Virus record (IMG/VR): IMGVR_UViG_3300031371_000009
Location: 1 to 40,715 of that record
Source: a virus
Length of the DNA: 40,715 nucleotides
Strand: one strand, 5' to 3'
Part shown: positions 1 to 40,715 of the stretch, one piece after another
How the letters are laid out: the number at the start of each line of letters is the position of its first letter
Position numbering within the stretch: the stretch's first letter is position 1
Translations under genes and position numbers: made by a program
Notes under the pieces: model-generated
Databases searched by the model: none
Told to the model about the DNA's origin: nothing
The model's input: the letters and a program-made list of their open reading frames with translations, nothing else

Positions 1-127
1 AAAGTATAATGATGAATCAGACATTGAAACTTGGAACGACTTGAATCAAGAAAGAAAAACACAGGTACTTAAAACGGTTAATGCCGTTTTAGAAAATCCT
101 GAAATAACAGCTAAAGAAATGCACACC
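1..127. repeat. Terminal redundancy, left copy (circular closure)
   Basis: Bases 1-127 are identical to 40589-40715. The overlap falls inside a gene and the two halves join in frame, so the simplest reading is a circular or circularly permuted molecule of 40,588 bp. The length of 127 equals a common assembler k-mer size, so the repeat is probably an assembly overlap rather than a biological terminal repeat. Confidence 0.95.
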
Positions 128-292
128 GCATGGACTGAGGCAAAGATTTACAACGGATGGCAATATGCACCAGTAACCGATCGGTCGAAAAAGCTTCATA
201 GTTGCTTAATAAATTTTGAGGATTTAAATTTATTTCAACAAATGAAGGACGATTTGTTTAACGAAACAGTAAGACAATTAATGAATAAATAA
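1..292 (+). CDS. RyR-domain protein, C-terminal part (5' part at window end)
   Basis: This is the 3' part of a 114-residue gene that starts at 40536 and crosses the circular join. Its C-terminal half matches the RyR domain pattern: a Trp (in HTAWTEAKIYNGW), the GWQYAPVTD core, K-K-LHSCL, then an acidic helix ending VRQLM. RyR domains were named from ryanodine receptors but occur in many bacterial and phage proteins, where their ligand is mostly unknown. A TTG at 41 could start a shorter product, but it has no ribosome binding site and lies inside the longer frame. The next element downstream is the TAGCAA repeat array. Confidence 0.75.
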   Translation, partial: KYNDESDIETWNDLNQERKTQVLKTVNAVLENPEITAKEMHTAWTEAKIYNGWQYAPVTDRSKKLHSCLINFEDLNLFQQMKDDLFNETVRQLMNK

Positions 293-296
293 AATA

Positions 297-327
297 GTTG
301 CTAGGTATAAAATTTATACCTAGCAAC
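297..327. repeat. 31-bp inverted repeat heading the TAGCAA array
   Basis: A perfect 15-bp inverted repeat (297-311 with 313-327) with one central base sits 4 bp after the RyR-gene stop. The right arm is the first unit of the downstream array; the left arm (GTTGCTAGGTATAAA) is the only inverted unit. It could end transcription as a hairpin, although no T-run follows, or act as a two-fold protein site. Confidence 0.85.
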
Positions 328-565
328 TTTGTACTTAGCAATTTGTACTTAGCAACTTTATACCTAGCAACTTTGTACCTAGCAATTTGTACTTAGCAAC
401 TTTGTACCTAGCAATTTGTACTTAGCAACTTTATACCTAGCAACTTTGTACCTAGCAATTTTGTACCTAGCAACTTTGTACCTAGCAATTTGTACTTAGC
501 AACTTTGTACCTAGCAACTTGTACTTAGCAAAAATTTGTACTTAGCAAAAATTTGTATCTAGCAG
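313..565. repeat. TAGCAA tandem array, 17 units, 14-15 bp period (last two 17 bp)
   Basis: Seventeen copies of TAC(C/T)TAGCAA(C) separated by TTTG/TTTA occur in one orientation, with TAG starts at about 321, 336, 350, 365, 380, 394, 409, 423, 438, 453, 468, 483, 497, 512, 526, 543 and 560. The period alternates 14 and 15 bp and becomes 17 in the last two units; the last reads TAGCAG. The array fills the gap between the RyR gene and the small gene at 584. Iteron-like protein binding (replication, partition or repression) or an RNA role are possible. It lacks CRISPR-type unique spacers. Confidence 0.9.
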
Positions 566-583
566 AAAGGAGGTTAGAAAATT

Positions 584-748
584 ATGAAAAAAATAATATG
601 TTTGGTGTATGAAGATAAGGAAGAAATAAACATTAAAAAATTAATAACACTACCTAATAAATCATTAGAAAATAACCATACTTTAGAGTCTTTAGTTTAT
701 GATAAAGAAAATCAAATATGGTATAAAATATCTGTAGAAAAGTGTTAA
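584..748 (+). CDS. Small hypothetical protein (54 aa)
   Basis: An ATG follows the ribosome site AAAGGAGG with the leader TTAGAAAATT that recurs at other early genes. The product is a 54-residue charged protein (starts MKKIICLVYEDKEE, ends KISVEKC) with no motif I recognise. It is the first gene after the TAGCAA array, so its transcription may be affected by whatever binds there. A palindromic early promoter follows at once. Confidence 0.7.
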   Translation: MKKIICLVYEDKEEINIKKLITLPNKSLENNHTLESLVYDKENQIWYKISVEKC

Positions 749-753
749 AACTA

Positions 754-793
754 TTGACACGTTAAACTAACTATAGTATACTATAGTTAGTTT
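754..793 (+). promoter_or_regulatory. Early promoter with palindromic operator (site 1)
   Basis: The -35 TTGACA (754-759) and -10 TATACT (777-782) are 17 bp apart. The -10 lies in the middle of a perfect 30-bp palindrome (764-793), so a dimeric regulator bound there would cover the -10. The stretch from this -35 to the gene start is copied almost without change at 5179. It drives the gene at 827 and probably the polymerase. Confidence 0.9.
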
Positions 794-826
794 TTGATTT
801 TACAAATTAAAGGAGATTAGAAAATT

Positions 827-1141
827 ATGAAAAGTTTTCAAGACAAATTAAAGGAATGTAAAAATATTAAATCACAATTATATCCTTTGGATATAGATAA
901 TTTAGTCGATTTGTATTACAAATGTGAAAGAGAATTTTTGGAAGCCTATTACATGGCAAAAAAGCAAATTGAATTTAAGAATTCTAAAAATAGGATTGGT
1001 TTAATACAATTTGATAAAAGTACATTAGATACTAATTTGGCAATGTTTGGGGAATTAAAATTTATATTAAGAACTTTATCAAGAATTCTTAATATAAAAC
1101 CTGATAAGGATTATGATAAATATGAATTAAAAATTAATTAA
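827..1141 (+). CDS. Hypothetical protein (104 aa)
   Basis: This is the first gene of the site-1 promoter, with ribosome site AAAGGAG. The product is 104 residues, helical and charged, with an aromatic-rich middle (YYKCEREFLEAYYMAKKQ) and a lysine-rich end. I recognise no family. A hairpin with a T-run follows its stop, so it may form its own short transcript with partial read-through to the polymerase. Confidence 0.75.
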   Translation: MKSFQDKLKECKNIKSQLYPLDIDNLVDLYYKCEREFLEAYYMAKKQIEFKNSKNRIGLIQFDKSTLDTNLAMFGELKFILRTLSRILNIKPDKDYDKYELKIN

Positions 1142-1160
1142 GGGGCTACAAGCCCCTTTT
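1142..1160 (+). terminator. Rho-independent terminator-like hairpin
   Basis: GGGGCT (1142-1147) pairs with AGCCCC (1151-1156) across a 3-nt loop and is followed by TTTT. The stem is short, so termination is probably partial. A near-copy of the hairpin follows the gene at 39564. Confidence 0.65.
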
Positions 1161-1175
1161 ATAGGAGGTGCAGAA

Positions 1176-1331
1176 ATGTTAAAAGTAATGAATGATAAGG
1201 ATAAGAAAATAATAGAATTCTTAAAAAATACAGAATTTAATTATAATAAATTCAATACAGGTTATTTGACAGAGAATTCTATAAATTATATAATTTCAGA
1301 AGTTAAGAAAATTTATGAATTGGAGGATTAA
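1176..1331 (+). CDS. Small hypothetical protein (51 aa)
   Basis: An ATG with ribosome site AGGAGG encodes 51 residues (MLKVMNDKDKK... to ...KKIYELED). It ends 5 bp before the polymerase start, and its last codons carry the polymerase ribosome site (GGAGG at 1322-1326), so the two are probably translationally coupled. No family is recognised. Confidence 0.65.
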   Translation: MLKVMNDKDKKIIEFLKNTEFNYNKFNTGYLTENSINYIISEVKKIYELED

Positions 1332-1336
1332 AAATT

Positions 1337-4078
1337 ATGAATTTTGACAGATATTTAGAAAAAAACCTACAGTATTTAATAATAGATACTGAGGTATTGG
1401 AGGACTATTTCTCATTTCAGTATAAAAATGAGAATTCAGAAACTAAAGTTATTGAGATAGAATCCGACAAAGGGTTTAAACAGTTCTATAATCTATTAGA
1501 AAAATCTAAAAGACCTATGTATTTTTATGGCATTGATTACGACAAAGTAATTTTAAATGCTGTTTGTAAATTAGTAGAAAGTAATAGTAATGATATTAAT
1601 TATAAATTAAGAAATATAAATGATTTTATAATTAGAGGTAATATAAATTATTTTCGCTTAAATCGTGAATTTTGGGTAAATAATTATTTTAAATTTAAAA
1701 AAACGTGTCCAGAGTTAAAAAGTAAAGATTTGATAACAAGATCGATCGATAGTTTCAAAGGTAATCAAACAGAATATGACTTTTTAAATCAGCATTTGAC
1801 TATTATGGGTCAGTCTAAAGTATTTAAAAATTTAATAATTAATAGTTTACCGAAAATTAATTATTACTTTAGTGTTAGAAAGGATAAATCTTTAATACCA
1901 ACTATATCATTAAAAAATCTTCAACTTGTAAATGAAGGATATAAGATCGAATTTGATTTTAATAAATATAGAAGAATAAGTGATATAAAAAAGGATGGTA
2001 AATATGAATATTTTAATAAATATTCTAAAAATGACATAACCTCACTAGAAAAAGAGTTCTTAAAAAAACCAAAATCAGATATTATAGAGCGATTATACGC
2101 TGTAGAAGCTGTAAAGGAACTTATACCAGATTTAGAAGTATCTAAGAAAGCAATTTACAGTGAAAACAACACAGAATTAATTAATGAAATATTAAAGTTA
2201 CCAGACCATGAAGATAAAAAGGAACTAAGAGATAATTTTGATTTTGATTATACAGAATACATCAAAACACCTGATGATAAGTTTAATAGTTTTGTAGAAT
2301 TTGTTAATAATTCCAAACATATTAAAAATGATAGAGAAATAAAAGCTAATTACTGTGAGTTCTATAAACGAGAAGTTATACAAGACGACAAAGAAATTTT
2401 AAATACTTTCGGAGAAATAGAAACTCAAATTAATAGTTTTGATGAAATACATATTAAAAATAAAATAAATGATATCATAGTTAAAATGGGTTTTGGTGGG
2501 CTTCATGGAGCTATTCCAAATTATAAGTCATTGGATAAGTTATTGAAGATATTTGATTATAAATCTCAATACCCATCAATTGTATTACAGTACCCAGAAC
2601 TATTTAAACATGTCATTAACGTAGACCTGTACAGGGCTATTTATGAAAAGAGATTTAAAATAAAAGCAGAAATAAAACAATTAATTAAGGATCAAAAAGA
2701 ATATTTAATAAGAATTAATGATGGTGCAGACATAGCAGAATATGAAGCTATTGAAGATCATATTACTTACTTAACTAAAGTTGAAAAAGGATTAAAATTG
2801 ATTTTAAATACAGCTTTTGGACTTATTAACTCAAATTATAATATACCAATAGCTTGCAAAACTTTAGGTCGTTTCATATGCTTAAAAGGTCAAAGTTTGC
2901 TATTAAATCTTTGTTATAAAGTAATGAATGATTATGAAATTATCAATGTTAATACTGATGGGGTTATGGTTAATGATACAATATCTAACAAAGTAATAGA
3001 GTTCCCAACTGATGGATATTTTGAATTAGGTGTCGAAAATTTTAAAACAATGATTCAGAATGATGTTAATAATTACTTAGGGATAATGACAGATAGCAAA
3101 GTAAAACGTAAAGGTATGTATAATATAAAAATCAAACAAAAAATTAATAAGAACGAAAAATTAGCGGTCAACTTGCAAAATGCTATAAATTCTATTATTG
3201 GCAAGGAGCTTATTATTGAACCTTGTTATTTTGATAAAAAATGGTTCGACAAAGAAATTTCTAGTCAAGCCTGGTATTTTACAACTAAGGAAAAAGGTCA
3301 AACCATTATTAAAAATACAAAAAAACCAGAGATACTGTCTATTGTTGTTAATGGTATATCTCAAAACTTATATTTTACTAATGATAAATCCAAAGCTGAT
3401 TTTAAATTATATATACATTATGCTGAAATTATAAAGGACCAGCTTTTAAAATTTGAATACATTTCAAAAAATAAGATCAATAATATGTATTATGAAGAAA
3501 CATTAGAGTTCGATAGTCTAGAATTAATCAAAAGTAAGAGACAAATAAAACGCAAATTAAATAAATTATTCGATTCTATGGCAGTAGGAATGGTAGGTTA
3601 TAAGTTTAAGAACAAAGTAAACAGTTTTGTATACCGTCAGCCAATAAAGCCGCTGATACAATATACAATGACTGATATACTTAAGTCTACTTATTGTACA
3701 GGATTTTCACTCGATAATAATGTAAAGTCTGAAAAAAAGTATATTATCATAGACATAGATATTTATGATAAAAATACAGGTACAGCGAAAAAAGGCTGGG
3801 GTATAGTAAAACCTTTTATATCTGAACTAAATAAGCTTAATACATTCCAATGCTGGAATATGAAAACATTGAAATACAATAGAAAATATGTATTTCAATA
3901 TGATTTAGATTTTATTGAATTCTGGAAAAAACATTTAGAATCTAAAGTATATCCTTATATAGAACTTATAGACAAGGCAACTATATTTACACTTGAAGGA
4001 CTAGGCGATATTCAATATCAGTGCAATTGGCTAGACCCTTTAGAAGTACCCAAAGGATTATTTAAAACCTTAAAATAA
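1337..4078 (+). CDS. Family B DNA polymerase (913 aa)
   Basis: This is the replicative DNA polymerase. The N-terminus carries exonuclease-like motifs: DTE near residues 17-19 (Exo I) and YFYGIDYDKVIL (Exo II type). Polymerase motif A is DYKSQYPSI (catalytic Asp407), motif B is KLILNTAFG (Lys487, Asn491), and motif C is VNTDGVMV with Asp541. The usual DTDS of motif C is NTDG here; the second, metal-binding Asp is kept. About 300 residues follow motif C, more than a thumb needs, and include hhhDhDh (IIIDIDIYD) near residue 813, which resembles primase motif I but is unproven. With the D5 helicase, the DEAH helicase and the SSB-like protein it forms a phage-encoded replication set. Confidence 0.93.
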   Translation: MNFDRYLEKNLQYLIIDTEVLEDYFSFQYKNENSETKVIEIESDKGFKQFYNLLEKSKRPMYFYGIDYDKVILNAVCKLVESNSNDINYKLRNINDFIIRGNINYFRLNREFWVNNYFKFKKTCPELKSKDLITRSIDSFKGNQTEYDFLNQHLTIMGQSKVFKNLIINSLPKINYYFSVRKDKSLIPTISLKNLQLVNEGYKIEFDFNKYRRISDIKKDGKYEYFNKYSKNDITSLEKEFLKKPKSDIIERLYAVEAVKELIPDLEVSKKAIYSENNTELINEILKLPDHEDKKELRDNFDFDYTEYIKTPDDKFNSFVEFVNNSKHIKNDREIKANYCEFYKREVIQDDKEILNTFGEIETQINSFDEIHIKNKINDIIVKMGFGGLHGAIPNYKSLDKLLKIFDYKSQYPSIVLQYPELFKHVINVDLYRAIYEKRFKIKAEIKQLIKDQKEYLIRINDGADIAEYEAIEDHITYLTKVEKGLKLILNTAFGLINSNYNIPIACKTLGRFICLKGQSLLLNLCYKVMNDYEIINVNTDGVMVNDTISNKVIEFPTDGYFELGVENFKTMIQNDVNNYLGIMTDSKVKRKGMYNIKIKQKINKNEKLAVNLQNAINSIIGKELIIEPCYFDKKWFDKEISSQAWYFTTKEKGQTIIKNTKKPEILSIVVNGISQNLYFTNDKSKADFKLYIHYAEIIKDQLLKFEYISKNKINNMYYEETLEFDSLELIKSKRQIKRKLNKLFDSMAVGMVGYKFKNKVNSFVYRQPIKPLIQYTMTDILKSTYCTGFSLDNNVKSEKKYIIIDIDIYDKNTGTAKKGWGIVKPFISELNKLNTFQCWNMKTLKYNRKYVFQYDLDFIEFWKKHLESKVYPYIELIDKATIFTLEGLGDIQYQCNWLDPLEVPKGLFKTLK

Positions 4079-4081
4079 GTG

Positions 4082-4120
4082 TTGACAGATTAACTTGAGT
4101 ATAGTATACTTAAGTTAATC
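4082..4120 (+). promoter_or_regulatory. Early promoter with palindromic operator (site 2)
   Basis: TTGACA (4082-4087) and TATACT (4105-4110) are 17 bp apart. A 33-nt palindrome with one mismatched pair (4088-4120) covers the spacer and the -10. It starts 3 bp after the polymerase stop and drives the block from 4141. Confidence 0.9.
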
Positions 4121-4140
4121 TTTTGTTAGGAGGTGAATGC

Positions 4141-4530
4141 GTGAATGATAGATACTTAAGGAATGAATTAGATATTTTACAAAAGGAAGCTAATTTATTA
4201 AATAGTGAATTAGATCGATTATCTAAACAAGAAAATTTTGTTAAAAACAAAAAAACTAAAATATCTAATAGAATCAAGAGATTAGAAGCATTATTAAAAG
4301 AATCACATGAATTAATAGTTACAGATCATGCGATTGTGCGGTACTTTGAACGGTACTTAGAATTTAATATAGAAGATATCAAAGAATCTATATTAAATGA
4401 AGAATTAAAAGAATTAGTAAAGGTTACAGGAAGTTGCAAATATTATAATAAAAATATAGATTGTGAAATTACAGTAAAAAATAATACTGTAGTATCGCTC
4501 TATAAGAAAGGATTAAAAAATGGCAAGTAG
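4141..4530 (+). CDS. Coiled-coil protein with DHAIVRYFER motif (129 aa)
   Basis: The GTG at 4141 is chosen because AGGAGGT lies 6 bases upstream; a TTG at 4123 in the same frame lies before that site. The first ~45 residues form a coiled coil (NELDILQKEANLLNSEL). The rest carries DHAIVRYFERYL and a short beta-rich end, similar to the H-A-x-x-R-x-x-x-R pattern of DUF4258-like phage proteins. Those belong to a small RNase/toxin-like fold, but no activity can be claimed. It overlaps the next gene by 11 bp. Confidence 0.65.
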   Translation: MNDRYLRNELDILQKEANLLNSELDRLSKQENFVKNKKTKISNRIKRLEALLKESHELIVTDHAIVRYFERYLEFNIEDIKESILNEELKELVKVTGSCKYYNKNIDCEITVKNNTVVSLYKKGLKNGK

Positions 4531-4771
4531 AGGGAAAATTAAAAGGTTGAAACTTCAACCGATTGTAAAAGGTGAAATAACACCTGTAGTTAATAGAAAA
4601 TTTAGTAGAAATAAGCTAAAAAAGGCTTTAAAATCTAATAAAATTCAAAAGAAATGGAGAAATTACAAGATTAATTTAAAAGGGCTAATTCCATATTTAA
4701 GAGAATTTAAAGCAACAACAAAGAGTCACTTAAGACCAAAAGAATTAAGGGAACATGGTATTAAAAAATAA
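4520..4771 (+). CDS. Small highly basic protein (83 aa)
   Basis: The ATG lies inside the end of the previous gene, so the two are translationally coupled. The protein is very rich in Lys/Arg (RGKIKRLKLQP, KFSRNKLKKALK) and almost lacks acidic residues, which suggests nucleic-acid binding. No family is recognised. Confidence 0.7.
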   Translation: MASRGKIKRLKLQPIVKGEITPVVNRKFSRNKLKKALKSNKIQKKWRNYKINLKGLIPYLREFKATTKSHLRPKELREHGIKK

Positions 4772-4790
4772 GAAAATGGAGGATTTTTAA

Positions 4791-5009
4791 ATGTTTTACA
4801 ATTTATATAATTTGGAAATAAAAAATATGATACATAATGATGTAACTATCTATGTTAGAAAAAATGAAACTTTAAAACACAGTATTAAAAGACATTTCCC
4901 TGATTATAATGGTGGTGATTTTTTAGCTGACAAGTGCAGTATAGTATTAATCAAGGATATACTTGTTGATGATTTATTCGAATATATGAAGGATTGGGCA
5001 AAACAATAA
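4791..5009 (+). CDS. Hypothetical protein (72 aa)
   Basis: An ATG with ribosome site GGAGG and the recurrent leader ATTTTTAA encodes 72 residues beginning MFYNLYNLEIKNMIHNDVTIYV and ending FEYMKDWAKQ. It looks like a small globular alpha/beta protein. No motif is recognised, and it lies in the site-2 operon. Confidence 0.7.
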   Translation: MFYNLYNLEIKNMIHNDVTIYVRKNETLKHSIKRHFPDYNGGDFLADKCSIVLIKDILVDDLFEYMKDWAKQ

Positions 5010-5030
5010 GGAAATGGAGGATTTTTAAAA

Positions 5031-5156
5031 ATGATTATAATTTATTTATTATTAGTAATTGTTGAAGCTTTAAAATTTAACTGGTTGGTATTCTGGCTAT
5101 TTGTAATATTACAATTTTGCCTGACTGCAATAAATGAATATAATAAAAAAAATTAA
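5031..5156 (+). CDS. Small membrane protein (41 aa)
   Basis: GGAGGATTTTTAAAA precedes an ATG that opens a 41-residue, nearly all-hydrophobic protein (MIIIYLLLVIVEAL, then FNWLVFWLFVILQFCLTAI), ending in a charged NEYNKKN tail. One long or two short membrane spans are likely. Function is unknown; it is the last gene before promoter site 3. Confidence 0.65.
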   Translation: MIIIYLLLVIVEALKFNWLVFWLFVILQFCLTAINEYNKKN

Positions 5157-5178
5157 TACAACTGAAATATAAGAAACA

Positions 5179-5218
5179 TTGACACGTTAAACTAACTATA
5201 GTATACTATAGTTAGTTT
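5179..5218 (+). promoter_or_regulatory. Early promoter with palindromic operator (site 3)
   Basis: TTGACA (5179-5184) and TATACT (5202-5207) with 17-bp spacing, and a perfect 30-bp palindrome (5189-5218). Sequence identity with site 1 runs from the -35 through the leader and ribosome site to the second codon, about 79 bp, so it is a duplicated promoter-leader cassette. It drives the DEAH helicase. Confidence 0.9.
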
Positions 5219-5251
5219 TTGATTTTACAAATTAAAGGAGATTAGAAAATT

Positions 5252-6769
5252 ATGAAATTAAGAGAATATCAAGAAGAATGTTTAGAGAAGATTAAAAAAG
5301 CAGGAACAGGAAAATATTTAATACAAATGGCTACTGGACTTGGAAAAACAGTAATATTTACAACACTTATAAATAATCAAACTAATTATGGAAGATGTTT
5401 GATTATATCTCATAGGGAAGAGCTAGTAAAACAGCCTTTAAAGTATATAACTAAAACTAAAGGAATCGAAATGGGAAAATATACTTCAAACCATGAAGAA
5501 ACAATATCGGGCTGTATAGCTTCACTAATTAGAAGGTATAAGAAATTTTCACCTGAATATTTTGGATTGATTATAGTAGATGAAGCCCATCACAGTGCCG
5601 CAAATTCTTATAAAAAACTTTTAGATTATTTTAAACCTAAACTATTATTAGGTTTTACAGCTACACCTAATAGAGCTGATAGTAAGAGATTAGATAAAGT
5701 ATATGATAAGATTATATATAAATATAATCTCTTAGATGGTATTAAGAATGGTTATTTATCTAATATTAGGTGTAAGAGAGTATATGTTAAGTATGACCTT
5801 AAAAACGTAAGATCACAATCAGGTGATTATAAGGTTAGTGATTTAGAAAATGAATTAATAGAGTCTGAAAATCCAAAAGCTATAGCAAAAATATATCAGG
5901 AACATGCAACAGGAGCAACTTTAATATTTGGTGTATCTGTCAAGCATTGCGAAGAAATAGCTAAAAACATAAAAGGTGCAGTCGTTGTTACTGCTGAAAC
6001 TAAGAACCGAGAACAAATAATTAAGGATTTTACCGCTGGTAAAATTAATTGTATTGTAAATTGTATGATTTTTACCGAAGGAACAGACATTCCAAAAATC
6101 AATACAATTATAATAGCCAGACCTACAAAAAATGTATCGCTGTATACACAAATTGTAGGTCGTGGGCTTCGGTTATATGATGGAAAAGAGTATTTAAATT
6201 TAATAGATTGTGTTGGTGTATCTACTGACTTAAATCTATGTACAGCACCAAGTTTACTAGGTATTGATTATAATGATGAAAAAGCACTTAAAAAGGAAAA
6301 CGAATTAGCCATGGACGTAGATTTATTTAACCTACCTGAAATAATTGAAGAAAAACAAGATCATCCCGATAACTGGAAAATTAATTATAAAGTTGTAAAC
6401 CTTTGGGCAAAAAAACAAAATTATCAATTACATAATATTAACTGGTATAAACACTCTGATGGACACTTTAGTTTATCATTGAAGAATAAAAACATTACTA
6501 CAGGTCCTATTAATGAATTAGGGTATATTACATTTAAAGGTCAACAATACGAAGCCCAAAACTTCTTTGATCGTGTATTTAAACAATTAAATACTAAATA
6601 CCCAGATCAGAAATATATTTGGGATTTGAACATAATGAAAAGCTGGGGATATAAACCAGCGTCAGAAGCTCAAATAAATCAGATTCAGAAAGCTTTACCA
6701 AATTATAATACTTATGGATTAAACAAGTTACAAGCGAGTCAGATTTTAAATAAAATTTATTCTAGATAG
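5252..6769 (+). CDS. SF2 DEAH-box helicase (505 aa)
   Basis: This ATP-dependent nucleic-acid helicase has Walker A ATGLGKT near residues 28-34, DEAHHS (Asp110) as motif II, GFTATPNR as motif III region, and the C-terminal motif VI QIVGRGLRLY. The order and length resemble phage and bacterial UvsW/RadD-type helicases that act in recombination-linked replication or repair. Residues past about 360 lack helicase motifs and contain a WDLNIMKSWGYKPAS stretch and a helical end that could bind DNA. The stop is TAG. It is read from promoter site 3. Confidence 0.92.
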   Translation: MKLREYQEECLEKIKKAGTGKYLIQMATGLGKTVIFTTLINNQTNYGRCLIISHREELVKQPLKYITKTKGIEMGKYTSNHEETISGCIASLIRRYKKFSPEYFGLIIVDEAHHSAANSYKKLLDYFKPKLLLGFTATPNRADSKRLDKVYDKIIYKYNLLDGIKNGYLSNIRCKRVYVKYDLKNVRSQSGDYKVSDLENELIESENPKAIAKIYQEHATGATLIFGVSVKHCEEIAKNIKGAVVVTAETKNREQIIKDFTAGKINCIVNCMIFTEGTDIPKINTIIIARPTKNVSLYTQIVGRGLRLYDGKEYLNLIDCVGVSTDLNLCTAPSLLGIDYNDEKALKKENELAMDVDLFNLPEIIEEKQDHPDNWKINYKVVNLWAKKQNYQLHNINWYKHSDGHFSLSLKNKNITTGPINELGYITFKGQQYEAQNFFDRVFKQLNTKYPDQKYIWDLNIMKSWGYKPASEAQINQIQKALPNYNTYGLNKLQASQILNKIYSR

Positions 6770-6782
6770 AAAGGGTGATAAA

Positions 6783-7157
6783 ATGTTTATTTGGATATAT
6801 GATTTATTTATGACAATATTTTTTCCTAAAAAAATTAAATTGTTTGTGAAGAAAGAAAATCCTTATCAAAACTATCATACATATGATAGTTTTGATAAAT
6901 TATTAAATAATGATATTACACCAATAGAACCAATACCAACAGGAACAACTTTAGATGAAAATGTTAATACTGGTATGTCTGTAATTGATAGTTTTGCACA
7001 TTATACACCAGACGATTCTATAACTATAGATCAAGATTCTATAGTTATAGATTATGATAAAAACGGTTATATAATTAATGGGAATTTTATAACTATGGAA
7101 GAAATACAAGATAATGGATTATTTAAATATATTAAATATTTTCATAAAAAGTGTTGA
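6783..7157 (+). CDS. Hypothetical membrane-associated protein (124 aa)
   Basis: An ATG 13 bp after the helicase, behind AAAGGG. The first ~18 residues are hydrophobic (MFIWIYDLFMTIFF) and followed by basic PKKIKLFVKK, so it may be anchored with the rest in the cytoplasm. The body is acidic with repeats of an 'ITxDxDSIVID' kind (SITIDQDSIVIDYD). Its last codon overlaps the -35 of promoter site 4. No family is recognised. Confidence 0.7.
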   Translation: MFIWIYDLFMTIFFPKKIKLFVKKENPYQNYHTYDSFDKLLNNDITPIEPIPTGTTLDENVNTGMSVIDSFAHYTPDDSITIDQDSIVIDYDKNGYIINGNFITMEEIQDNGLFKYIKYFHKKC

Positions 7158-7194
7158 CATTTACACTTAAACATAGTATACTATATTTGTAAGT
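7154..7194 (+). promoter_or_regulatory. Promoter for the tRNA and large RNA (site 4)
   Basis: TTGACA (7154-7159) and TATACT (7177-7182), 17-bp spacer. CACTTA and TAAGTG arms flank the ATAGTATACTAT core. The -35 overlaps the stop of the gene before. The predicted start near 7189 puts the hairpin, tRNA and large RNA on one transcript. Confidence 0.9.
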
Positions 7195-7220
7195 GAGACA
7201 CAAAACTATATATTGTACAC

Positions 7221-7249
7221 GTACTTGTGTATATAATATACACAAGTAC
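7221..7249 (+). repeat. 29-nt perfect hairpin at the RNA 5' end
   Basis: Bases 7221-7234 are the exact complement of 7236-7249, with one central base. In RNA this forms a 13-bp stem at the 5' end of the site-4 transcript, 8 bases before the tRNA. It may protect or guide processing of the transcript; binding by a dimeric protein is the alternative. Confidence 0.8.
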
Positions 7250-7257
7250 AAATATTT

Positions 7258-7331
7258 GGCGGTGTATCCTAGTTAGGTTAGGTGTAAGCTTCATAAGCTT
7301 AAATACGTGGGTTCAAATCCTACCACCGCAT
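7258..7331 (+). tRNA. tRNA with CAU anticodon (Met, or Ile2 after lysidine)
   Basis: The acceptor GGCGGTG pairs with CACCGC at 7324-7329 (first pair G-A mismatched). The anticodon stem TAAGC/GCTTA encloses the loop TTCATAA, giving anticodon CAU. The T arm is GTGGG-TTCAAAT-CCTAC with a 5-nt variable loop. No CCA is encoded. In AT-rich phages a CAU tRNA is often an isoleucine tRNA reading AUA once the host TilS modifies it; AUA is very frequent in this genome. Elongator or initiator Met remains possible. Confidence 0.88.
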
Positions 7332-7790
7332 TTTTTTGAACTAACACAGTTTACAAGTTGCATAACTCGACGACTGTGATATCAAGAGTTATGACCTAGT
7401 GTATGGGTCTATAGGGTTCGTGGGAAGCCCAAAAATACACAATCCTACAAAATTTAGTTAATGCAATCGTGAAAATTATATTAACTATAAGTTATTTAAA
7501 ATAAGCGTCTGATAAAGCTATTTACGAAATAGTACAGAGTAAGACTGATTTTAAATAACTTAATAAATCAGTATATACAAATGGTGTAAAAATGCCAGAG
7601 AATAGGGTTATCCACGATTTAAAACTCTGGTAAGGTTTACAAGCCAAATACTAGTTAACATGGCGTAAATAGGATTGACGAATCTAAAATTTATATAATG
7701 TATGTGTTAAAGAAGTTATATAAATACCTCAAAGATTACACCGTTTGTATGTACTGATGAAGCATATTAGTATATTAAAATAATAAAAAT
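7332..7790 (+). ncRNA. Large structured non-coding RNA candidate (GOLLD/ROOL-like setting)
   Basis: About 460 bases without a gene carry dense long-range complementarity. Helices seen: 7345-7350/7373-7378 and 7361-7368/7386-7393 (mutually crossing); 7399-7404/7435-7440 and 7412-7418/7441-7447 (also crossing); 7455-7462/7480-7487; 7488-7502/7548-7562 (15 perfect pairs) enclosing hairpin 7518-7523/7527-7532; and 7568-7589/7736-7757 (22 contiguous pairs, two G-U). The last closes a domain with hairpins 7595-7600/7625-7630, 7636-7646/7661-7669, 7673-7676/7681-7684 and 7690-7698/7716-7724. The RNA follows a tRNA on one transcript. Size and setting recall the phage ornate RNAs GOLLD and ROOL, but I cannot assign it to either. 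Confidence 0.8.
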
Positions 7791-7807
7791 AAAAGGAGAA
7801 TTTTTAA

Positions 7808-8728
7808 ATGTCAATCAATTCAAAAAGCAGGAAAGAAGATATTTACACAGCTTATAAGGAAATGAAAGCAGAATTGGATTCTAATTCTGGTGTATCTCTA
7901 CAGGATAGAGTATTAAAACAAACTACTGCAAAGGTTAAGGAACAACAGCCTTATACAGTACAATCCTTAGAAAATGCTAAGAATATTTTAGACGAAATGC
8001 TAAATGTCTATGGTGAACTAGACAAAGTAAATAATGTTATAGGTGTTAGAAAGCAAGAATTAAAGGAACTAACAGATATTGAACATGAGGTAAATACACT
8101 TGAAGCACTGCAAAAAGCAAATGAAAAAGCTAGGCTTGAGCATAATGATAAAATGAAAATGTTATCTCAATCTTATCAGGATAAGACATTTGAATTAAAC
8201 AAGGAATACAGCCGTAGAAATGATGATTTGATTTATGATATGGAACAGCTTAAAAAAGCTAAAAATAATGAAATTTCTGAAATGATTAAGAAAAGAATGG
8301 ATTCTTTGAAAGAAGAAGAATCTAAATTTATTAAAAGAGTTTCAGAATTTGAAGCTGAAAAGTACAATGTTGAAGATTTAAAAGCAGAAATACAAGCTTT
8401 GACTGATACTAAACAAGCTGAAATCAAAAAGGCTGTTGATAAGGAAAAAGCTATATTATCAAATGTGTTAACTAAAGATTTTGAACACAAATTAAAAGTT
8501 GCAGAACTCGAAGCTGATTCTAAAGTACAATTATTGGAATCCCAAGTAAAATCATTACAGGATACATTAACAGCTAGAAACTTTGAGAATAAAGAGCTTA
8601 ACGAAAAGCTTAGCGAATCATATAACAGAATTCAGAAAGTAATTTCTGAAGCTTTGGAAAGCAATAGTAGTAAATCACAAAATGAAAGTTTCAAACAATT
8701 AATAAGAGATATGAAAAAATCAGATTAA
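7808..8728 (+). CDS. Long coiled-coil protein (306 aa)
   Basis: AAAAGGAGAATTTTTAA precedes the ATG. Residues about 50-290 are almost continuous coiled coil (LKELTDIEHEVNTLEALQKAN, KKAVDKEKAILSN), charged, with no cysteines or membrane span. The N-terminal ~45 residues form a less coiled head (SRKEDIYTAYKEMKAEL). It lies directly downstream of the large RNA on the same transcript, and a strong terminator closes the unit, so it may act with that RNA. A scaffold or DNA-binding role is equally possible. Confidence 0.75.
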   Translation: MSINSKSRKEDIYTAYKEMKAELDSNSGVSLQDRVLKQTTAKVKEQQPYTVQSLENAKNILDEMLNVYGELDKVNNVIGVRKQELKELTDIEHEVNTLEALQKANEKARLEHNDKMKMLSQSYQDKTFELNKEYSRRNDDLIYDMEQLKKAKNNEISEMIKKRMDSLKEEESKFIKRVSEFEAEKYNVEDLKAEIQALTDTKQAEIKKAVDKEKAILSNVLTKDFEHKLKVAELEADSKVQLLESQVKSLQDTLTARNFENKELNEKLSESYNRIQKVISEALESNSSKSQNESFKQLIRDMKKSD

Positions 8729-8745
8729 TATAAATTTACTTTTAG

Positions 8746-8780
8746 TTACTACCAGTATATAATACTGGTAGTAATTTTTT
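8746..8780 (+). terminator. Strong rho-independent terminator
   Basis: A 13-bp perfect stem (8746-8758 with 8762-8774) with a 3-nt loop is followed by six T. It ends the unit that holds the tRNA, large RNA and coiled-coil gene. Confidence 0.92.
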
Positions 8781-8800
8781 ATATATTTTTATAAAAAGCG

Positions 8801-8838
8801 TTGACAGATAAACTTAAGTGTAGTATACTATAGTTAAG
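8801..8838 (+). promoter_or_regulatory. Early promoter with palindromic operator (site 5)
   Basis: TTGACA (8801-8806) and TATACT (8824-8829), 17-bp spacer. The imperfect palindrome AACTTAAGTGTAGTA / TACTATAGTTAAGTT lies over the -10 with two mismatches. It is almost the same as site 7 at 39483 and drives the small-gene block from 8870. Confidence 0.9.
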
Positions 8839-8869
8839 TTAAGAAATTAAATTTTTGGAGGTAATCTAA

Positions 8870-9232
8870 ATGAAAAAATCAGTTATAACAAGTAGTATAA
8901 TGTATAAGGCACATAGATTGACAAAAGCAATGGTTGCAGAAGATTCAACATTAAATTACAGATTACAATTAGGTATTAATATTAGACATTATCTAAATGT
9001 TGAAAAATCTAACAGAGAATTCAGATTATTACAAATCAGTGCTTATAAATGGATAAAGGATAGAATCAATCACAATAACAACATTCATAGTCAAGAATTA
9101 CATGATTTAATAGCTGATATGAATTATGACTTAAACATCAAAAGATACTATTGGGGCAAGTCTATGACTGCTTGGGAATTAAGTCAAGACTTAGCAACAA
9201 ATTATTCCAGAAATTTAAAATTATATGCTTAG
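8870..9232 (+). CDS. Hypothetical protein (120 aa)
   Basis: An ATG behind TTGGAGG opens a 120-residue helical, basic protein (MKKSVITSSIMYKAHRLTKAM; later YYWGKSMTAWELSQDLA). The arrangement resembles small phage proteins of unknown role. No catalytic pattern or metal site is seen. It is the first gene of the site-5 operon. Confidence 0.75.
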   Translation: MKKSVITSSIMYKAHRLTKAMVAEDSTLNYRLQLGINIRHYLNVEKSNREFRLLQISAYKWIKDRINHNNNIHSQELHDLIADMNYDLNIKRYYWGKSMTAWELSQDLATNYSRNLKLYA

Positions 9233-9251
9233 GAGGTGTAATTAAAAAAAA

Positions 9252-9587
9252 ATGAAAGATCAAATTAGAATAAATTATGAAAGAGAAGTAAATGAACTTG
9301 TAGAACTAGGAAATTCATTAAAAGCAGGTGGAATAAGTATAAAAATAATAGCTAAAACACTTTATGGTTTTAGAAGATTAATAGGTCTTAAATATAAATA
9401 TAAAAGAAATTATGAATATAGAGAAAAAATTTTTGAAAGAAATTTAAAAAAATATGGTGATGTATTAGGACCTAGATTTGAATATTTAGAAAATAAATAT
9501 AATGGGAATTATGAAGAAATAATTAATGCTTCATATAGAGTCAATAATGATTATGAAAAATTAAAAAAAGAAAATAAATTTGAATAA
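9252..9587 (+). CDS. Hypothetical basic helical protein (111 aa)
   Basis: The ATG is preceded by AGGAGGTG located at the end of the gene before, with an unusually long A-rich gap. The product is 111 residues, rich in Lys, Tyr and Glu (LKYKYKRNYEYREKIFERNLKKYG), all helical. No family is recognised; nucleic-acid contact is suggested only by charge. Confidence 0.7.
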   Translation: MKDQIRINYEREVNELVELGNSLKAGGISIKIIAKTLYGFRRLIGLKYKYKRNYEYREKIFERNLKKYGDVLGPRFEYLENKYNGNYEEIINASYRVNNDYEKLKKENKFE

Positions 9588-9609
9588 GATTAGAAAGGAA
9601 CTGATTAAT

Positions 9610-9801
9610 ATGTATTTAGTAATACAAGAACAAAAAATTATAATGGCTACTATGAGTTTTGTTGATATTTTAAAGTTAATTAATGGTAAATCTTCTATTA
9701 TGGATTTAGAAGTAATTGAAATTTCAAATTTCAATAATATAACTAATGATTTGTCTGATTATTATGATGAAGATTGTGGCTGTTATATAACAGATAAATA
9801 A
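9610..9801 (+). CDS. Hypothetical acidic protein (63 aa)
   Basis: The ATG at 9610 follows GAAAGGA at a normal distance; a TTG at 9580 in frame overlaps the gene before and lacks a site. The product starts MYLVIQEQKIIMATMSF and ends in the acidic Cys-containing tail YYDEDCGCYITDK. No family is recognised. Confidence 0.65.
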   Translation: MYLVIQEQKIIMATMSFVDILKLINGKSSIMDLEVIEISNFNNITNDLSDYYDEDCGCYITDK

Positions 9802-9820
9802 ATTTAAAGGAGAGGTAGAC

Positions 9821-9988
9821 ATGAACTTAAAACAATTAAATTCATTAGGACAAAAACTTAATAAATTTACAAAAGGTATTTCAGATGTAAATGCAGTAAA
9901 CGAGCTGGTCAAAGGTAATCCAAGACCAGCAAAAAGAAAAGTAAAAAATAAGATCAAAAATAAGCTTTGGAATAAGTTAGGAGGTTAA
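9821..9988 (+). CDS. Small basic protein (55 aa)
   Basis: AAAGGAGAGG precedes the ATG. The product (MNLKQLNSLGQKLNKFTKG...) ends in a strongly basic tail (RPAKRKVKNKIKNKLW), which suggests DNA or RNA binding. The stop is 3 bp before the next start, so it is in one operon with the zinc-ribbon genes. Confidence 0.7.
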   Translation: MNLKQLNSLGQKLNKFTKGISDVNAVNELVKGNPRPAKRKVKNKIKNKLWNKLGG

Positions 9989-9991
9989 TTA

Positions 9992-10159
9992 ATGAATTTT
10001 AAATGTAGTACCTGTTTTAATAATAAGTTTTTTATTAAAACAGTTGGTAATCATGAAGGGTTGTACTGTAGTAACTGCGGTAAATTCTTTAAATGGGCAA
10101 CTGATTCAGAAACAGACCTTTTGAAATATAGAGGTCAAATAGTAGAGGAGAGTGATTAA
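9992..10159 (+). CDS. Zinc-ribbon protein (55 aa)
   Basis: Two Cys pairs, CSTC near residues 5-8 and CSNC near 26-29, separated by about 17 residues, form a classic zinc ribbon. The ribosome site (GGAGG) lies in the end of the gene before. Small zinc ribbons in phages often bind nucleic acid or host proteins; no target can be named. Confidence 0.75.
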   Translation: MNFKCSTCFNNKFFIKTVGNHEGLYCSNCGKFFKWATDSETDLLKYRGQIVEESD

Positions 10160-10162
10160 TAC

Positions 10163-10297
10163 ATGGGTTGGCTAAAAGACATTTGGGAAGCATTCACAGA
10201 TCAAGATTTAGACACTTATACTTGCTGTGACAATCCAATGATAACGACCGTAAATGATAAAACATATTGTCAAAATTGCGGTACAGAATATAAATAA
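10163..10297 (+). CDS. Small zinc-ribbon protein (44 aa)
   Basis: The ATG is 3 bp after the previous stop, and GAGGAG lies upstream. The product begins MGWLKDIWEAF and carries CC (21-22) and CQNC (36-39), a compact four-Cys zinc knuckle. It is probably translated together with the zinc-ribbon gene before. No close family is recognised. Confidence 0.7.
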   Translation: MGWLKDIWEAFTDQDLDTYTCCDNPMITTVNDKTYCQNCGTEYK

Positions 10298-10311
10298 AAT
10301 TATAAAAAGTG

Positions 10312-10345
10312 TTGACAATTATAATTAACTGTAGTATACTATATC
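10312..10345 (+). promoter_or_regulatory. Early promoter (site 6)
   Basis: TTGACA (10312-10317) and TATACT (10335-10340), 17-bp spacer. The operator is the most degenerate of the seven: AATTAACTGTAGTATACTATATCC keeps the core but not the right arm. It drives a 120-base leader and the single-strand DNA-binding protein. Confidence 0.88.
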
Positions 10346-10348
10346 CAA

Positions 10349-10450
10349 GTTAACAAACAAGGCAGTTAGTACAAGATACGAAAAGCTTGTTAACGTAAGA
10401 CCTTAACAAATAGAGGGGTAGTCAATCCCCTCAACCAAAATTATTATAAT
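10349..10450 (+). promoter_or_regulatory. Structured 5' leader of the SSB-like gene
   Basis: About 120 untranslated bases lie between promoter site 6 and the gene. GTTAACAA (10349-10356) can pair with TTGTTAAC (10387-10394), a third TTAACAA lies near 10404 and offers an alternative partner, and GAGGGG pairs with CCCCTC near 10412-10430 without a T-run. Switching pairings suggest RNA-level control, perhaps by the SSB itself. It does not match a riboswitch I know. Confidence 0.5.
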
Positions 10451-10471
10451 TATAAAGGAGATTACAAAATT

Positions 10472-11065
10472 ATGGCTAACAACGGATTTAAAAAATTATC
10501 AAAACCAGAAAAATATGTTACTGGAAGGGTTATTCTTCAATTTTCAAATTTAAAAGTACCTTATAAGCATTCAGAAAAAGCAGAACCCAAGTACACAATA
10601 ACTGTACTAATACCTAAAGAAAATAAGGACGAAATTTCTAATTTGAAAACTTTGATTAACAAACATTGGAAATTAGGAAAAATCAAAAATGGTAACATAA
10701 ACCCATTGAAAAATGGCACTGATATTTTAGAAGAAAAGAAAGATGATGGCAAAGAAATAGACCCGATAATAGCAAATTTTTATCAGTTCAAAACAAATTC
10801 TAAGTTTCCAGCTAAAGTAATTGACGCTAAGAAATTAAAATTTACTGGTGAAGAAAACGAACTAAGGGGCTACTGGTGTAGATTAAGTGTTGACTTCTAC
10901 GCATTTAAAACTGGTAGTAATACAGGTGTTACATCATTCTTCAAAGGTTGTCAGGTAATATGTCCGTCAGATGTAGAAATACCAGGCGGCGACGTTACAA
11001 ATGACTTTGACGAAGAAGAAGAAGAAAATGGAATTGATATCGATAATAATATCGAAGATATGTAA
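10472..11065 (+). CDS. DUF2815-like single-stranded DNA-binding protein (197 aa)
   Basis: Sequence and shape fit the DUF2815 phage family (T7 gp2.5-like OB fold): N-terminal VTGRVILQFSNL with YTITVLIPK, a central FYQFKTNSKFPAKVIDA, then GYWCRLSVDFYAF and the strongly acidic tail DEEEEENGIDIDNNIEDM. Such tails in SSBs recruit the polymerase and helicase. It would coat single strands during replication by the phage polymerase. It is a single gene under promoter site 6 with a structured leader and a weak hairpin after it. Confidence 0.85.
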   Translation: MANNGFKKLSKPEKYVTGRVILQFSNLKVPYKHSEKAEPKYTITVLIPKENKDEISNLKTLINKHWKLGKIKNGNINPLKNGTDILEEKKDDGKEIDPIIANFYQFKTNSKFPAKVIDAKKLKFTGEENELRGYWCRLSVDFYAFKTGSNTGVTSFFKGCQVICPSDVEIPGGDVTNDFDEEEEENGIDIDNNIEDM

Positions 11066-11070
11066 TAAAT

Positions 11071-11090
11071 AGAGGGTTTAAAAGCCCTCT
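11071..11090 (+). terminator. Weak hairpin after the SSB-like gene
   Basis: AGAGGGTTT pairs with AAGCCCTCT (one G-T pair) across a 2-base loop, followed only by TAATAT. Termination would be weak, letting the downstream tRNA region be read from site 6. Confidence 0.45.
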
Positions 11091-11095
11091 TAATA

Positions 11096-11215
11096 TCCTC
11101 TATAGTTTAAAGGTAAAACACGCTAATAAAATAATTAAAATGAAAACTTGGGTTAATAGTTAGTAATTAAATGAAATTGCAGTGTGATTCAGAGTTCGAT
11201 TCTCTGATAGGGGCT
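11096..11215 (+). pseudogene. Interrupted or degenerate tRNA-like sequence
   Basis: The ends look like a tRNA: CCTCTA(T) at 11097-11103 pairs with (A)TAGGGG at 11207-11213; a D arm GTTT-AAAGGTA-AAAC follows; and a perfect T arm CAGAG-TTCGATT-CTCTG lies at 11190-11206. Between the D and T arms are about 70 bases instead of about 24, and no good anticodon stem forms. A 1-base bulge disturbs the acceptor/T-arm joint. Either an insertion has broken a tRNA, or an intron-like element splits it. Confidence 0.6.
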
Positions 11216-11225
11216 TTAAAAAATA

Positions 11226-11297
11226 GCTGGTATGGTTTAACTGGTAGAATCATTGTTTTGTAATCAATGGGAATGGGTTCAAGTCCTGTTACCAGCT
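11226..11297 (+). tRNA. tRNA-Thr (UGU)
   Basis: Acceptor GCTGGTA pairs fully with TACCAGC. The anticodon loop TTTGTAA gives UGU for Thr (ACA). The anticodon stem ATTG/CAAT has four pairs plus a T-T at the loop edge. T arm ATGGG-TTCAAGT-CCTGT. CCA is not encoded. ACA is the main Thr codon in this genome, so the tRNA matches phage codon use. Confidence 0.88.
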
Positions 11298-11301
11298 TTT
11301 A

Positions 11302-11441
11302 AAGATTAAGGTAAACAAATTATTGGTGGAAACAAGTTGTTGGTGGAAACAACAAAGTTGATAACCCAATGTAGGTAAACTCAATGACTTTGGAAACAAA
11401 TCTCAACATGGAAACAAATTCCGATTGGAAACCTTAATCTT
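11302..11441 (+). ncRNA. Periodic GGAAAC element closed by an 11-bp helix (candidate RNA or protein-binding array)
   Basis: AAGATTAAGGT (11302-11312) pairs exactly with 11431-11441. Inside and across the arms are seven copies of GG(T)AAAC starting at 11310, 11328, 11345, 11374, 11392, 11410 and 11427, i.e. every 17-18 bases with one gap of 29. Internal pairings include GTTGTT/AACAAC near 11336-11353 and AAAGT/ACTTT near 11354-11391. It lies on the tRNA transcript, has no start codon in a useful frame, and matches no RNA family I know. Confidence 0.65.
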
Positions 11442-11492
11442 AATATTCTATAAAATTCATTTGAGGGAAAAAAGGTTTAACGAGGTGGTAAC

Positions 11493-11762
11493 ATGGATGA
11501 ACAAATAATTAATATGATAAATAAAAACATTGAAATGTTGAGAAATGAAACAAATGAAGGGTTCAAACAAGTTAATAAAAAACTTGACGGCATGGTTAGT
11601 AAAGACCAATGCCAAGAACATAGAGGAAATTGTACAAATGCAACAGTTAATAATGAATGGACTGTTAAGAAAATAACTGCTTATAGTGGTGCTGTAACAG
11701 CAATTTTAACAACAGCAGGTACTTTAATTATATCAATTGCTAAGGCTTTTGGTTTAATATAA
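11493..11762 (+). CDS. Holin-like / XhlA-type membrane protein (89 aa)
   Basis: The N-terminal ~45 residues form an amphipathic helix (MINKNIEMLRNETNEGFKQVNKKL), followed by a hinge with two Cys and one C-terminal membrane span (AYSGAVTAILTTAGTLIISIAKAFG). This layout matches XhlA-like or single-span holins of Gram-positive phages. It is the first gene of the lysis cassette, upstream of the amidase, and would make the membrane permeable for endolysin release. GAGGTGG precedes the ATG. Confidence 0.7.
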   Translation: MDEQIINMINKNIEMLRNETNEGFKQVNKKLDGMVSKDQCQEHRGNCTNATVNNEWTVKKITAYSGAVTAILTTAGTLIISIAKAFGLI

Positions 11763-11812
11763 AGAAATTCCCTCAAATGAGTAAAATAATAATAAAAGGA
11801 GATAGAAAAATA

Positions 11813-12487
11813 ATGACTAATAAAGAATTTATTAAAACATTAGAAAAGGATAATAAGAGATTGCAAGAAAAACATGAAAACGCTACTTTAAAAATTAAAC
11901 TAATGAAGGAAGAATTATTAGAAAGTCAAAATTATACAAATGAATTAGAAACTAATAACTTGGTTTATATGTCTCATAATCTTGCTTTAATGGTTGAAAA
12001 CACAGAATTAAAAGAAAAATTAGATACTTTAATAGAAGAAAATAGTTGTCTTGATGAGGATATTGATATTAAAAATATTATGGAAGAAAATAAGAAATTG
12101 AGAAAAACAATAAGCGAATTAGAAAATGATTGTATAAACGTAAAAGTACTAAGTGATAATTATAAAAATTTAAAAAATGAATATACCGAAGAAAATAAGA
12201 GATTGAGAAAAACAATAAGCGAATTAGAAAATGATTATATTGAAGTTAAAAATAAAAATCAAAACTATATTTTAGCAAATACACATTTACAGGCTGAAAA
12301 TAAAAATTTAAAGGAAGAAGTTAAACTCTTCGACATTGAAAGAAAAGATTTTAAACAAGCAATAGACTTTTATAAAAAGAAAAGTAAAAATAGGAATGAA
12401 AGTATTATACAAGAAAATGCAGAACTCAAGAAAAAACTTGAAAATATTCAAACCTATTTAAATAATACTTGTAGCTTAAATGGTTAA
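11813..12487 (+). CDS. Coiled-coil protein with internal repeat (224 aa)
   Basis: The ATG at 11813 follows AAAGGAGATAGAAAAATA, the recurring early-gene leader; an in-frame ATG at 11777 lies before that site. The protein is one long coiled coil with an exact internal repeat: RKTISELEND occurs twice, about 37 residues apart, after EENK(K/R)L. There is no signal or membrane segment. Its place in the lysis cassette gives no clear function. Confidence 0.7.
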   Translation: MTNKEFIKTLEKDNKRLQEKHENATLKIKLMKEELLESQNYTNELETNNLVYMSHNLALMVENTELKEKLDTLIEENSCLDEDIDIKNIMEENKKLRKTISELENDCINVKVLSDNYKNLKNEYTEENKRLRKTISELENDYIEVKNKNQNYILANTHLQAENKNLKEEVKLFDIERKDFKQAIDFYKKKSKNRNESIIQENAELKKKLENIQTYLNNTCSLNG

Positions 12488-12507
12488 ATGAAAGGTGGTG
12501 AAAAGTA

Positions 12508-12675
12508 GTGACTAAAAATTCTAACAATTCTAACTGTGATAAATGCAGTAAAGAAATAAAGGGTACAAGTTACGTTTGTACCCAATGCCCATCAAGTTCT
12601 AATACATATTGTTATGAGTGCTGTGATCTTAAAAAAGGGCAATTATATTGCCCTAACGGTCATAATATGGGCTAA
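12508..12675 (+). CDS. ZZ-type zinc-finger protein (55 aa)
   Basis: A GTG start lies behind AAAGGTGGTG. The spacing of Cys/His follows ZZ zinc fingers: CDKC (10-13), VCTQC (24-27), CYEC (35-38) and CPNGHNM at the end, with the typical IKGTSYVC before the second pair. ZZ fingers bind two zinc ions and contact peptides or N-termini; they are well known in eukaryotes and rare in phages. It lies between the coiled-coil protein and the amidase, so a role in lysis or host-protein binding is a guess. Confidence 0.65.
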   Translation: MTKNSNNSNCDKCSKEIKGTSYVCTQCPSSSNTYCYECCDLKKGQLYCPNGHNMG

Positions 12676-12708
12676 ATTATAATAGTTATATAGAAAGGTG
12701 GTGATTAC

Positions 12709-13560
12709 ATGGGAACTATAAATGGTATATCTTATCATTCTAAACAAATCAAGTATAATAGAACTGCAAAGAAGAGAAGCAAAAAAGATATTAAAGCGAT
12801 TGTTGTTCATTATACTGCAAATTATAACACTGGTGCTGGTGGTGCTAAACATTTTGAATATTTTAATGGTGCTGATAGAAACTCGTCAGCAGACGTATTT
12901 ATAGACGATCACTCAATTTGGAAAGTTAATGATTGGACAAAATACTATAGTTGGGCTATAGGTGACGGTCATGGTAAGTATGGTTGGACGAATAGCAATA
13001 CCATTTCTATTGAAATGTGTGTAAATTCTGATGGTAATTTTAATAAAATGATTGAAAATACCATTAAATACATTAGGTATTTGCATTCACAAGGTTATAC
13101 AACAACATTAATCAGACATTACGACGCTTCGAGGAAATTATGTCCTATATATTTCGTAGATTTGAAAATATCTGGACATAACAAAGCATATACAGACTTT
13201 AGAAATAAGGTCTTTGCAAAGGAGGTTAAGAAACCAGTGGCTAAAGATATTTTTGATTACCCTGATAGTTTAAAATGGTTGCATGATAAGAAGTTTATTA
13301 CAGGTACTAATTATAATTCCAGTAAACAATTCAATTGTGAACAGATTGCAACTATTTTAAAACGTGTCTATACAGATTTAAAACAAAATGTACAGGACCC
13401 GCCAAAAGGTAAAATTTATAAAAATGAATTTTTACAGTGGTTATATGATAAGAAATTTATTACAGGTACTAAGTATATGACAACTAAGAATTTAAGCTAT
13501 TTTAACTGTGAACAGATCGCAGTTATTCTAAAAAGAGTATATACAGATATTAAGGGTTAA
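12709..13560 (+). CDS. N-acetylmuramoyl-L-alanine amidase endolysin (283 aa)
   Basis: The endolysin cuts the bond between MurNAc and L-Ala in peptidoglycan. Residues 25-160 form an Amidase_2 (PGRP-like) domain with the zinc ligands: VVHYTA (first His), LIRHYDASRKLCP (second His and the Cys/Lys pocket) and the IEMC strand. The C-terminus has two repeats of about 45 residues (FDYPDSLKWLHDKKFITGT / FLQWLYDKKFITGT, both with FNCEQIA-ILKRVYTD), a probable cell-wall anchor. The ribosome site is AAAGGTGGTG. There is no signal peptide, so it needs the holin. Confidence 0.93.
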   Translation: MGTINGISYHSKQIKYNRTAKKRSKKDIKAIVVHYTANYNTGAGGAKHFEYFNGADRNSSADVFIDDHSIWKVNDWTKYYSWAIGDGHGKYGWTNSNTISIEMCVNSDGNFNKMIENTIKYIRYLHSQGYTTTLIRHYDASRKLCPIYFVDLKISGHNKAYTDFRNKVFAKEVKKPVAKDIFDYPDSLKWLHDKKFITGTNYNSSKQFNCEQIATILKRVYTDLKQNVQDPPKGKIYKNEFLQWLYDKKFITGTKYMTTKNLSYFNCEQIAVILKRVYTDIKG

Positions 13561-13565
13561 TATGA

Positions 13566-13593
13566 ATGGTATATCCTGTTTAGGATATACCAT
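13566..13593 (+). terminator. Hairpin after the endolysin gene
   Basis: An 11-bp perfect stem (13566-13576 with 13583-13593) with a 6-nt loop is followed by ATTTAAA. It probably reduces read-through from the lysis cassette into the regulator gene; the T-run is poor. Confidence 0.55.
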
Positions 13594-13619
13594 ATTTAAA
13601 ATATAAGGAGGTGTAAGAT

Positions 13620-13859
13620 ATGGCTAGAAGTGCAACTAGAGTTAATTATCAATTAGACTATGAGTATTTTAAAATGATATTATCTAAAAGGAAAATAACT
13701 ATAAAAGATATTGCAAAAATAATTGATGTAGATCATTCAATATTAGGACATAAATTGAGAAAAAGAGATATTCAAATTAGTTATGTATTTGCTATTTTAG
13801 ATGTTTTAGAAATACCTTTTGATGAAATTTTTAAACCAGTGAAAATAAATAAATCTTGA
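13620..13859 (+). CDS. Small HTH regulator (79 aa)
   Basis: AAGGAGGTG precedes the ATG. Residues 16-70 read as an Xre/Cro-type helix-turn-helix: YFKMILSKRKITIKDIAKII, recognition part DHSILGHKLRKRDIQ, then ISYVFAILDVLEIPFDEIF. It lies directly upstream of the late promoters and their two palindromes, so it is the natural candidate for a repressor or switch of the late operon. No integrase is present, so a lysogeny role is uncertain. Confidence 0.8.
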   Translation: MARSATRVNYQLDYEYFKMILSKRKITIKDIAKIIDVDHSILGHKLRKRDIQISYVFAILDVLEIPFDEIFKPVKINKS

Positions 13860-13884
13860 CATTTATACAATAGGGCTGTATAAT
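13856..13884 (+). promoter_or_regulatory. Late promoter P1
   Basis: TTGACA (13856-13861) and TATAAT (13879-13884), a consensus pair with a 17-bp spacer, overlapping the regulator's stop codon. It lacks the TATAGTATACTATA palindrome of the early promoters. Confidence 0.8.
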
Positions 13885-13935
13885 TATTCATATCTTTTAT
13901 TTTCTTATTATTTTAATATTCTTTTTTATTGTTGG

Positions 13936-14024
13936 AAACAAGTGATGTTTAACAAAATGTTGTAAACATCACTTGTTTGTGCTATAATTTAAAATGTCAA
14001 TAGTTATGTTTAAACATAACTATT
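13936..14024 (+). promoter_or_regulatory. Late promoter P2 with two operators
   Basis: TTGTAA (13960-13965) and TATAAT (13983-13988) are 17 bp apart. The -35 lies in the right arm of a 16-bp inverted repeat (13936-13951/13963-13978), and a perfect 26-bp palindrome (13999-14024) follows the -10. Both contain ATGTTTAA and its complement, so one protein, probably the HTH regulator just upstream, may bind both and block P2. Confidence 0.75.
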
Positions 14025-14072
14025 TAATGTACAAATATACTTAATAAAACTTAAGAAATGGAGGTTAAAACC

Positions 14073-14525
14073 ATGAAAAAACGCAAGAAATTAACACCAA
14101 AACAGCTTTTATTTGCAAATTATTATATTATCAATGGTTGTAATGGTTCACAAGCCGCAAGAGACGCAGGATATAGCGATAGTAAAAACGGTTCTGTTGC
14201 TGTTATAGCATATGAATTAATTAGGAATCCTTTAGTTAGACAATATATTAGAGATACAATTATAAATGAAACTTTAAGTACTAGAGAAGAATTATTAAAT
14301 ATCGCTGACAAATGTGCTAAAGGTGAATACAAAGAACCATTTTTCAAAACCCAGACAAGAATTAAAGCACTTGAGTTTTTGGGTAAACTTCATTATAAAA
14401 TGGATAAGGACGAAAATGATGGAAAAGCAACCGTAATTATAAATACTAATGTACCTGATAAACAACCTGAATCAGAGAGCGAAAAAATCCTTAGTGAGTT
14501 AGGATTTGATTTAGATGATGGTTAA
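14073..14525 (+). CDS. terS: Terminase small subunit (150 aa)
   Basis: The ATG at 14073 follows GGAGG; the ATG at 14058 overlaps that site. The product fits Terminase_2: an N-terminal helix-turn-helix (LTPKQLLFANYYIINGCNGSQAARDAGYS), then oligomerisation helices (LIRNPLVRQYIRDTI, TREELLNIADKCAKGE). It recognises phage DNA and starts packaging with the large subunit, whose start overlaps its stop by 11 bp. Confidence 0.92.
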   Translation: MKKRKKLTPKQLLFANYYIINGCNGSQAARDAGYSDSKNGSVAVIAYELIRNPLVRQYIRDTIINETLSTREELLNIADKCAKGEYKEPFFKTQTRIKALEFLGKLHYKMDKDENDGKATVIINTNVPDKQPESESEKILSELGFDLDDG

Positions 14526-15852
14526 TAATATTACAGAATCTTCCTTTGTTGACAATATCGGTCCTAATTATTTCAATGTCTATCATGACATTGAACAAAG
14601 AAATAATCTTATGTACTGGTTTAAAGGTGGTAGAGGTAGTTTAAAAGGTAGTTTTGTATATTTGTACACAATCAAAGAATTACAAAAGGACGCTATAGAT
14701 GGTCAAAAAACCCATGCCATAGGTCTTAGAAAAGTTAAGGATACAATTAGAGATTCTGTGTTTACAAATTTAATTTGGGCAATTAACACTTTAAAACTTC
14801 AAAGTGAATGGAGATATACAACATCACCAATGAAAATCTGGAATGTTAGAAATGGAAATTCTATACTTTTTCGTGGTTGTGCAAATCAGCAGGATTTTGA
14901 AAAAATAAAATCCTTAAAGTTTGAAGAGGGTTATTGTAAAATAGCTATATTCGAGGAATTGACAGAATTTGCTGGTGAGGATGAAATTGACAGTATCTTA
15001 CAATCGTTATTTCGTGGTGGTGATGAAGCTATTTGCTTTGTTATGTATAACCCACCAGCTTCAAAAACAAATTGGGTTAATAGGTATTATAATAAACTTA
15101 AGGCTTTGAAAAGACAAGGCGTTGAAGTAAACACTTATTTCCATCATTCTACTTATTTAGATGTAGTCAAAAACAATCCAAAATGGTTAGGTGAATCCTT
15201 TATACAAAAAGCTGAACAAATAAAAAGGATCAACTTTAAGAAATATAAACACCAATACTTAGGAATGGAGGTTGGTGAAGGATTAGAAATCTATCCCGAA
15301 TATAACCCAAAAACTAAGGACGGTGTTTTACAGTTTAGAAGTATAACAGCCGTAGAAATAGCCGATTTTAAGTCAGTAAGTAGAGGTTTAGATTTTGGGT
15401 ATACACACTTCACATGTTACACTGAATCGTTTTATGATACCAAAAATGAAGTTTTATGGGTATTTGATGAAGTGTACATGAATAAAACAAGTAACGAAAC
15501 TTTAGTCAGACATATAAAACCAAAGGCTGGGGGATTCTTAATATTAGGTGATAATGAAGCACCTAATACAATTAATGAATACAAGAAACTTGGATTAAAT
15601 GTAATTGCTACTAAAAAAGGTAAAGATTCCAAAGCCCATGGAATAAAATGGTTGCAGGATAGAGCCAGAATTATTGTAGATAAAAAACGTTGCCCAAACG
15701 TTGGTAGTGATTTAGAAACTTATGAGTTTAAGAAAGACCCTAAAACTGGTGATATAATTTGGGATTACCCAGAAGAACCCGACGGCTCAGCTTCCTTAAG
15801 ATATGGAAACGAGATGCACATTTTAGCCAATAAATGGAATTTTTATAAATGA
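14515..15852 (+). CDS. terL: Terminase large subunit (445 aa)
   Basis: The packaging ATPase/nuclease. The ATPase half has the Walker A-like FKGGRGSLKGSF near residues 36-47 and AIFEELTEF as Walker B with catalytic Glu near residue 147. The nuclease half has RGLDFGYTHF, WVFDEVYMN, LGDNEAPNTI and the terminal DLETYEFKKD. Length is normal. Walker A has Lys-Gly where most terminases have Lys-Ser/Thr. Two ATGs, 14515 and 14518, are both possible starts. Confidence 0.95.
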   Translation: MMVNNITESSFVDNIGPNYFNVYHDIEQRNNLMYWFKGGRGSLKGSFVYLYTIKELQKDAIDGQKTHAIGLRKVKDTIRDSVFTNLIWAINTLKLQSEWRYTTSPMKIWNVRNGNSILFRGCANQQDFEKIKSLKFEEGYCKIAIFEELTEFAGEDEIDSILQSLFRGGDEAICFVMYNPPASKTNWVNRYYNKLKALKRQGVEVNTYFHHSTYLDVVKNNPKWLGESFIQKAEQIKRINFKKYKHQYLGMEVGEGLEIYPEYNPKTKDGVLQFRSITAVEIADFKSVSRGLDFGYTHFTCYTESFYDTKNEVLWVFDEVYMNKTSNETLVRHIKPKAGGFLILGDNEAPNTINEYKKLGLNVIATKKGKDSKAHGIKWLQDRARIIVDKKRCPNVGSDLETYEFKKDPKTGDIIWDYPEEPDGSASLRYGNEMHILANKWNFYK

Positions 15853-15867
15853 AAGGAATGATATAAT

Positions 15868-16101
15868 ATGGATATTAAAGATTATAAGGTAGACAAATAT
15901 GGCAAGGTAAGACGTGGTTGGAGTATTAGCGAAGAATCATTTTTAAAACTAAAGGAATTAGCATTTGATAATGATTTGTCGGATAATAAAATGTTAGAAA
16001 AATGTATTCTAGAATTTGGAAGTAAACCAAAGGAAGCTAAGAAAACAAATGTATATCCTAACAAATGTGCCATAAAATTTGGAGAAAATGGATATAAATA
16101 A
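15868..16101 (+). CDS. Hypothetical protein, RHH-like (77 aa)
   Basis: The segment RRGWSISEESFLKLKELAFDNDLSDNKMLEKCILEFG resembles a ribbon-helix-helix unit: a short strand, then two helices. The tail (KPKEAKKTNVYPNK) is basic. It lies between TerL and portal, 15 bp after TerL. A DNA-binding role is inferred from shape only. Confidence 0.6.
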   Translation: MDIKDYKVDKYGKVRRGWSISEESFLKLKELAFDNDLSDNKMLEKCILEFGSKPKEAKKTNVYPNKCAIKFGENGYK

Positions 16102-16118
16102 TTGGAGGTAATTTTTAA

Positions 16119-17498
16119 ATGGCTGATAAAATCTTAGAATTAATCAAGAAAGATATTAAACAAAAGAAATGTAGGTATGAAGCTAGGAAATACTATAATT
16201 ATAAACCTAGACCATACAAGTCCAAAGAGGAATATTATTATAAAAATGGGCAAGAATACCCAGTTATACAAAAAGAAGGTGAAATATACATAAATTATTT
16301 CAAAATGTTGGTAACTCAAAAGATTGACTACATTTTGAGTAAAAAACCTTCTTATGATGAAAGAATTGACGAGTCTGGAATCAATGTATATACAATGTTA
16401 GATAAGCTATTATTTAATGCGTCATTAGACGCTAGAACTTGGTTACATTTATATTTAGCTGATAATCAATTAAATTATATTGTAATTAAAGATTCTGAGG
16501 TAATCCCTTTTTATTCTGATGATAAAAAGAAACTTATAAAACTCATTAGATATTATCAAATTGATGATATTTTGCATGTAGAAATCTGGGTTGATTCTGG
16601 TGTTAAAAGGATTCAGTATAAAAAAGATTTGGTTGTAAATGAAACTATAGAAAGTCATTATACAACTGATATTTACACTGGAAATGAATTAGATAAATCT
16701 ATAGAATCTAATTTCCCTATGATTCCATTTATTCCCTTATGGAATAATAAGGATGAAACTAGTGATATGTACGATATTGAAAATATTATAATTGCTTATA
16801 ATGCAATATGTACAGGTTTTGTGGATAACATAGACAAGTTTCAGGAAGCTCTATTAATTCTTAGAGGTTATATAGGGGATAATGAATCTATAAAGCAAGT
16901 AATGAAGGATATCAAGGAAGCTAAGGGCGTATCAGTCGACAAGGACGGCGACGCTGGATATATGACCGTAGATATTCCAGTAGAAGCTAGACAAGCAATT
17001 CTTGATATCTTAAGGGATTCTATATTTTTAATTGGTAGAGGTGTTGACCCAAGTAAATTAGCTGAAGGTACAAATATAACAAACGTTGTTTTAAAATCCC
17101 GATATATTCAATTGGATTTTAAGGCTTCGGATTGTATTAAAAGAATAATAGATTTTTATGAACAATTTGTAAACTTTATAAATTTGGTTAAAAGGTTAAA
17201 TGCTAAAAAAGACTTAGAACTCAATAAATCTATGTTAATCAATGAAGAAGAAATGATAGATAATTGTCTTAAAAGTCAAAACATGGTAAGTAGAGAGACT
17301 AATTTAAAACATCACCCATTTGTAGAAGATGTTAAGAAAGAAATTAAATTGTTAGATATCGAAGAAACAGAAAGACAAAAAATGTTTGAGTCGTCGATAA
17401 ATGACAATAATTTTAATAATAACCAAAATAATAAAAATAATCCAAAGGATAAAAATAATCCTAAAAATAACAAAAATAAACAAAATAATAATGTATAA
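16119..17498 (+). CDS. Portal protein, SPP1 gp6-like (459 aa)
   Basis: It forms the dodecameric DNA channel at one capsid vertex. The N-terminus (RYEARKYYNYKPRPYKS...INYFKMLVTQKIDYILSKKP) and central FMIPFIPLWNNKDETSDMYDIENII-type stretch fit Phage_prot_Gp6. The order TerS-TerL-portal-scaffold-capsid supports it. The last ~30 residues are almost only Asn, Lys and Pro (NNNQNNKNNPKDKNN), a low-complexity tail that is not part of the family core. Confidence 0.92.
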   Translation: MADKILELIKKDIKQKKCRYEARKYYNYKPRPYKSKEEYYYKNGQEYPVIQKEGEIYINYFKMLVTQKIDYILSKKPSYDERIDESGINVYTMLDKLLFNASLDARTWLHLYLADNQLNYIVIKDSEVIPFYSDDKKKLIKLIRYYQIDDILHVEIWVDSGVKRIQYKKDLVVNETIESHYTTDIYTGNELDKSIESNFPMIPFIPLWNNKDETSDMYDIENIIIAYNAICTGFVDNIDKFQEALLILRGYIGDNESIKQVMKDIKEAKGVSVDKDGDAGYMTVDIPVEARQAILDILRDSIFLIGRGVDPSKLAEGTNITNVVLKSRYIQLDFKASDCIKRIIDFYEQFVNFINLVKRLNAKKDLELNKSMLINEEEMIDNCLKSQNMVSRETNLKHHPFVEDVKKEIKLLDIEETERQKMFESSINDNNFNNNQNNKNNPKDKNNPKNNKNKQNNNV

Positions 17499-17520
17499 GT
17501 TCATATATTTAGACAATTGT

Positions 17521-17922
17521 TAAAAAATGTAACCGCTGATAATCAGGGTTACATTTTTTGTAACCCTATCAAATGTAGTTGTATTCATAATTAGCGTATT
17601 AGGGTTACAAGAGGTTACAGAAATTTTTTAAAAGTTGTAACCTACTTAAAAGTAGTCATAGTCTAGCTTTAGACTCAAAAGGTTACAGGGTTACAACTTT
17701 TTATATAAAACAATATATACGAAAAAAAATATTAAAAATAAAATACTATATATATATAAGTATAAAGAAAAAGTTGTAACCCTGTAACTTTGACATCAAA
17801 TCGCACATTGCTCTAAGGCTAGGAGGGTTACAACGAGTTGTAACCGTTTTGTAACCCTAAATTTAAAAATCCTATACATTAGATTGTAACTGGTCTAGAT
17901 AGGGTTACAACTTTTGTAACCC
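17521..17922. repeat. GTTACA/TGTAAC repeat region A (candidate origin or centromere)
   Basis: A 600-base gap between portal and scaffold holds 16 GTTACA or TGTAAC motifs, mostly as GGGTTACAA/TTGTAACCC pairs facing each other with variable gaps. A central AT-only stretch (about 17700-17768) is flanked by a long inverted pair (17682-17702 with 17769-17789). A related copy is region B at 36987-37380, in the same orientation. Candidate roles are replication origin with DNA-unwinding core, partition site, or multi-operator control of the capsid promoter just downstream. Confidence 0.85.
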
Positions 17923-17974
17923 TATATTTTTAAAATTTATTAAAATTAATTGCTTTATTTTGTGCGTAAAACTA

Positions 17975-18003
17975 TAGACATTATAAAACCTATGTGTTAT
18001 ACT
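17975..18003 (+). promoter_or_regulatory. Probable promoter for scaffold/capsid
   Basis: TAGACA (17975-17980) and TATACT (17998-18003) with 17-bp spacer, just after repeat region A. The -35 has one mismatch. It would boost structural gene expression within the late operon. Confidence 0.6.
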
Positions 18004-18065
18004 GCGTTATCGTCATGTTTAGAACTTAGGAAGCTAAGAACCTAAGAGACGTTAACAAAAATAAT

Positions 18066-18078
18066 CGTCCAAAGGACG
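18066..18078 (+). promoter_or_regulatory. Hairpin in front of the scaffold ribosome site
   Basis: CGTCC-AAA-GGACG lies 9 bases upstream of AGGAGG. A direct repeat GACGTTAA also occurs at about 18048 and 18075. It may tune translation or mRNA stability. Confidence 0.4.
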
Positions 18079-18096
18079 TTAAACAGGAGGATTCAC

Positions 18097-18726
18097 ATGA
18101 GTAAACGCATTAAGGATAAGATTGGTGAGGAAAAATATAATAAAATGAAGGAACTTTTAGAAGGTTCTGGATTTGATATTAAAGATATTGACCATATACC
18201 AAATAACTTTGTACCAAAGAATAGATTTGATGAAATAAACACAAATTTAAATTCTTATAAACAAGAAGTTGAAGCTAACAAGGAACATAAGAAACAAATT
18301 AGTAAATTATTAGAAGGCACAAACGCCGAAAATGTTGGGGAATTAGTTAATACTTTTAAAAGTTTGGATGCAAACCACAAAAAAGCTATTAAGGATATTG
18401 AAACCTCAACAAATAATGAAGTTAATAACCTTAAAAAGAGTTATAAAGTTAAAGATCATTTAAGGGATAATGGAGTGACAAAAAGCAAGAATGTTGATTT
18501 GTTATATAAATCAATTGATTTAAACACAATCAATTTAGATGATAATGGTAATCTGGTAGGAATAACAGATGTCATTAAAAATTTAAAGACTGATTATAAA
18601 GAATTATTCAGTGAGACTAAATTAAATGGTAAACCACCTAAAGACACAGATAATAGTGGTGGCAAGCCTGACGGTGATGATTCAAAAGATATTTTTGATA
18701 CATTAATGGAAGGTAATCATTTATAA
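18097..18726 (+). CDS. Capsid scaffolding protein (209 aa)
   Basis: It has the scaffold composition: highly charged helices (KMKELLEGSGFDIKDI, YKQEVEANKEHKKQISKLLEG), a GVTKSKNVDLLYKSIDL segment seen in phage minor structural GP20-like scaffolds, and an acidic flexible tail (PPKDTDNSGGKPDGDDSKD). It lies directly before the capsid gene. It guides capsid assembly and is then lost. AGGAGG precedes the ATG. Confidence 0.88.
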   Translation: MSKRIKDKIGEEKYNKMKELLEGSGFDIKDIDHIPNNFVPKNRFDEINTNLNSYKQEVEANKEHKKQISKLLEGTNAENVGELVNTFKSLDANHKKAIKDIETSTNNEVNNLKKSYKVKDHLRDNGVTKSKNVDLLYKSIDLNTINLDDNGNLVGITDVIKNLKTDYKELFSETKLNGKPPKDTDNSGGKPDGDDSKDIFDTLMEGNHL

Positions 18727-18787
18727 AAATAAATCACTGAGTAATATTAATAATAAATATATTACATGAAAGGTGATGAAGTAAAAA

Positions 18788-19669
18788 ATGGCTATGAATT
18801 ATGCAAAGAAGTATTTAAAATACTTTGATGACATATACAAGAAAGAATCATTAACTAGACTATTGGAAACACCAGCAATGTCAGTTGAATTCAAAGGAGC
18901 TAATCAAGTATTGGTTAACACTTTGACTATTTCCGGTAACTTTGATTATTCAAAGTCGGCGGGGTATAGTGCTGGTAGTGCTTCTAATGCTTGGGTAGCG
19001 TATAATTTGACTATGGACAGAGGTTTAAAAATACCTTTGGACGCTGTAGACTCTGACGAAGCACTAGTAAGTGCTATGAAAATTCAGGATAACTATTTAA
19101 GGGAAAAGTTTTTCCCTGAGCTAGATTTGTTTAGATTTACAAAAATCTATACTGATTTGGCGGCTAGTGCAGTTAGTGGTACTAATATTGTATCGTCAAC
19201 ACCAACAGTTGATAACATAGTACAATTGTTAGATAATGGTATTACACTATTGAATGACGCTGAGGTTCCAATGTCTTCAAGAATTATATTTATTTCTGAA
19301 ACAAGTTATCAGAAATTGAAAGGTTCAGGCGAATTTTTCAAAATTAAGATGGCTACAGAAAAATCAAGGATTCTTGATAGAGACGTTGACACTTATGATG
19401 GGCATTTCTTAATCAGAGTGCCACAAAGTAGATTTAACACAGCGGCTACTTTTGGCGAAGGCTCTAACACAACTACTGGTGATAATATCAATTTTATGAT
19501 TTGTTATGGTCCTGCAATAATGGCTATAATCAAAAGAAATGTATTAAGGATATTTAGTCCAGAGCAAAATTTAGATGCTGATGGCTTTTTGATGACAGCT
19601 AGACAGTATCATGGGTGTAATATATACCAAAACAAAGTAGCTGGTATATACATAAATAAGGCTGAATAA
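18788..19669 (+). CDS. Major capsid protein (293 aa)
   Basis: This is the shell subunit. N-terminal MAMNYAKKYLKYFDDIYKKESLT, the LVNTLTISGNFDYSKSAGY strand region, and MDRGLKIPLDAVDSDEA are typical of HK97-fold capsids of Firmicutes phages, as is the segment PMSSRIIFISETSYQKLKGS. The length is normal and the gene follows the scaffold. GGTGATG lies before the start. Confidence 0.92.
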   Translation: MAMNYAKKYLKYFDDIYKKESLTRLLETPAMSVEFKGANQVLVNTLTISGNFDYSKSAGYSAGSASNAWVAYNLTMDRGLKIPLDAVDSDEALVSAMKIQDNYLREKFFPELDLFRFTKIYTDLAASAVSGTNIVSSTPTVDNIVQLLDNGITLLNDAEVPMSSRIIFISETSYQKLKGSGEFFKIKMATEKSRILDRDVDTYDGHFLIRVPQSRFNTAATFGEGSNTTTGDNINFMICYGPAIMAIIKRNVLRIFSPEQNLDADGFLMTARQYHGCNIYQNKVAGIYINKAE

Positions 19670-19696
19670 TTAAATTTATAGTTAGGAGGGTTTGAA

Positions 19697-20461
19697 ATGG
19701 CAAAAAAAGCATTAATAAGAGATCAAATGATTGATTATTACCAAGGTATTACAGATCAGTCTTTAATAAACTTAAAGGCTGGAAAATCTTTTGATTTTGA
19801 TGTAATGACAAATCATTCCCTCTTAGATAAATTTGATAGGTCTTTGACTAACTTAACACCAAATCATAGAGATATGATTGAAAGATTTAGAAGAGATATG
19901 AATAACATGTCAAAGGTTGCACAATCTGACTATAACCATGTATTAACAAAAGTTAATGCAACTGATGATGAAGAAACAAAACAAAAGATAATGTCAGATT
20001 ATGCCAACAATGGAATCAAAGGCTTTACAGCTAGAAATGGTGCAAAATGGAACATAGAAACTTATTCCAATATGTATACTACACATTGGAATAATGAATT
20101 TATTAGATTGAACTTACTAGATGAAATTAAGGACAACGAGAGAGTTCGGATAAGTAGTCATTCTGATAGTTGCCCGATTTGCAAACCATTTCAGGATAAA
20201 GTTTATTATAAATATGAAGTGCCTAGATTAAGAAATGAGGGTTTATTTCATATAAGATGTCGTCATCACGCATATAAGCAAGATATTCCAACAACTGTAA
20301 AAATAAATATTAACAATAAAACAGAAAAAAAGATGTGGAAAAACGTAAATACAGAGAATTTACTAAGAAAATGGACAAGAAGGCTTTTAGTAGCTTTTTT
20401 GATTTATGAACTAGAAACTTGTAAGAATAAAGTCAATGAATATTCTTATATGACATCTTAG
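19697..20461 (+). CDS. Minor head protein, Mu F / SPP1 gp7-like (254 aa)
   Basis: The C-terminal half holds the signature CPIC-KPFQDKVYY ... GLFHIRCRHHAY, i.e. C-x2-C followed by H-x2-C-x-H, of Phage_Mu_F minor head proteins, a possible metal site. The protein binds portal and capsid and is linked to DNA ejection. The family is usually beside the portal; here it follows the capsid. The last ~50 residues are basic and hydrophobic. Confidence 0.88.
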   Translation: MAKKALIRDQMIDYYQGITDQSLINLKAGKSFDFDVMTNHSLLDKFDRSLTNLTPNHRDMIERFRRDMNNMSKVAQSDYNHVLTKVNATDDEETKQKIMSDYANNGIKGFTARNGAKWNIETYSNMYTTHWNNEFIRLNLLDEIKDNERVRISSHSDSCPICKPFQDKVYYKYEVPRLRNEGLFHIRCRHHAYKQDIPTTVKININNKTEKKMWKNVNTENLLRKWTRRLLVAFLIYELETCKNKVNEYSYMTS

Positions 20462-20503
20462 ATATTTACGAAAATTGTAATAAAATTACAGGAGGTATAT
20501 AAA

Positions 20504-21169
20504 ATGGCTTATACATTAAAAGGTAAACTTGATTCCATTGGTACTGGTCTATCTGGTATAAATTCAGTTGCAAGTGCTATAAACAGTGATATTACTGTAT
20601 TAGATAGTGTTGTAACAGTTCAATCAACCGCAGTTAGTACAATTGGTAGTAGTGCAACTGTTATTAATTCGACTGCAACAGTCTTAGATTCTGTAGCTAC
20701 AGACATTAGTTCTGGAAGTTCTAAAACTGATTCTGTTGGAGTTTTACAAAGCACTGCGATTGTTAAAGCTGATAGTATTGGTGTTTTACAAAGCACTGCG
20801 ATTGTTAAAGCTGATAGTATTGGTGTAGTTGCTTCAACTGGTAATAGTAAAGCTGATAGCATTGGTGTAGTTGCTTCAACTGGTAATAGTAAATCAGATA
20901 GTGTTGGTGTTTTAGTATCAACAGCGAATGCAAAATCCGATAGTATTGGTGTTATTAATTCAACAATCAATAGTAAAGTGTCAAGTTTCGGAACTGCAAA
21001 TGGTTCTAAGACTGATTCTATTGGTGTAGTTGCTTCAACTGGTAATAGTAAAGTTGATAGTGTAGCTGTGAGCTTGTCTACTGCTGATTCTAAAGTAGTA
21101 TCAGTAGGTGTTGCTTTAAGTACAGCATTATCAATAATGGAATCTAAAATTGATTCTGTAGGTGCATAA
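20504..21169 (+). CDS. Ser/Thr-rich 14-residue-repeat protein, putative head fibre (221 aa)
   Basis: After a short start (MAYTLKGKLDSIGTGLSG) nearly all residues form 7/14-residue repeats of the type ADSIGVVASTGNSK or ADSIGVLQSTAIVK. The 42-bp DNA units are nearly identical side by side, so they arose by recent duplication. Ser, Thr, Val, Ile and Gly dominate and there is no Cys or Trp. The regular hydrophobic spacing suggests a trimeric coiled or beta-helical fibre. It lies between head genes and a glycosyltransferase, so it may be a glycosylated decoration fibre. Confidence 0.75.
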   Translation: MAYTLKGKLDSIGTGLSGINSVASAINSDITVLDSVVTVQSTAVSTIGSSATVINSTATVLDSVATDISSGSSKTDSVGVLQSTAIVKADSIGVLQSTAIVKADSIGVVASTGNSKADSIGVVASTGNSKSDSVGVLVSTANAKSDSIGVINSTINSKVSSFGTANGSKTDSIGVVASTGNSKVDSVAVSLSTADSKVVSVGVALSTALSIMESKIDSVGA

Positions 21170-21193
21170 TAAAAATAATAAGGAGTGGTAATA

Positions 21194-22240
21194 ATGAAAA
21201 TTTGTCATGTATTACCATTTTCCCCATACCGAGCAGGGTTATACGAAGCGGCTCGAGATATGATAAAGGCTGACTTTTTAGCAGGTCACGAGATTATTGT
21301 AATTGACGCTGGTATAACACAAGATGGGAAAATGGTAACCGAGGGCAAAGCGGGTCAAATAGATAAACGACCTAATTTTACATTGGTAACTGATGAAATA
21401 GACAGAATAGACGAAGCAGATATAATAATAATGCACACTGGTATTAGTGATTCATTATTAGTAAGAAATCAAACACCTTTGATTTGGGTAGTACATGGCA
21501 GACCACTGGCATGTTTCAGACCTGAGTCACAAGGAAAATCAAGTTCTTATAGTTTATATAGAAATGTAAGTAGATGGAAAAGAACTAAGAAAATGTTATA
21601 TTTTTGGCGACAATTTGAAAATCACTGGAAACCAATATTTAAAGAAAAATCATTATGTTTATATTCACCACCAATAGATAGTTTACCATTCGCAAATATA
21701 GAAAAACATGAGTTTTCAGTCAGAGGAAAGTATAATTTTCTTCTTTGTGATACAGACAGAGAAGATATTGACATATATAATACATTAATTGGATTTATGA
21801 GGGCAGGAGAAAAAATAGAGGGTCTTAAATTACACATTTATGCACTTGAATTTCCCTTAAAAGATTGCTACAACATTTTATTAGGGGAAATGAAAGAAAG
21901 AGGTTTAATAGGTGATTTAATGCCAAGGGTGACCTATTTAAACAAAGTCTATAATTCAGCGGATTGTTTGATAACACCAAATTCAATAATTACTAGAACT
22001 ATAGGTGAAGCTGTACAATCTGAGTTACCTATAATCGCTCAAAATCCCTGTAATGCTAGTTATTATACATGTGATTTTAATAATTCAAATGAATTGAGTG
22101 ATACAATTATTGAGTTTTGCCAAGATATGAATGAAGATAAAGTATCAAATAATTATGAGATTCCTAAAGCTGATATGAGCTTAGAAAATTATTCTAGACA
22201 AATGAATTTAGTATACGAAGAAATATTAGAAAGTAGGTAA
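21194..22240 (+). CDS. Glycosyltransferase, GT4-like (348 aa)
   Basis: The ATG at 21194 follows AAGGAG; the GTG at 21185 overlaps that site. N-terminal MKICHVLPFSPYRAGLYEAARDM matches the first Rossmann strand and glycine loop of GT-B enzymes; YLNKVYNSADCLITPNS and IGEAVQSELPIIAQ match the donor-binding EX7E region in changed form. It would move a sugar from a nucleotide donor to an acceptor. Its place between the Ser/Thr repeat protein and the head-tail genes suggests it glycosylates the repeat protein or another virion protein. Confidence 0.82.
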   Translation: MKICHVLPFSPYRAGLYEAARDMIKADFLAGHEIIVIDAGITQDGKMVTEGKAGQIDKRPNFTLVTDEIDRIDEADIIIMHTGISDSLLVRNQTPLIWVVHGRPLACFRPESQGKSSSYSLYRNVSRWKRTKKMLYFWRQFENHWKPIFKEKSLCLYSPPIDSLPFANIEKHEFSVRGKYNFLLCDTDREDIDIYNTLIGFMRAGEKIEGLKLHIYALEFPLKDCYNILLGEMKERGLIGDLMPRVTYLNKVYNSADCLITPNSIITRTIGEAVQSELPIIAQNPCNASYYTCDFNNSNELSDTIIEFCQDMNEDKVSNNYEIPKADMSLENYSRQMNLVYEEILESR

Positions 22241-22244
22241 TGTC

Positions 22245-22577
22245 ATGAGTTACAATTATACAGATAATACCTCACAATTTCATAGATTGCTTGATAGAAA
22301 TATTAATTCAGCTTTGAATGAAATGGGTAAGTTTGGTGTAAAAAAACTAACTAAACATGCCGCCAAAGATACAGGTTTTATGAGGTCTAGAAATGATTAT
22401 AAAGTAACAATGGGTAAGTGGGTTGACATTGGTAATTATGGCTGTGATTATTCAATTTTCCAAGAATTTGGAACTTATAAAATGACAGGTCAGCCATTTG
22501 TTAGACCAACAGCATTTAATTATCAAAATGATTTTATAAGAATCTTTAAAAGAGAAATAGCAAAAGGAATAAGGTGA
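22245..22577 (+). CDS. Head-tail connector, HK97 gp10-like (110 aa)
   Basis: The segment KFGVKKLTKHAAKDTGFMRSR and YSIFQEFGTYKMTGQPFVRPTAF is the HK97-gp10 signature (DTG.L..S, then E.GT...P.PF..PA). The protein lies at the neck or tail-terminator ring. It starts 4 bp after the glycosyltransferase with a poor ribosome site, so it may rely on coupling. Confidence 0.9.
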   Translation: MSYNYTDNTSQFHRLLDRNINSALNEMGKFGVKKLTKHAAKDTGFMRSRNDYKVTMGKWVDIGNYGCDYSIFQEFGTYKMTGQPFVRPTAFNYQNDFIRIFKREIAKGIR

Positions 22578-22581
22578 TATT

Positions 22582-22983
22582 ATGGGTTTAGAATTGAACA
22601 AATTAGAGGAATATGTTTTAGAAAGACTAAAGAATTTAACTGATATTAGTGTTTATAATACTGATGTTCCGAGTAATAAAACTTATCCATATGTTGTAAT
22701 GGCATTCGTTCCCTGTTCCTATAATGTAAGACATAGAAAAGATTGGCAACTTGAGTTAAATTTTTGGGATAACAAGAAAAATAATTCAGATTTAATTCAA
22801 GCAAGTATCGACATAAAAAATGGTAAGGTTGTAGATGATGTAGAAATTATAGGAATGAATAATTCTACACAAGTAGAGGACGAGGGTTTTTATGTTAGTA
22901 ACATAGAATTTGAAAGTCCTATTGAAGAACCAGAACCAGATATATGTCGATATAATCAAAGATATTTGATTAGAGTAGATTAA
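22582..22983 (+). CDS. Tail completion / tail terminator protein (133 aa)
   Basis: The order after HK97 gp10 and before the tube, together with VYNTDVPSNKTYPYVVMAFVP and RKDWQLELNFWDNK, fits the DUF3168/minor tail completion family that caps the tube and joins it to the head. Length is normal. GTGAT with a weak ribosome site and a 4-bp gap indicate coupling. Confidence 0.75.
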   Translation: MGLELNKLEEYVLERLKNLTDISVYNTDVPSNKTYPYVVMAFVPCSYNVRHRKDWQLELNFWDNKKNNSDLIQASIDIKNGKVVDDVEIIGMNNSTQVEDEGFYVSNIEFESPIEEPEPDICRYNQRYLIRVD

Positions 22984-23000
22984 GGAAAGGAGTTGGTTAA

Positions 23001-24113
23001 ATGTCTATATTAGCTGTAACGCCAACAATACCTGTTGGTAATGATATAATTGCTGGCGAATTTAAAGCTTATTTTAATTATGGTACACCATTACAAAAGT
23101 TAATTGGTGCAACTAGAGAAGGGTGTAAAATAGATTTAGATAGAGCTGTTAAAGCAATAGCACAAGATGGTGCATTTGGGAATACATTAGATTCTGATGG
23201 TGTACCTATGGTTAGATATGAAGGGTTTAATATTAAGCTAACATTAAATTCATTATATTTAAAATATTTAAATAGGAAAATTATTTCTAGTATGGAATCA
23301 GATGGCACATGGGAATCTGGTAATTGGGCAGAAACTGGTGGCACTTATGCCGCAGAAACTTCAATAGTAAATACAGGTGTACAATCAGCAAAGTGCGAAA
23401 TTGCGTCAGGTCAATCAGGTCATGGAATTAAGGAAGTATTTTCTACTTCTAAGGACTTAACTGTATTTGATAATGCAGAAGCTTCAACAACTAGTGATTA
23501 TATAGGATTTGCAATATATATAACTAGTGCAATGCTAACTATTTTAGGAACTGATGTAATCAGATTAATTTTCCATAATGACGCTGATTTAACAGAAACT
23601 AATTATCAATATTATGATATTGACCCAAGTACATTAACAGCCGATCAATGGAATAATATTAAAGTTTTAAAATCAGCATTCACAGGAGCAGGAACAGGAG
23701 CATGGACAGGTGTAACAGGTGTATCCGTTGAAGTACCAACAGAAACCGACGACGCACTAGAATTTTATATTGATTCATTAGATTTAATACAAAATCAATC
23801 AGATAGTGCAATAGTATCTGTAAATGGTAATCCATTTGGTTATACTGTTGTAGCTGGTTCACCAAGTTATAAGAAATATGTACCTAGTTTAGATATTTCT
23901 GATAATGACTATGTAGAAAATATCACAGTAGTTGGTCAAAAACTTGATGGTAAAAAAATGAAATGGATTTTAAAAGATTGTTTAAATGATGGTGGAATTA
24001 GTCTAGCTATGGAATCAATGGACGAAGTAGTAAACGAAACTGTATTTACTGCACATTATAACCCAAATTCAGGGCTAGAAGTACCCTTAAAAATTAGGGA
24101 ATATGTAGCATAA
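23001..24113 (+). CDS. Tail tube protein with inserted jelly-roll domain (370 aa)
   Basis: Residues 1-95 and about 265-370 are paralogous to the next gene (IGATREGCKIDLD against IGATRGGVKLEVE; YVENITVVGQKLDGK against VLDNIGYIGKKANGD). An extra ~170 residues between them (about 96-265) look like a carbohydrate-binding jelly roll: GTWESGNWAETGG, SAKCEIASGQSG, DQWNNIKVLKSAFTGAG. The same domain type recurs in the 1116-residue tail protein. The insert would project from the tube as a surface decoration. Confidence 0.8.
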   Translation: MSILAVTPTIPVGNDIIAGEFKAYFNYGTPLQKLIGATREGCKIDLDRAVKAIAQDGAFGNTLDSDGVPMVRYEGFNIKLTLNSLYLKYLNRKIISSMESDGTWESGNWAETGGTYAAETSIVNTGVQSAKCEIASGQSGHGIKEVFSTSKDLTVFDNAEASTTSDYIGFAIYITSAMLTILGTDVIRLIFHNDADLTETNYQYYDIDPSTLTADQWNNIKVLKSAFTGAGTGAWTGVTGVSVEVPTETDDALEFYIDSLDLIQNQSDSAIVSVNGNPFGYTVVAGSPSYKKYVPSLDISDNDYVENITVVGQKLDGKKMKWILKDCLNDGGISLAMESMDEVVNETVFTAHYNPNSGLEVPLKIREYVA

Positions 24114-24127
24114 GGAGGTGTTTTTGA

Positions 24128-24688
24128 ATGGCTACAATTACAAAGTTTGCACCAGCAAACATTGAAAAGGCAAAAGATGTTTTACTTGGCGAAGGTGTTT
24201 TATATAAAGACCTTGACGAAGCAGGCGAAGCAATTATAGGTGCTACTAGAGGTGGCGTCAAGCTAGAAGTAGAAAAGGAAATAAACCCATTAGCCTATGA
24301 CGGCTCTTTGGGTGATACAAAAGGATTAAAAAGAGTATTAAGGGAAATGCCAAAAATGATAATAAATTTTCTTACTCTTACTTATCAAAATTTAGCTTAT
24401 GGCTTGAATGTTACCGTTTCAGACGGTACGGACCAAGATGGAACATACAAAGAAATATCTTTTGATACTTCATTTGATAGTGCTGATGTTTTAGATAACA
24501 TTGGTTATATAGGTAAGAAAGCAAATGGAGATTCTTGCAAAATAAAAGTATTAAAAGCATTTAATATGGATTCAATATCATTTGAATTTAAGGAAAAAGA
24601 TGAAATAGTAGTTGAAATGACATATACAGGGTTTTACACATATGGTTCAACAACACCGCCTTGGCAAATGGAAGAAGACGTATCATAA
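24128..24688 (+). CDS. Major tail tube protein (186 aa)
   Basis: Alpha/beta tube protein without the insert, paralogous to the gene before it. IGATRGGVKLEVEKEINPLAYDGSLG and VEMTYTGFYTYGSTTPPW are typical for Gram-positive phage tube subunits. Two tube subunits, one plain and one decorated, are probably mixed in the tail, or one forms the end ring. GGAGGTG lies before the ATG. Confidence 0.82.
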   Translation: MATITKFAPANIEKAKDVLLGEGVLYKDLDEAGEAIIGATRGGVKLEVEKEINPLAYDGSLGDTKGLKRVLREMPKMIINFLTLTYQNLAYGLNVTVSDGTDQDGTYKEISFDTSFDSADVLDNIGYIGKKANGDSCKIKVLKAFNMDSISFEFKEKDEIVVEMTYTGFYTYGSTTPPWQMEEDVS

Positions 24689-24708
24689 AATAATAGGAGG
24701 ATTTTTAA

Positions 24709-25167
24709 ATGGAAATAAAAATGAATTTTGAACTAGATATGTTGGCAAGTGAGTTTTTAGATGTTATAGGGTTTAAAGGTTATTCAGAATATTTGATTAA
24801 TAAATTTGAATCAAAAGTGAATAAAATATTAAATTCTGATAAGGACAAAAACGCTTTGTTAAATGAGGATTTAGAAAAAAATCCACAAGCTATTTCATTA
24901 ATGATAACTATGGTTGCTGATTTAATAACCTTTGCTATCACTAAGAAATACAAAGGTAAAGATATTTTATTTGAGTTGTTATCAGGTTGTTATAATCTTT
25001 CAATTGATGAAGCTAAGAAACTTGATGGTAAAACAATCAATACTTTCTTAAAAGAATTAATTATTGAACAGTTACCAATGGACGTTAATAAGTTTTTAGA
25101 CGAGTTCTCCAAAGGTACTGACGATACAGGACCTAAGAAAGATTTACAACCAGTAAAAAAAAATTAA
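24709..25167 (+). CDS. Tail assembly chaperone, gpG-like (152 aa)
   Basis: It follows the tail tube and precedes the tape measure through a frameshift partner. Helical and acidic (MNFELDMLASEFLDVIGFKGY), it binds the tape measure during assembly and is not in the virion. It ends just after a run of nine A (25155-25163), the usual slip site of this gene pair. GGAGG with the ATTTTTAA leader precedes the ATG. Confidence 0.85.
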   Translation: MEIKMNFELDMLASEFLDVIGFKGYSEYLINKFESKVNKILNSDKDKNALLNEDLEKNPQAISLMITMVADLITFAITKKYKGKDILFELLSGCYNLSIDEAKKLDGKTINTFLKELIIEQLPMDVNKFLDEFSKGTDDTGPKKDLQPVKKN

Positions 25168-25571
25168 CAGAAGAACAACAAGCTGTTAATTTTTTGAAAA
25201 ATATGAAATTCTTTATTGATAATATGAATAGAGAAGTTGTCACAAGTATTTTAATGAATCATTATAAAGATTTTTCTTATGTAAAATACATCTTAAGTCT
25301 TGATTCTAAAAAAGGATTTAAGATGTATTTTGATTGTATCAGAGATATTAATAATAAGGTTATTAAAGAGGATAAGGATAAATGTTGGGATATTTACTTA
25401 ATTCAAATACAAAATGGTTATAAGGGCAGTTTTGATGAATTTTATAAACAAGGTGTAAATAAATCTAAAAATAAAAATATGAAACATGAAGAAAGAAAAA
25501 AGGATGATAAAAGAATATTAAAAGAAGTTGAAGAAATTAGAAAAAATGCAAAATGGAAGAAGGTGCGATAA
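24709..25571 (+). CDS. Tail assembly chaperone, gpGT-like -1 frameshift product
   Basis: A slip of -1 on the A9 run (25155-25163) joins the first protein (…LQPVKKK) in frame to LTEEQQAVNFLKNMK and the following 125 residues, ending at 25571. The downstream part begins with no normal start codon or ribosome site (only TTG at 25194), so it is made only as a fusion. This is the conserved G/GT arrangement of long-tailed phages. Its C-terminus is very basic (KNKNMKHEERKKDDKRI). Confidence 0.8.
25155..25188 (+). promoter_or_regulatory. Slippery A9 and following hairpin for -1 frameshift
   Basis: Nine A (25155-25163) are followed at once by TTAACAG (25164-25170), which pairs with CTGTTAA (25182-25188) in a 7-bp stem. 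The stop TAA of the zero frame lies in the first arm. Confidence 0.75.
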
Positions 25572-26180
25572 ATGTTAATAACAACTAATAAAATAAAATC
25601 ATTGTTAAATATTTCAAATACTGACAATGATAATTTTATAAAAGCTTTGATTCCTGTTGTTGAGCAAGATATTTGTACATTGTGCAAAAATGATTTTATT
25701 GATACAAGATTTGATTTTATATCTTCAAATAAAATAAGCTTTAATCCAACAGATAATAGTGTAAATTTAACAGGTATAGAATCTAAGGATTTTATTGTAG
25801 GTGATACAATAAGGGTGTATAAATCGCTTAGAAATGACCAAATTTTCACTATAGAATCCATTGAAACAAACAAGTTAATTTTGGATTCAATTGATGAAGT
25901 AACAGAAGAAAATTCAGACGAAAATATTTATATAACAAAAATCAAATACCCAGCAGGGTTAAAAATGATTTTTGCAAAAATGATTAATTTTCATTTACAA
26001 GAAAATGAAGAAGAAACAGCAAATATAAAGTCCGAAAAACTGGACGATTATTCAATAACTTATGAGGATAAATCAAGTGGTTATCCTTCAAGTATACTTT
26101 CTAAATTATATAACTATAGACAGTTATTTAAAAAAGATTTGTTTACTAGTTATAAAATTGATTGGGGTTGTTGTAAATGA
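25572..26180 (+). CDS. Head-tail connector, gp6/gp15-like adaptor (202 aa)
   Basis: The helical start (NKIKSLLNISNTDNDNFIKALIPVVEQDICTLCKNDF) is the Phage_connect/gp6-like pattern of adaptor rings that bind the portal. A beta-rich insert (residues about 50-115) separates it from the C-terminal helical part. Unusually it lies after the tail chaperones instead of next to the portal and capsid. The stop overlaps the next start by 4 bp. Confidence 0.7.
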   Translation: MLITTNKIKSLLNISNTDNDNFIKALIPVVEQDICTLCKNDFIDTRFDFISSNKISFNPTDNSVNLTGIESKDFIVGDTIRVYKSLRNDQIFTIESIETNKLILDSIDEVTEENSDENIYITKIKYPAGLKMIFAKMINFHLQENEEETANIKSEKLDDYSITYEDKSSGYPSSILSKLYNYRQLFKKDLFTSYKIDWGCCK

Positions 26181-26509
26181 TTAATAGATTTTATATAGAT
26201 TGTGTAAGGTATAGAGTTACTGAAACAGTTAACGAAGTTAATGGAAAACCAGAAATAAGCACGAATTCAAAGGCAATAAAAGGTTATATAGGGTCAGGTA
26301 CAAGTCAGATAGTACAAATATCTGATAAGGATACGCTAGACATGAGGTATAAATTTTATTGTAATGATTTTGATATTTTGGAAGATGACATAATTAACTA
26401 TGAAAATAACTATTATAAAGTAATTTCAAAACCTCAAAACACAATACATAAAAGACATCATATAAAATGTATTATCAGACGGACTGATAATATACAAAAT
26501 ATTACTTAA
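26177..26509 (+). CDS. Head-tail stopper-like protein (110 aa)
   Basis: Beta-rich small protein (YIDCVRYRVTETVNEVNGK..., IKGYIGSGTSQIVQ, YKFYCNDFDILEDDII, YYKVISKPQNTIH) with the shape of the SPP1 gp16 / phage head-closure family that seals the portal. The pair with the adaptor before it supports the call. It is displaced to just before the tape measure. Confidence 0.65.
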   Translation: MINRFYIDCVRYRVTETVNEVNGKPEISTNSKAIKGYIGSGTSQIVQISDKDTLDMRYKFYCNDFDILEDDIINYENNYYKVISKPQNTIHKRHHIKCIIRRTDNIQNIT

Positions 26510-26522
26510 GGAGGTGTGATTC

Positions 26523-28547
26523 ATGCGTTTAGCGGATTTAGATTTTAGAATTAGAGTACAAGGGTCAGAAGAAGCCCACAGCACAGTTAGAAATTTAAAT
26601 AGTACTTTTAAAAATATCGGTTCAACAGTTAGTAATGTTGGAAAGGGAATATTATCATTTGGTGCAAAAATGACAGCAGGGGTTACAGTTCCTATTTTAG
26701 GTTTAATCGGGGCAGGACTAAAATTTAATATGACTATGGAAAGTCTACAATCAAGTTTTAAAGTATTATTAGGTTCAGAAGAAAAAGCTATTGACATGAC
26801 AAAAAAACTAAAGGACATGGCGGCTTCAACACCTTTTGAGGTTAAAGGTTTAGCCGACGCCACTAAAACTCTATTATCCTTTGGGGTAACAGAGGAAAAA
26901 GTTTTACCAATAATGTCAAAGCTTGGCGACGTATCATTAGGTAATGCTGAAAGGTTTAAAGCTTTAAATCTTGTTATGGGTCAGGTTTCAGCAAATGGTA
27001 AACTTCAAGGACAAGATTTACTACAATTTATTAATGCTGGATGGAATCCTTTGCAACAAATAATCGCTCGAACTGGCGAGACAATGAGCGAAGTTAGAGA
27101 CAGAATGTCAAAGGGTAAAGTTTCAGTAAAAGAAGTTGAAATGGCTTTAAAGGACGCCACAAGCGAAGGTGGTCGTTTTTATAAAGGTATGGAAGAAGGT
27201 AGTAAAACTTTAAGTGGTAGATTGTCGACATTAAAAGACAATTTCATGGAACTTTTGGGAAATGCAACTAAACCTTTGTTTGATTTTATATCACAGAAAT
27301 TAGTACCTGTATTAATAACTTTAGTACAAAAGTTTAATAATATTGACCCTTCAATTAAAACAATTATATTTGCAGTCACATTATTGGCGGCGGCAATAGG
27401 ACCTGTTATAGCCGCTTTTGGATTAATTGTAATTACAGTAGGTCAATTTATATTTGCAATTACAACTATAGTAGCTGGTATAACTGCATTGATATCTACA
27501 TTAGGTTTTGCATTAATACCTATTGCCTTATTAGGTGGTGCTTTTGTAGTATTAACAGGTGTTATGGCTGGTCTTGGGGTTTGGTACTTGATAGATAGGT
27601 TTGGTAGTTTACAAGGTGTATTTCAAGCTATACAAACATTTATACAAACTTCTTTAGTTCCAGCATTTAAATATCTTGCCAGTGGTGAAGGATTAGGCAA
27701 GGTTAGCGAAAATGCTTTAATTACTCATGATAGATTAAAATTATTAAGGTCTAAAATGTTAGAAGTTAAAAACTTTGTAGTTGATACATTAGTACCAGCA
27801 TTAAAATATCTTGCCACAGGTGAGGGCTTAGGTAAAGTTAAGGACTCGTCTGGAACTCTAAGAAGTGAATTGGCAGAACTTAGAAAGAAATTTCAAGATG
27901 TTAAAAATTTTATTAATGATACTTTAATACCTACATTAAGTTATCTTGTCACAGGTAAAAAAGGAAGTTTAAATAGTGTGAAGGGTATGTCAGGCGATAC
28001 AAAAGGTTCTATAAAAGATTTAAGAAAATCTATTGAAGATTTAATAAAAAAAGTTAAAGATTTTGACTCTTCAAGTATGGTTAAAGAATTTGGAAAAATC
28101 GTTGACGCTGTCGGGGCAATAATAGACGCTGTTACTGGTGCTACCAAGGCAATAGGTGGTTTTTTCGCTTGGGCTAAACAAAAAGCTGATTCAATTAAAT
28201 CCTTTATAGACAGCATTGATCCAGAATTACAGCCTAAAAAAAGAAATATGAAAGGTTTTGCCGAAGGTGTTATAAATAACCCTGTAGGTCAGTTTGCTTG
28301 GGTTGGTGAAAAAGGACCAGAAATAATGTATGTTCCTAGGCATGGTAATATATACACTAATAAACAAAGTAAGGAAATTCTTAGTAAAACAGCTAGTACC
28401 GTTCCAAATAAAGAAAATACTGTAAAAACAGAAAATATTTATATAGATAATATAAGTTTAAATATCAAAGATATCAAAGATATTAAGGATTTTAGAGAAT
28501 TTATAAATAATATTAAAAGGGAAAAAAATATGAGATTAGGATTTTAG
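26523..28547 (+). CDS. Tape measure protein (674 aa)
   Basis: It sets tail length and helps DNA entry. The N-terminus has the TMP motif region (ASTPFEVKGLADATKTLLSFGV, GQDLLQFINAGWNPLQQI). Residues about 280-360 are strongly hydrophobic (VTLLAAAIGPVIAAFGLIVI, FALIPIALLGGAFVVL). It then has three repeats of LVPA(F/L)KYLA(S/T)GEGLGKV type near 380-480. With about 1.5 angstrom per residue the tail is roughly 100 nm, short for a siphovirus. GGAGGTG lies before the ATG. Confidence 0.92.
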   Translation: MRLADLDFRIRVQGSEEAHSTVRNLNSTFKNIGSTVSNVGKGILSFGAKMTAGVTVPILGLIGAGLKFNMTMESLQSSFKVLLGSEEKAIDMTKKLKDMAASTPFEVKGLADATKTLLSFGVTEEKVLPIMSKLGDVSLGNAERFKALNLVMGQVSANGKLQGQDLLQFINAGWNPLQQIIARTGETMSEVRDRMSKGKVSVKEVEMALKDATSEGGRFYKGMEEGSKTLSGRLSTLKDNFMELLGNATKPLFDFISQKLVPVLITLVQKFNNIDPSIKTIIFAVTLLAAAIGPVIAAFGLIVITVGQFIFAITTIVAGITALISTLGFALIPIALLGGAFVVLTGVMAGLGVWYLIDRFGSLQGVFQAIQTFIQTSLVPAFKYLASGEGLGKVSENALITHDRLKLLRSKMLEVKNFVVDTLVPALKYLATGEGLGKVKDSSGTLRSELAELRKKFQDVKNFINDTLIPTLSYLVTGKKGSLNSVKGMSGDTKGSIKDLRKSIEDLIKKVKDFDSSSMVKEFGKIVDAVGAIIDAVTGATKAIGGFFAWAKQKADSIKSFIDSIDPELQPKKRNMKGFAEGVINNPVGQFAWVGEKGPEIMYVPRHGNIYTNKQSKEILSKTASTVPNKENTVKTENIYIDNISLNIKDIKDIKDFREFINNIKREKNMRLGF

Positions 28548-28564
28548 AAAGGGGTTGTTAAAAA

Positions 28565-31500
28565 ATGGCATATGCTTATAGTAATGATGGTGGTGGTACT
28601 AATTACACTTATACGCTTTTGAACTTGTATAACCAACATTGTGCAAAAGTAAACTTACCCGCTGGGGCTTGTGTTACTAGTGTACAAATGTATATTTCAG
28701 CCGTAACCAGTACGACAAATTGTCGGTTTGCTGGTTGGGTTATAGGTGGTTCTTATATTTCCAGTACTTCAAGTTCTGTATTTACAATACCCGCCGCTGG
28801 GACTAGTGGTTCAGGGTTACAAGTAAAAACCGCTTCAATAGGACCTAGAGTATTAAACGGTGGTGATTATTGGTTTGGTTTATATCGTGACCCTAAAGGT
28901 TCTCATAAAACAAGAACTAAAACAGGTGGTACAGGTTATAGAAAAACTAATACAGCTCAATATTCTTCTATAACTTCAATGTCTGGATATAGTACTCATG
29001 CAGATAAAGAACCATATGTAAGAGTAGGATATATATTGCCACCTTATAAAGTAACAGGATTGTCAGTATCACGTAACACAGATACTTCACAAACGTTAAC
29101 ATGGGCTAGGGGTTCTGGTGCTGGTGGTTCTGATAGACCTTATGATAGCCAAAGAATATATAGGTCTAAAAACGGTGGTAGTTTTTCATATATTAAAACT
29201 GTAGGAGCTACAACAACAAGTTATACAGATACTACAACAGTTAGTAATAATAAATATGCTTATAAAATAGTAGCTGTAAATTATGCTGGTAACTCTGGTT
29301 ATTCAGATAGTAGTAACACTATTAATACTACACCAGCACCAGTAACTAATGTATTAGCTACTAGAGTTGGTACAACTGTAGAAGTTGATTGGAGTAACCC
29401 AGCAGTAAATGAAACAACACTTACAATTGAAAGAAATACAAGTACTGATGGCGTAAGTTGGGCTGGTTATAGTGTATTGTCTAGTTTATTACCAACAAAT
29501 TCAACAGATTATACGGACAACAGTCCTGCAAATTTTAACCAATATAGGGTTAAAACTAAATGTACTAGTCCAACTTTAGAAAGTGCATATACAGAAAGTA
29601 ATATAGTTCAAACATTACAAATACCAGACGCACCAACTGGAATGTTACCAAATGCTACAGCTTTCGACGCAAACAATGATAAATTATTTAGTTGGGAACA
29701 TAATTCCCTTGATAGTACTATGCAAAATAAATTTAGTTTAAGAATAAAAGTAAATGGAGGTACTTATCCAAAAGAAATTGAGGATTTTTCTAATTATACA
29801 GAATGGACAATTGCAGGGTCCGAAATATTTAATTTGGTTCAAGACCCTTTTACAACTAATTCAGTTTATATGACTGACATTGACGACACAGAATCAGACA
29901 TAGGAATGTATAAAACTATTCCATCAATGGATTTAACTGAATTTGACGACGCTAGTGCTTCAAGTACTGACGATTTAATAGTATTTGATGTTTATGTTTT
30001 TGATATAACTTATTTTACAGGTTTAACAATTAAACTAGGTGATGATAACTCTAATCATTATTATTATACTGTGAATCCATCAACAGATTTTGTAAATGGT
30101 TGGAATCAAATATCAGTCGCAAAATCGGCATTTACAACCGCTGGTAGTCCTAGTGGTTGGGATGATATAACTTATTTAAGAGTTGAAGGTTATGCACTTG
30201 ATTTAACTGCATATAATAGTTATCTTGCTATAAATTACTTACAATTAGTAAAAGCTACTGATTTTAGTAATTATGCAGGGCTTTATTTTAGACAATATAA
30301 TGAAATAGTAACCTCTACAGAAGCTTTTAATTTAATAGCTAATAGTTTTAAAAATGGTAATACATTTGATTATCAGGTTAAGACTTGGGGCGAATTTGCT
30401 ACAGGTTCAGCTTGGAGCGATACAGCAACGTTTATAACTACATCAACACCAGTTGCAAACATAACAACACCTAGTGTTGACGCTTATGCTTACTCAGAAT
30501 TAACTATGGAATGGGATTATACACAATCCGAAGGAAACGACCAAGTTCAATATATAGCTAAATTGTATGACGAAAATGATTTATTATTAGAATCAAAAAC
30601 AGTATCCTCAACAATAACAAGTGGTAATACTGGTTCTTGTACTTTTGATTATCCATTAGGAAATAATACAAATTATAAAGTAACTTTGACAGTTCAAGAA
30701 CAAAATGGCTTGTGGAGTGAATTAAGCGAAGTTGAATTTACAACAGAGTTTTTACAACCAATGCAACCAGTAATAAGCGTTAGTTTAGATAGTTCAGATG
30801 GTAGTGTAGACGTGGATATTACGAATCCCGAAGTAGTAACCGCTTTTGATAATTTAAGCACTCAAGACACTTTTGTTAGTGCTGATAATCCAACAACTAA
30901 TTATGATGATAATGGTACATTAGAAATTATTAACGATACAACAGGTGGTACAGAAATTAAAAATATTTTATTAGATTTTGATTTAAGTAGCTTTGTTGGT
31001 AAAAATATTTCCTCAGCAACATTATATTTATTTAGGTCAACAGCCTTAACACCTGGTATAGACTCTAAAGTACAATATATAGACGAGGTTTGGGATGAAT
31101 CAGCAGTAAATTATAATACCTTACCTAGTTTAAACGCAACAGCTTACGACAATCATACACATGTAGAGGGTGACGCTGAAATTTGGGATTTAACAACTTT
31201 AGTATCTGATATTGCTGACGGTGTAATTACAGACTATAATGGTTTAGCTGTTATAGCAACTACTACAGATGGTAGTGCTGATGAGTTCTATGATTCAACC
31301 AACGCAGAATTCAAACCTGTATTGGCTATAGAAATAGAACCAGAAAATGCAGAAACAGATTATAATAAATTATATAGATCAGTAAATGGTGGTGATTGGG
31401 ATTTAGTAGAATCTAATATACCTATAAACACTACAGTTACCGACCATATACCAAATATTGGCGGTAATAATAATTATTATGTTGAAGCATTTAACGATTC

Positions 31501-31915
31501 TACAATAGTTAGTAAAGCCTCTGATACTGTTGATATTGATATTAGTATGACAGGTTATTTTTTCATTAATGGTAATGAAGGGTTTGAAGATGTAATAAAA
31601 TTAATTGGTGATGTTACCTATTCAGAATCTAAAGGTATTGAAGAAGCAATAAAAAAATATGAAGGTCGTGACTATCCTGTCAGATATCAAAGTAATAATA
31701 AATATCAAGAATTAACATTTACGGCTGACTTACCTGTTGAATATTATAATACTTTATTTAGTATAATAGAATATCATGGAACTATATTCTTTCGAGATTG
31801 GCGGGGTCGCTGGTTTGATTGTCAAATATCGAATCCTAGAATTTTAAGAAAAGATAACTATGCTTATACCTTTAGTTGTAATATAATAAGATTACAACAT
31901 CAAGTAAATAGTTAA
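28565..31915 (+). CDS. Large modular tail protein with Dit-like C-terminus (1116 aa)
   Basis: Order of modules: an N-terminal beta domain (1-155), fibronectin type III-like repeats (VTGLSVSRNTDTSQTLTWARG, about 156-350; more later), a jelly-roll about 423-566 (WNQISVAKSAFTTAG, similar to the insert in the decorated tube protein), a DNRLRE-like domain about 762-925 (TFVSADNPTTNYDDNGTLEI, WDESAVNYNTLPS), and a distal-tail-like end (about 995-1116: YEGRDYPVRYQSNNKYQ, FFRDWRGRWFDCQI). It probably forms the tail tip with many carbohydrate-binding surfaces, i.e. host adsorption. Confidence 0.83.
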   Translation: MAYAYSNDGGGTNYTYTLLNLYNQHCAKVNLPAGACVTSVQMYISAVTSTTNCRFAGWVIGGSYISSTSSSVFTIPAAGTSGSGLQVKTASIGPRVLNGGDYWFGLYRDPKGSHKTRTKTGGTGYRKTNTAQYSSITSMSGYSTHADKEPYVRVGYILPPYKVTGLSVSRNTDTSQTLTWARGSGAGGSDRPYDSQRIYRSKNGGSFSYIKTVGATTTSYTDTTTVSNNKYAYKIVAVNYAGNSGYSDSSNTINTTPAPVTNVLATRVGTTVEVDWSNPAVNETTLTIERNTSTDGVSWAGYSVLSSLLPTNSTDYTDNSPANFNQYRVKTKCTSPTLESAYTESNIVQTLQIPDAPTGMLPNATAFDANNDKLFSWEHNSLDSTMQNKFSLRIKVNGGTYPKEIEDFSNYTEWTIAGSEIFNLVQDPFTTNSVYMTDIDDTESDIGMYKTIPSMDLTEFDDASASSTDDLIVFDVYVFDITYFTGLTIKLGDDNSNHYYYTVNPSTDFVNGWNQISVAKSAFTTAGSPSGWDDITYLRVEGYALDLTAYNSYLAINYLQLVKATDFSNYAGLYFRQYNEIVTSTEAFNLIANSFKNGNTFDYQVKTWGEFATGSAWSDTATFITTSTPVANITTPSVDAYAYSELTMEWDYTQSEGNDQVQYIAKLYDENDLLLESKTVSSTITSGNTGSCTFDYPLGNNTNYKVTLTVQEQNGLWSELSEVEFTTEFLQPMQPVISVSLDSSDGSVDVDITNPEVVTAFDNLSTQDTFVSADNPTTNYDDNGTLEIINDTTGGTEIKNILLDFDLSSFVGKNISSATLYLFRSTALTPGIDSKVQYIDEVWDESAVNYNTLPSLNATAYDNHTHVEGDAEIWDLTTLVSDIADGVITDYNGLAVIATTTDGSADEFYDSTNAEFKPVLAIEIEPENAETDYNKLYRSVNGGDWDLVESNIPINTTVTDHIPNIGGNNNYYVEAFNDSTIVSKASDTVDIDISMTGYFFINGNEGFEDVIKLIGDVTYSESKGIEEAIKKYEGRDYPVRYQSNNKYQELTFTADLPVEYYNTLFSIIEYHGTIFFRDWRGRWFDCQISNPRILRKDNYAYTFSCNIIRLQHQVNS

Positions 31916-31926
31916 GAGGTGAAATT

Positions 31927-33045
31927 ATGAGTACAATATTTGACAATGGTGGAAAAAGATTCTTTGAATATGAATTGTTAACATTATCAAATGGTACTTA
32001 TCAACATAGTCAGTTTATAACTGACTATGTTGATAGAGGTGCTATTAATATAGATTTTACAAGGGATGTAATTTCTGGGGCTGATTTTAACATTTTAGAA
32101 ACTGAGGATTTAAATATCAATTATTTGACGGATTTAATTAAGCCATGGTTGAACTTTCAACCGTTATTTAGTACAGAAATATATAAAATACCTTTAGGTC
32201 ATTATATGCTATTAAGTCCTAATATTGATTATGACGGTAAATCTAAAACAAGATTTATACAAGGTTTTGACTTATTAAAAGCCTTAGATATTAAAACAAC
32301 TGAAAGTTACAGTTTTCCAGTAGGAACTAATGTAATTGGGGCTATAGAAAGTTTATTAAATGATATAGGGTCTTGGGTTAATTATCAAATTACACCAAGC
32401 GACGCAGTACTAGGCGAAGACGTAAGTTATCAATTAGGTAGGTCTGTATTATTTATAATTAATAGTTTATTAAATATGATAAATTACTATCCAATGTTTG
32501 TAACTGGTAATGGTGTATATAAAGCTATTCCATGGAACGCAAATCCTAATATATTACATGAGTTTATAGATAATGATGTTTCGTTATATGAATCAAGGAT
32601 ACGCAAAAATGTAGATTATACAAATTACTATAATGAAGTTATAGTAATAAATAATCTAATACAAGAGGATACACCAGCCCTATATAAAAAATTAACTATG
32701 GAAGATATTGGTTTACAAGATCATCCATTTAGTTACACAAGTACTTTGAAAAGGAAGCCCGAAGTTTTTCAAAGTGAAGCTGTTAGCCAAGATTACATTG
32801 ACTTAAGAGCTGAAAGAGAATTAAGGAAAATGTTAGAAATTGAGGAAAGTATATCTTATTATCATGACTTTGTTAGTAGATTATCAGATGGAATACCTTG
32901 GCAAGGTGATTCATTCAGATTTAAAAATAATAATTTAAATGTCGACGAGGTATATAAAATTGTAAGTATGACTTATAATTTAGATGTTAACATGACTATA
33001 AATAGTACTATAAGGAGGGTTAGATCAACATGGCAGAATTTATAG
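31927..33045 (+). CDS. Tail hub / Tal-like protein (372 aa)
   Basis: The order after the Dit-like protein and the sequence (FDNGGKRFFEYELLTLSNG, then IPLGHYMLLSPNIDYDGKSKT, IQGFDLLKALD) match the N-terminal hub domain of Gram-positive Tal proteins (gp27-like). Only the hub is present: no peptidase or fibre follows. It forms the tail tip that closes the tube. The end overlaps the next gene by 16 bp. GAGGTG lies before the ATG. Confidence 0.78.
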   Translation: MSTIFDNGGKRFFEYELLTLSNGTYQHSQFITDYVDRGAINIDFTRDVISGADFNILETEDLNINYLTDLIKPWLNFQPLFSTEIYKIPLGHYMLLSPNIDYDGKSKTRFIQGFDLLKALDIKTTESYSFPVGTNVIGAIESLLNDIGSWVNYQITPSDAVLGEDVSYQLGRSVLFIINSLLNMINYYPMFVTGNGVYKAIPWNANPNILHEFIDNDVSLYESRIRKNVDYTNYYNEVIVINNLIQEDTPALYKKLTMEDIGLQDHPFSYTSTLKRKPEVFQSEAVSQDYIDLRAERELRKMLEIEESISYYHDFVSRLSDGIPWQGDSFRFKNNNLNVDEVYKIVSMTYNLDVNMTINSTIRRVRSTWQNL

Positions 33046-33746
33046 AATTATATGATAGTTTATTAAATAAAAGAACTAAGGACGCTTTTAGAATTGCAAA
33101 TGTTTCAAGTGTAAGTCCTTTACAAATTAAATTATATCCGTCGGATAATGCTATTCCAGCAAATTCTATTATTGGTTTGGTAGGTCTTAAGGTTGGTAGT
33201 ACTGTAATTATGGTATATTACAAGAATAAATTTACAATTATAGGTGTTATTGGTACACCTATAATTGTAGATAGTACTAAAAAAGTTATTGTAAAACAAG
33301 CTTCGCAAGGTTCTACTACGGCTTCTAGTTTTACAACTGATAGTGAATTATCAGCAACTTTAGAACCAAATAAATTATATAAAGTACATTTTAATCTTGT
33401 TGTTAATAATAGCAGTGGTACACCTGACATGTTAATAAATTTTATACCTAGTGGCACAATTACTCTTTATGGTAGTATACATTTTCGGTGTATGTCAGTT
33501 AATGGTACTAACGCCGCCGCTTATGAAGAAGGAAAAACGTCATGTTATACAAGCATTGACGCAGATATATACATAGGATTGGCTAGTGGTTATGGTTCTG
33601 CTAGAGGTACAATGCTATTAAAAGGTGGTGCTAGTGGTGGGGCAATAGGTGTTAAATTTAAGCAAAGATATACAGACGGTGCAAACGCTTCATATATTCG
33701 AGTAGGCTCTTACATAGAATATTATGAAGTACAAGAAATAACTTAA
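33030..33746 (+). CDS. Tail tip / receptor-binding protein (238 aa)
   Basis: Residues 1-85 form an OB-like domain (LYDSLLNKRTKDAFRIANVSSVSPLQIKL, VGLKVGSTVIMVYYKNKFTIIG), as in baseplate spike or hub partners. The rest (TASSFTTDSELSATLEPNKL, SIHFRCMSVNGTNAAAYEEG, GASGGAIGVKFKQRYTDGAN) is beta-rich and resembles C-terminal heads of phage tail fibres, so it probably binds the receptor. It is the last late gene before the terminator. GGAGGGTT lies in the gene before it. Confidence 0.7.
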   Translation: MAEFIELYDSLLNKRTKDAFRIANVSSVSPLQIKLYPSDNAIPANSIIGLVGLKVGSTVIMVYYKNKFTIIGVIGTPIIVDSTKKVIVKQASQGSTTASSFTTDSELSATLEPNKLYKVHFNLVVNNSSGTPDMLINFIPSGTITLYGSIHFRCMSVNGTNAAAYEEGKTSCYTSIDADIYIGLASGYGSARGTMLLKGGASGGAIGVKFKQRYTDGANASYIRVGSYIEYYEVQEIT

Positions 33747-33757
33747 TTTATAACAGC

Positions 33758-33789
33758 AAAAAACCCGAATAATTCGGGTTTTTTTTTTT
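33758..33789. terminator. Bidirectional terminator between late operon and minus cassette
   Basis: A 10-bp inverted repeat AAACCCGAAT/ATTCGGGTTT (33761-33770, 33772-33781) is followed by nine T more and preceded by an A run, so it ends transcription from both sides. Confidence 0.92.
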
Positions 33790-33838
33790 CGTTGAGATAG
33801 AAAATTTATAATTTCAATAGAGAATTAACTATAGTATA

Positions 33839-34576
33839 TCAAATATCTATATATTTAGCAAGTAAATAAATTATGAATCCAATAAATATTATAAACAAAC
33901 TAAAAATTATTTTAAAATAATTATCATTTTCACCAGCTTGCGGTAATACACTACTAGATATAACATTAATCGGTGTTGGTGTTTCTGTTGTAACCTCAGT
34001 AAGTACAGGTGTTACGGTTGGTGTTATAACAGGTGTTGCGGTTGGGGTAGCTGTAGGTTCTATAGTTGGCGTGGCTGTAGGTGTTATAGTTGGTGTGGGT
34101 GATTCAGTAATAACAGGTGTTGCGGTTGGTGTTGGAGTCGGTCCATAGGGTTCAGTTTTAAATCGAAAATAATAATTTATATCATAATTATCATATGGTC
34201 TATATTCAGGATTAAGTTTAATATTTGTTAATACTATATGTGTATAAATGTAGCCATTCCTAACCTTTAAAGGTTTTGTAATTTCCCCTGTCCATTGCAA
34301 AGTTCTATTTTCATCATAACTTTGCATTTTAATATAAATTTCAGGATTTGTCGTAATTTTTGACTCTAAAAGTTTAATCGGTTCACCATTTAATTCTATA
34401 ATAGAATTAAACACAGGTTGAGGGATTATTAAAGTCCATGGAGTCATTTCCTTAAATGTTACCTTATAATTTTGGTCTTCTTGTGCGTAACAATTATTTG
34501 TAAATCCAAATATTACGCACAAAAATATTAGTAATATTATAAAGTAAATTGCAATTCTAAGCTTTTTGTTAATCAT
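33839..34576 (-). CDS. Secreted surface protein with LPxTG-like sorting signal (245 aa)
   Basis: The protein starts with a lipid-like signal segment (MINKKLRIAIYFIILLIFLCVIFGF, predicted cleavage near CYAQ), then a compact domain of about 100 residues (VTFKEMTPWTLIIPQPVFNS). Next is a Pro/Thr linker (TPTPTATPVITESPTPTIT... near 150-205), then LPQAG (211-215), a membrane span and the short end AKYIDI. This is the order of a sortase-anchored wall protein, with Ala where Thr is usual. It would be shown on the infected cell surface, e.g. for exclusion of other phages or as a toxin-like decoration. Confidence 0.75.
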   Translation of the reverse strand: MINKKLRIAIYFIILLIFLCVIFGFTNNCYAQEDQNYKVTFKEMTPWTLIIPQPVFNSIIELNGEPIKLLESKITTNPEIYIKMQSYDENRTLQWTGEITKPLKVRNGYIYTHIVLTNIKLNPEYRPYDNYDINYYFRFKTEPYGPTPTPTATPVITESPTPTITPTATPTIEPTATPTATPVITPTVTPVLTEVTTETPTPINVISSSVLPQAGENDNYFKIIFSLFIIFIGFIIYLLAKYIDI

Positions 34577-34769
34577 TGTAATAATTTCCTTTCTTAGCTT
34601 CCTTAAAATAATTATTCACTTCAAATTTTGTAAGATTTTTGAGTTTTTTTCTTTTGATTTTATTTAATTTAGATTTTTTCTTGCCATGATATTCATTGCA
34701 ACAAGGACACTTTATACCACCAATACCAATGATATTGTGTCCTTGCTGTGTAAATAAATCTTTAGTCAT
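34569..34769 (-). CDS. Small zinc-binding-like protein (66 aa)
   Basis: MTKDLFTQQGHNIIGIGGIK is followed by CPCCNEYHGKKKSKLNK, a C-x-C-C-x3-H metal site, and then a Lys-rich helical end. The set is known from small phage zinc-hook-like proteins of no known role. It overlaps the surface-protein gene by 8 bp and the next gene upstream by 8 bp, so the cassette is one operon. Confidence 0.7.
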   Translation of the reverse strand: MTKDLFTQQGHNIIGIGGIKCPCCNEYHGKKKSKLNKIKRKKLKNLTKFEVNNYFKEAKKGNYYND

Positions 34770-35046
34770 TATTTGTAATAAAATGCTTATTTAGTTCACC
34801 GCATAATTCATTTCTAAAGATTTTCAGTTCGTTTATATTATCCTCAATTTCTTCAATTCTTATTGATATACCTTTTCTAGTATAATGATAGATTCCATCA
34901 CCTAAAGAATCTATTTCCCCATTATCTATCATTGAATTTAGGCAATCATCACAAATGTCGAACTGTTCTAATTCAAAATCTCTTTCATGGCAAAGATCAT
35001 CAATTTTGACCTCATAACATTTATAACATACATTATAATCACTCAT
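34762..35046 (-). CDS. Zinc-ribbon-like protein (94 aa)
   Basis: The ATG whose first base is 35046 gives MSDYNVCYKCYEVKIDD and follows AAAGGG; an ATG at 35100 overlaps the gene before by 35 bp and lacks a site. CYKC near residues 7-10 pairs with CDDC near 35-38 (separated by 24), a zinc ribbon. The C-terminal helix is charged. Role unknown. Confidence 0.65.
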   Translation of the reverse strand: MSDYNVCYKCYEVKIDDLCHERDFELEQFDICDDCLNSMIDNGEIDSLGDGIYHYTRKGISIRIEEIEDNINELKIFRNELCGELNKHFITNND

Positions 35047-35065
35047 TATATCAAACCCTTTCTTA

Positions 35066-35458
35066 TTAATCAATTTCCTTAATTTCCTCAACACCTTCAT
35101 TTAAAAACATTTTAAGTGTTTCCTTGTTAAACATTGAATAATCAGCTTTTAAAATTGCTGGTGAATCATTCCTAAATTTACTATCATAGAATAATGCAAA
35201 TTTAAAAGTTATAGTCATGTCAAATAATAGAACTAATGTATAATTTTTAAATCTTAATACACCGTTACTTGTCGAATTTTCTATCAAATGTATTAGAAAA
35301 TTATGTTTACATTCTTCAAATGGTACATTTAATAATTTATTTATTGAATCAACTATATGTATATAATTGGATTCATTAACCATTAGAATTTTACCAATGT
35401 TATTCTCATTATTTGAATAACTTACTTTCCCAATTGTATTATATTTTTGTTTAATCAT
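35066..35458 (-). CDS. Hypothetical protein (130 aa)
   Basis: Start MIKQKYNTIGKVSYSNNENN behind GGAGG. A beta-rich protein of 130 residues (GVLRFKNYTLVLLFDMTITFKFALFY) with a helical end (MFNKETLKMFLNEGVEEI). Its start overlaps the end of the 50-residue gene upstream by 8 bp. No family is recognised. Confidence 0.7.
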   Translation of the reverse strand: MIKQKYNTIGKVSYSNNENNIGKILMVNESNYIHIVDSINKLLNVPFEECKHNFLIHLIENSTSNGVLRFKNYTLVLLFDMTITFKFALFYDSKFRNDSPAILKADYSMFNKETLKMFLNEGVEEIKEID

Positions 35459-35603
35459 TGTAAAACCTCCGATATAATTTTATTCTTAAATCTTGTATTT
35501 TATTTGCTATGTTATCAAAAAACATATTATTAAAATGAGAACCAAATCCCATTAAAGTATTTTGTAACCAGAGCAGACAATTTATTATGTAATCAATAAA
35601 CAT
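35451..35603 (-). CDS. Small membrane-associated protein (50 aa)
   Basis: GGAG and the leader ATTTTTAAA precede the ATG (first base 35603). The product is MFIDYIINCLLWLQNTLMGF followed by a basic amphipathic end (KIQDLRIKLYRRFYND), and its end overlaps the next start by 8 bp. A membrane-touching helix is likely. Not recognised. Confidence 0.6.
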   Translation of the reverse strand: MFIDYIINCLLWLQNTLMGFGSHFNNMFFDNIANKIQDLRIKLYRRFYND

Positions 35604-35604
35604 T

Positions 35605-36144
35605 TTAAAAATCTCCTTTTGTTATTATTTGTATTGTTGGTGTTAATATACCTTGTACAATATACTTAAATTTGATATATGCACCGAATTTTACAGGAAT
35701 GTATAGATACATTCTATGTAAGTTATCTAAAGTATAATAAAAAGTTTTGGACCTATTTAATCTTAACATTAATTTCAATAAATCGGCATTATACATAAAT
35801 TTTGAATCATCTACTTTTATGTATTCATCAGGGTATTGTTGATACATTTTCAATACCTGTAATTGCTGTTTATCACACTTAAACAATCCTATATTATTTA
35901 TATTTTTCATTAATCTATATTTAGAATCAAATTGTGATTTTGGAACTATTATTCTTGTATTTCTCCAATTGATTATAGATAGAGGAGAAATACAAAATTT
36001 ATAGTTGTATCTCTCATTTTCTATTAAAACTGTATAATCATGAAAGCCATTATACAGTTTTAAATTTCCACAATTGAAAGTTAAATATTGGTCATATACT
36101 TTTTTAGCCAATTTTGAACTCGTCCTTAAATTTCCAAATATCAC
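35605..36144 (-). CDS. Hypothetical protein (up to 179 aa)
   Basis: The GTG at 36144 lies in the end of the next gene and has no clear ribosome site; a TTG at 36111 behind AAGGACGAG is an alternative start. The body (YNYKFCISPLSIINWRNTRIIVPKSQFDSKYRLMKN) is beta/alpha and aromatic. Region KMYQQYPDEYIKVDDSKFMYNADLLKLMLRLN suggests helical packing. No family is recognised. Confidence 0.6.
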   Translation of the reverse strand: MIFGNLRTSSKLAKKVYDQYLTFNCGNLKLYNGFHDYTVLIENERYNYKFCISPLSIINWRNTRIIVPKSQFDSKYRLMKNINNIGLFKCDKQQLQVLKMYQQYPDEYIKVDDSKFMYNADLLKLMLRLNRSKTFYYTLDNLHRMYLYIPVKFGAYIKFKYIVQGILTPTIQIITKGDF

Positions 36145-36526
36145 AATCTTTTCGTTCTATATAGTTCCTGCTACCTAATATATTAAAAACTTTGTCTACA
36201 TGTATTTTTCTTAATTCAATAAATTGAGCAAAGTATATTAAGAAAAAACAATCGTTTCTATCAGGGTCCAAATGATATAGTTTTTTAAGGTTTAAGAGCT
36301 GTTTTTTATCCTTTGCTTGCATATACCACTTGTAACCTTTTTCTTTCTCCTTGGCGTCAAAAAGTAGTGTTTTTGAAGGTGTTATGATTATATAGTCAAA
36401 AGGTTCACCTTCTATATATATGCCTTTATGATTTCGATTTGCGTTATTTTTCCAACCGAATCCTTGATTTGTTTTGTTTACATAGTCTATTAGCTTGTTA
36501 ATTTGATTTTCCAAAAAATTTTTCAT
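36104..36526 (-). CDS. RecU-like Holliday-junction resolvase (140 aa)
   Basis: The core FDYIIITPSKTLLFDAKEKEKG matches the PD-(D/E)xK motifs of RecU (Asp...Asp-x-Lys), and the following KDKKQLLNLKKLYHLDP... DCFFLIYFAQF matches its C-terminal helix and strand. The N-terminal GFGWKNNANRNHKGIYIEGEPFD carries the loop before the first Asp. RecU cuts four-way junctions and would resolve phage recombination intermediates before packaging. It lies in the minus cassette. Confidence 0.78.
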   Translation of the reverse strand: MKNFLENQINKLIDYVNKTNQGFGWKNNANRNHKGIYIEGEPFDYIIITPSKTLLFDAKEKEKGYKWYMQAKDKKQLLNLKKLYHLDPDRNDCFFLIYFAQFIELRKIHVDKVFNILGSRNYIERKDCDIWKFKDEFKIG

Positions 36527-36548
36527 AATTTTCTAATCTCCTTTTCTT

Positions 36549-36905
36549 TTATTTTTTATTATTTTTCATTGAAACATAAGTCTTATCTTTGAATATATTT
36601 GGTTTTATTTCTCCTTTATCAATTATTTTTCCCATAACTTCAATTGTATTATCTGGTTTACTTTCTTCTATACTTTTTAATATTTCGTCTACTTTAAATT
36701 TTAAAGTATTAGTATTAGTTGTATAGAATTGATTAGTTCTTATTATTTCGTCCTTTAAGTCATGAAATTTATCTTCTATATAATCTAAATTTTTCTTTAT
36801 ATTAAATATAGATTTTCCTTTAGTGATTAACATTCCAGTAATACCACCAGATATAAATATTACTAAAGAACATGCACACAATGTTAATATTATCGAAATT
36901 TCCAT
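36549..36905 (-). CDS. Membrane-anchored coiled-coil protein (118 aa)
   Basis: Residues 3-28 are a membrane span (ISIILTLCACSLVIFISGGITGMLI), followed by a coiled coil (NIKKNLDYIEDKFHDLKDEI) and a charged end. It is the first gene of the minus cassette. Some phage superinfection-exclusion proteins have this plan, but nothing specific is recognised. GGAGG lies before the ATG. Confidence 0.7.
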   Translation of the reverse strand: MEISIILTLCACSLVIFISGGITGMLITKGKSIFNIKKNLDYIEDKFHDLKDEIIRTNQFYTTNTNTLKFKVDEILKSIEESKPDNTIEVMGKIIDKGEIKPNIFKDKTYVSMKNNKK

Positions 36906-36937
36906 CCTTTAAACCTCCGTACATTTAATATAACTTA

Positions 36938-36966
36938 ATTATAATACATTTAGTTATAGTTGTCAA
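36938..36966 (-). promoter_or_regulatory. Promoter of the minus-strand cassette
   Basis: On the minus strand TTGACA (36966-36961) and TATAAT (36943-36938) are 17 bp apart. TAACT and AGTTA arms flank the -10, a distant relative of the early operator. It lies 22 bp from the first GTTACA of region B. Confidence 0.82.
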
Positions 36967-36986
36967 CGTTTTTATTGTAGTATTTA

Positions 36987-37380
36987 AAGTTACAAAAAAG
37001 TTGTAACCCTGTTTAATGTACTATTAATCATACATACAGCAGTTGAATTGTTTAGGGTTACAACAGGTTACAGAAATTTTTTAAAAGTTGTAACCCTATC
37101 AAATGTAGTCGTGTTCTTAATCTAACGAGTTAGGGTTACAGGGTTACAACTTTTTATATAAAAAACTATATACGAAAAAAAAATTTATAAAAATAAAATA
37201 CTATATATATATATAAGTATAGAGAAAAAGTTGTAACCCTGTAACCTTAGCACTAAATCATTGATCGCTCTAAGGCTACAAGGGTTACAACGAGTTGTAA
37301 CCGTTTTGTAACCCTAAAATTAAAAACTGTACACATTAGATTGTTACTGGTCTACATAGGGTTACAACTTTTGTAACCCT
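36987..37380. repeat. GTTACA/TGTAAC repeat region B (candidate origin or centromere)
   Basis: Fourteen GTTACA/TGTAAC motifs between the minus promoter and the D5 helicase gene. From about 37056 it is a clear copy of region A: GGGTTACAA, GGTTACAGAAATTTTTTAA, the AT-only core (37149-37225), the inverted pair around it, and the terminal AGGGTTACAACTTTTGTAACC. Modules are permuted: the piece TAACCCTATCAAATGTAGT precedes them in A and follows the first ones in B. The site next to the D5-like helicase is typical for a replication origin. Confidence 0.85.
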
Positions 37381-37461
37381 AAATATTTTGAAAAATCAAT
37401 AATTAGATTTACTTTATAATGGTAATATGTTAAAATTATATTATTGCTTAGGGGATAGAAA

Positions 37462-37486
37462 CATATCTTACAAGGTTTGAGATATG
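37462..37486 (+). promoter_or_regulatory. Leader hairpin of the D5-like helicase gene
   Basis: CATATCT (37462-37468) pairs with AGATATG (37480-37486) 14 bases before the ribosome site. It may protect the mRNA end or regulate translation. A possible -10 TATAAT is at 37415-37420 with no good -35. Confidence 0.4.
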
Positions 37487-37514
37487 AAAATTTAAAAGCG
37501 GAGGTGTTGTGGTA

Positions 37515-39461
37515 ATGAATGACACAAACAATAAGAAATTATACATTATAGAATATGATATAGATTCTATATTAATAAACGACACTTTATCAGAAAAAAT
37601 CTATAATGATATAGATAAATATATCGATATAGAGATTAATTATTTAAAGGATAAAGGATTTAAATTTATAGAGAAGAAGGATGAAACACAGTTAATATTT
37701 TGTTTTGATTTAAATTTAAATAAAAACAAATTTAAAAATATTCCGATCGGTTTTATTTCTGAATGTGACAGTGATTACAACAGATTAGATCATTCAAAAT
37801 ATAAGTATGAATTAAAGCAGAAAATCGTTGATAAACGGTTAGAAGCTATTAAAACCGTTTTTGATGATATGGGTATAAATTATTCAATGAAATCTGATGG
37901 AGCTGAATATTCTTGTCATGTTTGTAAAAAAGATAATATGAAATGTAAGATATTTACTTCATTTATTACAAATACATTTTCTAAAAATGATTGTACAGAC
38001 GAAAAACACCAACGAGAATTTAAGAAACTTAAGAAAAAGTGTCAGGACGTATATAATGAATTAAAAAATGATATTTTAGGTATTTATAACTTAGATGTCG
38101 ATAGAATTAGGGAAATTGTTAATACTCATTTTCCTAAGATCAAAAGGGATAAAAATTCAGGTGATTTATATTATTATAGTGAAATAAATAAATATTATAA
38201 AGTATTAATTGATGAGAAAAATAATTCAATGTTAAACGCACTTATTAGAAAGTATTTTTTTCATGACGTTTTAGGTGATATATTCACATTAAACACTAAG
38301 GACATGAACGATTTGAGAAATGTTTTATATGATATGGTTTTCGTAGAAGTTTCAGAACCCATAACTGACGATTATATATGTCTGAATAATGGCGTGTATG
38401 ATATAAAAAATAAGTCTCTAATAGATCATGATTCAGAGTTATTTTTTATTAATAAATTAGAGATAGACTATAATCCTAAATTGGGTTATAAGTTCGTAGA
38501 AGATTTATGCAACGATTGGAAAATAGAATCAGATGAATTTAAAAGAATGTTAGGTTATTGCTTCACATCTGATTATTCACAGGAAAAAATATTTATTATG
38601 AATGGTTTAGGTGGTTCAGGCAAAGGCACTTCTATGGAAATATTAAACCAATTGTTAAAAGGTAAAACAATTGGTTGTGATATAGAAGATATCAGCAAAG
38701 GATTTGCTCCAACTGGTATTGAGAATGCTACTACCATGATAGATTATGATTTTGATTCTGAGACATTCTATAGAGTTTCAGTCAAGAAATTAAATAAATA
38801 CTGTGATGGTTCAGAAATTTATGTTGACAGAAAGTATAAACAAGGCTTTTATATAGAAGGAAAATTAAAACCTATAATATGTACCAATGAGTTGCCAAAT
38901 TTAAAACTTAATACAGATAATCTTGGATACTATAGAAGATTGTATGTATTTGATTTTAAAAATCAGTTTAAGGAAGGAAAAAATCAAAATTTTAATTTAA
39001 AAAATCTTATTAAAACAGATAGTAAATGTAGGTCTGAAATGTTAAACTTTTTAATTTCAGCGATACATTTATATCATGACAGAGATATCACAAAACCATT
39101 TTTTAAGAATCAGGACGATTTAAAATTAAAACAACAGGCTGAATCAAATCCTACAATAGAATATATCTTAGATAGTTTTGAAAAAACAAGTGTATCTGAT
39201 GAAATCAAAGAAAATTATAGATTAAGTTGGTCTGAAATAATAGAACACTACAACAAATATGCTGAATCAATGAACTTTTCAGCAATGCAAAAACGTAAGC
39301 TTAAAAAGCTATTTAAACAGTATTTACACATTATAGATAATGATTTAGATAGAGTTTTAAAAATAAAAGGTAAACCAACTAGGTGTATAATGAATATAAG
39401 ATTTAAAAATGACGATAACGACATTTCTAAAGATTTTTCTGAACATGAAACGGAAATGTAA
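37515..39461 (+). CDS. D5-like SF3 helicase / primase (648 aa)
   Basis: The ATG at 37515 is 8 bases after GGAGGTG; the GTG at 37509 is too close. The C-terminal half is a superfamily 3 helicase: Walker A GLGGSGKGT (about 364-372), ATTMIDYDFDSETF as Walker B, and sensor CTNELPNL followed by YYRRLYVFDF. The flanking N-terminal domain of D5 type (YDMVFVEVSEPITDDYICLNNGVYDI) is present. The first ~190 residues have CHVCKKDNMKC, perhaps a zinc site, and no clear primase triad. It would unwind the phage DNA at region B or A for the family B polymerase. Confidence 0.9.
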   Translation: MNDTNNKKLYIIEYDIDSILINDTLSEKIYNDIDKYIDIEINYLKDKGFKFIEKKDETQLIFCFDLNLNKNKFKNIPIGFISECDSDYNRLDHSKYKYELKQKIVDKRLEAIKTVFDDMGINYSMKSDGAEYSCHVCKKDNMKCKIFTSFITNTFSKNDCTDEKHQREFKKLKKKCQDVYNELKNDILGIYNLDVDRIREIVNTHFPKIKRDKNSGDLYYYSEINKYYKVLIDEKNNSMLNALIRKYFFHDVLGDIFTLNTKDMNDLRNVLYDMVFVEVSEPITDDYICLNNGVYDIKNKSLIDHDSELFFINKLEIDYNPKLGYKFVEDLCNDWKIESDEFKRMLGYCFTSDYSQEKIFIMNGLGGSGKGTSMEILNQLLKGKTIGCDIEDISKGFAPTGIENATTMIDYDFDSETFYRVSVKKLNKYCDGSEIYVDRKYKQGFYIEGKLKPIICTNELPNLKLNTDNLGYYRRLYVFDFKNQFKEGKNQNFNLKNLIKTDSKCRSEMLNFLISAIHLYHDRDITKPFFKNQDDLKLKQQAESNPTIEYILDSFEKTSVSDEIKENYRLSWSEIIEHYNKYAESMNFSAMQKRKLKKLFKQYLHIIDNDLDRVLKIKGKPTRCIMNIRFKNDDNDISKDFSEHETEM

Positions 39462-39482
39462 TAAATAAAATTATAAAAAGTG

Positions 39483-39521
39483 TTGACAGATAAAGTTGAG
39501 TGTAGTATACTATAGTTAAGT
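39483..39521 (+). promoter_or_regulatory. Early promoter with palindromic operator (site 7)
   Basis: TTGACA (39483-39488) and TATACT (39506-39511), 17-bp spacer; AGTTGAGTGTAGTATACTAT with TAGTTAAGTTAAG after it is nearly site 5. It starts the block that runs through the join into the RyR gene. Confidence 0.9.
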
Positions 39522-39563
39522 TAAGAAATTAACTTAAATAAATTTTAAAGGAGTTAAAAAAAT

Positions 39564-39737
39564 ATGGGTAACGACAAATACAAACCTGTTGGTGGTGGAC
39601 CTTTACAGGACGAGTTTGGGACTGAAAAAGACCAACCAAACATCAGACCTAATGTTAAAACACCAAAAACACAAAACGAAAATAGCAAAGTTGATAAAAT
39701 TGTAGAAAAACCAGAAAGAAAATCTAAATGGTGTTAA
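39564..39737 (+). CDS. Small Pro/Lys-rich protein (57 aa)
   Basis: AAAGGAG precedes the ATG. The product (MGNDKYKPVGGGPLQDEFG) is disordered, rich in Pro, Lys, Asn, and ends KSKWC with a terminal Cys. Possibly a binding peptide; no family is recognised. A hairpin follows. Confidence 0.65.
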   Translation: MGNDKYKPVGGGPLQDEFGTEKDQPNIRPNVKTPKTQNENSKVDKIVEKPERKSKWC

Positions 39738-39740
39738 AAA

Positions 39741-39760
39741 TAGGGGCTATATAGCCCCTA
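39741..39760 (+). terminator. Hairpin after the site-7 first gene
   Basis: TAGGGGCTAT/ATAGCCCCTA is a perfect 20-bp palindrome; it shares the GGGGCT/AGCCCC stem with 1142-1160 but has no T-run, so it is partial at most. Confidence 0.55.
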
Positions 39761-39785
39761 AATACTAAAAGGAGATTAGAAAATT

Positions 39786-39950
39786 ATGTCTGAAAAAACA
39801 GTTAAGTTGTCAGATATGACACAATATGAATTAAAACAAGTCAAATCAGTTTTCAAAAAATTAAAAATCAATAATGAAGATGATGCAATTATTGGTTATG
39901 CTTTAAGACTGGTACTTAGTATAAATAATACTAAGTTACCATTAGATTAA
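39786..39950 (+). CDS. Small hypothetical protein (54 aa)
   Basis: The leader AAAGGAGATTAGAAAATT precedes the ATG. The product is a helical protein (MSEKTVKLSDMTQYELKQVKSV ... DAIIGYALRLVLSINN), charged at the N-terminus. The last half resembles an oligomeric helix. Not recognised. Confidence 0.68.
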   Translation: MSEKTVKLSDMTQYELKQVKSVFKKLKINNEDDAIIGYALRLVLSINNTKLPLD

Positions 39951-39971
39951 TAAAATAATGAGGTTAATTAA

Positions 39972-40109
39972 ATGTTTAAAAAACTAAGGGAAAATATAAA
40001 ATTTGAAATTGACTTATTAGAAATTGATTGGTTAAGAATTATACTTAGTGTTTTAACATCAGTCATATTAATAGGTTTAGGAATGTTTATATTTTTATTA
40101 TTAAAATAA
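39972..40109 (+). CDS. Small membrane protein (45 aa)
   Basis: GAGGTTAATTAA precedes the ATG. A basic start (MFKKLRENIKFEIDLLEIDW) is followed by one membrane span (IILSVLTSVILIGLGMFIFLLL). Function is unknown. Confidence 0.65.
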   Translation: MFKKLRENIKFEIDLLEIDWLRIILSVLTSVILIGLGMFIFLLLK

Positions 40110-40128
40110 TAAAGGAGATAGAAAAATT

Positions 40129-40536
40129 ATGAATTTTTATAAAAATGATAAAGTTTTTATCGTCGGAAACGACGACGATATGGTAAGTATAGGTGGAATA
40201 CATAACTTTGATTCAGATGAAGCCTTAGAAGAAAACTTTGGAAGAAAATTTGATTACTGTAGATGTTGGGATGATTCTATTATTGGTAGAATCAGAGAAA
40301 TTGGTAAAAATGACTTTTATCTTATTGAAGACTTAGAAAATCCATACAAAGTTTATGTATATAATAATGACTATAGAGAAATGCACAAAATATCAAATTT
40401 AGTTACTGAGAATAAAAGGCTTGAAAAAGTAGAATTACAACTCGAAGCTTTGGAAGCGGCGGGCGTAGATAATTGGGATGGATACAGCTATGCTATGGAA
40501 TTATTAGAAAAATTAGAAAAAGGAGAAGATATATAA
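40129..40536 (+). CDS. Hypothetical protein (135 aa)
   Basis: AAAGGAGATAGAAAAATT precedes the ATG. The first ~85 residues form a beta-rich domain (NDKVFIVGNDDDMVSIGGIH, WDDSIIGRIREIGKNDFYLIED) like an SH3-type barrel; the rest is a coiled coil (ENKRLEKVELQLEALEAAGV). It overlaps the RyR gene by 1 base (TAATG). No family is recognised. Confidence 0.72.
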   Translation: MNFYKNDKVFIVGNDDDMVSIGGIHNFDSDEALEENFGRKFDYCRCWDDSIIGRIREIGKNDFYLIEDLENPYKVYVYNNDYREMHKISNLVTENKRLEKVELQLEALEAAGVDNWDGYSYAMELLEKLEKGEDI

Positions 40537-40715
40537 TGAAAAAACTAGAAATTGCTGAAATAGCTTTTAATTTAATACAGGTTGTCAGAAAGTATAATGA
40601 TGAATCAGACATTGAAACTTGGAACGACTTGAATCAAGAAAGAAAAACACAGGTACTTAAAACGGTTAATGCCGTTTTAGAAAATCCTGAAATAACAGCT
40701 AAAGAAATGCACACC
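40536..40715 (+). CDS. RyR-domain protein, N-terminal part (continues at 1-292)
   Basis: The ATG overlaps the stop of the gene before (TAATG), with AAAGGAGAAG 8 bases upstream. It opens MKKLEIAEIAFNLIQVVRKYN and runs off the window, joining in frame to base 128 on. The full protein has 114 residues: a helical ~60-residue start and one RyR domain. It is the last gene of the site-7 operon before the TAGCAA array. Confidence 0.8.
   Translation, partial: MKKLEIAEIAFNLIQVVRKYNDESDIETWNDLNQERKTQVLKTVNAVLENPEITAKEMHT
40589..40715. repeat. Terminal redundancy, right copy
   Basis: This is identical to 1-127. Both copies lie inside the RyR-domain gene, so one should be dropped when the circle is closed. 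Confidence 0.95.

Follow-up and report, generated by a model that had tools for sequence, protein, structure and literature searches.

Repressor operators that recur across the promoters of a phage genome are already known. In phage P1, the operators of the C1 repressor are scattered and overlap phage promoters, each being an asymmetric 17-bp site, and the phage is temperate. The Bacillus phage SPbeta carries SPBRE elements in many of its promoter regions, which are bound by the MrpR protein (PMC10516654). Cluster A mycobacteriophages, such as L5, possess stoperators, that is, many sites per genome for one repressor, including the early lytic promoter (PMC9283540). Small proteins provide another precedent: the ribbon-helix-helix (RHH) protein ParG coats degenerate short boxes with AT-rich spacers at parH and represses itself (PMC7308502), and SvtR and AvtR, RHH repressors of archaeal viruses, act at imperfect inverted repeats and repress their own promoters (PMC5569661). 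Repeated elements with inverted repeats have also been described as the Cluster K ESAS, which lie just 5' of start-associated sequences (PMC3203893), and the T4-type PeSL cassettes are reported to consist of an early promoter with a stem-loop (cited in PMC4503421).

Here we consider a viral DNA of 40,715 nucleotides (IMG/VR record IMGVR_UViG_3300031371_000009, the whole of which is the window analysed) in which an element located on the early promoters is real and non-random, and a mechanism of joint regulation can reasonably be inferred from it. As in SPbeta, one element is repeated at many phage promoters and one phage repressor, putative in our case, would serve them; the SPbeta system differs in its 15-bp motif, its tyrosine-recombinase-like repressor and its lysogenic phage, and is not known to show a 5-bp periodicity. 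With the stoperators the element shares the multiplicity of genome-wide sites that include an early promoter; stoperators, however, are asymmetric, bound by a monomer and also halt elongation, whereas the present element is near-symmetric and confined to promoters. The P1 operators are similarly scattered over promoters, the differences being the asymmetry and length of the sites and the temperate lifestyle. Closely spaced short boxes would suit small side-by-side binders, as with ParG and SvtR/AvtR, from which our case departs in box length and spacing and in that an RHH protein is here only a candidate. ESAS and PeSL cassettes resemble the element as repeated, inverted-repeat-bearing sequences before phage genes that are copied as cassettes; ESAS, however, lie 5' of start-associated sequences, whereas the symmetry described below is on the -10. 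A T4-type PeSL cassette was rejected, because the repeated element comes without a separate stem-loop and its inverted repeat overlaps the -10 itself. The half-turn-spaced layout appears to be the unusual part, a variant of a known arrangement.

The genome and its early promoters

The first 127 bases of the record recur at its end, so that this unclassified phage appears to be complete, with a map that closes into a circle of about 40,588 bp; the DNA is AT-rich (28% G+C). It encodes a B-family DNA polymerase (1337), a helicase (5252), a Gp2.5-like single-stranded DNA-binding protein (10472), a P4-type primase-helicase (37509) and an endolysin (12709), as well as terminase, portal, scaffold and capsid proteins. 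The terminase is nearest to those of Firmicutes phages, and the host, by inference, is probably a Firmicute; among the matches listed, identity to proteins of named phages does not exceed 39%, the top value being that of the terminase to Blautia phage Montmirail. A search of phage DNA gave no match to this genome, no close relative was found among viral contigs scanned with the DNA polymerase, capsid, primase and terminase, and inspection of Montmirail for a comparable promoter set yielded none.

The seven exact copies of TTGACA-17-TATACT that had been reported for this DNA were all recovered, each on the plus strand and before early genes. They are found at 754-782, upstream of genes 827 and 1176 and of the DNA polymerase gene; at 4082-4110, upstream of the small genes 4123-5009; at 5179-5207, upstream of the helicase gene; at 7154-7182, upstream of the tRNA-Met gene (7258) and gene 7808; at 8801-8829, upstream of genes 8870-10159; at 10312-10340, upstream of the gene for the single-stranded DNA-binding protein and of the tRNA-Thr gene (11225); and at 39483-39511, upstream of genes 39564, 39786 and 40129. 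Most early genes are driven from these seven near-identical strong promoters. Further full matches, to TTGACA-17-TATAAT, are limited in this genome to 1266 (intragenic), 13856 and 36966 (minus strand). A near-perfect palindrome, GTACTTGTGTATATAATATACACAAGTAC, is located at 7221-7249, just 5' of the tRNA-Met gene.

The seven promoters are not independent, since they have been copied within the genome. Specifically, 754 and 5179 are identical across 80 bp that comprise promoter, leader and start codon and, as one duplicated cassette, are counted once, which leaves six distinct sites; 8801 and 39483 have the right half in common, and 10312 and 39483 the upstream part. The sequence ATAAAAAGYG stands immediately 5' of four of the seven promoters, with a similar stretch at 4082.

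The statement of the preliminary description that all early and replication genes are covered goes too far, as the primase-helicase gene at 37509 is without the element and the minus-strand operon has a degenerate copy alone. In keeping with its observation on the late genes, the element is absent from the late promoter region, where a plain promoter is found at 13856. Two palindromes with common ATGTTTAA arms lie 5' of the terminase genes and 3' of gene 13620, which encodes a helix-turn-helix (HTH) protein, at 13936-13978 and 13998-14024; set around an extended -10 (TGCTATAAT), they are a candidate control site of a late promoter. Elsewhere in the genome, the minus-strand gene at 33839-34576 encodes a protein that begins with a signal-like sequence and contains Pro/Thr repeats, an LPQAG motif and a C-terminal membrane helix; on these features it looks like a sortase-anchored surface protein, and it has a weak NCBIfam match, below cut-off, to an LPXTG family. 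A low-complexity protein with DSIGVVASTGNSK-type repeats is encoded among the head genes at 20504-21169.

Symmetry and periodicity over the -10

The element common to the seven promoters is 30 bp long and consists of six units of the form A-(G/C)-T-W-W, one per 5 bp, which run in a fixed register from promoter position 12, within the spacer, to about the start site, the -10 being units 3 and 4. On the plus strand, this array is found at 765-794, where it is also a 30-bp perfect palindrome over the -10; at 4093-4122 (ACTTG AGTAT AGTAT ACTTA AGTTA ATCTT), overlapping a 35-bp palindrome; at 5190-5219, in a form identical to the first; at 7165-7194, the weakest copy; at 8812-8841, the best one (ACTTA AGTGT AGTAT ACTAT AGTTA AGTTA); at 10323-10352, with a weak palindrome; and at 39494-39523, where the 5-bp periodicity is highest. 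No further copy is present in the genome, apart from a degenerate one described below.

A palindrome centred on the -10 had been claimed for five to six of the sites, perfect over 30 bp in two. The perfect ones are indeed present at 754 and 5179 (15 of 15 pairs matched about the GTATAC centre), although both belong to one cassette; symmetry is also strong at 8801 (13/15) and at 4082, where a 35-bp palindrome with a single mismatch has its midpoint at 4104, displaced by 2.5 bp from the centre common to the others. It is partial at 39483 (11/15) and weak at 7154 and 10312, with 5 and 4 of the 10 arm pairs matched, respectively. Summed over the six distinct sites, 49 of 72 symmetric pairs are matched, as compared to 25.1 ± 3.8 in shuffled sequences, and the arms without the core still give 38/60 against 19.8 ± 3.4; the arm symmetry persists when 754 and 39483 are left out (p = 0.002), and taken singly, 7154, 10312 and 4082 are not significantly symmetric in their arms about the common centre. 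When the centre is moved, matching pairs number 67 of 90 at GTATAC, 46 and 38 at 5 bp to either side, and about 25 elsewhere. Mirror symmetry about two points separated by 5 bp entails a translation by 10 bp.

The self-match of the sites is, correspondingly, raised at lags of 5, 10 and 15 bp (z of 7.6, 4.8 and 3.4), which are the only raised ones among the first 15. With pairs from the -10 core removed, lag 5 yields 70 matches of 132, the shuffles giving 40.6 ± 5.1, and shuffles that preserve the palindromic pairing of each site give practically the same expectation, 40.2 ± 6.1. Conversely, palindromy beyond that due to five-phase composition is modest (36/54 versus 27.5 ± 3.3, p = 0.009). Because the unit is self-complementary, the palindromes largely follow from it, and periodicity and symmetry overlap. 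The periodicity is carried mainly by 4082, 8801 and 39483, and the perfect palindrome by 754/5179; lag-5 periodicity is not significant for 754, 10312 or 7154 singly. The periodic array, a feature absent from the preliminary description, is the better description of these sites than single palindromes.

As the definition of the array unit was derived from the very sites under test, scans of the genome are descriptive, and the test rests on the shuffles and on a control with 120 promoters (see below). Of the best 30 array scores in the genome, 29 fall in the seven promoters and one at 39527, just 3' of promoter 39483; leave-one-out scans placed five of the six sites within the genome's top seven positions. 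In a scan with a symmetric matrix, the seven sites are followed by 36926-36957 with a score of 11.9, a value often reached in random genomes, whose maxima range from 6 to 19. This stretch belongs to the minus-strand promoter at 36926-36966, with the degenerate array AACTA AATGT ATTAT AATTA AGTTA in the same register as the seven. Since it is the sole full-match promoter on the minus strand and the array is in register, it is, judging from its sequence, a possible eighth member of the set.

Promoters of other phages and of bacteria

The TTGACA-17-TATACT core was found in TAGTATACTATA in at least 120 viral stretches, of which 120, 90 of them distinct and some near-duplicates, were used as controls. 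Their lag-5 score is 8.0 ± 2.1 (maximum 13) and their arm symmetry 3.1 ± 1.3 (maximum 6). The six sites 754, 4082, 7154, 8801, 10312 and 39483 score 9, 14, 7, 15, 9 and 16 for lag 5 and 10, 5, 5, 8, 4 and 6 for arm symmetry. Hence, what distinguishes this phage is its flanks taken together, not each site by itself, and the recurrence of one element across multiple promoters within the genome is beyond chance by both shuffles and controls. The full operator pattern was sought in viral contigs, and none carried both arms. Inverted repeats around the same -10 were found in 7 of the 90 distinct stretches from unrelated phages, where 2.2 were expected by chance; as the largest shuffle value was also 7, this excess is only suggestive. 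Such repeats, with quite different arms, were seen in Enterococcus phage Alamo (L140) and in contigs L009, L021, L042 and L089; in Alamo, the -10 is in or beside inverted repeats at 22558, 31997 and 39146.

These comparisons bear on the possibility that the sites are chiefly an optimised strong host promoter of the rRNA/tRNA type, with an A-rich upstream part and optimal surroundings of the -10, which has been copied, with incidental symmetry and with RNA polymerase as the sole binder. The left half of the promoter does occur in bacteria, namely three times at contig ends of Streptococcus vicugnae with AAAAAGTG upstream, in a context read as rRNA-operon-like, and also in S. henryi and, immediately 5' of a tRNA, in a Clostridia genome; cassette copying is evident in the genome under study, and consensus early promoters are also numerous in Alamo and in an unrelated 89.6-kb viral contig, G001, each with its own repeated motifs downstream. 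The 120 control promoters, however, show no comparable periodicity and symmetry, and the signal is carried by the flanks beyond the -10, so that we consider this explanation rather unlikely.

In Alamo, about 12 early promoters are repeated, many with a common downstream TTCATAAGATAAGAGGAGG-like motif, and in G001 (L143-L147) some 40 consensus or near-consensus promoters, about one per small gene, extend over approximately 12-26 kb. Both resemble our phage in having repeated consensus early promoters with common flanks, and differ from it with respect to the triplets over the -10. Three promoters of G001 have a right half, AGTATACTATAATCAAG, similar to that of the array, which a common host factor could explain; the sites would then belong to a host regulator borrowed by the phage. 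We regard this as highly improbable: the left half of the array is not kept in G001, and we know of no host operator that matches the array. Such borrowing does have a precedent in phage GIL01, which uses the host LexA (PMC6182141).

A proposed joint operator and its candidate regulators

Several proteins encoded in the genome could be the regulator. The gene at 39786-39950 (plus strand), inside the operon of promoter 39483, adds to the candidates named in the preliminary description and encodes a 54-aa protein of strand-helix-helix-like layout, in whose model an N-terminal segment is followed by two helices (pLDDT 70). The 77-aa product of 15868-16101 (plus strand), in the late operon, is strand-helix-helix in a low-confidence model (pLDDT 49). 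Searches of both against Pfam, PHROGs, NCBIfam and PF01402 gave no match to an RHH family, both being short orphans without homologues, and a fold search against the PDB gave no match either, which is not proof of absence. Either may be proposed as a candidate regulator of the array. The 79-aa Cro/CI-type HTH protein encoded at 13620-13859 (plus strand), between the endolysin and terminase genes, matches a PHROG of transcriptional repressors (E 5e-6) and, below cut-off, Pfam HTH families; by sequence it is a possible regulator, and its gene adjoins the different set of palindromes at 13936-14024. Homologues of the three proteins were sought in named phages, and none were found.

The HTH protein would also fit immunity-repressor operators of a temperate or plasmid-like phage that silence the early genes in the lysogen, as such operators do in P1, L5 and SPbeta. 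The P4-type primase and the iteron-like repeats of this genome would be compatible with an episomal lifestyle. The repeats, rich in GTTGTAACCC/GGGTTACAAC, form a non-coding region present in two copies, at 17558-17935, between the portal and scaffold genes, and at 37052-37394, 5' of the primase gene; the copies are 86% identical over a 348-column alignment, lie about half a genome apart, and are possibly two replication origins or else a packaging or recombination site. However, the proteins that were searched included no recognisable integrase, partition protein or CI-sized repressor, and the HTH gene is placed between endolysin and terminase, beside other palindromes, which makes lysogenic silencing very unlikely in our view.

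Two further interpretations were discarded. An RNA hairpin or riboswitch does not fit an element that stops near the start site, and an Rfam scan of the genome revealed two tRNAs and nothing else. A divergent promoter that would use the self-complementary -10 was rejected because at 754 the opposite strand has no TTGACA at the right distance.

There is, in our estimate, an even chance that the array is, as its sequence suggests, a joint operator through which one phage regulator turns the early genes off together. Of the earlier proposal of a dimeric shut-off regulator bound on the -10, the candidate operator on early promoters is retained as the best reading; a model of just one dimer and one palindrome is less satisfactory, because further symmetry centres lie 5 bp away in both directions and the lag-5 signal persists with palindromy held constant. 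Given these shifted centres and a periodicity that palindromy does not explain, a single 30-bp palindrome for one dimer was rejected as the full account. The operator would, rather, be made up of several self-complementary ACT/AGT triplets at half-turn spacing, and the array would be filled by a small DNA-binding protein of the phage, probably in the form of several dimers abreast. Covering spacer, -10 and start site, this protein would keep the host RNA polymerase out by competition; as the array extends only to about the expected start site, it would function at the level of DNA and not as leader RNA. The early genes would be on immediately at infection and be throttled jointly as the protein accumulates. 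If the regulator is encoded at 39786, the circuit would be autoregulatory; if at 15868, it would be a late-to-early shut-off. That the array represents a new type of operator, with about six half-turn triplets and a small side-by-side repressor on both faces of the DNA that brings about a graded simultaneous shut-off, we deem quite unlikely.

The sites also illustrate that a short self-complementary repeat can mimic long palindromes. Seven or eight promoters with graded operator copies in an orphan phage make up a compact, testable set, and the array may offer a short route to a new phage repressor.

Follow-up and report, generated by a model that had tools for sequence, protein, structure and literature searches.

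A candidate new structured RNA with a conserved 3' domain, encoded behind a tRNA gene in an uncultured tailed phage

In an uncultured tailed phage with a genome of ~40 kb, the 460 nucleotides that follow a tRNA gene can form a multi-branched fold whose 3' domain, made up of about four hairpins closed by a 23-bp helix, is conserved across three related phages. Comparison of the sequences favours the reading that this RNA belongs to a new, rare family of a known kind, with a plan like that of GOLLD, which would be neither GOLLD nor ROOL. That it represents a new family of structured phage RNA which is processed from a tRNA-mRNA transcript and acts in trans has, in our estimate, about an even chance of being correct. 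The window, which is the whole stretch of 40,715 nucleotides analysed here (IMG/VR record IMGVR_UViG_3300031371_000009), carries genes for DNA polymerase, helicase, primase, terminase, portal, head and tail proteins, and its nearest named relatives are distant, being mostly phages of Gram-positive bacteria.

The original prediction had placed a strong promoter upstream of the tRNA and the RNA, and the end of the transcript at the terminator of the gene for a coiled-coil protein; a near-consensus promoter and a terminator-like hairpin are present at these places (Table 1), and no terminator-like site was found that would separate the RNA from that gene in the window. The stretch between tRNA and coiled-coil gene (7332-7790) had been described as free of genes, and it indeed contains no ORF of at least 60 amino acids, the ORFs that overlap it being fragments of 20-50 amino acids only.

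Table 1. Features of the RNA region and its surroundings (positions in the window)
Feature	Position	Strand	Remarks
Sigma-70-type promoter, TTGACA-17-TATACT	7154..7182	+	11/12 matches
Leader motif and perfect hairpin	7204..7249	+	motif AACTATATATTGTACAC at 7204-7220, then hairpin 7221-7249
tRNA-Met(CAT)	7258..7331	+	49.6 bits; CCA not encoded
Possible pseudoknot	7345..7393	+	equally long one in 13/1000 shuffles
Hairpin and abutting 15-bp helix	7455..7562	+	hairpin 7455-7487, helix 7488-7502/7548-7562; z -3.5
Conserved 3' domain	7567..7758 (about)	+	closed by P1; ~190 nt
P1, 23-bp closing helix	7567-7589/7736-7758	+	kept in all three phages
Hairpin P2	7593..7632	+	7593-7600/7625-7632; hairpin of different sequence at the same place in all three phages
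Hairpin P3	7635..7672	+	7635-7640/7665-7670 and 7643-7646/7661-7664
P3 loop AUACUAGUUA	7648-7657	+	invariant; contains palindrome ACUAGU (7650-7655)
Strand GCGUAAAUAG	7663-7672	+	invariant in three phages
Hairpin P4	7672..7685	+	7672-7676/7681-7685; GACG loop invariant
Hairpin P5	7689..7725	+	7689-7698/7716-7725; G001 and G002 have a different hairpin close to this place
Coiled-coil protein gene	7808..8728	+	306 aa; same direction as the RNA
Terminator-like hairpin and T-run	8744..8776	+	3' of the coiled-coil gene

Folded as a single sequence, 7332-7790 reaches a minimum free energy (MFE) of -115.4 kcal/mol, against -80.7 +/- 5.2 for its shuffles (z = -6.75), none of 100 of which folded as well; the reverse strand is stable too (z = -4.53), in part owing to inverted repeats, which can fold whichever strand is read. 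The helices that had been proposed from the sequence are recovered in the MFE structure: the 22-bp helix 7568-7589/7736-7757 with its two G-U pairs, which grows to 23 pairs with a flanking A-U, the four hairpins that it encloses, and the perfect 15-bp helix that abuts the hairpin upstream of it. Among 300 shuffles of the region, a single one has a 15-bp Watson-Crick helix, and a single one has a helix that reaches 22 bp when G-U pairs count. The pairings of the proposed 5' pseudoknot (7345-7350/7373-7378, interleaved with 7361-7368/7386-7393) are also present, and the frequency of equally long pseudoknots in shuffles makes this element suggestive in a single sequence; no homologue of it is found in the two related phages described below, nor was any found for the unit of hairpin and 15-bp helix. 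A 9-bp complementarity between 7518-7526 and 7664-7672 was judged to be due to chance.

Comparison with other phages narrows the conserved unit. A helicase search identified a related phage, G001 (major capsid protein, MCP, 79% and terminase large subunit, TerL, 61% identical), and one of two degenerate-pattern scans of IMG/VR, read over the matches listed, supplied a third phage, G002 (TerL 50% identical), with which a second record shares an identical stretch of 2400 bases; a further pattern scan returned known relatives and unrelated sequence only. Among the matches listed, distinct homologues of the 3' domain thus number three, always on the sense strand and downstream of a TTGACA / sigma-70-type promoter. 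A model (R1) built from the three phages scores 156-189 bits in them, with one copy per genome; in seven named phages that are distantly related it found no significant match. Against isolate phages and plasmids, BLASTN with the region or with the 3' domain gave only short matches at chance level, and a repeated RB69-type match, located between rnh and gene 34, was rejected. IMG/VR yielded no close relatives of the coiled-coil protein, and bacterial genomes none of TerL or MCP.

The sequences upstream of the 3' domain differ among the three phages. In G001 the domain directly follows a promoter, the shared motif TATATATTGTACAC and a perfect hairpin; the leader motif of 7204-7220 is almost identical there and precedes a perfect hairpin of unrelated sequence, and both the tRNA and the 5' domains are absent. 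In G002 the order is promoter, a pseudoknot-like element (C), a tRNA-like element that we read as degenerate, and a further element (B). By this comparison the 5' half is not conserved, consisting of tRNA and pseudoknot here, of a hairpin alone in G001 and of other modules in G002. Since the 5' half is found only in this phage, the idea of the whole 460 nt as one conserved RNA is unsupported, and what the relatives share is the 3' domain of ~190 nt only. The gene downstream also differs, encoding the coiled-coil protein in the window, a single-stranded DNA-binding protein (SSB) ~350 nt further on in G001, and a small RHH-like protein in G002.

Elements B and C recur elsewhere in these genomes. 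Element B, structured (z -3.0), lies in the leader of the SSB gene in the window (10358-10435) and just before the 3' RNA domain in G002 (23478-23553, reverse complement), the two copies being 94% identical; for the element upstream of SSB, matches in isolate phages cover only the promoter end (query 1-73) among the matches listed. Element C, a possible pseudoknot, lies on opposite sides of the 3' domain, downstream in G001 (~10130-10225) and upstream in G002 (~23300-23365, reverse complement). Three of its pairs are changed on both sides in a hand alignment, and as AT-rich sequence of this kind often contains pseudoknots of this size by chance, the element rests on comparison only.

In G001 the early replication genes (polymerase, helicase and primase, at 1337-9801 and 37509-39461 in the window) point the other way with respect to the late genes, while the RNA keeps the direction of the late genes. 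The endolysin (12709-13560) shares 89% identity with its counterpart in G002, against 50% for TerL, which points to recent exchange. A non-coding tandem array at 313-564 consists of ~16 copies of the 15-bp unit TTTGTACCTAGCAAC, and in G001 and G002 similar repeats directly follow the tail genes. Two similar non-coding stretches of the window, 17500-17960 and 36970-37400, are rich in GGGTTACAAC / GTTGTAACCC repeats and lie upstream of the scaffold and primase genes; they may serve as origins or as regulator sites. A link between the RNA and a replication origin was set aside: repeat-rich sequence borders the RNA in G001 but is at least 10 kb distant from it in the window. Finally, tRNA genes at 11097-11214 in the window and at ~24430-24625 in G002 (reverse complement) have apparent long insertions in the anticodon loop, of ~50 and ~130 nt respectively, with similar sequence such as AGTTAGTAAATTAATG. 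In the window, ARAGORN recognises this tRNA only with introns allowed, and the insertion boundaries in both tRNAs, together with the G002 insertion as a whole, are given as they appear to us.

Within the 3' domain, an alignment of the three phages (A5) has 42 consensus pairs with 96% of cells paired, under a consensus structure derived from the alignment itself, which favours structure. Five pairs are changed on both sides, two of them in P4, against a mean of 2.0 in shuffled alignments, 3 of 500 of which reach five, in a control that ignores the relatedness of the phages; with three distinct homologues only, such counts are small. Sliding the partners by 1-3 columns leaves 22-46% paired and no pair changed on both sides. 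A hand-made structural alignment, which leans towards structure even more than A5, brings in P2 together with a junction helix and yields more double changes. P1 behaves differently: its arms are 96-98% identical, against 57-81% for the interior, and show no double changes, while each of the three departures from Watson-Crick pairing in the long helix reads as G-U on the + strand, which is what an RNA made from that strand would predict. Covariation in related phages, anticipated for the proposed helices, is accordingly found in the inner helices (five pairs) and not in P1. The whole domain is more stable than its shuffles in all three phages (z -6.6, -6.5 and -5.4), mainly because of P1, whereas the interior is no stabler than shuffles (z -1.6, +0.1 and -0.8), so that the interior hairpins rest on comparison and not on energy. 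The invariance of AUACUAGUUA, GCGUAAAUAG and GACG within this otherwise diverged interior therefore points to tertiary contacts or to a partner. Taken with the fold and the helices above, this covariation bears out the claim of a large multi-domain structured RNA behind the tRNA.

As to its class, the original prediction had left open a member of GOLLD or ROOL, a distant relative or a new class, of which the last is favoured. With Rfam 15, cmscan at gathering thresholds reported only two tRNAs in the window and nothing in G001 and G002, and a permissive cmscan of the region gave the tRNA and chance-level matches only. Neither the GOLLD model (RF02032, gathering score 150 bits), whose best score elsewhere in the window is 9.8 bits, nor the ROOL model (RF03087, gathering score 99.1 bits) matches the RNA in any of the three phages, although the latter scores 135 bits in a positive control, the Ligilactobacillus salivarius plasmid NZ_CP047413.1. 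These scores largely refute membership in either family and make a divergent GOLLD or ROOL very improbable indeed, despite the phage setting next to a tRNA and an overall plan that resembles GOLLD. GOLLD has a conserved 3' and a less conserved 5' region, with one member downstream of a Met-tRNA and tRNAs sometimes in the linker, and forms a closed 14-mer cage; ROOL, a structured phage RNA with pseudoknots often found near tRNA islands, forms a homo-oligomeric cage (PMC12286853). The RNA described here shares with GOLLD a phage location near a tRNA, a conserved 3' region and a variable 5' region, in a likeness of plan and not of homology, but its conserved part is ~190 nt long, compared with 416 positions in the GOLLD model, and is closed by a single 23-bp helix. 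With ROOL it has in common a structured phage RNA near a tRNA with a possible pseudoknot.

The leading mechanism, itself uncertain, is that of a stable RNA cut from a tRNA-mRNA transcript. A single transcript would start near 7190 and take in tRNA, RNA and coiled-coil gene; maturation of the tRNA by RNase P in front and RNase Z behind, the latter proposed because no CCA is encoded, would free a 5' end near 7332, and an RNase III-type cut at the 23-bp helix could part the 3' end from the mRNA. Most speculatively, the freed RNA may act in trans, built like GOLLD and ROOL and not as part of the message, and may be stable and possibly self-associate through the palindromic loop ACUAGU, a match of 6 nt that could occur by chance. 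The presence of a tRNA upstream of the 3' domain in the window and of a tRNA-like element in G002 counts in favour of this reading, and the different downstream gene in each phage argues against control of one gene. Against the stable RNA stand the P1 arms, which are under more sequence constraint than RNA pairing needs, the lack of a recognisable terminator parting the RNA from the next gene, and a 5' half without homologue.

The main rival, less probable though a serious one, is a cis-acting leader in the 5' part of the operon transcript, working through RNase III processing or mRNA protection, antitermination of the kind seen with HK022 putRNA, or translational control. In all three phages the RNA lies in sense, preceded by a strong promoter and followed by the first gene, and in the window no terminator-like site was found ahead of that gene; an uninterrupted 23-bp helix is a suitable RNase III substrate, and a general leader can do without a constant downstream gene. 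However, a processing site of ~190 nt that has several hairpins as well as invariant loops would be elaborate; the next gene in G001 begins ~350 nt further on, and the coiled-coil transcription unit comprises one gene and is then closed by a terminator-like site, so that antitermination has little nearby to act on. The put RNA of HK022 is much shorter than the domain described here. HK022 nevertheless offers a precedent: this phage uses its nascent leader RNA for antitermination, and there too a strong promoter drives a transcript that carries a structured RNA (PMC9378689). A decidedly unlikely alternative moves the constraint to the DNA: the 23-bp arms would be recognised as DNA, as recombinase or transposase ends or as a protein-binding site, in a small non-autonomous inverted-repeat cassette that moves between phages. 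The near-perfect conservation of the P1 arms around a diverged interior would be simpler under a DNA inverted repeat than under RNA pairing, similarity among the relatives ends where the arms end, and neighbouring modules vary between phages; yet each genome has a single copy, we saw no target-site duplication in the flanks, the interior pairs covary, the arms differ by G-U on one strand, and the orientation is constant, always downstream of a promoter. A retron was rejected, as no reverse transcriptase was present among the genes searched.

A bolder form of the stable-RNA reading, which we consider rather unlikely, would see here a third, unrelated class of phage RNA that follows the GOLLD/ROOL plan: the RNA would be freed from a tRNA transcript, self-associate through the invariant loop with ACUAGU and carry interchangeable 5' modules, tRNAs among them. 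To our knowledge, large phage RNAs adjoining tRNAs are few and have no known function. The minimal form in G001, a hairpin followed by a closed domain of 140 nt, is of a size that permits direct probing. Should the family prove to be independent and unrelated, its layout of a conserved 3' domain with a variable, tRNA-bearing 5' part would appear to have been selected repeatedly.

Follow-up and report, generated by a model that had tools for sequence, protein, structure and literature searches.

Why would a phage carry the same AT-cored repeat locus twice, on nearly opposite sides of its genome? We examined this question in the window (the whole 40,715-bp stretch of viral DNA analysed here), where the two loci, A and B, have the following parts:

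Locus A, 17528-17922, plus strand: 16 GTTAC sites flanking an AT core, in the portal/scaffold intergenic region
Locus B, 36987-37380, plus strand: 15 GTTAC sites flanking an AT core, adjoining the D5-like helicase gene; proposed primary origin
AT core of A, 17696-17774, unstranded: 79 bp, 10% GC; presumed unwinding element
AT core of B, 37149-37231, unstranded: 83 bp, 11% GC
Left inner doublet of A, 17682-17695, plus strand: GTTACAGGGTTACA
Right inner doublet of A, 17775-17788, minus strand: TGTAACCCTGTAAC as read on the plus strand

Exact GTTACA/TGTAAC motifs number 16 in A and 14 in B, as the initial annotation had counted, and B has one additional GTTACT. The window contains 51 exact copies, where 27.3 (s.d. 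4.8) are expected, and 0 of 100 shuffles reached 51 or more. Outside A and B, the density of GTTAC/GTAAC is at most six per 450-bp stretch. Both loci follow the same plan, with GTTACAGGGTTACA, the AT core, the inverted TGTAACCCTGTAAC and then more sites outward, which confirms an earlier description of a common core and inverted inner pair. They align in the same orientation with 85% identity over ~350 bp, and all 31 sites together give the rough consensus AGGGTTACAACTTTT. Six site pairs of A are mirror-symmetric about one centre to within 2 bp, a number reached in 1 of 5000 random placements (P ~0.0002). The same test on B gave P 0.16; the mirror centres of its inner and outer pairs are offset by 10-12 bp in position sum, which would correspond to roughly one helical turn gained by the left arm. 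BLAST returned no match for A among phage records or for B among plasmid records, and an exact search of viral contigs for the right-arm palindrome found nothing.

Other repeats were also noted. A ~60-bp element in about seven copies (approximately 755, 4086, 5175, 7150, 8810, 10310 and 39480 of the window) consists of a TTGACA-17-TATACT promoter and a palindromic operator of the TTAACTTGAGTATAGTATACTTAAGTTAA type before early genes, and looks like one regulon. These dispersed repeats were rejected as additional binding sites, being promoters. Dense repeats of the GTACCTAGCAACTTT type occupy positions 300-564 and could be a further origin or a recombination site. The otherwise distant phage G002 has their TAGCAA unit as well (L024, ~22168-22518), positioned where an anchor-like gene rich in Pro/Thr has its 3′ end.

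An exact 127-bp terminal repeat in the window record gives a 40,588-bp circle, on which corresponding points of A and B are 19,453 bp apart, or 0.479 of the circle. The reported spacing of ~19,450 bp and the nearly diametric arrangement are thus correct, and the arrangement is weak evidence alone, because two random points fall this near to opposite about 4% of the time. Recombination between the loci into two circles had also been suggested; the longest exact tract they have in common is 38 bp, which makes this possible in principle, but the proposed 20-kb circles find no support. Skew, offered as a check for origins, places none: GC and AT skew track gene direction, and skew at fourfold sites in the window likewise follows the gene strand.

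The genes and promoter-like sites that bear on the two loci are:

Portal protein gene (SPP1_portal), 16119-17498, plus strand: left neighbour of A
Promoter-like TAGACA-17-TATACT between A and the scaffold gene, 17975-18003, plus strand: a consensus match alone, 10/12
Scaffold protein gene, 18097-18726, plus strand: right neighbour of A
RecU-like Holliday-junction resolvase, 36104-36526, minus strand: under the Pfam cut-off, with support from PHROG 843
Promoter-like TTGACA-17-TATAAT, perfect, pointing from B into the minus-strand genes, 36938-36966, minus strand: a consensus match alone
D5-like primase-helicase, 37509-39461, plus strand: D5_N and DUF5906 above the Pfam cut-off, Walker A GLGGSGKGT; proposed origin binder/opener
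C-terminal VLKIKGKPTRCIMNI motif region of the helicase, 39348-39398, plus strand: common to helicases beside the GGTTACA dyad in other phages
DNA polymerase, replication module, 1337-4078, plus strand: PHROG 1252, with motifs that look family B-like
ResIII/SF2-type helicase, replication module, 5252-6769, plus strand
Enc34-type ssDNA-binding protein, replication module, 10472-11065, plus strand

B is flanked by leftward genes, including that for the RecU-like resolvase (a candidate partner in recombination-dependent replication), and by the rightward gene for the D5_N/DUF5906 primase-helicase. The likelier start of the latter is the ATG at 37515, after GGAGGT; B ends ~130 bp before the gene start and therefore lies 5′ of it. 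A division of the circle by A and B into a structural-gene half and a replication half is roughly right, but lysis, terminase and portal genes are on the replication side of A. Elsewhere in the window, the C-terminal part of the product of 40129-40536 (plus strand) matches the RecBCD inhibitor family of T7 gp5.9 (Pfam E 1e-12); the relatives of this phage look Gram-positive. A 245-aa protein encoded at 33839-34576 (minus strand) has a signal-like start, Pro/Thr repeats and a C-terminal LPQAG with a membrane segment, and resembles a sortase-anchored surface protein. The early region includes genes for tRNA-Met (CAT, 7258-7331) and tRNA-Thr (TGT, 11225-11298).

The differences between A and B are unevenly distributed. 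Identical positions make up 88/89 of the sites, 74/79 of the core and 119/162 of the spacers, leaving 1, 5 and 43 mismatches, respectively (Fisher p against spacers, 1.7e-8 for sites and 1.3e-4 for the core). As sites and core are far better kept than spacers, both copies look maintained by selection, which is the simplest reading of the mismatch pattern.

To place the loci among other viruses we defined a GGTTACA-dyad group by GTTACAGGGTTACA, an AT-richer core of 72-99 bp and an inverted TGTAAC arm, the array lying beside an initiator-type helicase with the motif K[VI].G...R. Dyad and core are present in both A and B; B adjoins such a helicase, on its 5′ side, and the neighbours of A are portal and scaffold genes. 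A search with both doublets exact gave 4 other viral contigs plus a single contig of a bacterial genome. Requiring just one exact doublet gave 19 other viral contigs, among them the first four and the doubtful, repetitive match L042. Most of these contigs have 7-15 sites in similar order and cores of 72-99 bp with GC below that of the record, the distance from inner doublet to next site recurs at 43-45 bp, and the array in most starts no more than ~250 bp from the 3′ end of a large ORF. Pfam assigns 12 of the 13 large flanking ORFs scanned to families of initiator helicases or primases, the exception (L034) having weak AAA matches alone: four are DUF927 with HTH_56 (the Cch helix-turn-helix), one D5_N with DUF5906, one VapE with DUF5906, one NrS-1-like with DUF5906, four DUF5906 with or without a primase-like domain, and one Prim-Pol with PriCT_1. 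The arrays of L034, L042, L050, L053 and the Ruminococcus contigs have no identified initiator helicase alongside.

Arthrobacter phage Wayne (L054, by protein match), an isolate grown on a laboratory strain, is a named carrier of the dyad; its array, at 33275-33564 of KU160672, is 3′ of gp45. Ruminococcus phage phiRg507T2_3 and Thermoanaerobacterium phage THSA-485A have related GTTAC arrays 3′ of a DUF927/MCM-like helicase, and in Alteromonas phage R9Y1 the related array is 5′ of the primase/helicase. Nearly all other dyads are 3′ of the helicase gene, whereas B is 5′ of its own. Every viral GGTTACA-dyad record that was searched over its full length has a single array, so the duplicated pair is the unusual feature of the window. 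Two GGTTACA dyads on different contigs were found in a bacterial genome, the Ruminococcus metagenome-assembled genome G015 (L055 3292-3489 and L056 8547-8691), one of them flanked by genes for pyruvate:ferredoxin oxidoreductase and spoIIID and without an adjoining helicase.

The dyad-adjoining helicases have the C-terminal motif K[VI].G...R in common; the window protein has it as VLKIKGKPTRCIMNI, and a DUF927 protein as KINGTATRCACI. We built an HMM from the C-terminal 140 residues of 14 dyad-adjoining helicases, excluding the window protein, and searched it against 242 window ORFs. The D5-like protein was the sole match, with an E-value of 1.1e-5 against 0.36 for the runner-up. Helicases that adjoin other arrays served as controls: those of L019 and L029 (GGGACT arrays) and of L036, L039 and L021 (further arrays) scored at most 0.8 bits. 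The HMM search did not report two more controls, L037 and L038, although GTTAC sites and, on visual inspection, a similar motif are present in L037, the Alteromonas phage. On leaving out one member at a time, matches were weak in 5 of 13 cases (E 0.1-0.4). Because of these cases and the missed Alteromonas helicase, the HMM is suggestive, a lead rather than proof. AlphaFold models of the full helicase and of its C-terminal 150 residues were uninformative (mean pLDDT 51), and a sequence search against solved structures returned no match. The D5-like query retrieved no close relatives, and alignments of portal, polymerase and helicase yielded few.

We infer, with a probability of roughly 0.74, that A and B duplicate a single site of replication-origin type that serves the phage's own D5-like primase-helicase, B being primary and A a second copy. 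This reading builds on the anatomy and symmetry of the loci, their selective conservation, the recurrence of the dyad beside initiator helicases and the protein match. Among the roles first proposed for the pair, two replication origins made of iterons and an unwinding core appears the best supported by the sequence data; it is favoured because many unrelated phages have the dyad where an initiator-helicase gene has its 3′ end, and because the D5-like protein alone has a matching C-terminus in the window. That both copies fire is a prediction. GGTTACA would be recognised by the C-terminal domain of the helicase, and the mirror-image arrays around the AT core fit its loading as two facing rings. 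The AT core would then melt, and the phage DNA polymerase could extend from there. B, ~130 bp before the helicase gene, would be the primary origin. By analogy with SPP1, A may be a late or second origin, or an oriR-like site at which bound initiator halts forks and switches replication to concatemer synthesis; in either case it would be a selectively maintained copy.

Loss of an array in related phages with gene order unaffected had been put forward as evidence against a role for the pair, and here the picture is mixed. In the portal/scaffold interval, G006 (polymerase 51% identical) and G008 lack an array, and nothing was found there in G008; gene order is kept in both. In G008 and L029 (D5-like proteins, 27-28% identity), GGGACT motifs flank an AT core in an array located 3′ of the helicase. 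Such GGGACT/AGTCCC arrays (L019 9288-9875; L029 ~11893-12479) are directly 3′ of D5-like helicases that do not have the GGTTACA-associated C-terminal motif. In G006, a quasi-palindrome of 255 bp contains an AT core (L021, 10225-10479; 76% identical to its own reverse complement), possibly the G006 origin, with quite different repeats. A G006 pair at 12333 and 33182 was rejected as a diametric twin, being within coding sequence. In the third relative, G002, the slot after the portal gene is occupied by a Rep_3 iteron replicon that is unrelated to A, and another adjoins the helicase gene:

G002 Rep_3 replicons, L023: 894-1691 and 18082-19131; iterons, 1772-1835 and 19199-19283

These replicons have 21-bp iterons, and the one after the portal gene is 0.464 of the circle from the one beside the primase-helicase.

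The main alternative for A is a two-part origin as in satellite phage P4, which has an ori/crr two-region arrangement. B would be the origin proper, and A a required or stimulating crr-like cis element that is looped to B by the helicase and does not fire alone. A and B have the same repeats, as do ori and crr, both of which P4 needs, and both A and B are conserved, which would suit this model. We nevertheless consider it unlikely: the AT core of A is complete, beyond mere binding sites, and the distance of 19.5 kb far exceeds that between ori and crr in P4, which is much shorter. Moreover, other dyad phages have a single array, so a second site is no general need. The precedent for repeat binding is the P4 alpha protein, whose winged-helix domain binds repeats (PMC4234260); papers that by their titles concern two replicons in P4 are cited in PMC6092414.

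It is less probable still that the arrays are operators, at which the helicase or another phage protein would regulate transcription, of the head genes from A and of the helicase and minus-strand genes from B, with replication secondary or elsewhere. Promoter-like sites do lie beside both loci (36938-36966, minus strand, perfect; 17975-18003, plus strand, 10/12), and the paired-site hairpins resemble weak terminators. However, an operator would need far less than a 79-83-bp AT core and as many as 16 sites, dyads elsewhere are 3′ of helicase genes with no shared promoter position, and the early promoters of this phage have a different palindromic operator. We give least credence to A as a passive, recent and functionless duplicate of B. 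The single array in dyad phages searched whole and the empty position of A in G006 and G008 would agree with this, but the concentration of A/B mismatches in spacers (43/162), with nearly none in sites (1/89), is not what a neutral copy or simple gene conversion would produce. A partition-like pair was dropped, as ParA/ParB-type proteins were not found among the window proteins scanned with Pfam, a set that leaves out some small and tail ORFs.

A search of open papers for GGTTACA as a phage origin motif returned nothing relevant. The kind of site is already known; the duplicated pair, and the use of one dyad across helicase families, look new. More tentatively, at odds that we would place somewhat short of even, the GGTTACA dyad may be one origin code across DUF927, D5/DUF5906, VapE and Prim-Pol helicases, read through an exchangeable C-terminal recognition domain in phages whose hosts range from Clostridia to Arthrobacter; in the window phage it would have been doubled into a two-origin chromosome, with the second copy in the late-gene slot of SPP1 oriR. 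Full-size tailed phages from several bacterial groups carry the dyad, whose site is readable and for which there is a candidate recognition motif, so phage origins could become predictable from sequence, and it can be asked directly which helicase domain reads them. The duplicated pair also provides a handle on the long-standing question of whether a second, late origin fires, blocks forks or assists.

Among known systems, the closest in anatomy are the origins of PICIs, which always have two iteron sets around an AT-rich region (PMC6092414). In SaPI Rep and SCCmec Cch2, a C-terminal domain of the helicase binds the iterons of a gene-adjacent origin, and SaPI Rep apparently acts as two hexamers (PMC7581432). 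Origins of the PICI/SaPI type are further characterised by autonomous replication from rep together with ori. A and B likewise have two sets of short repeats around an AT-rich segment, and the candidate cognate initiator is a Rep/Pri-Rep-type helicase with D5_N and DUF5906 above the cut-off (PMC6092414, PMC7581432); the counterpart of C-terminal recognition would be the C-terminal profile match (E 1.1e-5). PICI/SaPI origins lie directly 3′ of the helicase gene, whereas B is ~130 bp before it and A 19.5 kb away. The window also differs in having two copies of the site, the repeat GGTTACA and a full 40.6-kb tailed phage genome with its own polymerase.

Rep_3 iteron replicons (G002; also L008, L010 and L011) resemble the window in having an iteron array in the slot after the portal gene, with a second beside the helicase in G002. 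They differ in their Rep3_N/Rep3_C initiator, tandem 21-bp iterons and, in G002, two different replicons rather than two copies of one; no Rep_3 initiator gene was found among the window proteins scanned with Pfam. Satellite phage P4 is similar in its helicase initiator, winged-helix binding of repeats (PMC4234260) and more than one cis region, but differs in repeats and primase type.

The arrangement of the pair resembles that of SPP1, which has two origins, with oriR between the portal and scaffold genes (PMC6316719). SPP1 replicates by theta from oriL, and forks that meet initiator bound at oriR are thought to trigger the switch to concatemers (PMC6316719, PMC3485210). Both phages have two similar loci of repeats and AT-rich DNA, one in or beside the initiator gene and one between portal and scaffold genes, and both encode a Holliday-junction resolvase (PMC6316719, PMC3485210). 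No initiator, loader or DnaB-type helicase of the G38P/G39P/G40P type was found among the window proteins scanned. Unlike in SPP1, the sites in the window are mirror-imaged, and the two loci are 19.5 kb apart rather than 12-13 kb.
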